DNA of 30,938 nt from a virus. Position 1 is the first letter of the stretch. Each line of letters starts with the position of its first letter. Made by a program: the position numbers and the translations under genes. The notes under the pieces are model-generated. The model saw only the letters and a program-made list of their open reading frames with translations, searched no databases and was not told the DNA's origin. The stretch lies in the IMG/VR virus record IMGVR_UViG_3300007735_000599, positions 1-30,938 of that record, one strand, 5' to 3'. Of the stretch, positions 1 through 30,938 are shown piece after piece.

Positions 1-92
1 AGAAACTTATTTGGTTTACTGCTGGACAGGTTTCAGTTGTAAGGCATCTTAAAGAGCAGCACAGGCTCCAAGAGGAAACTAAGTATGGCTAG
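1..92 (+). CDS. C-terminal end of an upstream gene (partial)
   Basis: A reading frame open from the left edge (first full codon at base 3) ends with TAG at 90-92 and overlaps the next gene's ATG by 8 nt. That is close to the overlap seen at the next junction (806-813), which supports a real gene end. The visible tail reads KLIWFTAGQVSVVRHLKEQH and continues with a charged stretch. I do not recognise the family. In T7 the genes before the portal include small tail or host-range proteins such as gp7.3, but nothing here proves that link. The other two forward frames close earlier, at 42 and 52. Confidence 0.45.
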   Translation, partial: KLIWFTAGQVSVVRHLKEQHRLQEETKYG

Positions 93-813
93 TAACAGCT
101 CACTTAATTCAGTTCTTTCTATCCTTGGCGTCGTTGGCGCTGGTGTTGCTGCTTATCAAGGCTTTCGTGCTGCTGAAGATCGGGCAAATCAATTTCGCGC
201 TCAACAAGAACAAGCTGCAAGGCAATATGGTTTAGCTCAGCAAGCAACTGAAAACCAAACTCGACTGGTTAACGAACAAATTGCAAACCTTCGTGCCAGT
301 CTTGCTCAGCGTCAAAAGGAATTTGAGGCTTCTCAAGCTGCTTACACTCAGCAAGCTGAATCTAGCCGTCAACAATTAGAGCAATCTAGAACTGCTTCTA
401 CTGCTCAGTTGGCTGCCATGCGTGAATCTGCTGCTGAACAAAGTCGTCAGATGCAAGCACAACTTACTTCTCAACAGGCTGCTCAAGAAGCTCAATTAGG
501 TATTGCTCGTCAGCAGTTAACTTCATATCAAACTCAAGCTGCTTCGATGCAAGAGCAAGCTCAAATTGCTCGCCAAACAGCAGAGCAACAGATGGCTCAA
601 CAACGGACTGCATCTGCAGCAATGTTTCAACAACAAAAGATTACGTCTGCAATTCAACAGCAACGTTCTGCAGCTCCTGCTGTTGGTAGCCGTGTACGTC
701 AACGTGCTGGCACTCCTGCTGCACTGCGTACTAGTTTGGAGATACAATCACCTGTTGCCGGTCTTGGGATCGGAGCAGGTACACCTAACGCGACTGGTGG
801 TTTGAATGTCTAA
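85..813 (+). CDS. Gln/Ala-rich coiled-coil protein, putative internal or tail virion component
   Basis: This 242-residue protein has a short hydrophobic glycine-rich segment near the N terminus (about residues 8-24, SILGVVGAGVAAY). It is followed by a long helical region rich in Gln, Ala, Arg and Glu (about residues 25-195; roughly one residue in five of the whole protein is Gln) and a Gly/Pro/Thr-rich tail. This pattern suits a coiled coil. The ATG at 85 follows an AGAGGAAAC purine stretch at a suitable distance. The last 8 nt overlap the portal start. The motif AAYQ..RAAE (residues 22-30) recurs in the gp14-like internal protein at 8521. Position before the portal matches the T7 gp6.7/gp7.3 area, so a minor virion protein is the best guess, by inference only. 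Confidence 0.75.
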   Translation: MASNSSLNSVLSILGVVGAGVAAYQGFRAAEDRANQFRAQQEQAARQYGLAQQATENQTRLVNEQIANLRASLAQRQKEFEASQAAYTQQAESSRQQLEQSRTASTAQLAAMRESAAEQSRQMQAQLTSQQAAQEAQLGIARQQLTSYQTQAASMQEQAQIARQTAEQQMAQQRTASAAMFQQQKITSAIQQQRSAAPAVGSRVRQRAGTPAALRTSLEIQSPVAGLGIGAGTPNATGGLNV

Positions 814-2404
814 TGCTGCGGCTCGTTATTCGGCACTAGAGCCGGAGAAGACTATTTACCTAGATCGGGCTATTGAGTGCAGTAAGTACACTCTGCCGAC
901 TCTCATTACCGAAAACGACCGCAGTACTGGTAAAAACCTTTACACCAAGATCCAAACTACCTACCAAGGTCTTGGTGCTCGTGGCGTTAATAACCTGGCT
1001 AGCAAGCTGCTGATTGCTTTGCTACCTCCCAATCAAGCTTTCTTCCGTCTATCTGTAGACGACATGAAGCTGAAGCGGGAACTTGAAAACTACAAGGAAC
1101 TGCAATCAGAATTTGATCAACAACTGGCTTTGATGGAACGCGCAGTGATGCGTGATATTGAAGAGTCTGGTGATCGCACTGCTTTATTTGAAGCTCTTAA
1201 GCATTTGATTATTGGTGGTAACGCCCTGCTGTATGTCGCTGAGAGTGGCACTAGGGTTTATCCGCTGAAATCTTTTGTTCTTAACCGTGACCCTGAAGGA
1301 AACATCCTTGAGGTTGTGGTGCGTGAGGAAGTCAACCCTGATGTTCTTCCTGAAAAGATCGCACCTAAAAATGCAGAGGGTAAGTTTGTAGATAAAACTG
1401 TTTTCCTTTACACCCACGTCAAATGGGATTACAAAGCTGACCGGTGTAACTGGTATCAAGAAGCTTACGGTAAAACGATTAGTAAGCCTGGCTCTGTCCC
1501 TATTGAAAAGAGTCCTTGGATTCCCCTCCGTATGTTCCGTGTGGCTCATGAAGCCTACGGTCGTGGCTATTGCGAAGAACTTCTTGGTGACCTTAAGAGC
1601 CTTGAGTATCTCTCTAAAGCAATCGTTGAGGGTTCTGCGGCTGCAGCCAAGATCATCTTCCTCTGCAAGCCAAACGGTACAACTCGCCCTGACGCTCTTG
1701 CTCGGGCTGCCAATGGATCAATTGTTGCAGGCGATCCAAATGATGTGGCTCCTTTGCAAATGCAAAAGCAGGCAGACCTTACAGTTGCTCTCAACACCAT
1801 TGCTCGTATTGAACAGCGACTAAGCTTTGCGTTCTTGCTCAACAGTGCCATTCAAGCTGGTACTTCAGGCCGAGACCGTGTGACGGCTGAAGAGATTCGT
1901 ATGGTGGCTCAAGAGCTTGAAGCTGGTTTGGGTGGTATCTACAGCATCCTCAGTGTTGAGATGCAACTTCCGCTGGTGAACCGCAAGATGGCTCTCATGG
2001 AGCGTCAGGGTCGTTTACCCAAGCTTCCTAAAGATGTTGTGAAACCTCAGATCACTACTGGTCTTGACGCTCTTGGACGCGGTAACGACAAAGCCAAACT
2101 GATTGAGTTCCTGCAAACAATTGCTGGCACTCTCGGTCCTGAGGTCATGGCTAAATTTGTTAACAGCCGTGAGTTGATTACCCGCCTTGCTGCTTCTGAT
2201 GGTCTTGATACTTACAAGTTGATTAAATCAGACGAGGATCTCATGGCTGAAGAACAACAGCAAGCTATGATGATGCAGCAACAAATGGCCGCGCAAGATC
2301 CTAATAATGATCCTGCTAAACAGGCCGCTCTCGTTAAAGCTGAAAATGACTCAATCCGGGCAAGTCAAGAAGTCGCTGGTGGAGGAGCCCCTGGAGGCTT
2401 CTGA
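806..2404 (+). CDS. Portal protein (T7 gp8-like head-tail connector)
   Basis: At 532 residues this is the size of T7-type portals. The N terminus (YSALEPEKTIYLDRAIECSK, residues 8-27) and the following TLPTLITEND and GVNNLASKLLIALLPPNQAFF segments are typical of the family. The C terminus is Met/Gln-rich (EEQQQAMMMQQQMAAQ), as in other T7-like portals. The protein forms the dodecameric ring at one capsid vertex through which DNA enters and leaves, and it binds scaffold, terminase and the gp11-like tail tube. The ATG at 806 overlaps the previous gene by 8 nt, so translation is probably coupled. The C-terminal end overlaps the next small gene in another frame. The order portal, scaffold, capsid leaves little doubt about the call. 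Confidence 0.96.
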   Translation: MSNAAARYSALEPEKTIYLDRAIECSKYTLPTLITENDRSTGKNLYTKIQTTYQGLGARGVNNLASKLLIALLPPNQAFFRLSVDDMKLKRELENYKELQSEFDQQLALMERAVMRDIEESGDRTALFEALKHLIIGGNALLYVAESGTRVYPLKSFVLNRDPEGNILEVVVREEVNPDVLPEKIAPKNAEGKFVDKTVFLYTHVKWDYKADRCNWYQEAYGKTISKPGSVPIEKSPWIPLRMFRVAHEAYGRGYCEELLGDLKSLEYLSKAIVEGSAAAAKIIFLCKPNGTTRPDALARAANGSIVAGDPNDVAPLQMQKQADLTVALNTIARIEQRLSFAFLLNSAIQAGTSGRDRVTAEEIRMVAQELEAGLGGIYSILSVEMQLPLVNRKMALMERQGRLPKLPKDVVKPQITTGLDALGRGNDKAKLIEFLQTIAGTLGPEVMAKFVNSRELITRLAASDGLDTYKLIKSDEDLMAEEQQQAMMMQQQMAAQDPNNDPAKQAALVKAENDSIRASQEVAGGGAPGGF

Positions 2405-2558
2405 AGCTCCTAAGAAAGCTGAGCCTAAGTCCAAGATGGACGCATTGATCGAAGAACTGAAGGCTAGTAAGCCTGCGGTTTACGAACAGTATGTGGCTGC
2501 TGCAAAAGCAAAACGTCCTGTTTGGATCTATCCTGATCTGACCGTTCGTATTGGTTGA
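2346..2558 (+). CDS. Small Lys/Glu/Ala-rich protein between portal and scaffold
   Basis: A frame of 70 residues starts at ATG 2346 inside the portal gene and ends at TGA 2558, 2 nt before the scaffold ATG. The C-terminal half (MDALIEELKASKPAVYEQYV and onward to a WIYPDL motif) looks like an ordered helical domain. The N-terminal part is charged and would be flexible. The start is uncertain. ATG 2346 has no clear ribosome binding site, and ATG 2436 inside the frame would give a 40-residue protein lying after the portal stop. It fills a gap that would otherwise be about 155 nt without coding sequence. Function unknown; the position suggests a capsid assembly accessory. Confidence 0.65.
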   Translation: MTQSGQVKKSLVEEPLEASEAPKKAEPKSKMDALIEELKASKPAVYEQYVAAAKAKRPVWIYPDLTVRIG

Positions 2559-2560
2559 TT

Positions 2561-3184
2561 ATGGAAGTCATTGCTGACAATTTCCTGTCTCAAGAGACGG
2601 GTCCTTATAGCGAGCAAGATCTTCAAGCTCTTCAAGAGTCTGAACAACAAGACCAGAAAGAAGAACTTATTGGTGGCAAATTTAAAAGCCCTGATGATCT
2701 TCTAAAGGCTTACCAAGAGCTTGAGAAAAAGCTTAGTAACCGTACTGGTTATGAAAAAGCCGAGGAACAACCTGAGGTTGAAGAAGACCAAACTGCTGAA
2801 GAACCAGTAACTCTGTCTCAAGAACAAGAAGCCACCATTCTGGAAAGCATTGGTGGTGAAGAGAACTTCACTGCAGTTCAACAGTGGGCTAAGGAAAACC
2901 TTGAAGCTGGTGAGCTTGAGGCTTACAACCGTGAAGTCAATAGCGGTGACTACTACCGAGCTCGTAACGCACTGCAATCCTTGTATTACGCCTTCCAAGA
3001 CAACACTGGCTACGAACCTGAATTAATTGGTGGAAAACTTTCTGCAAATAGCAGTGATGTGTTCCGTTCAAGCCAAGAAGTTATGGCTGCTATGAGCGAT
3101 CCTCGGTATTTGAATGATCCTGCTTATACCGAAGACGTTCAAAATAAGCTGATTCGTAGCGACGTACTTGGTCCTAGGGGTTAA
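2561..3184 (+). CDS. Capsid assembly scaffolding protein (T7 gp9-like)
   Basis: This acidic protein of 207 residues is rich in Glu and Gln. An early IGGKFKSPDDLLKAYQELEK motif (about residues 37-56) is characteristic of phage scaffold proteins. The C-terminal part, with FRSSQEVMAAMSDPRYLNDP near residues 168-187, corresponds to the conserved helical end of T7 gp9 that contacts the capsid protein. It organises capsid subunits around the portal and leaves during maturation. ATG 2561 is preferred to the TTG six bases upstream. It sits directly between portal and capsid genes, as in T7. The poly-acidic middle (residues 65-82, EEQPEVEEDQTAEEP) is probably disordered. Confidence 0.93.
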   Translation: MEVIADNFLSQETGPYSEQDLQALQESEQQDQKEELIGGKFKSPDDLLKAYQELEKKLSNRTGYEKAEEQPEVEEDQTAEEPVTLSQEQEATILESIGGEENFTAVQQWAKENLEAGELEAYNREVNSGDYYRARNALQSLYYAFQDNTGYEPELIGGKLSANSSDVFRSSQEVMAAMSDPRYLNDPAYTEDVQNKLIRSDVLGPRG

Positions 3185-3193
3185 TATTTCATT

Positions 3194-3257
3194 AGCGAAC
3201 GTAAACATTGTTGCCGCTGAGGCGATAACAACAGTGATATGCGAGCGCCCGTAAACA
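3194..3257 (+). promoter_or_regulatory. 50-bp-spaced direct repeat flanking a hairpin before the capsid gene
   Basis: The 14-mer AGCGAACGTAAACA (3194-3207) recurs as AGCGCCCGTAAACA (3244-3257), exactly 50 bp downstream with two mismatches. Between them lies a hairpin with 10-nt arms: TTGTTGCCGC (3208-3217), loop TGAG, GCGATAACAA (3222-3231), with one mismatch and one G-T pair. No T tract follows, so it is not an intrinsic terminator. T7 places a strong phage promoter and an RNase III site before gene 10. The CCCGTAA core also resembles the end of the promoter reported for phage Syn5 RNA polymerase (as I recall it, ATTGGGCACCCGTAA). Promoter and processing-site roles are inference. Confidence 0.45.
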
Positions 3258-3279
3258 GTTCTAACTAACCTTACTAACG

Positions 3280-4692
3280 ATGCCCGACCTTAACGCATCT
3301 CTTAGCCGGTTGGGGAGTATTAATGGCGTTCAGTACAACGCTGGCTCTGCCTCCGGTAACTTCGAGCGTGAAAGCTCTAACTTCCTCAAGATCTTCTCTG
3401 GCGAAGTTCTGACCACTTTTAACCGTGAGACGATCTTCAAAGATCTGACCATGAAGCGCACCATTTCTTCGGGCAAGAGCGCAAGCTTCCCGATCACTGG
3501 TCGTTTCTCCAGTCGCTACCACCGTCCTGGTGACTTCATCACCGGTCAAGGTAACAAAGGCATGATCGGCGAAAAGATCATCACCATTGATGACCTGCTG
3601 ATCGCTGATGCTTCCATCTATGACCTGGATGAAGCCAAACTGCACTGGGATGTTCGTTCGATCTATTCGACTGAACTGGGCCGCGCTCTGGCTCGTGCCT
3701 ATGACCAGCGCCTTGCTCGCACTCTACTGTCTGCTACTGAGTCCGACGGTCGTATCAAGGACTGGGATTCCAAGCGTTTCCAGCTGAACAACGGTACTGT
3801 TGCTTCTATTTCTGGCAACGTCGTTACCATGAGTGCCAACTTCCAAACTGCTGAACTTGGTTTCTTTGCAGTTGGTGAAGTTATCTACGGTGAGACTTCT
3901 GGTAACTATGGTGTGATCACCACCGCTCCTACCAACGCTGCTGCTACCTTCACCATCAACCCCATTGGTTCGATTGGTACCGGTACTAACGTCACGTTTG
4001 CAGTGGGTGAGCGTCTGTTCGTTCTGAACTCGATGCCTGGTGGTACTTCCTTCACCGGTATTGACCTGAACGGTGCTGCTAGCCGTACTGCTCGTGGCAA
4101 CCTGATTGTTGAGAACCTGTTCAAAGCTTGTCAGGCTCTCGATGAAAAGGATGCTCCCAAGGAAGGTCGCGTGTGCGTTCTGAGCCCTGGTGCTTACTAC
4201 GACGTGCTGACTTCTGACCGTGCCATTAACACCGATTTCAACAGCGGTACTGGTAACGGTTCATATAAAGCCAACAGTGTGGGTAGTGTGGCTGGCTTCC
4301 AGCTGCTGACCTCCAACCACCTGGGTATCAACAGCTATACCTCTAACCAGACCTACGTTGGTCAATCCAACCAGTCTGCTGTGACCCGTGGTGAGCGTCC
4401 TAACTACATCAACGGTCGTGACGGTTCCGATGGTCAAGCTGCCAACGGCACCTACGATTACTACCAAGATGAGCAGGGCAACACCTCGTCCATCGCTAAC
4501 TGCTTCGGCCTGTGCTTCACCAAAGAAGCCGTGGGTACCGTGGCTCTGAAGGACGTGTCGATGCAGATGACTGGCTCTGAGTACAAGGCCATGACTCAAA
4601 GCACCATGATGGTCGCTAGCTATGCCGTGGGTCACGGTATCCTGCGCCCTGAGTGTGCTGTGAGCCTGCTGCACGATGGTGCTCCTTATTGA
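3280..4692 (+). CDS. Major capsid protein (T7 gp10-like) with an inserted beta-rich segment
   Basis: The N-terminal half (FLKIFSGEVLTTFNRETIFK near residues 35-54, then SGKSASFPITGRFSSRYHRPGD and the DDLLIADASIYDLDEAKLHWD region) and the C-terminal end are those of T7-like HK97-fold capsid proteins. The length, 470 residues, is well above the 345 of T7 gp10A. The extra length is mainly a Thr/Gly/Val-rich stretch at about residues 172-255 containing GEVIYGETSGNYGVIT, plus a Gly/Asn/Tyr-rich stretch at about 350-400. Both would be expected as surface or loop insertions. The gene is flanked by its own upstream repeat and hairpin and a downstream terminator, so it can be expressed at a high level apart from its neighbours. 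GC content at third positions looks higher than in the adjacent genes, fitting a highly translated gene. Confidence 0.96.
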   Translation: MPDLNASLSRLGSINGVQYNAGSASGNFERESSNFLKIFSGEVLTTFNRETIFKDLTMKRTISSGKSASFPITGRFSSRYHRPGDFITGQGNKGMIGEKIITIDDLLIADASIYDLDEAKLHWDVRSIYSTELGRALARAYDQRLARTLLSATESDGRIKDWDSKRFQLNNGTVASISGNVVTMSANFQTAELGFFAVGEVIYGETSGNYGVITTAPTNAAATFTINPIGSIGTGTNVTFAVGERLFVLNSMPGGTSFTGIDLNGAASRTARGNLIVENLFKACQALDEKDAPKEGRVCVLSPGAYYDVLTSDRAINTDFNSGTGNGSYKANSVGSVAGFQLLTSNHLGINSYTSNQTYVGQSNQSAVTRGERPNYINGRDGSDGQAANGTYDYYQDEQGNTSSIANCFGLCFTKEAVGTVALKDVSMQMTGSEYKAMTQSTMMVASYAVGHGILRPECAVSLLHDGAPY

Positions 4693-4712
4693 TTAACTAG
4701 CTTCTAGTTAAT
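4692..4712 (+). repeat. Perfect 9-bp inverted repeat at the capsid gene stop
   Basis: ATTAACTAG (4692-4700), loop CTT, CTAGTTAAT (4704-4712) begins at the last base of the capsid stop codon. It lies 13 bp before the intrinsic terminator. It is AT-rich, so it could stabilise the 3' end of the capsid transcript or be an operator. No function can be assigned from sequence. Confidence 0.6.
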
Positions 4713-4725
4713 TACCAATACAATG

Positions 4726-4754
4726 GGGGGAGGCAGAAATGTTTCCCCCTTTTT
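4726..4754 (+). terminator. Intrinsic terminator after the capsid gene
   Basis: The stem GGGGGAGGC (4726-4734) pairs with GTTTCCCCC (4741-4749) through seven Watson-Crick and two G-T pairs, with a 6-nt loop AGAAAT. TTTTT follows (4750-4754). The position matches the T7 terminator between genes 10 and 11, which lowers tail gene expression relative to capsid protein. The stem also holds a GGAGG followed by ATG 4739, see findings. Confidence 0.85.
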
Positions 4755-4763
4755 GTTGCAATA

Positions 4764-5402
4764 ATGGCGACTAGTAAACTCAGCGCAGTTAACACTCTTC
4801 TCGCCATTATTGGTGAGGCACCTGTAAATAGCCTTAATGCTCCTTTGACTGGTGACGCAAGTTTGGCAGAGCGTACTCTGGATGAAGTAAGCCGTGAGGT
4901 TCAAGGAGCTGGGTGGTCTTGGAACACGATGCTGTATGACTCCATTCCTCTGGACGCTTCTACAGGCCAATCCCAGCTTCCTAGCAACACCCTTGCTGTT
5001 CGGTTCAATCCGATTTCCTATCCATCTCAAAGGTTTGTTCTACGCGGCATTAGGCTTTTTGATCGCGTTAGGAACTCATATGACTTGAGAGGTAGTCTTG
5101 GTGTTTCAGTTACTGGTGGTACTAGTGATCTTATAGCTGAAATTGTTGAAGAACTTGATTGGGACAGCATTCCTGAAACTGGTCGTCGCTACATCATGAT
5201 CCGTGCTGGTCGGATGTTTGCTAATCGAGCTGTGACTTCTGCAAGTCTTGAGACTTATACAAGAGATGATGAAGAGAACGCTTTGAAAATTTTGAAGCGT
5301 ACTGAGGACATGGCTCAAAACTACAACTTCATCAGCGGTCCTGACGATATGTATGGTGGCCGTGTGATTACTAACTTTGGTCCTGATATTCTGAGCCGCT
5401 GA
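4764..5402 (+). CDS. Tail tubular protein A (T7 gp11-like adaptor)
   Basis: The 212-residue protein has the family N terminus (LSAVNTLLAIIGEAPVNSL, residues 6-24), then SLAERTLDEVSREVQGAGWSWNT near residues 33-55, both hallmarks of gp11-type adaptors. It forms the ring that joins portal to nozzle and provides fibre attachment sites. Length is close to T7 gp11 (196 residues). It starts 10 nt after the terminator T tract and ends in a TGATG overlap with the gp12-like gene. The only GGAGG nearby is 31 nt upstream inside the terminator stem, so initiation seems to use no ordinary Shine-Dalgarno. Confidence 0.94.
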   Translation: MATSKLSAVNTLLAIIGEAPVNSLNAPLTGDASLAERTLDEVSREVQGAGWSWNTMLYDSIPLDASTGQSQLPSNTLAVRFNPISYPSQRFVLRGIRLFDRVRNSYDLRGSLGVSVTGGTSDLIAEIVEELDWDSIPETGRRYIMIRAGRMFANRAVTSASLETYTRDDEENALKILKRTEDMAQNYNFISGPDDMYGGRVITNFGPDILSR

Positions 5403-8400
5403 TGTCACGAGAACTTTTTAGCCAAATCATTGGTCCTTTAAACAAGGGCGTTAACCAGCAAGCCGATAGCTTTGTGCTGCCTGGTTTTGCAAAAGTTCTT
5501 GAGAACGCTAATTGCGATCTTGTAGAAGGGCTTAAAAAACGTCTTGGTTCTGTGCCTGTAAAACGTATTGATACGCTGACTAAGAACGCTGGCGGCTTGT
5601 CACTGACAAACCCAATCAAGTGGAATGAGGCTTGGGTTTTTGTTTACAACCGCAGTAGTAGTGAACGATTTATTCTGGTCATTGCTGACGATAGCCGCAC
5701 CGTATCCCGTACTGGGAATATTACTAGTGGTTCTGCTGTGGTGACTTCTGTAAGTTCCATGACAGATTTGTTTGTCGGAGCTGGTGTAACAGGTAGTGGT
5801 GTACCTAGCGGAACGACCATTGTTGATATTGATACTGCTGGCTCTCGCATCACTCTCAGCAAAAATGCAACTGCTACGACGACTGGTGTAACTCTTACTG
5901 TTGAATCTAGTTACACCTTTGTTAGTGGCATTTCCAATGTTGAACCAATCAGTGGGATCCTTCCTACCGTTGTTCCTGTTGAGCAAACTTTTTCTAACAT
6001 CAGCTCCACCAATCTTGGCTACCTTCGTGGATCTGGTCGTGCTCGGGATCGTTTTAGGGCTACGTCATTCCAAGATTATGTGTTCGTAACCAATATCCAG
6101 AAAAAGGTTGCATACGACTCAACTGAAACTCTGACTCGTTACAACATCGGCAGTATCAGCAGCACCTATCGCCCCACTAAAGCTCAAGTGTGGGTCAAGC
6201 TGGTTGATTACGACACAATGTATGAGGTTAACGTTGAGCTTGATAACGGAGATATTATCAGTGGTCATTATTTGACTCCTTCACTAACTGATGCTGGTGG
6301 CAATACAAACGTTGTTAGCTCTGAAGATATTGCAGCTCGACTGGTTAGTTTTACTGAAACTATTACTGGCACTACCTCTACTGGTAGTTCAACTATCACA
6401 AGTATTACAGCTGCTGATATCAAAAAAGTATTTCCTGGTGAACTAGTTAGCGGTTCTCATATTCCAGCTAATACGTTTGTTGGTTCAGTAAATACAGTTG
6501 CCAATACTTTTACGTTAGTTAACGAAGCAGGTGCAGCTGTTAATGCTACAAACAACGGAACTGTTACCATTACCCTTGGCGATGGTCTTGATCAAGTTGA
6601 TATTAATAATCAACTAACGTTTGATGTTCAGGGCTCTCAAATTTTGATTGGACTTACCAGCTCCTCTCGTTATTTCAAAAGTGTTGTTGCTGCTGATGCT
6701 CGTGGCAATACTTTGATGGCTGGTTTTTCCAATCAAGTTACTAGCGTTACGGAACTGCCATCTACGTCTTGGGAAGGCTATACGGTGCTTGTAGCGCCTT
6801 CAGGAGCTTCTGATCAAAGCTCGTATTACCTTAAGTTCAACGCTGAAAACACCACCACTAACGGTACCTTTGGACGTGGTGTGTGGGAAGAAAGCTCTGG
6901 ATGGGGCGCTAGAGGGCTTTTAGATGACAACACAATGCCTCATGCGTTTGTCTATTACAGAAACGCTAGTGGCCTTGTAAGGTTTACGTTCCAGCCTTTT
7001 ACTGGTGCTGCTTACACAGACGGTAGTGTTTCTATTAATCTCCCAGGTTGGGAGCAGAGATTGGCTGGTGATGAAAATGAATTGCCTGGTCCTTCATTTA
7101 TTAATTACACAATTAATGATCTTGTTTTCTTTAAAAACCGTCTTGGCTTTGTCAGCGGTGAAAACGTTATTTTGAGTGAATCTGGAGCGTACTTTAACTT
7201 TTGGCAACAATCAGCACTTCAAGTTGTTGACAGTGATCCAATTGACCTGACTGCCATCAGCAACGATATTTCTGTATTGAACTATGCGCTGCAACAACAA
7301 GATGAATTGGTGTTGTTTTCTAACGAAAACCAGTTCCGTCTGTATTCAGGCGATAACGTGACGTTCAGTCCTGAAACAGCCTCTGTGGGTCGTATTAGTT
7401 CCATCAGTATGGAGTCAAAGGTCAAACCTGAACAAATTGGCCCCCAAGTATTGTTCCCTGTTAAAAACGGAGATTTCACTGGTTTCCAAACTTTTATTAC
7501 TACTGACCGTACCGTTGGTATCAACCTAGGTCAAACAGCTGTAATTACTGAAACTGTACCTAAGTACATTCCTAAAAATATTGATTCTCTTGCTGTAAGC
7601 CGTACTGATCAGTATTTGGTAGCTCTTAGTAAAGATGACCCAGACTCACTTTATGTATATCAATTTTTCTGGGAAGCCTCTAGTGGTTCTTTAACTAATA
7701 GACAAAACGCTTGGCATAAATGGACCTTTCCTAACAAGAATATTTATTGGTGCGACTTTGTTGAAGGTACTCTGTTCAAGCTTGTTAGCTACAACAACAG
7801 CGGAACTACTGAGTACTACATTGAAGGTATAAACGCCTCTAGACCGCCTCAAGACAGCGCTGAGTTGTTCCTGTTGGACCGTCAAATCTCTAGTTCAATT
7901 ACTACTGATATCGGTACGGCTAGCTTTAGCTACTCTGCTGCTACCAACAAAACGACTGTTACGCTGCCCTACAGGACTGTCAACACAAGTCAATTTGTCA
8001 TCATTAAACAAAACGCAGGCGATGCAAACGAAGCTAAAAAGCGTTGGGTCGTGGCTACTAATGTTCCGGCTGGTGTTACAAGTTTTGTTTGCGACAGCCT
8101 TGGTGATTTTTCAAGCAGCTCTTGGGTCTTTGGTGAGAAATTTACGTTTACTTACCAACCGCCTCAACTTATGCCGTATAGCAGAACAGCGACCGAGAAC
8201 ACTTTTATTGGTAATCGCACTGGTCGTCTGCAGCTGCGATATATGGATATTTATTACAACGATGCTCGCTACTTCACCGTTCAAGTCACTCCTTATTTCC
8301 GAGATACGGTGACCTATGAATTTGACCGTAGGGATCCTCTAAATGCCAACATCGTGATTAGCGAGGAAGAGCCGTTTGAGGAGGCTAAGTTCCGTGCTTA

Positions 8401-8521
8401 TATTCAAAGCAAGAACGACCAAGTTACAGTGGAGCTAGTGAACAACAGCATCGACCAGGCTAAGTTCATCGCTCTTGAATGGGCTGGTCTTTACTTTGAT
8501 GTAGCAAGGAAGTACGGCTGA
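5402..8521 (+). CDS. Tail tubular protein B (T7 gp12-like nozzle), enlarged
   Basis: The N terminus (QIIGPLNKGVNQQADSFVLP, residues 8-27) and later segments such as WEQRLAGDENELPGPSFINY and LTAISNDISVLNYALQQQDE are those of the T7-like nozzle protein that closes the tail and channels DNA. At 1039 residues it is about 245 longer than T7 gp12. Part of the excess is two related beta-rich modules, about residues 104-167 and 318-392. Each runs from a Gly-Ser-Thr turn through a [LF]xxGxxVxGSxxPxxT segment to a Thr/Val-rich strand. They interrupt the propeller-like core and may be exposed. TGATG overlaps couple it to both the gp11-like and gp14-like genes. Confidence 0.93.
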   Translation: MSRELFSQIIGPLNKGVNQQADSFVLPGFAKVLENANCDLVEGLKKRLGSVPVKRIDTLTKNAGGLSLTNPIKWNEAWVFVYNRSSSERFILVIADDSRTVSRTGNITSGSAVVTSVSSMTDLFVGAGVTGSGVPSGTTIVDIDTAGSRITLSKNATATTTGVTLTVESSYTFVSGISNVEPISGILPTVVPVEQTFSNISSTNLGYLRGSGRARDRFRATSFQDYVFVTNIQKKVAYDSTETLTRYNIGSISSTYRPTKAQVWVKLVDYDTMYEVNVELDNGDIISGHYLTPSLTDAGGNTNVVSSEDIAARLVSFTETITGTTSTGSSTITSITAADIKKVFPGELVSGSHIPANTFVGSVNTVANTFTLVNEAGAAVNATNNGTVTITLGDGLDQVDINNQLTFDVQGSQILIGLTSSSRYFKSVVAADARGNTLMAGFSNQVTSVTELPSTSWEGYTVLVAPSGASDQSSYYLKFNAENTTTNGTFGRGVWEESSGWGARGLLDDNTMPHAFVYYRNASGLVRFTFQPFTGAAYTDGSVSINLPGWEQRLAGDENELPGPSFINYTINDLVFFKNRLGFVSGENVILSESGAYFNFWQQSALQVVDSDPIDLTAISNDISVLNYALQQQDELVLFSNENQFRLYSGDNVTFSPETASVGRISSISMESKVKPEQIGPQVLFPVKNGDFTGFQTFITTDRTVGINLGQTAVITETVPKYIPKNIDSLAVSRTDQYLVALSKDDPDSLYVYQFFWEASSGSLTNRQNAWHKWTFPNKNIYWCDFVEGTLFKLVSYNNSGTTEYYIEGINASRPPQDSAELFLLDRQISSSITTDIGTASFSYSAATNKTTVTLPYRTVNTSQFVIIKQNAGDANEAKKRWVVATNVPAGVTSFVCDSLGDFSSSSWVFGEKFTFTYQPPQLMPYSRTATENTFIGNRTGRLQLRYMDIYYNDARYFTVQVTPYFRDTVTYEFDRRDPLNANIVISEEEPFEEAKFRAYIQSKNDQVTVELVNNSIDQAKFIALEWAGLYFDVARKYG

Positions 8522-9687
8522 TGACTTCTTCTTTTAATTTGGCTGGGTTTGGTACTGGTTTTAACGGCTTTAGCTCTTCAAATTTTAATGAAACTTTTTC
8601 AACTCCATCTAATTTTTATACAGGTGGATTTAATTTAGATCTTTCAAATTACAACATTCCAAAATACGACAAAGATGCTTTTTCAGCCGCTGCCGATTTT
8701 GGCGTACTTGGTTATACAAGTGACTTTAAATTAGATCTTTCAAATTACGATTTTTCAAAATACAGCACTGAAATTGGTTTTCCTAGTTATACAAGTGACT
8801 TTAAATTAGATCTTTCAAATTACGATTTTTCAAAATACAGCACTGAAATTGGTTTTCCTAGCAAATCCAATATTGCTCAAAATAATCAAAATATTGGGGA
8901 TATTTTTAAAGGTATTTTTGAATTACCTTCAATTCTTTCAATTGGCAAAGGAATCCTTCAAGGTGCTGGTGCTATAGCTGCTTATCAAAACCGAGCTGCC
9001 GAATCTCAAATGGCTACGGCTGCAGCTAATCAACAGTACTGGGCTCAATATGCAGATACTGTTGCTCAAAATTACCGACAGTATCAGGTACAACTTGAGT
9101 CTTATTACAGAGATCTTGATTACGCTCAGCGTCGTAGAGATTATGAAGATCAACTAGCCAAGCAGCAATCTGAATACAAGGGTGCTGTTTCTACCCAAGC
9201 TTTTAAAAATTTTCAAAAACAAATTGCTGACCTTGAAGGCCGCTTCTATGAAGAGGAAGCTAAAGAAACGATTGAAATGGAAAATATCCGTATTCAATCA
9301 ATTGCTGCTGCTAGTAAAGCAAAAGCTAAAGGTCAAGCTGGTCGTTCTATTGAGCGTCTTAATAACCAGTATCATCAGCAATATTTGGCTAACCTCAGCA
9401 ATAGAGAAGTTACTCGTAACTACCGGCTTGCTGACAAGGTACGGCAAGCAGAGGCTTTGGATGTAGCCCGTCAAAACACTTCTAATCAAGTCCAGTTCTA
9501 CACGCCTCAACCGATTCCTGATCCTGTTAAACCGCTAGCTCCGTTGCCTATTACGGCTGTGCCTCCTACCCCTGAGACCATGCCATCTGGAACAGCGCTT
9601 ACGATTGACTTAACGAATATTGGACTAGAGGCTCTTAGGAACTACCAGTCCATGCAACCTCCTGCACCCAAACCTATCGGCCAATGA
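8521..9687 (+). CDS. Internal virion protein (T7 gp14-like) with repetitive N-terminal extension
   Basis: The 388-residue product has two parts. Residues 1-125 are Phe/Ser/Asn/Tyr-rich and built of repeats around LDLSNY: a degenerate copy at about 33-54 and two identical 25-residue copies at 65-89 and 90-114. Residues 127-388 resemble gp14-like internal proteins: a hydrophobic segment (IFELPSILSIGKGILQGAGA), AAYQNRAAES, then a long charged helical region with a Pro-rich end. T7 gp14 has 196 residues and enters the outer membrane during ejection. The order gp12, gp14, gp15, gp16 supports the call. The extension is AT-rich compared with its neighbours. The end overlaps the next gene by 4 nt (ATGA). 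Confidence 0.85.
   Translation: MTSSFNLAGFGTGFNGFSSSNFNETFSTPSNFYTGGFNLDLSNYNIPKYDKDAFSAAADFGVLGYTSDFKLDLSNYDFSKYSTEIGFPSYTSDFKLDLSNYDFSKYSTEIGFPSKSNIAQNNQNIGDIFKGIFELPSILSIGKGILQGAGAIAAYQNRAAESQMATAAANQQYWAQYADTVAQNYRQYQVQLESYYRDLDYAQRRRDYEDQLAKQQSEYKGAVSTQAFKNFQKQIADLEGRFYEEEAKETIEMENIRIQSIAAASKAKAKGQAGRSIERLNNQYHQQYLANLSNREVTRNYRLADKVRQAEALDVARQNTSNQVQFYTPQPIPDPVKPLAPLPITAVPPTPETMPSGTALTIDLTNIGLEALRNYQSMQPPAPKPIGQ
8711..8861 (+). repeat. Perfect 75-bp tandem duplication inside the gp14-like gene
   Basis: Bases 8711-8786 are identical to 8786-8861 (76-nt identity, 75-bp period), giving two identical 25-residue copies that start YTSDFKLDLSNYDFSKYSTE. A degenerate third copy lies at about 8623-8670. 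Perfect DNA identity, including third codon positions, indicates a recent duplication. The period is a multiple of three, so the frame is kept. Confidence 0.97.
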
Positions 9688-12440
9688 CAAGCAGTTTTGG
9701 TATTACCCCGCAACGTCAACTTCGTGACCTTGTAGCCCAACCGGCTCGACCTACTGAACCTGCTCGTCCTGCTGAAACTCCAGCTACTCCTGTACAAGTT
9801 GGTGGTCAGTTGCTGTATGGAGCTAGCTACAAGCCAGGCTCAGGTGCCGAAGCAATTAGAAGTATTCAAGATTTTTTGAGCAACGAAGGCGCTTTTGGTA
9901 AAGCGACCGATATGTTGTTTGAAAATTACAAAGAACAAAAACGAGAAGAAGCGACAAGACTGCTGCAGCAAGAAGCTACTGCTTTGCGTGATTCACTTGA
10001 AAACGCAAAAGAAACAAAGATTCTGTCCAAGGCTGGTGATGAAAACCTTGCCCGTCAGAATCGTCTTAGCAACCCCTGGGTTAATTTCTTTTACTACGAC
10101 ACCAAAGCATCTAACGCTGGTAAACAGGTTGCTGTTGATCTGGCTGCTTGGGGTACTAAGCAATCTGAACGTCTTGCTGAAATTGATAACCCAGCAGAAC
10201 GTGCAGCACTTATTGCTGCCAAGGTTGATGATCTATTAAAGCCATATTCAGATGTTCCTTCTGCATTTCGTTCTGCAAAGATTGATCCGTTAGTTAGTTC
10301 GGCTTTGCTGGACGTTAAAAAGAACGTAACTAATAAAGTTTTTGAACGGCAAGAACTAAAGGACCAACAAACTGCTTCTGATATCTTTACTGGTGAAATC
10401 CGTCTAGGTGCCAAGTTTATTAAAGGTTCTTACGGCTCTCAAGCTGGTACGGTTTTTGGTCAACAGAGTCTTCAAAATGCTTACACCAAAGCGTATAACC
10501 AGTTTGTAATTAATCGTGGTTATTCAGAAAAGCAGTTTCATGAGTTGCTTTTTCGTGAAGCACCTTCTTTGTTTATTGATGCCAATAAAGATGGCTATAG
10601 CGACCTTGGTGAAACGTTTAGTTATTTAAACTACGTCAAAGCTTGGGAAAATATCAAAACCTCAGACGGTCAACCCATTCTTAATCTGCGTAACGCTAAA
10701 GGGGAGACGTTTAGAGAAGCTTTGCAAAATGGTGCTGTTCAAGCCGTAAAAGCTCAAGAGGTATTTGAAGGTTCTATTGAGCGTGGTATTCAAAGAACTC
10801 AACGTGAGTGGAAGCGTAACTTTAACGATGAGTCCACTCAGTTCTACGCTCAATTCCCTAATCCAACTGATCAACAAATTACTGACCAACGCGAAGCTCT
10901 TAAAGCTCGTAACCGTCAGCTAGCTGCCAGAGGGCTGCTTCCTGAGGGTATGTCAGTGGCTGATGCTGACGAAATGATTGATAAGACTTATCCGTTCCGT
11001 ACAGTCACCCTGAGTCCCACTGCAGAGGCGTTCCTCAAGCAAGAGGTTGATGATCTTGTAGCTCAAGGTGCTACCGAGCTGCCTGGTGATCTTGCTGCTC
11101 GTGTTGAGGGTACGTCTGTAATGGCGTATGCCATCAATAAATTTGGTGATGCCCGTCGTGAAGCTGCTAACCCCAACACCACCAAAGCTCGTGATGCTCT
11201 TGTTAAAGAACTAACTAAAGGTCTTGAAGCAAACTTCTTTGCCAAAGACGAGCAACTCAAAATGGTGGCTCAAGAAGGCAAAGTTGGTGAAACTAAAACT
11301 CGACTGGCAAGACAAGCAGCTTTACAAGCTTCCCAGCGCCTTCGTGTTGAAGGTTCTCGCTATATCAACAACAAGCTATATGAAGCCAGACAGCGAGGTG
11401 AAAACATTAATGATCCTGCTGTGCAGTTGAGAATTCTTGAAGACGCCAAGCGTTACTTCTATGATCAGGCTCCATATAGCAACGTTGATTCTTATTACAG
11501 CCTTGGTGCAGCGGATCTTGGTAAACCAAACCTGAAAGGTCCTGCCCTTGGTAAATCTAAACAGCGTCCTGACGGTAGCTGGGAGATCAGCATCAACGAC
11601 ACTGACAACCGTGCTACCTGGGCTTCTCTTGCTCGTAATACGTTTAAAAACGCTCCGCAAGCCAGAGAGTACCTCAAAAACAATTTTGTGTTTAACGAGC
11701 GTGAACTAAGCGAATTGAACTATGCCCTAGCTAGTGGAGATACTTCTCGACTTAGTGCTAGTACCCGCCGTAGCTTGGCAAACGTTCAGCAAGGTTTAAA
11801 CAACAAAGTCACGATTGCTGAAATTGTTCAACAGCAAGCCAATCGTTATGGTTTGTTGGATCAACCTCAATACCGAGCAAATGCAGCCAAAATTCAAGCT
11901 GCTGCTAAAGCACCTGTGGCTGGTACTGGTACTGCTCCTAGAGATCTGCAGCTTTATGTGTATAATTTGCATCACAGTCACTCAGCTAATCGAGCTGTTG
12001 ATTTTCAACTTGAGCGTGGTAATAGGGCTCAAACAGCAAACCCAATGCCAGCACCTATGAGTGGTCGTGTTGTGTATGCAGGCCCTGTTGATGGTTATGG
12101 CAATACGGTTGTGATTGAAGCTGATTCTGACGGTCCTGGTTATCGCAGAGGTGAACGACTGCTTCTTGCCCATGCTGCTCGACTGCTAGTGCGCCCTGGA
12201 CAACGTGTAAACCGTGGTCAAAACATTTTGATTGCTGGTGACATGAGTGCTACTAACAGCAACCCTGGTCGTTCTACAACTGGACGTGGAACTCCTGGTC
12301 ACCTTCATAGCCAACTGTTCCGCCCTGGCACTGGTTTTCCCAGTCAGATTGACCAGTTTGAGCAATCTAGGCAGAACGATTTCTTTAAAAAAGCTGTTTA
12401 TCCGTTGTTCCGTAAAGTAAGCGATCCCAACAGACGTTAA
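9684..12440 (+). CDS. Internal virion protein (T7 gp15-like) with C-terminal M23 peptidase-like domain
   Basis: The 918-residue product follows the gp14-like gene with a 4-nt overlap, as T7 gp15 does, but is longer than T7 gp15 (747). Residues 1-740 are mostly charged helix with no motif I can name. Residues about 755-900 look like an M23 (LytM-type) endopeptidase fold: NRAVDF (Asp773), GRVVYAGPVDGYGNTVVIEA, LLLAHA (His830), RPGQRVNRGQNILIAGD and GHLH (His873, His875). The first zinc ligand of the usual HxxxD motif is Asn769 here; His763, 764 and 766 lie close by. If active it would cut peptidoglycan cross-links during DNA ejection; if not, it may only bind cell wall. The gp15 assignment rests mainly on order and size. 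Confidence 0.85.
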   Translation: MTSSFGITPQRQLRDLVAQPARPTEPARPAETPATPVQVGGQLLYGASYKPGSGAEAIRSIQDFLSNEGAFGKATDMLFENYKEQKREEATRLLQQEATALRDSLENAKETKILSKAGDENLARQNRLSNPWVNFFYYDTKASNAGKQVAVDLAAWGTKQSERLAEIDNPAERAALIAAKVDDLLKPYSDVPSAFRSAKIDPLVSSALLDVKKNVTNKVFERQELKDQQTASDIFTGEIRLGAKFIKGSYGSQAGTVFGQQSLQNAYTKAYNQFVINRGYSEKQFHELLFREAPSLFIDANKDGYSDLGETFSYLNYVKAWENIKTSDGQPILNLRNAKGETFREALQNGAVQAVKAQEVFEGSIERGIQRTQREWKRNFNDESTQFYAQFPNPTDQQITDQREALKARNRQLAARGLLPEGMSVADADEMIDKTYPFRTVTLSPTAEAFLKQEVDDLVAQGATELPGDLAARVEGTSVMAYAINKFGDARREAANPNTTKARDALVKELTKGLEANFFAKDEQLKMVAQEGKVGETKTRLARQAALQASQRLRVEGSRYINNKLYEARQRGENINDPAVQLRILEDAKRYFYDQAPYSNVDSYYSLGAADLGKPNLKGPALGKSKQRPDGSWEISINDTDNRATWASLARNTFKNAPQAREYLKNNFVFNERELSELNYALASGDTSRLSASTRRSLANVQQGLNNKVTIAEIVQQQANRYGLLDQPQYRANAAKIQAAAKAPVAGTGTAPRDLQLYVYNLHHSHSANRAVDFQLERGNRAQTANPMPAPMSGRVVYAGPVDGYGNTVVIEADSDGPGYRRGERLLLAHAARLLVRPGQRVNRGQNILIAGDMSATNSNPGRSTTGRGTPGHLHSQLFRPGTGFPSQIDQFEQSRQNDFFKKAVYPLFRKVSDPNRR

Positions 12441-12467
12441 GTATTTTCTAGTTATATCCGTTAGTTT

Positions 12468-12495
12468 GGAGGAAGCGCAGATGCTTTCTTCCTAA
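12468..12495 (+). promoter_or_regulatory. Hairpin with Shine-Dalgarno and 4-codon leader frame before the gp16-like gene
   Basis: GGAGGAAGC (12468-12476) pairs with GCTTTCTTCC (12483-12492) with one bulged T; the loop is GCAGAT. The strong GGAGG is well spaced for ATG 12481, not for the gp16-like ATG 12496. ATG 12481 opens a frame of only four codons (Met-Leu-Ser-Ser) whose TAA (12493-12495) touches ATG 12496. This suggests leader translation with re-initiation, or a structure-controlled start. There is no T tract, so it is unlikely to be a terminator. Confidence 0.6.
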
Positions 12496-15400
12496 ATGCC
12501 ATACGTCCCCCTTCGTAACGGTCAAAGTCTTTTCATAGCGGATCCTGATCAGGCAGAACAGCGGTATCAACAAGAGTGGAATCAAGGTGGTACTACCCCT
12601 CAAGTAAGTGCTGCCCCGAAACCTGCAGCAAAACCTAAGCCTAAAGCTGCACCTAAACGTGGTTTTGACCTTGGCCGCTTTATGCAGCAAGCGGGGGCTG
12701 ACGTTGCTCGGGTGGTTCCTGAGGCTGTTCGTAAGCTGTTTAACGATCCCATTGCAGCAGCTCAGCAAGTCGGTGCTTTGACTCAAGGTATTGACCTTGG
12801 CTCAGCCCTTTCTGCGGGCCCTATGGGCGGTGGCATGCCCACTGTGGAGACTGATCGCAAGCTGGTAGAGCAACGTCAGAAGAACGCTCAAGCGGCCATA
12901 GAAGCCCTCCAGAAGACCGGTAAAGACCCTGAAGGCTTTAGCTATGGCATCCGTCCTAATGTGCCTGTCCTGGGTCCTCTGTTCAGCGAAGACAGCGAGT
13001 TTGTTAAGAAGAACATCAAACCAAAGACTTGGGGTGGTCAGCTAGCTGCTGGTGTGTTTGCATCTATTGGTGGTGACAAGGGGGTTAGCAAACTGCTCAA
13101 AGCTCCATCAATGATGGGTAAGACTGTTCAAACTGCAGACAAACTTGTTGATATCTGGAAAGCTGGTGATATTAAAAACGGCGCAAAAGTAATTACTAGT
13201 TTCCTGGTTAAGGACGTTATTCCTAACGCCATTCAGGATGCAATGTTCTTTGCTCCTACTCCTCCTGCTGCTGTTCAAAAACAGTTGGAAGAGATTCAAA
13301 AGTTGCGTACTCCTGAACAACGGATTGCTGCAGCTAAGGTTCTGCGAGCTACGACCCCTGCAGAATTTGATTACGCCTTTGAGCAGCTAAAAAACGTCAG
13401 TGCTGGTGCTGCTGCTCTTGGTGTGCTTCGTGGTGGTTTCTATGCAGCTAATAAGTTTCTAAACAAAGCCACGTCTGGTATTCCTGTTGCACAAGCTTTT
13501 GAAGAGTCAGCTAACGAAAGCGAACCTATTCTGCGTCAAGCTCTAGAAGCAGAAGGGTTGCTGCGGGCTAATGAACTGCGTGAGCAACGTCTCGGTGATG
13601 TAACTTCTCAGCTTTACCGTAAGATTGAAGAGAACGTTGCTGAGATTGCAAAAGGTGGTCGTGCTGGTGCTGAGTCGTTCCTGACAAAGCGTCGTGAGTT
13701 GCTGCCTGAAACTGAGAACATTCTTGCTGACCTTCAAGGTGCTCCTGATCTGACCCCTCAGCTGCAGCAAGTTGAAGTTGATATTGCTACAGCTCAAAAG
13801 ATCCTTGGCGTTAAAAACGCTGATGAGTTGACTGCAAAAAGCTCCATGATCCAAGAGCGGCTTGCTGGTTATGAAGCTGCTATTGCAAAGGATCCTGATT
13901 GGATTAATAAGAGCACTGGTACTGGTAAACGAGCCAGTAAGAACAGCTCCAAGCTGCGTAAAGCTACTGAACTGTCTGATCAGATCAAACTGCTTCAAGA
14001 CCTGTACGTTCAGCGTTCTCAATTTGAAAGTTCAAACCTTCAACGTGTAGCTAAAGAAGGTGAACTGGAGCGTCTAACTGTTGACGCAATGACGGCTTCC
14101 ATTGGGTTCCGTAATAGCCTGAACGATGCTCGCACTTTGATCAACGCTCTCGATGAGCTTGATATGGAGCGTGTGCAACTGCTGGAAAGCCGTAACTCTC
14201 AGTTGTTTGCAGAGAACCGTCTCGATGAGATGGATTTTGACTACAGCATTAAAGATGCTTACGGCGAAGCTTATGGGGAACTCAAAGACCTTCTAAACGC
14301 CGCTGAGGCTGCTGTAACTACTGGCAACCTCAACGAAGACTTTATGCGGATGTTTGTTCAGCAAACAGATGCAATCCACAACAAAGTCATTGAAAACGGT
14401 GGTCTTGCTCCCATCGTTCCTGAGATGCCTGGTGGTGTTGATATTGGTGATGAGGTTCCTGTAACCACTCAAGCTGAGGAAGCTATTGATCCTCAGATTG
14501 GTCTTCCGCGTGACCCTGCACCAATTGCTAACCCTGTACCAATCACTAAAACCGACGAAGGTGAGTTGGTTATTGATGCTGACGCTTTGGCTGAGAAAGA
14601 GTTCCAGCAAGCTCCTCAGTTGGATGAAGTTGTTGGATCTGTTGCTGACCTGATTAAAGAGACCAACAAAAATCTCAAGATCCATCAAGATCCAACTGAA
14701 ACCAAAGCAACCATTGAAGAATTTGTCCATGGTGTAAACGACATTATCACCAAGCAAGGTGAGCAAGTTGTTGATGACCTGCGTAACGGTACTGATCTGG
14801 CTGAAGACGTTACTCAGATTTACAGCACTAACGCAAACAAATACACAAGTTCTCTTGAAAACGCTATTGCTGTTAAACAAGCTGTAGACAGCCTTGAAGG
14901 TCGTAAAGCGATTCTTCCTCAGCAATATGGCATTGCAATTAGAAAGCTGGCTACGTTGCTGGGTAATAACTCAACAATTAGAAAGATTGCTGTTTTTGCT
15001 GAGTCTGAAAAGTTTGGTAAAGAGATTCAAAAGAACCTAAACAAAATTATGGTTCCCGTGGCAATGCTGGATGACAGTGCTGCTGCAGCCCTTCGTGATG
15101 CCCGTAACCTGCGTCAAATTATTCAAGGTGAAGAGATTGAAGGTTTGGATCGTGTCACAGCCCTTTCTAATGCTGCTGACAGTTACCAAGTGCTAATGGC
15201 TAACGCAAAAGCCATGAACGCGCTGTTCTATGGCGTTGGTAATGCTTTGAGGTTGTTTGATCGTCGTACTCGTCTTGGTTTTGCTATTCAAGATCCCAAA
15301 GCTCTTTTCAGTGAATTAAATCAACAACTGGCATCTTTTGGTGATAGTAGTGAGTTTGCCAACGCTGCAGCCAAAGCAGCTCAAGACGCTAAAGAAGAAA

Positions 15401-18009
15401 TGGATCAAAATATTGGTCAATTCTTCAACAAAGTAAAAGCTGGTGAAGATCTGACTGATGAAGAGTTTGAAGGGTTTGAAAACCTGATTGAAAAGCTGTA
15501 TCAAAGCCAGGGTGACTACGAGCGTCTTAAGGAACTTGAATTAACTGGCAGTGCAGTGCTGGCTCGTTTGCAGACTGGCTCTCCGCTGTCTAACCCAGCA
15601 ATGATTGCTTCTATTCCAATTCAGTCAATTCCAGAACAAACGGTTCAGTTGCTTGGTATGGCTGCACCAGTAATTACTAACAAAACAGCTAAATGGCTTA
15701 CTGGTAAAAACATCTCAGCTGCTGAAAACCTTAAAGAAGCTCGTGTTGCTCAGGAAACTTTGCTGCAACTTCGATTCACAATTGGTGAAGCTTTAAATAC
15801 TACTTACAACCGTTTTGTATATGGCCGAGCAATTACTGATCCAGCTCAAGCTGCTGACGCTGCTTATGAACTAGCTCGTCGTTCTGGACTGCGGCGTGAA
15901 GAAGCTATTTCTCAAGATCTTAGTGCTACTGCTTTTAAAACTCCGTTCTTTAATTACGTCCTTGAAAAGAGCGAAGAAAACGAAGGCATTTTTGATTTGC
16001 TAAACAAGACTCGTGTAATGACAAAAGTCTTCCACGATTACTTTATGCCTGGTGAAGCGTGGAGCAAGCGAAGCACTATTGGTAAAGCAATTGGTCTTTC
16101 AACCACAGCTTTGCGTGGTATGGGTGTTGGTAAAGAAAGTTATTACCCAGGTGGTGAAGATGTAAACCTTACAATCTTTAACCAGCTCTCTGCTGCTGCT
16201 GATGAACTTTCAACTTCTTTATTTGTCAATGCAGGGGCACGGGCGCGAGCAATTGTTGAAGTTGATGATCAAATTGCTGCTGGAATGATTCAACAATCTG
16301 ATCGTGCTGCTGAAATTGCTAGTCGGCTTGATAAAGAAGTTTCTAATATTTATCAACCAATCAAAGTTGGTTTTGATCAAAAAACAATTGGCTACGCAGT
16401 TAACGATGAAAAGATGCTGCGCCTGACTAGAGCTGTAAACCTAACTGAAGAACTGACTGGTCCTCTTGGTTCAGTTACAGATGCTATTAACACTTGGCGT
16501 CAAAGTAACTTTGCACCTCTTGCGTTTTTTGCTCGTGACATTTTCCCAATTATTACTTCTCCTATTAATGGAATTAAGCGAGCAGCAATGATTGCTTATG
16601 GCGGTGAAGTTGTTCAAGCTTCTGCTGATGCTGTAAGGGCTGCTGCTTCTGCCACACTTAAAAATCTTCCTGAATCTGTTTCCGATTTACTACCTCCTGA
16701 TGTAAAACAACAAATTATTAATTTTGAAAGCAAATATATGAGCAGTGATCCGGTTGAACGGAACCTTGCTCAAGGTGCTTTGGCTTTGTCTGTTGGTATT
16801 AATTCTCTTGCTTTCTTCTTGGTTCGTGATGGCAATCAAGACATTACTGGTGGTCTTGAAAACTCTTATCGAGAAGCAGAAGGTGCTGTTGAACCTTATA
16901 CCTGGTTGATTGGCGGTCAAGCCCTTCCTTACCGGTACCTACCTGTTTTAGGTAATACCTTGGCGTTCCACGCAACCATTCGTGATTTGATTGAGTTTGC
17001 CCCTGGCAAAGATACTTCTGGTTTAGTTGCTTTGGCAGCAGCCTCTCTTGCAAACACAATTCTGGAAACTCCAGCTATTGCTGGTTTTGACAAACTTATT
17101 AAAGCGCTAACTCAAGCAGGTCAAGGTGACATTAGTCGGATGCAAAAGCTTTTGTCTGAGTCTGTAGCTAAAGCTGGTGATCCTTATCTCAACCTGCGTA
17201 AGGTTATTGTGCAAGGTTTTGATCCTCGTAAACCTGCTACTCCTGTCAGCAAATTTGCTAATAGCAAGTTTTACAGCAGAGGAAAAATTGGTGAAAAAGG
17301 CATTTCACTGGAGGACTTTAAACACAGCGTTGCCGATTCATTGTTTGCAACCTTTGGTATTGCTACTGAGTACAACCCAATTGCCATACTTACTGAAGCA
17401 ACAATGGCTGCAATTACTAAAGACCCTGAGCTGCGTACAAGGTCCCGTAAAGCCCTTTGGTATGGCAAACCTGGCACTACAGTCAACGCTAACAACGCTG
17501 GTGTTTGGTACCCCATTCAAGCTGTCCTAGGACGCTACTGGACGTTCCCCAACAAAATGGAGGATGATCCTGTAGCTAAAGAGATGGTCTACAACCTTGT
17601 CAGCCCACCTCGTAAAACCCTGTACCACAGCGATGGAGTTGGTATTAACGACAGCGTGTTGAACGATTTCAATCACTTCTTAAACAGTGAGTTTACGTTC
17701 TACGCAAACGGTAACCAGTACAAAGGCACTCACAAATACCTTAAAGAATTGGTTACCAGCAAAGAATACACTCAGTATCCTGGCGTTGATAGCCCGTTTA
17801 AAATGGGTCCATTTGGTTTGGTTCAAGATGCCAATTGGAATCGAGAAGACAATATACGAAGTGTGATTCTTAAAAACGAAGTAAGTAAACTTATAGGTAT
17901 TGCTAAGGAGCAATTCTTGATGGGAGACCTACCCGGTCAACGCTACAAAGCGCCACCTGAAATGAAACAAATGATTCTCAACAACCGTCTGACCGGAGGC
18001 TCTAACTAA
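12496..18009 (+). CDS. Internal core protein (T7 gp16-like), very large
   Basis: At 1837 residues this is the largest gene in the window; T7 gp16 has 1318. The position after the gp15-like gene and before the tail fibre, the long Ala/Glu/Leu/Lys-rich helical make-up, and a C-terminal region with hydrophobic stretches (APLAFFARDIFPIITSPING near 1340 and PYTWLIGGQALPYRYLPVLG near 1467) support an ejected inner-core protein that spans the inner membrane and helps pull DNA in. T7 gp16 has an N-terminal lytic transglycosylase. I see no such motif here: the N terminus is Pro/Lys/Ala-rich. Residues 680-720 form a Pro/Glu/Asp linker. The stop overlaps the fibre ATG by 1 nt (TAATG). Confidence 0.85.
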   Translation: MPYVPLRNGQSLFIADPDQAEQRYQQEWNQGGTTPQVSAAPKPAAKPKPKAAPKRGFDLGRFMQQAGADVARVVPEAVRKLFNDPIAAAQQVGALTQGIDLGSALSAGPMGGGMPTVETDRKLVEQRQKNAQAAIEALQKTGKDPEGFSYGIRPNVPVLGPLFSEDSEFVKKNIKPKTWGGQLAAGVFASIGGDKGVSKLLKAPSMMGKTVQTADKLVDIWKAGDIKNGAKVITSFLVKDVIPNAIQDAMFFAPTPPAAVQKQLEEIQKLRTPEQRIAAAKVLRATTPAEFDYAFEQLKNVSAGAAALGVLRGGFYAANKFLNKATSGIPVAQAFEESANESEPILRQALEAEGLLRANELREQRLGDVTSQLYRKIEENVAEIAKGGRAGAESFLTKRRELLPETENILADLQGAPDLTPQLQQVEVDIATAQKILGVKNADELTAKSSMIQERLAGYEAAIAKDPDWINKSTGTGKRASKNSSKLRKATELSDQIKLLQDLYVQRSQFESSNLQRVAKEGELERLTVDAMTASIGFRNSLNDARTLINALDELDMERVQLLESRNSQLFAENRLDEMDFDYSIKDAYGEAYGELKDLLNAAEAAVTTGNLNEDFMRMFVQQTDAIHNKVIENGGLAPIVPEMPGGVDIGDEVPVTTQAEEAIDPQIGLPRDPAPIANPVPITKTDEGELVIDADALAEKEFQQAPQLDEVVGSVADLIKETNKNLKIHQDPTETKATIEEFVHGVNDIITKQGEQVVDDLRNGTDLAEDVTQIYSTNANKYTSSLENAIAVKQAVDSLEGRKAILPQQYGIAIRKLATLLGNNSTIRKIAVFAESEKFGKEIQKNLNKIMVPVAMLDDSAAAALRDARNLRQIIQGEEIEGLDRVTALSNAADSYQVLMANAKAMNALFYGVGNALRLFDRRTRLGFAIQDPKALFSELNQQLASFGDSSEFANAAAKAAQDAKEEMDQNIGQFFNKVKAGEDLTDEEFEGFENLIEKLYQSQGDYERLKELELTGSAVLARLQTGSPLSNPAMIASIPIQSIPEQTVQLLGMAAPVITNKTAKWLTGKNISAAENLKEARVAQETLLQLRFTIGEALNTTYNRFVYGRAITDPAQAADAAYELARRSGLRREEAISQDLSATAFKTPFFNYVLEKSEENEGIFDLLNKTRVMTKVFHDYFMPGEAWSKRSTIGKAIGLSTTALRGMGVGKESYYPGGEDVNLTIFNQLSAAADELSTSLFVNAGARARAIVEVDDQIAAGMIQQSDRAAEIASRLDKEVSNIYQPIKVGFDQKTIGYAVNDEKMLRLTRAVNLTEELTGPLGSVTDAINTWRQSNFAPLAFFARDIFPIITSPINGIKRAAMIAYGGEVVQASADAVRAAASATLKNLPESVSDLLPPDVKQQIINFESKYMSSDPVERNLAQGALALSVGINSLAFFLVRDGNQDITGGLENSYREAEGAVEPYTWLIGGQALPYRYLPVLGNTLAFHATIRDLIEFAPGKDTSGLVALAAASLANTILETPAIAGFDKLIKALTQAGQGDISRMQKLLSESVAKAGDPYLNLRKVIVQGFDPRKPATPVSKFANSKFYSRGKIGEKGISLEDFKHSVADSLFATFGIATEYNPIAILTEATMAAITKDPELRTRSRKALWYGKPGTTVNANNAGVWYPIQAVLGRYWTFPNKMEDDPVAKEMVYNLVSPPRKTLYHSDGVGINDSVLNDFNHFLNSEFTFYANGNQYKGTHKYLKELVTSKEYTQYPGVDSPFKMGPFGLVQDANWNREDNIRSVILKNEVSKLIGIAKEQFLMGDLPGQRYKAPPEMKQMILNNRLTGGSN

Positions 18010-20141
18010 TGGCTTACGCATCCATCACCTATACCAGTGCATCTGGTACCACGTTTGCTCTTACCAACAGCAGCGGCGATCCAATTGAATATATCCGTCA
18101 ATCGGATATTCAAGTGTATGTAAATAATGTTTTACAAACACCAACGACTAATTACACTTTTAATACAGCTGGAACAGCCATTGTTCTTAACTCTGCTGTA
18201 AGTGGTGCCACTGTACTTATTCAACGAGTTACAGACATTGCAGATGCCACTGTTGTTTACACAGCTGGTTCAACACTGACAGCTCAAGACCTTAATAACG
18301 CTGATAATCAACTTCGTTATGGTCTTCAAGAATTTAGAGATTTTGTAAACAGTGGTGGTGGTGTACCTGATGGAGATAAAGGTGACATTACAGTTGCTGG
18401 TAACGGCACTATTTTTACAATTGATACCGGTGCTGTAACTAGTGCCAAGATTGCTGATGGAACCATTGTTAACGCTGACATTAATGCTAGCGCCGCCATC
18501 GCCGGAACTAAAATTTCCCCCGATTTTGGCAGTCAAAATATTGTCACCACTGGTGGCTTGACTGTTGATACAAATACGCTGGTTGTTGATGCTCCTAATA
18601 ACCGCGTAGGGATTGGCATTACGAGCCCTAGTCAACTTCTTCATGTCAATAACGGAAACATCCTGCTTTCTACTGGTTACAACACATATTTCGGTTCTAC
18701 CTCGAATTTTATTGGGGGAGACTCCGGACTAGGGCGAATTGATATAGCCGCTGGAGGTGGGAGCGCCAACACAATCGTTGTTTCTACCGCCGGCTCCGAA
18801 CGCGCCCGCATCGACAGCTCAGGCCGTTTAGGCGTGGGGACTAGTAGCCCGGAGAAGAAAATCCATTTAGTCGCCACGTCGTCTTCTGATGGCATATACA
18901 TTGCAAACACAACAAATAGCTACCCCTCTGCTAGTACAGGTTACTCAGATATTCGTGGTACTTTTTTTGATTACCAAAATGCAAACCAAGGTGGTGGTGA
19001 GTCAATCATTCGACTGGGATCAGATAACGCCTATGCCGGTAATAGATCGTCTTATATCTCGTTTTTGACAAGCCCCGCCAATGGCACAGGATCAGCAACG
19101 GAGAAAGTTCGTATTACACCCTCAGGCAACGTAGGGATTGGCACTACTTCGCCTCAGGGTAGGGTGGATATTTCAAAGACAGGAGCTAGTACAACACCCA
19201 ACCTTGTACTTGTTTCGGGCGGTGTAGGAGATCCTTCCACGGTTGACCCCTCAATCCAGTTCAGCGCTTCCGCACTTGAAAGTGTCGGCACCACCAAGAT
19301 CATGTCTACGGGTGCCTATGGATCTCGGGCACTTGCGTTCCATACGGGCGCCGATGCTGCAGGTACAGAAAAAGCAAGGCTGACCAGTTCGGGACAGCTC
19401 TTAGTGGGCACGTCTTCTACGTCTATCGCATGTAGGCAAGTTCTTGAAGGATCAAGCGGCACGCAAGCAGGAATCCAAATTCTTGCCGCCAATACTTCTT
19501 CACCGGCTGATGGTTCCGGCTTAGGTTCAGTTTACTTTGCCGACAACACTCACGCTTCGGGTGCTGGTGTTAGTGCAATCATTATCGCCCGCCGCGATGG
19601 TGGCACCTGGAGCGCATCATCTAAACCAACAAGACTAGAGTTTTCGACTACCGCCGACGGGGCGAGTTCTCCGACCACTCGGATGACCATTAAAAACAAT
19701 GGTCAATTTCAATTTGAAACAGGTGGCAACGGTTTTTATATTTTTGGTCTTACGTCTGGAGCGGGAACCAATGCAGTCAAATGGAGTTCGTCAACTGGCT
19801 TGCTTACTTATGACAGCTCCAGTCGGCTTGTAAAGGAGAACATAGAAGACTGCCCTTACGGAATTGCAGAAATTAAGCAACTACAGCCACGGAAATATTT
19901 TAGAAAAGACGATCAAAAAGAAGAGGTCGGTTTTGTTGCTGATGAAGTTGCGAATGTCCTCCCAGAGTTCGTGCCAATGGGCGCAAAGTCTGTTGTCACT
20001 TTGAATAGTGATGACACTGAAATTATTCCTTTGGCGGTTAACTACGACAAGCTGACTGCGGTACTGACCAAAGCGCTGCAGGAAGCCATCGCTAAGATCG
20101 AAATCCTGGAAGCCAAAGTTGCAGCTCTTGAAAGCGCGTAG
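18009..20141 (+). CDS. Tail fibre with T7-type attachment domain and S74 chaperone domain
   Basis: Residues 1-115 match the T7 gp17 N-terminal domain that attaches the fibre to the tail (SGDPIEYIRQSDIQVYVNNV, then TAQDLNNADNQLRYGLQEF). The middle carries repeats of the [GN]xxGIGTxSP type at about residues 198-206, 275-282 and 373-380, and a weaker LLVGTSS near 461, common in trimeric fibre shafts. Residues about 600-710 are an intramolecular chaperone (Peptidase S74): Ser604 and Lys609 sit in the self-cleavage motif before ENIEDC, followed by GFVADEV and a C-terminal coiled coil. The chaperone trimerises the fibre and then cuts itself off. The shaft from about 18480 to 19690 is more GC-rich than both ends, a sign of mosaic exchange. 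Confidence 0.93.
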   Translation: MAYASITYTSASGTTFALTNSSGDPIEYIRQSDIQVYVNNVLQTPTTNYTFNTAGTAIVLNSAVSGATVLIQRVTDIADATVVYTAGSTLTAQDLNNADNQLRYGLQEFRDFVNSGGGVPDGDKGDITVAGNGTIFTIDTGAVTSAKIADGTIVNADINASAAIAGTKISPDFGSQNIVTTGGLTVDTNTLVVDAPNNRVGIGITSPSQLLHVNNGNILLSTGYNTYFGSTSNFIGGDSGLGRIDIAAGGGSANTIVVSTAGSERARIDSSGRLGVGTSSPEKKIHLVATSSSDGIYIANTTNSYPSASTGYSDIRGTFFDYQNANQGGGESIIRLGSDNAYAGNRSSYISFLTSPANGTGSATEKVRITPSGNVGIGTTSPQGRVDISKTGASTTPNLVLVSGGVGDPSTVDPSIQFSASALESVGTTKIMSTGAYGSRALAFHTGADAAGTEKARLTSSGQLLVGTSSTSIACRQVLEGSSGTQAGIQILAANTSSPADGSGLGSVYFADNTHASGAGVSAIIIARRDGGTWSASSKPTRLEFSTTADGASSPTTRMTIKNNGQFQFETGGNGFYIFGLTSGAGTNAVKWSSSTGLLTYDSSSRLVKENIEDCPYGIAEIKQLQPRKYFRKDDQKEEVGFVADEVANVLPEFVPMGAKSVVTLNSDDTEIIPLAVNYDKLTAVLTKALQEAIAKIEILEAKVAALESA

Positions 20142-20193
20142 TCCCCTTTTCTACTAACCTTTTTCTAAACTCAGTAAGAATCTTTAATTCACA

Positions 20194-20496
20194 ATGTCTC
20201 TTACCTCTACCTGGAACATCGTTTCCCTTGAGCGCGAAACCGCTGATGGTTTTGTTTACACCGCTCATTACACTATTGATGCCAACGACGGTATTTACTC
20301 TGCCGGTGCATATGGTTCGATTGGTTTTGAACGCCCTGAAAATTTGATTCCTTACATGGACCTTCAAAAAGAGCAGGTCATTGATTGGGTTAAAGAAGCT
20401 CTTGGTTCTGAAAAAGTGCTTGAAATTGGTCAAGCTTTGTTGGCTCAAATTGAAGAGCAACGCAATCCTTCTAAAGCGAGCGGTGTGCCGTGGTAA
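20194..20496 (+). CDS. Conserved small phage protein next to tail fibre
   Basis: This 100-residue protein has the pattern WNIVSLERETADGFVYTAHY, then GAYGSIGFERP, IPYMDLQKEQVIDWVKEALG and a final NPSKASGVPW. I recognise this as a family seen often in cyanophage genomes near structural genes, but its function is not known to me. The first half looks like beta strands, the second like two helices. It starts 52 nt after the fibre gene, and that gap is AT- and pyrimidine-rich with no clear signal. The following tiny gene begins within its last codons. It may be a virion or fibre-assembly factor, by context only. Confidence 0.85.
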   Translation: MSLTSTWNIVSLERETADGFVYTAHYTIDANDGIYSAGAYGSIGFERPENLIPYMDLQKEQVIDWVKEALGSEKVLEIGQALLAQIEEQRNPSKASGVPW

Positions 20497-20621
20497 GCAA
20501 AAAGACCTCAGGCAACAAACCAGTACGGTTGCCACCTAAACCAAAACAAACAACTCAAGGACAAAGTAAAAACAGTAAGCCTAAGATTGGTAAAAAGGCT
20601 TACCGGGGTCAAGGTAAATGA
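20490..20621 (+). CDS. Tiny basic protein, GTG start
   Basis: A 43-residue frame runs from GTG 20490 to TGA 20621. It overlaps the previous gene's end by 7 nt and the next gene's ATG by 4 nt (ATGA). Composition is Lys, Gln, Pro and Gly with almost no acidic residues, ending KKAYRGQGK. It would be disordered and could bind nucleic acid. Without it there would be 121 nt between tightly spaced genes, and it fits the overlap style of the genome, which is the main support. No ATG is available, and the ribosome binding site is weak. Confidence 0.6.
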   Translation: MVSKKTSGNKPVRLPPKPKQTTQGQSKNSKPKIGKKAYRGQGK

Positions 20622-21874
20622 GAATTATTTCTCCAAAGCGTTTACTGGAAAGCGTTGCACCTACTGTCAGAAATGGCAGTATTTTCAACGCTTCTTCTCT
20701 TGACCTTCAATTTGCTCGTACAAAGACCCTAGACCCCCGCATTACCTTCACCCGCGCCAGTAGCGGGACGTATGTGGGCAGCGGCGGGCTGATTAAAACG
20801 GCGACGACGAACGAGGCACGCTTTGACCATAACCCCACGACCGGCGAAAGCCTTGGCCTGCTGGTGGAGGAGCAGAGGACAAACAACGTGTTGCAAAGCA
20901 ATGGATTTGACACAACTTGGTTAAGTACTGCAAGCGTGAGAACCGCTGCACAGGCAGTCTCTCCAGAAGGAGTCAACAATGGATGGAAACTAGTCAATGA
21001 TGCAAGTAATGCTAACCACAACATTTTTCAAAGTGCAAGTTTTAGCGCAATAGCAACAACCTTTTCGGTATTTGTTAAATACCTAGACCACCGATGGGTC
21101 GGCGTTCGCATAGGTGCAAGTGGCAACCAGTTTTTTGGTAGCTGGGATTTACAAAACGGTGTTGCAGGATCTGCAACAGCAGGTGCATCTATTGGGATGC
21201 AAGCATATGGCAACGGATGGTATCGCTTGACTTTTACCGCAACGCTGACGACAGCGGGATCTGCCAATTTAATTATTGGCCTCAACAATGTTGATGCGGT
21301 TTCGCTTACCTCATATGCAGGCTCTGGCACCGGCATCTACATCTGGGGAGCCCAACTAGAAACCGGCTCCTTCCCCACCAGCTACATCCCCACCACGACT
21401 GCAACGGTCACCCGCAGCGCAGATGTTGCCAGCATCACGGGGGCTAACTTCTCGTCTTGGTACAACCAAAGTCAAGGAACAGTGTTTGCAGAGTACAGAA
21501 CACCAGCATCGGGTACTCGTGGTGTTGCTGGTTTCAATGACAATACGGCAAATGAACGTATTGCGTTGTTTACTAATGGTACAGACCCAAAACTGCTTGT
21601 TGTTGATGGTGGTGTTACTCAAGTAGATATTAATGGAGGCACTATTTCTGCTGGCGTTATGACAAAAAGCGCTGCAGCATATGCATTAAACGATTTTGCT
21701 TTTGTTAATGCTGCTGGTACTGCCGTGACTGATATAAGTGGAACAATTCCAACAGTTGATCGCTTGTTAATTAGTGCTGATCAAGCCGGTAATTATCAAA
21801 ATGGTCGCATCAAGCGCCTCACCTATTTCCCAATCCGCCTCCCCAACGCCACCCTGCAGCAGATCACACGATGA
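20618..21874 (+). CDS. Second receptor-binding or spike-like protein
   Basis: The 418-residue product has a motif widespread in phage fibres and head spikes: a RITFTRASSGTYVGSGGLIK segment (residues 42-61), then NEARFDHNPTTGESLGLLVE and EEQRTNNVLQSNGFDTTW. After this comes a beta-sandwich-like region (about 100-260) with GIYIWGAQLETGSFPTSYIP, which resembles carbohydrate-binding domains, and a second sandwich ending RIKRLTYFPIRLPNATLQQI. A role in cell-surface recognition is likely. Base composition is patchy: 20730-20880, 21330-21430 and 21810-21874 are clearly GC-rich while 20890-21300 is not, as expected for a gene assembled by recombination. It overlaps both neighbours by ATGA. Confidence 0.85.
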   Translation: MRIISPKRLLESVAPTVRNGSIFNASSLDLQFARTKTLDPRITFTRASSGTYVGSGGLIKTATTNEARFDHNPTTGESLGLLVEEQRTNNVLQSNGFDTTWLSTASVRTAAQAVSPEGVNNGWKLVNDASNANHNIFQSASFSAIATTFSVFVKYLDHRWVGVRIGASGNQFFGSWDLQNGVAGSATAGASIGMQAYGNGWYRLTFTATLTTAGSANLIIGLNNVDAVSLTSYAGSGTGIYIWGAQLETGSFPTSYIPTTTATVTRSADVASITGANFSSWYNQSQGTVFAEYRTPASGTRGVAGFNDNTANERIALFTNGTDPKLLVVDGGVTQVDINGGTISAGVMTKSAAAYALNDFAFVNAAGTAVTDISGTIPTVDRLLISADQAGNYQNGRIKRLTYFPIRLPNATLQQITR

Positions 21875-22104
21875 CCCACTACCTTCGCTTCCCTGACGCC
21901 GACAACGGCATGAAGGCTCTGGATGATGCAGGGCTCCTTGATGCTGACCAGAACCCGATCACAGCCAGCCACGATCATGCGTTGGATGTGGTTGGTGAAA
22001 TTCCTGAAACAGTTGGATGGCACATTAACTACTGTGGTGACATCCCTAAAGATTGGGAACAATATTCGGTAAATCCAGAGAATCCGTATCGAGTATTTCT
22101 ATGA
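21871..22104 (+). CDS. Small conserved protein coupled to the receptor-binding gene
   Basis: This 77-residue protein begins MTHYLRFPDADNGMKAL and ends GWHINYCGDIPKDWEQYSVN plus a short PYRVFL tail. The pattern (short N-terminal motif, DVVGEI strand, GWH, W.xY) occurs in many phages directly after fibre or spike genes, so a fibre-assembly or accessory role is plausible but unproven. It overlaps the preceding gene by ATGA. The first 110 bases are GC-rich like the end of the previous gene, suggesting that both moved together. Confidence 0.8.
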   Translation: MTHYLRFPDADNGMKALDDAGLLDADQNPITASHDHALDVVGEIPETVGWHINYCGDIPKDWEQYSVNPENPYRVFL

Positions 22105-22137
22105 GCCCTACAATTAAAACAAACAATATTTACCAAA

Positions 22138-22464
22138 ATGCTTCCTGTATTTTCGACTGCTGCTGCACTCACTAGTGCTGGCGTCACCGCTGATGTTCCC
22201 TCAGTCGGTGCAGAAGATTTTGTTGTTCAAGTCAACGTTTCTTCTATTGGTACCAACGTTGTAGTGCGTATTGAAGGCACTCTTGATGGTGTCAACTATT
22301 TTAATTGTGATGCTGGTGGTGACACTACGTTAACCGCTAACGGTGCCACTGCGTTCAGTATTCAAAATGTACCTTTGAGGGCCATTAGAGGTCGTCTGGT
22401 ATCCATCAGCGGTGGTACGCCTTCTGTTGAATTTGTATTTGTTCGTTCTGACGTTTCTTCTTGA
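22138..22464 (+). CDS. Small beta-rich hypothetical protein
   Basis: The product has 108 residues, is rich in Val, Ser, Thr and Gly, and lacks long helices. Segments such as FVVQVNVSSIGTNVVVRIEG and AIRGRLVSISGGTPSVEFVF suggest a single beta-sandwich. The phrase RIEGTLDGVNYFN is typical of small phage decoration or tail-accessory proteins, but I cannot name the family. It follows the previous gene by 33 nt, without a good Shine-Dalgarno. It is probably a virion surface or fibre accessory; confidence in function is low. Confidence 0.75.
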   Translation: MLPVFSTAAALTSAGVTADVPSVGAEDFVVQVNVSSIGTNVVVRIEGTLDGVNYFNCDAGGDTTLTANGATAFSIQNVPLRAIRGRLVSISGGTPSVEFVFVRSDVSS

Positions 22465-22477
22465 TTAGGAGTTAATT

Positions 22478-22624
22478 ATGCCGTTTAGTTCTGAAAAGCA
22501 AATGCGTTATATGTACTCTCAACATCCTGAGATTGCAAAACGCTGGTCTAAAGAAGCTAAAGCTGCTGGAAAGCCACAAATTCAAAAGGGTGGCAAGATG
22601 AAAAAAGGTTATAAAACTAAGTAA
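22478..22624 (+). CDS. Small basic phage protein (48 residues)
   Basis: ATG 22478 has a good AGGAG six bases upstream, one of the clearest ribosome binding sites in the window. The product starts MPFSSEKQMRYMYSQHPEIA and continues KRWSKEAK, ending in a Lys/Gly-rich tail. Small proteins with this SEKQxRYxxxxHPEIAKRW pattern are common in phages; their function is unknown to me. It sits 13 nt after the previous gene and 5 nt before the next. The positive charge suggests binding to nucleic acid or to an acidic partner. Confidence 0.8.
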   Translation: MPFSSEKQMRYMYSQHPEIAKRWSKEAKAAGKPQIQKGGKMKKGYKTK

Positions 22625-22629
22625 CTGTT

Positions 22630-23115
22630 ATGCCCATCAAACGTGGCGGACAGACTCGTAGTAACGCGGGTCGCTACGCTCCTGAAGGTCAAGGAGCCAC
22701 TCAACGAGGTCGTAATCTTCCGACCCCTAGCGGGCGTGAGCGGCCTATGCAAACGGCTCGACTTCCCCGAGCAAATATGCCTGGCACTGTGACCACTTCA
22801 GGGGCCGCTAGGACCGCTGCAGGGGCTTCTGGTGGCGGTATGTTGTCTCGCCTGTCCATGGTGCTTCCTCACCTTGCAGCTGCTGCTGCTGGACTTTCTG
22901 CGGGCTCTGCAAAAGCTCCTGGGTTGACTGCTGAGCAACGGCAAGAGTATTACAACGAAGCTAAAGGGAAGCGTCAAATGGAAATCCGTAATCAGCAACT
23001 GAAAGCTGATAAAGGTTCTTTTGATGATGCTTTTGCTGCTGCTCGCCAAGCTGGTCGTCAAGACTTCTCTTGGCGTGGTCGTAAATACAACACCAAAATT
23101 AAAGGAGAAGATTGA
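22630..23115 (+). CDS. Basic hypothetical protein with hydrophobic middle segment
   Basis: The protein has 161 residues. The first 60 are Arg/Gly/Pro-rich and probably disordered. Residues 70-93 (MLSRLSMVLPHLAAAAAGLS) are hydrophobic and could form a membrane helix. The end, with FDDAFAAARQAGRQDFSWRG near 131-150 and a YNTKI tail, matches a short motif found at the end of many phage proteins. The function is unknown. Its place before the lysis genes and the membrane-like segment make a lysis or ejection accessory possible. A TGATG overlap couples it to the next tiny gene. Confidence 0.75.
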   Translation: MPIKRGGQTRSNAGRYAPEGQGATQRGRNLPTPSGRERPMQTARLPRANMPGTVTTSGAARTAAGASGGGMLSRLSMVLPHLAAAAAGLSAGSAKAPGLTAEQRQEYYNEAKGKRQMEIRNQQLKADKGSFDDAFAAARQAGRQDFSWRGRKYNTKIKGED

Positions 23116-23207
23116 TGGCTAAAGGACCTTGCTGGAAAGGCTATGAGATGGTTGGTACCAAGAAGAAAGGTGCTAAAACCGTTCCCAATTGCGTACCTAA
23201 AAAATGA
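23115..23207 (+). CDS. Tiny Cys/Lys-rich protein (30 residues)
   Basis: ATG 23115 overlaps the previous stop by one base and has AGGAG seven bases upstream. The product starts MAKGPCWKGYEMVGTKKKGA and ends with VPNCVPKK. The pattern WKGYEMVGxKxKxGKxVPNCVP is one I know from many phage genomes as a small stand-alone protein of unknown role. Two cysteines 20 residues apart could bind metal or form a disulfide. It ends in an ATGA overlap with the next gene. Its conservation at such a short length is the best evidence that it is real. Confidence 0.75.
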   Translation: MAKGPCWKGYEMVGTKKKGAKTVPNCVPKK

Positions 23208-23425
23208 AAAGCAAAAGTGGATATCAAATAAAGAAACCTGACACCGCAAAAATTGCTGGTGGTCCAAGTTTTCTAATTCGTCCTGCTGATGAAGATCCGC
23301 AGATGAGTAATGAAGAATGGGAAGCTGAACGAAAAGGTTGGGAACGTTATCTTCGTGAAACACCTCAAGGTCGTATTTGGCTTGAACGAGCTAGAAAAGC
23401 AGGAAACAAATTACGGGGCGTGTAA
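23204..23425 (+). CDS. Hypothetical charged protein (73 residues)
   Basis: The protein is highly charged, with a basic start (MKSKSGYQIKKPD), a central PSFLIRPADEDPQMS and a helical end (EEWEAERKGWERYLRETPQG, then RARKAGNKLR). It has ATGA overlap with the previous gene and a one-base TAATG overlap with the next. I do not recognise the family, and there is no membrane segment or metal site. The overlaps on both sides make it part of the same translational unit as the lysis genes. Confidence 0.75.
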   Translation: MKSKSGYQIKKPDTAKIAGGPSFLIRPADEDPQMSNEEWEAERKGWERYLRETPQGRIWLERARKAGNKLRGV

Positions 23426-23673
23426 TGGATCCTTCTTTTCTCCTTTCACTTTTCCTTGGTGCTACTAGCGTTGCTGGTGGCGCTTTTGCTTGGTCTCATA
23501 AGCGACACATGGAACTTGATCGGCGGATTGATTCGGTAGAGATGACGGTTCACAAAGAGTTTGTTAGAAAGGACGAGCTTATGCCCATGATGGACAGGAT
23601 CGACAAGCAGATCCAACACATCGACGAAAAACTCGACCGGATTCTTCTCAATGGCCGACATCTCACTCCGTGA
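23425..23673 (+). CDS. Membrane-anchored coiled-coil protein, spanin- or holin-like
   Basis: The 82-residue product has one N-terminal membrane segment (residues 4-23, SFLLSLFLGATSVAGGAFAW) followed by a charged region with heptad character (RRIDSVEMTVHKEFVRKDEL and MDRIDKQIQHIDEKLDRILL). An N-terminal anchor with a long periplasmic or cytoplasmic coiled coil is the layout of inner-membrane spanins (Rz-like, T7 gp18.5) and of some holin-associated proteins. I see no partner lipoprotein with a lipobox nearby. The gene overlaps the lysin start by 23 nt, which supports a lysis role. Confidence 0.75.
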   Translation: MDPSFLLSLFLGATSVAGGAFAWSHKRHMELDRRIDSVEMTVHKEFVRKDELMPMMDRIDKQIQHIDEKLDRILLNGRHLTP

Positions 23674-24751
23674 TGTAGCTAAGTACTACAACAATCAAGA
23701 GCATCAAAACTTTGCTTTGGATTTCCTTGAAGAGCACGTTGCTCCTGGAATCCTTGCAAAGTTTTCTGATTTATGGCGGTCAGGTCCCAAAAATACAATC
23801 CCAAGTAACGGCTCGTGGGATGGTGTAGTAGAGCTTGCTCGTGAAGCTGGAGCCAAGTTTCCAGAACTAGTAGCTGCTCAATGGGCATTAGAAAGTAATT
23901 GGGGTAGAAATACTTCTGGTACGCATAATTATTTCGGTCTAAAAGGTAAAGGTACAACAACTACAACAACGGAGTATGTCAATGGAGTACCTATTTCTAC
24001 TCGGGACGGGTTTCTTAATTTCTCTTCTCTTAAAGAGTGCGTTACATACCTCGTTGATCGGTGGTACAAAGATTTCAAACAATATTCCGGTGTTAATAAC
24101 GCAAAAAGTGCCACAGAAGCAGCAAAACAATTGGTAGCTCAGGGTTATGCAACTGACCCTAATTACGTCAACAAACTTGTATCAATAATTAATCGTCAAG
24201 TAATAACCCCGGAGGTACAACAAACGGGAAAGTTGCTAAAGGTACCTTACGAGTACCAGCTAGACAATGGACCAACGGGATATCGGGAGTGTTTCAGCTC
24301 TAGTTGTGCCATGGTGGCTGACTACTACGGCAAGATCAAAACCGATAGCGAATACAACAAGATCCGTAGCCGTTATGGAGATTCAACCAGCGCTGATGCA
24401 CAGCTCAAGACCCTAAAGCACCTTGGACTAGACGCTAAATTTATTCAAAACGGCACCCCAGAGCTTCTCAGACAAGAGATAGACGCTGGTAGGCCTGTTG
24501 TAGTCGGTTGGCTACATAAAGGCCCTGTAGCGTCTCCTAGTGGCTCTGGGCACTACTCCGTTGTAATTGGTTACACAGAAGGTGCTTGGATCCACCATGA
24601 TCCCAACGGTGAAGCTGATGTAGTCCGAGGTGGATACGTCAATCACACCAAAGGACAAGGAGTGGCGTATTCCAAAAAGAACTGGAATAAACGTTGGCTT
24701 GTTGAAGGACCTGGCTCTGGTTGGGCTATTTTGATCAAGAAACCGTCCTAA
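23651..24751 (+). CDS. Two-domain lysin: glucosaminidase plus C39-like cysteine peptidase
   Basis: Residues about 50-185 form a glucosaminidase (GH73-type) domain: AAQWALESNWGRNTSGTHNY with probable catalytic Glu81, then FGLKGKG and the YATDPNYVNKLVSIIN helix. Residues about 195-363 look like a papain-fold peptidase of the C39-like type: VPYEYQLDNGPTGYRECFSS with Cys214, GHYSVVIGY with His301 and HHDPNG with Asp317. One domain would cut glycan strands. The other could cut peptides in the wall or process a protein. The usual lysin of T7 is an amidase located elsewhere. There is no signal peptide, so it would need a holin. The alternative is a virion-associated muralytic protein, but the location favours the endolysin. 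Confidence 0.88.
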   Translation: MADISLRDVAKYYNNQEHQNFALDFLEEHVAPGILAKFSDLWRSGPKNTIPSNGSWDGVVELAREAGAKFPELVAAQWALESNWGRNTSGTHNYFGLKGKGTTTTTTEYVNGVPISTRDGFLNFSSLKECVTYLVDRWYKDFKQYSGVNNAKSATEAAKQLVAQGYATDPNYVNKLVSIINRQVITPEVQQTGKLLKVPYEYQLDNGPTGYRECFSSSCAMVADYYGKIKTDSEYNKIRSRYGDSTSADAQLKTLKHLGLDAKFIQNGTPELLRQEIDAGRPVVVGWLHKGPVASPSGSGHYSVVIGYTEGAWIHHDPNGEADVVRGGYVNHTKGQGVAYSKKNWNKRWLVEGPGSGWAILIKKPS

Positions 24752-24756
24752 TTACC

Positions 24757-24921
24757 ATGGACTTCTCTGATCCTTCTGTGCAAGCTGCTTTTTGGCTAAG
24801 TGCTTTTGCAGCTTCTGAAATCATTGCTGTATCTCCTCTCAAAGAAAACAGCCTCGTACAATTGGGGTTGAAACTCTTCCGTGTGATTTATGGCAGCCGC
24901 TCCAAAAAAGTCTCTAAATAA
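24757..24921 (+). CDS. Small hydrophobic protein, holin candidate
   Basis: From ATG 24757, 5 nt after the lysin stop, this frame gives 54 residues with one hydrophobic helix (VQAAFWLSAFAASEIIAVSP, residues 8-27), an amphipathic segment and a basic tail (YGSRSKKVSK). T7 places its holin (gp17.5) directly before the small terminase, as here. An upstream TTG in the same frame would extend it by 12 residues into the lysin gene, but the ATG is the natural start. It overlaps terS by 32 nt. The helix is weakly hydrophobic for a classical holin, so the call is by size and position. Confidence 0.7.
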   Translation: MDFSDPSVQAAFWLSAFAASEIIAVSPLKENSLVQLGLKLFRVIYGSRSKKVSK

Positions 24922-25162
24922 GACTGAAGGTCTGGCGTCAGAAGATGATCTTTATTCTCTTCATCGTCTGGTAGCCACCAAACTAATTGATCAGTTGAAT
25001 CGTGATGATGTGAAAGCATCTGACCTTGCCAACGCAATTAAGTTCCTTAAAGACCAAGGCATTACTGCTCTTAACGGTGGTGATGTGTCTGCTATTTCTG
25101 AGATGATTTCTGCACTGCCAGAAGTCGATCTGAAAAAAGTTAGGTCTTATATTAGTGCTTAG
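24890..25162 (+). CDS. terS: Terminase small subunit (T7 gp18-like)
   Basis: The product has 90 residues, practically the length of T7 gp18 (89). The pattern LYSLHRLVATKLIDQLNRDD, then KASDLANAIKFLKDQGITAL (residues 43-62) is typical of small terminase subunits of this group: a helical region that recognises DNA, followed by an oligomerisation part. It guides the large subunit to concatemeric DNA. The position just before the packaging ATPase, though separated from it by two inserted genes, supports the call. The start lies in the previous gene. Confidence 0.85.
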   Translation: MAAAPKKSLNKTEGLASEDDLYSLHRLVATKLIDQLNRDDVKASDLANAIKFLKDQGITALNGGDVSAISEMISALPEVDLKKVRSYISA

Positions 25163-25192
25163 GAACTAACCCTTCCTTTATGTACAAAGCAG

Positions 25193-25230
25193 AGCCCTCG
25201 GTATGGTGATTCGTTCGCCTGCCGGGGGCT
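25193..25230 (+). promoter_or_regulatory. Hairpin that holds the HNH start codon in its loop
   Basis: AGCCCTCGG (25193-25201) pairs with CCGGGGGCT (25222-25230), nine pairs with one T-G. The 20-nt loop contains ATG 25203. A nine-codon frame from ATG 25180 reads into it and stops at 25209. This could limit translation of the endonuclease until the ribosome or a factor opens it. The role is inferred. Confidence 0.45.
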
Positions 25231-25577
25231 TTGTCTATATGACCCCTGAGGCTGCTATGGCGAACCTACAAGCCCTCCAGCGTCGTGAAGCGGTTAAACA
25301 GTGGAGACAATCAATTAAAGAGGCCTTTGGCTGTAAATGCGCCTATTGCGGGGTCCAAAGCTCAGATCTAACTCTTGATCACGTCCACCCCAAAACAAAA
25401 GGTGGTGAGGATTTAGCAACCAATATTGTCCCAGCTTGTAAGCGTTGTAACCATGAAAAGGGTAGTTTTCATTGGAAAACTTGGTTTCAAGGCACCCCTG
25501 ACTATTGTGAGGAGCGAGCTACGCAAATCGAGCAATGGACGAACTACCGCCTATGCCCAATCTCAATCTCTCCATAG
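25203..25577 (+). CDS. HNH endonuclease in the packaging module
   Basis: The 124-residue product has the full motif of a zinc-stabilised HNH nuclease: CAYC (Cys46, Cys49), LTLDHVHP (Asp59, His60), KTKGGEDLATN and CKRCNHEKG (Cys79, Cys82, His84). The C-terminal part FHWKTWFQGTPDYCEERATQ is common in free-standing phage HNH proteins. Phage HNH enzymes beside terminases can take part in cutting DNA during packaging; others are homing endonucleases that invade phage genes. Its location between the two terminase subunits allows both views. It overlaps the next gene by 43 nt. Confidence 0.92.
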   Translation: MVIRSPAGGFVYMTPEAAMANLQALQRREAVKQWRQSIKEAFGCKCAYCGVQSSDLTLDHVHPKTKGGEDLATNIVPACKRCNHEKGSFHWKTWFQGTPDYCEERATQIEQWTNYRLCPISISP

Positions 25578-25747
25578 AACAGCAGCTACGTGTGGAGAGG
25601 ATGAAGCGAGATATTCCAAATGCCAAACGAGAAGATCTGGAGAAGTACCTGCTGCATTTCATCCAAATGAATTTGATCCTGCAGAATAACCTGAGCCAAG
25701 TATTCAAGTGGGCTCACGAAAATGCCAAGGACTTCAAAGCAAACTGA
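25535..25747 (+). CDS. nblA: NblA-like phycobilisome degradation protein
   Basis: The 70-residue protein contains NLSIEQQLRVERMKRD (residues 10-25) followed by a second helix, REDLEKYLLHFIQMNLILQN (33-52). This is the layout of NblA: a conserved LSLEQQ start, a short turn and a second helix ending near a KW/KH motif (here FKWAHEN). NblA links phycobiliproteins to the Clp protease so that cyanobacteria lose their antennae under starvation; several cyanophages carry it. Starting at Met7 (25553) would give 64 residues, nearer the usual 55-65. It overlaps HNH by 43 nt and terL by 26 nt. The match is by eye, so a generic helical-hairpin protein remains possible. Confidence 0.6.
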   Translation: MDELPPMPNLNLSIEQQLRVERMKRDIPNAKREDLEKYLLHFIQMNLILQNNLSQVFKWAHENAKDFKAN

Positions 25748-27476
25748 GCAAATTATTGCGGATGCTGTAGCCAGCTTTCCCGTCTTTGCTACTCACCTTT
25801 GGCACTACCTTCGGCTTCCTAGCCCTACACCAGTTCAATACCAAGTAGCTGACTACCTACAAGAAGGTCCTAGTCGGCGCATCATCATGGCGTACAGGGG
25901 TTGCGGTAAAAGTTTCCTGACAGCTGGTTATGTGCTGTGGCGACTGCGTAGAGATCCAGACTGTAAGGTTCTCGTTATCTCTGCAGCACAGGACCGTGCG
26001 GATGCGTTCTCCGTCTTTTGTCATGACCTCCTCCGTAACTGGTTCATGGTCAAGGACCTTTTCCCTAGCGATACCCAACGGTTCTCAAAAGTTGCTTTTG
26101 ACGTTTACGGGGCAAAACCAGATCAATCTCCCTCTGTGCGTTCAAGCGGCATCTTTGGGCAAATTACTGGCTCTCGTGCTGATCTCATCGTTGCAGACGA
26201 CGTGGAGACACCCCAGTCCTGTGAAACCCAACTCATCCGAGACAAACTGCGTGAATCCATTAAAGAGTTTGACTCGGTGATCAAGCCGGGTGGGGAGATC
26301 GTGTTCCTTGGTACTCCTCACACCCAAGACAGTGTTTACGCAAAGCTTGAGGTCTCTGGTTACGAAGTCAGGATTTGGCCTGCGCTGTACCCAACCAATA
26401 AGAAGTTCAAGGACTACTACGGTGACCGCCTGGCCCCCAGGATCAAAGCTGACCTTTCAGCTGACCCTGATCTAGCAGGCCACCCCGTAGATCCCAAACG
26501 TTTTGATTGGCCTGAACTGGAAGCCAGACAGCTTTCCATCGGTCGTTCAACGTTCAACCTGCAGTTCCTGCTGGATATCTCGCTGAGTGATGAGGAACGG
26601 TTTCCTCTCAAGCTCAGAGATCTCTGTGTGTTCCGCTTAAACCGTGAGCAAGGTCCTAACAAAGTCGTGTGGATGGCTAACGGCGATAAAGCCCTAGACC
26701 TTCCTTCTGTTGGCCTTCATGGTGATCTTTTCTACAAACCGGCCCAAATAGGAGATGAGTTTCTTGAATACACGGGCGTTGTTATGTCCGTTGACCCCTC
26801 TGGACGCGGCAGTGATGAGCTTGGCTATGCGGTAGTTGCATATTTGAACGGCAACCTTTTCCTTCTTGCTAGCGGTGGCCTTCGGGGTGGTTACAGCGAA
26901 CCGAACCTCAAGAAGCTTGCTCTCATCGCTAAGGAGTACAAAGTCAAGCAGATATTGGTTGAAAGCAACCTCGGCCTCGGGATGTTCTCTGAGCTTCTCA
27001 AGCGCTACCTCGGCACGATCTACCCCTGCAGCGTTGAAGAGGTCCGACATACAAAGCAAAAGGAACTCCGCATCATCGACACCCTTGAGCCTGTCCTTAA
27101 TCAACACCGGCTCATGGTCGATACGGACGTAATCCTTCATGACCTCTCCTCCACGGAAAGCTACCCAAGCGAAACTCGTAGCCAATACCAACTCTTCTTT
27201 CAGCTCACTCGGATTACCAAAGAGAAAAACAGCCTCAGACATGACGACCGACTAGACGCTCTTGCTATGGCGGTTCAATACTTTACAGAGTCCATGGCTC
27301 TTACGGAACAAAAGGCCATCGATAACCGCCTTAGAGAGCAGTGGGAGCTAGAGCGTAAGTTCATCCAAGGTGACGGAGGTTTATCAATTGATGCCATTGG
27401 ATACGCTAATTCTCTAGAAGACCTCCAGAAGGCTCTGTACGCCTCTTCAGGGGGTTGTAACTGGTTAGATAGCTGA
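25722..27476 (+). CDS. terL: Terminase large subunit (T7 gp19-like DNA packaging motor)
   Basis: The 584-residue protein has an ATPase domain with Walker A AYRGCGKS (57-64) and Walker B LIVADD (155-160), the latter followed by VETPQSCET. The nuclease domain is RNase H-like, with SVDPSGRGSDE (Asp358), ILVESN (Glu414) and RHDDRLDALAMAV (Asp508, Asp509 and Asp512 candidates). T7 gp19 has 586 residues, so this copy is full length. It docks on the portal, pumps DNA into the prohead and cuts concatemers. The start overlaps the NblA-like gene by 26 nt. Immediately after its stop begins the repeat-rich gene-free stretch. Confidence 0.97.
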   Translation: MPRTSKQTEQIIADAVASFPVFATHLWHYLRLPSPTPVQYQVADYLQEGPSRRIIMAYRGCGKSFLTAGYVLWRLRRDPDCKVLVISAAQDRADAFSVFCHDLLRNWFMVKDLFPSDTQRFSKVAFDVYGAKPDQSPSVRSSGIFGQITGSRADLIVADDVETPQSCETQLIRDKLRESIKEFDSVIKPGGEIVFLGTPHTQDSVYAKLEVSGYEVRIWPALYPTNKKFKDYYGDRLAPRIKADLSADPDLAGHPVDPKRFDWPELEARQLSIGRSTFNLQFLLDISLSDEERFPLKLRDLCVFRLNREQGPNKVVWMANGDKALDLPSVGLHGDLFYKPAQIGDEFLEYTGVVMSVDPSGRGSDELGYAVVAYLNGNLFLLASGGLRGGYSEPNLKKLALIAKEYKVKQILVESNLGLGMFSELLKRYLGTIYPCSVEEVRHTKQKELRIIDTLEPVLNQHRLMVDTDVILHDLSSTESYPSETRSQYQLFFQLTRITKEKNSLRHDDRLDALAMAVQYFTESMALTEQKAIDNRLREQWELERKFIQGDGGLSIDAIGYANSLEDLQKALYASSGGCNWLDS

Positions 27477-27482
27477 AAGGGG

Positions 27483-27515
27483 TTAGAGGGGCCTTAGAGG
27501 GGCTTCTAGGGGCCT
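27483..27515 (+). repeat. Three 11-bp tandem GAGGGGC repeats after terL
   Basis: TTAGAGGGGCC (27483-27493), TTAGAGGGGCT (27494-27504) and TCTAGGGGCCT (27505-27515) follow the terL stop without spacing. They are GC-rich, unlike the CTTAAAG array just downstream. Together they open a 301-bp stretch with no credible gene (27477-27777). Confidence 0.8.
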
Positions 27516-27542
27516 CTGAGCGGGCTTACGTCCAAAGACCCC

Positions 27543-27741
27543 CTTTAAGGGATACGACAAAGAGAGACCTCTTGACAGGGGTGGTTAGAGTTGTACTTAA
27601 AGGTACTTAAAGATACTTAAAGAGTCTTTCTTAAAGAGGTCTTTAGCTGTCTCCTCTTTAAGGTACTTAAAGACCCTTTAAGACAGTTTTAAAAGTGGTC
27701 TTAAAGAGGTCTTTAACCGTTTACTTAAAGGCCACTTAAAG
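27543..27741 (+). repeat. CTTAAAG repeat array (short-repeat region, T7 SRL/SRR-like)
   Basis: CTTAAAG occurs eight times on the + strand (starting at 27596, 27606, 27616, 27630, 27666, 27700, 27724 and 27735) and three times inverted as CTTTAAG (27543, 27656, 27676). The first three form a perfect 10-bp tandem (TACTTAAAGR, 27594-27623). CTTAAAGAGG (27630-27639) forms a perfect 10-bp inverted repeat with 27653-27662. TCTTAAAGAGGTCTTTA is repeated at 27629 and 27699. T7 has arrays of CCTAAAG next to its terminal repeats, and this lies where the T7 right-end array lies, after terL. A TTGACA box is at 27572-27577. Role in concatemer processing or transcription is inferred. Confidence 0.8.
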
Positions 27742-27777
27742 AGTCCTGTAGTACTCTTAGGTGCCTTTTAACTACTG

Positions 27778-28446
27778 ATGAGAATGGCTAGCAGTTCAGA
27801 GGGTACCCTCCCTCCTGTTGCTTTGATCACCGTTACACCAGATGCAGAGGAGTTGCTGGTGTACATGGCTAGGGTCTCTAATCCAGTTAATCAAGGCGTA
27901 GGTCAACGATCAGAACGATTGATCCAATACCTCATAGACCACAAGCATTGGTCTCCGTTTGAGATGGTTCATATGGTGGTACAAATCAATACCACTCGTA
28001 GTGTTGCTGCTCAGATCCTTAGGCATAGGTCTTTTAGCTTTCAAGAGTTCTCTCAGAGATACGCAGATACAAACCTTCTTGGTTCTCCTAGAGCTCCTCA
28101 CCTCAGACGACAAGACAGTACTAATAGGCAGAACAGTATTGATGATTTGACTGCTGATAAAACTCAGATCTTTTACAGACGTATTAATCAGCTGTTTGAA
28201 GAGTCTCAAGACTTGTACAGAGAAATGGTCTCTGTTGGTATTGCTAAAGAGTGTGCAAGGGATGTACTTCCTTTGGCTACTCCGACTCGGATGTATATGG
28301 CTGGTAGTGTTCGGAGTTGGATTCATTACATAGATCTACGGTCTCAAAATGGGACTCAGATGGAACATATGAATATTGCTAACGAGGTAAAACGGATCTT
28401 TTGCAGAGAGTTTCCTACTATTGGTAAAGCACTGAACTGGGTCTAG
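27778..28446 (+). CDS. thyX: Flavin-dependent thymidylate synthase ThyX
   Basis: ThyX makes dTMP from dUMP with FAD, NADPH and methylene-tetrahydrofolate, and many cyanophages carry it for DNA synthesis. The 222-residue protein has the ThyX signature RHRSFSFQEFSQRY (residues 82-95; RHR, seven residues, Ser92), the upstream HWSPFEMVHMVVQINTTRSV segment and the C-terminal RSWIHYIDLRSQNGTQMEHM part with Arg residues that bind dUMP. ATG 27778 or 27784 may be the start (MRMASS); neither has a good ribosome site. The gene follows the repeat array, not the DNA replication genes as is usual. A tiny HNH-like gene follows after 2 nt. Confidence 0.95.
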   Translation: MRMASSSEGTLPPVALITVTPDAEELLVYMARVSNPVNQGVGQRSERLIQYLIDHKHWSPFEMVHMVVQINTTRSVAAQILRHRSFSFQEFSQRYADTNLLGSPRAPHLRRQDSTNRQNSIDDLTADKTQIFYRRINQLFEESQDLYREMVSVGIAKECARDVLPLATPTRMYMAGSVRSWIHYIDLRSQNGTQMEHMNIANEVKRIFCREFPTIGKALNWV

Positions 28447-28448
28447 CT

Positions 28449-28670
28449 GTGGCTGAGCGTAACTACCGCAAGGAATACGACAACTACCACTCAAAGCCTG
28501 AGCAAAGGGAGAACAGGAGTAGCCGTAATAAGGCTCGTAGGAAGCTCAAGAAGGCTGGGTATGACCTTAGGGGTAAGGATGTGGACCATAAGGATGGAAA
28601 CCCTAAGAACAATGGGCACTCAAACCTCAGGATTCAGAGCCCTAGCGTGAATAGAAGCAGGAATAAGTAG
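28449..28670 (+). CDS. Small HNH-like protein, GTG start
   Basis: From GTG 28449 this frame gives 73 residues: a basic start (AERNYRKEYDNYHSKPEQRE), a Lys/Arg-rich helix, then DVDHKDGNPKNNGHSNLRIQ and SPSVNRSRN. The DHxDGNxxNNxxSNLR pattern is the core of HNH_3-type nucleases. There are no zinc cysteines, and the protein is short. Such proteins are common in cyanophages, and activity is uncertain. It follows thyX by 2 nt, and its stop codon lies inside the terminator stem. GTG is the only start that includes the conserved RNYRKEYDNYHSKPEQ part. Confidence 0.85.
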   Translation: MAERNYRKEYDNYHSKPEQRENRSSRNKARRKLKKAGYDLRGKDVDHKDGNPKNNGHSNLRIQSPSVNRSRNK

Positions 28671-28696
28671 GTCCTAAGGGGCCTGCTTTTTTTTTT
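28666..28696 (+). terminator. Intrinsic terminator after thyX and the HNH-like gene
   Basis: AGTAGGTCC (28666-28674), loop TAAG, GGGCCTGCT (28679-28687) makes nine pairs (two G-T), followed by ten T (28687-28696). It is the clearest intrinsic terminator in the window and includes the last codons of the HNH-like gene. It probably ends the late transcript. Confidence 0.9.
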
Positions 28697-29116
28697 ATCG
28701 ATGGGTAAAAGGGTTTTGCTTCAGATTTTTGAGCCCTAGTTAGCGCCTTGACCCGCCGCCGGAACCCCCTGGGGGGGCTATAGGGCCGCCTTAATGAGAA
28801 CAGGTCGCAATTGCAGGGCTGTCTAGGGGGTCCTAAAGCGGAATCAGTATGAGTTAGGAGGGATCTGGGAAGGTCCTGGGCCTGGGGGCATATATACGCG
28901 CGCGCAAGGCCACAACTAGAAGCCTCTAGAAGCCTCTCTAAGGCCCTCTAAATCCTCTCTATACCCTGCCATACCTAGAAGCCTCTCCAAGGCCCTTACA
29001 GCGCCTCCTAGCTCCTTTGTAACGCTTTACAACAAAAGCCCTAGCCTTGCCAGCTTCAGGCTTTACCTTGGCCCTGTCAGGCGCAGTCCTGGCCCTTTTC
29101 CTTCACCTCTAACCCA
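28697..29116. other. GC-rich gene-free region with repeats and a Z-DNA-prone tract
   Basis: I see no credible gene in these 420 bp. They hold a C5-T-G7 run (28765-28777), a CTATAGGG (28778-28785), a run of 19 alternating purines and pyrimidines (28888-28906, ATATATA next to CGCGCGC) and a repeat family starting CTAGAAGCCTCT. The repeat begins at 28916, 28926 and 28975; the last two copies match over 22 bases (28926-28947, 28975-28996) with one mismatch. It could be an origin, promoter region or genome end; nothing decides between these. Confidence 0.6.
28916..28996 (+). repeat. CTAGAAGCCTCT repeat family
   Basis: Three copies of CTAGAAGCCTCT: 28916-28927, overlapping 28926-28937, and 28975-28986. 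The second and third continue alike to AAGGCCCT. Related GGCCCT and CCTCT words lie between them. Function unknown. Confidence 0.75.
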
Positions 29117-29302
29117 ATGACAAGCTTTGACCCTTGGTCAGTCTGTCTGATGACAGATAAAGGCCACCTAAGAGTTTTGGCAGGCTTTGATACTTACTAC
29201 AAAGCCGACGAAGTAGTGGAAAACTACTGCGAACAGTATCCTTCCGCGATTATTGATATCTACTCCCGTTCTTTTCTTTTGAATTGTGAGGTTGGCCAAT
29301 GA
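29117..29302 (+). CDS. Small hypothetical protein (61 residues)
   Basis: First of a series of small genes that follow each other with 4-nt overlaps or short gaps. The protein (MTSFDPWSVCLMTDKGHLRV, then GFDTYYKADEVVENYCEQYP) looks like a compact alpha/beta fold with several aromatic residues. I do not recognise it. The pattern 'short strand, GFDTYYKADEVVENY helix, strand' occurs in small phage proteins of unknown use. ATGA overlaps the next gene, which supports real translation. Confidence 0.7.
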   Translation: MTSFDPWSVCLMTDKGHLRVLAGFDTYYKADEVVENYCEQYPSAIIDIYSRSFLLNCEVGQ

Positions 29303-29496
29303 AGGATCTTGTTTTCAAGCTTGAGTCGAGCTACGGCAGGACTAGAGCTTATCCAGTTGACCAAACAGCAATCTTGCTAGTTCGTTTGGCTAAGTCCAAG
29401 ACCTTACTCCCGCAAGATATAGGGACCTTTGCAGGACTTGGGTTCCGTTGCGTTGATCGTGACGGTTTCGAGATTCAACCCAGCATCTTGTGGTGA
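29299..29496 (+). CDS. Small hypothetical protein (65 residues)
   Basis: This frame overlaps the previous gene by ATGA and ends 1 nt before the next ATG. The sequence KDLVFKLESSYGRTRAYPVD is followed by QTAILLVRLAKSKTLLPQDI and a C-terminal FAGLGFRCVDRDGFEIQPS strand region. It appears soluble and mixed alpha/beta. I cannot assign a family. Small proteins of this kind in phage early regions often modify host functions, but that is only context. Confidence 0.7.
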   Translation: MKDLVFKLESSYGRTRAYPVDQTAILLVRLAKSKTLLPQDIGTFAGLGFRCVDRDGFEIQPSILW

Positions 29497-29497
29497 T

Positions 29498-29611
29498 ATG
29501 AAACTCTTTCTCTTCTCCTGTCTTGCTATCGGTTCCCTGTCTTTCATGGCAGTGCAACAACTAGCAAACATTGCAACAACTCACAGCGGTACGCAACAAC
29601 TAATCCGATGA
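29498..29611 (+). CDS. Short membrane or exported peptide (37 residues)
   Basis: From ATG 29498, just after the previous stop, the product has a Lys2 start and a hydrophobic segment (MKLFLFSCLAIGSLSFMAVQ), then a polar tail ending QQLIR. This is signal-peptide or single-helix membrane protein style. Cys8 could be a lipid attachment site, but the residues around it (LFSC) fit a lipobox only partly. ATGA overlap with the next gene supports translation. A longer in-frame version from 29429 would overlap the preceding gene by 68 nt and is less likely. Confidence 0.6.
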   Translation: MKLFLFSCLAIGSLSFMAVQQLANIATTHSGTQQLIR

Positions 29612-29820
29612 GTTACCACCAATTTATAGATCACGAAGGATACGAATACGGATCCTTTGAAGTGTTCTACGACATAGCTTCGCTCACACTGACAGGCAAA
29701 CCAGTTAAAGAAGGCTTTTACTGGTGGCCTTGTTTCCCTGGCTGTATCCCTGACAGCGATCCTGTAGGTCCCTTTGAGACTGAGGAAGAAGCTGTAAGAG
29801 ATGCACAACAAATTTGGTAA
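29608..29820 (+). CDS. Conserved small cyanophage protein with GFYWWPCFPGC motif
   Basis: The 70-residue product has SYHQFIDHEGYEYGSFEVFY at the start and KEGFYWWPCFPGCIPDSDPV at about residues 34-53, then GPFETEEEAVRDAQQ. I know the WYWWxCFPGCxPDxxPxGPFxTEEEA pattern from many cyanophage genomes, always as a protein of unknown function. Cys42 and Cys46, four residues apart, could bind metal or form a disulfide. It overlaps the previous gene by ATGA and ends 24 nt before the next. Confidence 0.8.
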   Translation: MSYHQFIDHEGYEYGSFEVFYDIASLTLTGKPVKEGFYWWPCFPGCIPDSDPVGPFETEEEAVRDAQQIW

Positions 29821-29844
29821 ACCTTACCCCTTCACTTTCAAGCC

Positions 29845-30420
29845 ATGATCTCTGCAACCTTTGACCGCTTCGACATAAAGGAAGCCCATTATCTGTTCTG
29901 GAGTGAACACCATTCCGGGATGTTCTCGGAGGGTTATATCAAACTCTGTAAAGCTTTATCTAACTTCAAACCAGCACCATCTCTTAGCTGGGAATCACTC
30001 TCTGAGAACGCAAAAGATATTTATAGAAACCTCTGCAATCGTGAGTCTGTGGAATGTGAATACGACTCTCTTAAATATCTTCTAGAAAAGAACGATTGGG
30101 ATATTGATGATGACTGCGTGAGTTGGTTTGTGGATCGTTACAACAACAACAGAGAAGATTTGTGTAATTACGAAACATCAGACTTTGTAAACATAGATAT
30201 GTGTTACACAAAAAATCTCATAGATTTCTACAACTCAAACGAAAGATCTGTCCTCTCTTGGTGTGATCAACTCTGCGACGCTTACGGTTATAACTCAAGG
30301 CTTCAACTTCTAGAAGGTCAAACAGTAGAAGACCCCGACGACTTTGCTACAGGTCTTGTAAATTCAGCGATGACATATCTAGGTTGTGAACTATACCGAT
30401 TGGTAGAAGATGCCCGATAA
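29845..30420 (+). CDS. Hypothetical acidic protein (191 residues)
   Basis: The largest gene in the right-hand cluster. The product is acidic and helical, with DIKEAHYLFWSEHHSGMFSE near the start and VLSWCDQLCDAYGYNSRLQL (about 134-153) and DFATGLVNSAMTYLGCELYR near the end. It contains ten cysteines, an unusual number for a phage protein of this size, but not in zinc-finger spacing. The C-terminal part resembles hypothetical proteins of cyanophages; no function is known to me. Codon use is richer in AT and in AGA/AAA than in the structural genes. Confidence 0.75.
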   Translation: MISATFDRFDIKEAHYLFWSEHHSGMFSEGYIKLCKALSNFKPAPSLSWESLSENAKDIYRNLCNRESVECEYDSLKYLLEKNDWDIDDDCVSWFVDRYNNNREDLCNYETSDFVNIDMCYTKNLIDFYNSNERSVLSWCDQLCDAYGYNSRLQLLEGQTVEDPDDFATGLVNSAMTYLGCELYRLVEDAR

Positions 30421-30423
30421 ATT

Positions 30424-30513
30424 GTGGGACCTATACCTAGCTTTCTATTCAATCTGTTTCTGTTCTTTATCCCTGTTATCTTCACTGTCCTAGGCCTATT
30501 GCGTGCAAACTAA
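30424..30513 (+). CDS. Possible tiny membrane peptide (29 residues), GTG start
   Basis: A frame from GTG 30424 to TAA 30513, 3 nt after the previous stop, gives one strongly hydrophobic helix (IPSFLFNLFLFFIPVIFTVL) ending LLRAN. It lies directly before the terminator, so it is on the same transcript. No ribosome site is visible; translational coupling to the upstream stop is possible. An alternative frame from ATG 30410 gives 27 residues, also hydrophobic because the stretch is pyrimidine-rich, so composition alone could produce this. Confidence 0.35.
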   Translation: MGPIPSFLFNLFLFFIPVIFTVLGLLRAN

Positions 30514-30523
30514 ATACAACAAA

Positions 30524-30550
30524 AGGGCTCCTAAACAGGGGCCCTATTTT
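30524..30550 (+). terminator. Intrinsic terminator ending the small-gene cluster
   Basis: AGGGCTCCT (30524-30532), loop AAAC, AGGGGCCCT (30537-30545) gives nine pairs with one T-G, followed by ATTTTA. The T tract is short but adjacent. It separates the small-gene cluster from the regulatory-looking region to the right. Confidence 0.8.
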
Positions 30551-30564
30551 ATACCTAGGTGTTA

Positions 30565-30670
30565 TTGAGAATGAGTTGCAATAGCAGGTAGGGGGAGGGT
30601 AGGTCTAGTTGAGAGTGACTCGCAATAACAATAGGTAGAAATGAGAATGAGAATCAGAATCAACTAGACC
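30565..30670. promoter_or_regulatory. Three Fur-box-like repeats and an 11-bp inverted repeat
   Basis: TTGAGAATGAGTTGCAATA (from 30565) recurs as TTGAGAGTGACTCGCAATA (from 30609), 44 bp apart. A third relative, TGAGAATGAGAATCA, is at 30642-30656. Against the 7-1-7 Fur consensus TGATAATnATTATCA they match at 10, 9 and 11 of 14 positions. GGTCTAGTTGA (30602-30612) and TCAACTAGACC (30660-30670) form a perfect inverted repeat that encloses the third copy and, apart from its first four bases, which lie in the left arm, the second. CCAGGCCTGG (30669-30678) and two ACGCCACG 12 bp apart (30699, 30711) follow. There is no gene between 30514 and 30769. It may be an operator-promoter region for the next gene, or an origin; both are inferred. 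Confidence 0.5.
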
Positions 30671-30769
30671 AGGCCTGGGTTCGGTCTTAACTACTATCAC
30701 GCCACGAGGTACGCCACGGGACACCAGCTAAATTTCCTTTAAATTGCTTTTAGCGCTGTGTCGGTGGCA

Positions 30770-30938
30770 ATGCTAGTCCCAGCTAACGCCAAGGAGAAGT
30801 TTTACGCACCACTTAAGCAAGTGGCAGCTCAGTATGTCCCACTCCTGATGGCACGAATGGCGGTGCTACAAGATCGAGCCAATCAGGCATTGGAGTTTCT
30901 GGATTCTGAGGAAGATGAGGAGCGAGAGTTGGTATGGA
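30770..30938 (+). CDS. Start of an unknown gene that leaves the window (partial)
   Basis: From ATG 30770 the frame is open to the right edge (56 codons). The visible product, MLVPANAKEKFYAPLKQVAA followed by a helical VPLLMARMAVLQDRANQALE region and an acidic EEDEERE stretch, looks like a genuine helical protein. GTG codons at 30758 and 30764 are possible earlier starts; a stop at 30740-30742 limits the frame. No strong ribosome site is seen. It lies downstream of the Fur-box-like repeats, so it may be the first gene of the next transcription unit. Family unknown. Confidence 0.6.
   Translation, partial: MLVPANAKEKFYAPLKQVAAQYVPLLMARMAVLQDRANQALEFLDSEEDEERELVW

Follow-up and report, generated by a model that had tools for sequence, protein, structure and literature searches.

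An NblA-like gene between the terminase genes of a P-RSP2-like cyanopodovirus

Cyanobacteria use NblA to dismantle their light-harvesting antennae, and the presence of an nblA-like gene between the two terminase genes of a phage raises the question of whether it is a true member of the family and, if so, what such a protein would do in the packaging module. The gene lies in an entire IMG/VR virus record, that of an uncultured cyanobacterial virus and not a cellular genome; the whole stretch analyzed (30,938 nucleotides) is called the window hereafter. On the + strand, an ORF of 70 codons opens with an ATG at 25535 and its stop codon ends at 25747, giving the product MDELPPMPNLNLSIEQQLRVERMKRDIPNAKREDLEKYLLHFIQMNLILQNNLSQVFKWAHENAKDFKAN. 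As claimed in the first-pass annotation, the ORF overlaps both of its neighbors, an HNH endonuclease gene by 43 nt and terL by 26 nt. The features of the region are as follows:

24890 to 25162, + strand: terS, terminase small subunit or DNA maturase A (PF11123, E = 2.7e-14)
25203 to 25577, + strand: HNH endonuclease gene, running 43 nt into nblA (PF14279, E = 9.9e-12; PF01844, E = 1.6e-10)
25535 to 25747, + strand: nblA-like gene, 70 amino acids, NblA family (PF04485, 26.9 bits; PDB 3cs5, E = 4.2e-6), under purifying selection
25565 to 25699, + strand: part of the nblA-like gene matched by PF04485 (profile positions 1–45 of 50)
25722 to 27476, + strand: terL, T7-type terminase large subunit, sharing its first 26 nt with the 3' end of nblA (PF22530, E = 1.2e-38; phrog_38, E = 1.3e-108)
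27778 to 28446, + strand: thyX, flavin-dependent thymidylate synthase, the next gene downstream (PF02511, E = 2e-45)
28665 to 28688, + strand: terminator-like hairpin of 10 pairs followed by a T run (consensus match only)

The first-pass annotation had described the product as NblA-like, and profile searches upheld this description. PF04485 (NblA) was the sole Pfam family above its curated cut-off (E = 6.6e-6; 26.9 bits against 25), and all 36 distinct relatives examined also matched it. Likewise, the only sequence match in the PDB was the NblA of Synechococcus elongatus (3cs5), with an E-value of 4.2e-6 for the single protein and 7.3e-10 with the profile; the two proteins have in common an LPPxPxxxLSxEQQ start and a REDLE turn region, and are about 31% identical over 49 residues (hand count on the alignment). 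The earlier statement that the sequence has drifted far from cellular NblA needs to be nuanced in view of this identity and of the LPPxP start shared with the S. elongatus protein. Searches starting from both sides agreed: when the profile of the phage proteins was compared with 292 cyanobacterial genomes, its best matches fell on loci also recognized as nblA by PF04485 in an independent search (e.g., G048, G157, and G199), and a profile of cellular NblA gave the window protein 30.8 bits, against 16.0 bits for the best of its 10,000 shuffled versions and 6.5 bits for the next-ranking ORF of the window. The latter profile was seeded with S. elongatus NblA (residues 2–50 taken from the alignment) and an approximate Anabaena-type NblA, and its final version was built anew from 38 matches in cyanobacterial genomic loci; a genome-contig search with S. 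elongatus NblA found one cyanobacterial relative. Because the PF04485 score exceeds the gathering score, 25535–25747 is a real gene and no chance frame, and these comparisons place its product in the NblA family. The NCBIfam equivalog NF045916 (phycobilisome degradation protein NblA) was also matched (E = 1.3e-5), at 25.3 bits and thus far under its 100-bit cut-off; we consequently assign the protein to the broader family and not to the equivalog, limiting the claim to family membership and an inferred function. PHROGs contains no family for the window protein.

The resemblance to S. elongatus NblA and other cyanobacterial NblA proteins extends, in addition to these two motifs, to the size, the presence of two helices, and a basic C-terminal end. 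Residues L12, S13, E15, and Q16 are invariant in 36 relatives, and the same columns are conserved in cellular NblA. The phage protein differs by its longer tail (70 amino acids in total) and by its C-terminal end: KHxW is found in most cellular proteins, which terminate in KHxWGL, whereas the lysine and the tryptophan are adjacent here, within FKWA. W59 is invariant in the phage lineage, and nearly all relatives share K58. The nutrient-stress regulation of the cellular gene is another difference, as it is not visible for the phage gene. AlphaFold2, run on the alignment, predicted helices at residues 14–29 and 32–67 (mean pLDDT 86), so that the 70-residue product has the two-helix layout expected of the roughly 60-residue NblA chain; a control prediction for cellular NblA gave the same layout, with helices 11–25 and 29–56. 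The LSIEQQ start, the two-helix layout, and the Lys-Trp pair near the end (K58-W59), all of which had been pointed out from the letters, were thus recovered. Foldseek searches of the PDB and BFVD gave no significant match for the phage protein, and the cellular NblA control likewise retrieved no NblA from the PDB, so that this comparison has no weight for or against the fold.

The gene is under purifying selection. Outside the overlaps, the median dN/dS across relatives was 0.13, a value that is approximate because synonymous sites are saturated in many pairs, and all usable pairs were below 0.5; in the same segment, 45 of 47 third codon positions were variable, against 18 of 47 second positions.

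The location in the packaging module, which had been singled out as unusual, proved to be fixed throughout a lineage. In all 80 related viral contigs (59–96% identity), nblA lies upstream of terL and its start is overlapped by the HNH gene, wherever those sides are covered. The extent of the overlaps varies little: 43 nt between HNH and nblA in 71 of 81 sequences, and 26, 17, or 14 nt between nblA and terL in 72 of 81. Four contigs (L057, L062, L066, and L080) have several hundred extra bases between nblA and terL, nblA itself being intact. A minus-strand ORF in this insertion (L057, 3493–3909; L080, 3616–4035) resembles endonuclease VII, as judged by eye, and the insertion of such an ORF between nblA and terL in some relatives suggests that homing endonucleases preferentially enter the region from terS to terL.

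Genes for the connector, head, tail, and endolysin, typical of a T7-like phage, lie upstream of the packaging genes. The endolysin gene (23651–24751) encodes a glucosaminidase domain (PF01832) fused to a C39/C70-like cysteine peptidase domain (PF13529, PF12385), and just one of these two halves aligns in some relatives. A second small HNH gene (PF13392, E = 2.5e-6) is found at 28449–28670, directly 3' of thyX, which brings to two the HNH genes near terL and thyX, counting the one that precedes nblA. We found no sigma-70-type promoter on the + strand of 23400–28700 which, together with the strong terminator-like hairpin, fits read-through from an upstream phage promoter; the hairpin would close an nblA-terL-thyX unit.

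Synechococcus has phycobilisomes and Prochlorococcus is devoid of them, a difference that bears on the comparison with the phage nblA genes already known. These are established in the freshwater phages Ma-LMM01, MaMV-DC, and PaV-LD, in which they are expressed during infection with loss of phycobilin, and the expression of phage nblA in cyanobacteria leads to phycobilin loss (as outlined in PMC9602691). These three phages share a phage-borne nblA with the window phage, but they are of unrelated types and infect other hosts. In addition, Nadel et al. (2019) predicted nblA in 14 cyanopodovirus strains and one cyanomyovirus (as summarized in PMC9602691). The copies of T7-like cyanopodoviruses (S-TIP37, S-RIP2, KBS-P-1A, S-SRP01, and S-CBP types) are comparable to the window gene in that they are short genes of T7-like Synechococcus phages that overlap a neighbor, and the three exonuclease-linked copies tested all exceeded the PF04485 cut-off. 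They are, however, 27–41% identical to the window protein and, instead of lying in the packaging module, they overlap the exonuclease gene at its 3' end, within the replication block. Judged by its position, the window gene would thus belong to the late (packaging) expression class, unlike the exonuclease-linked copies. The family is not confined to phages of hosts without phycobilisomes, an outcome that would have spoken against the NblA reading, as members occur in phages isolated on Synechococcus. In the Prochlorococcus phage P-SSP7 (L220), an uncharacterized ORF overlapping the exonuclease gene (~956–1280) is a diverged nblA relative, 53% identical to the S-TIP37 copy; the ORF as annotated has no Pfam match, and its frame weakly matches the cellular profile. 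Because such diverged relatives exist in Prochlorococcus phages, there is no strict match between nblA and host antenna type over all cyanopodoviruses. In the sequence deposited for the Synechococcus phage S-RIP1 (L219), the exonuclease-linked nblA (~1300–1620) is split over two frames and is immediately followed by an HNH gene. The split may reflect either decay or a sequencing error. A limited literature search of titles and abstracts retrieved no report of nblA in a packaging module or in the P-RSP2-like lineage; what is new here is this position and this lineage, phage nblA itself being already known.

The nearest annotated phage is the Prochlorococcus phage P-RSP2, with TerL and connector both 85.6% identical to those of the window, the next best being at about 52%; by these proteins, the window phage is a P-RSP2-like cyanopodovirus. 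P-RSP2 has been treated as a lone outlier clade among cyanopodoviruses (PMC9860041). The two phages have the same terS-HNH-terL order, whereas P-RSP2 has a lower G+C content and a host without phycobilisomes, and no nblA was found anywhere in its 42,257-base record. In a TerL tree of 83 sequences, the presence of nblA maps as a single change, separating 49 sequences with the gene from 34 without it, P-RSP2 being among the latter. Roseobacter, Limnohabitans, Prochlorococcus MPP-C, and uncultured phage outgroups had branches too long for a reliable root, and a gain of nblA is therefore not separable from a loss in this tree. Most of the P-RSP2-like contigs without nblA (L091–L125) also have no HNH gene, terS running almost straight into terL, while P-RSP2 and L086–L090 have retained HNH alone.

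Two explanations of the gene that dispense with NblA function can be weighed against these data. Its place between terS and terL, overlapping a gene at either end in every contig that reaches both neighbors, would suit an accessory or regulatory protein of the terminase whose likeness to NblA is due to chance. Profile matches with NblA are nevertheless obtained in both directions, P-RSP2 and its fellow clade members package their DNA without nblA, and the homologs in other cyanophages are located at the exonuclease gene and not near the terminase. We rejected this explanation, which is very improbable, on account of the two-way profile matches and of nblA-less packaging in the P-RSP2 clade. 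Alternatively, nblA could be a nonfunctional passenger carried in with the neighboring HNH homing endonuclease, as HNH overlaps it in nearly all contigs covering both and four contigs show a further insertion right after nblA, endonuclease VII-like where it was read. This is contradicted by the selection test (omega about 0.13), and P-RSP2 and its nearest kin keep HNH without nblA, which indicates that the two genes are separable. A neutral passenger was thus also rejected, and we hold it to be the least credible of the explanations considered.

The two sides of the tree differ in base composition, with a median G+C of 39% for the nblA-less side and 47% for the nblA side. A difference of this kind would follow if the former infected Prochlorococcus and the latter Synechococcus-like hosts. 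The host of the window phage probably has phycobilisomes, to judge from its Synechococcus-like G+C and from the sister clade without nblA, which holds a Prochlorococcus phage. A search for psbA as a further clue to the host found none in the window or in 12 related records.

It may also be asked whether the protein still acts on phycobilisomes. An adaptor that is NblA by descent could have been retargeted so that it mainly supplies Clp with different proteins of the host (those of the photosystems or regulatory ones, for example), in agreement with the many conserved columns at which the C-terminal half departs from cellular NblA and with the persistence of diverged relatives in phages of Prochlorococcus, which has no phycobilisomes. 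On the other hand, the N-terminal signature does not vary, and a Prochlorococcus phage is found in the lineage that lacks nblA, as expected if phycobilisomes are the target; we therefore regard retargeting as unlikely. With high confidence, we favor a phage nblA whose product would be made with the packaging proteins, bind the phycobiliproteins of the infected host, and pass them to its ClpC protease, so that the antenna would be dismantled. Dimerization, binding to phycobilisomes and ClpC, and antenna loss are proposed by analogy with characterized NblA proteins. Cellular NblA hairpins pair into a four-helix bundle, and the short helical hairpin predicted for this T7-like (P-RSP2-like) cyanophage would be of that type. 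The dismantling of the antenna would free its amino acids for virion production. In a study of a recombinant T7-like cyanophage, later than the predictions mentioned above, viral NblA reportedly speeds infection and lowers host light harvesting. The cellular protein serves ClpC as an adaptor for phycobiliproteins, to which it binds (PMC7966870). A more specific scenario, which we put forward tentatively and hold to be possible rather than probable, is that P-RSP2-like cyanophages acquired nblA independently of the other cyanopodoviruses and use it in the late packaging class, timing antenna breakdown to virion assembly, its presence in the clade tracking host phycobilisomes.

With these data, the range of phage-borne nblA comes to include a cyanopodovirus clade whose only known isolate does not carry the gene. 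The position of nblA in the genome differs from that of the known cyanopodovirus copies and is apparently a late one. Moreover, the clean split between presence and absence within one clade offers a natural comparison of when, and in which hosts, dismantling the antenna pays the phage.
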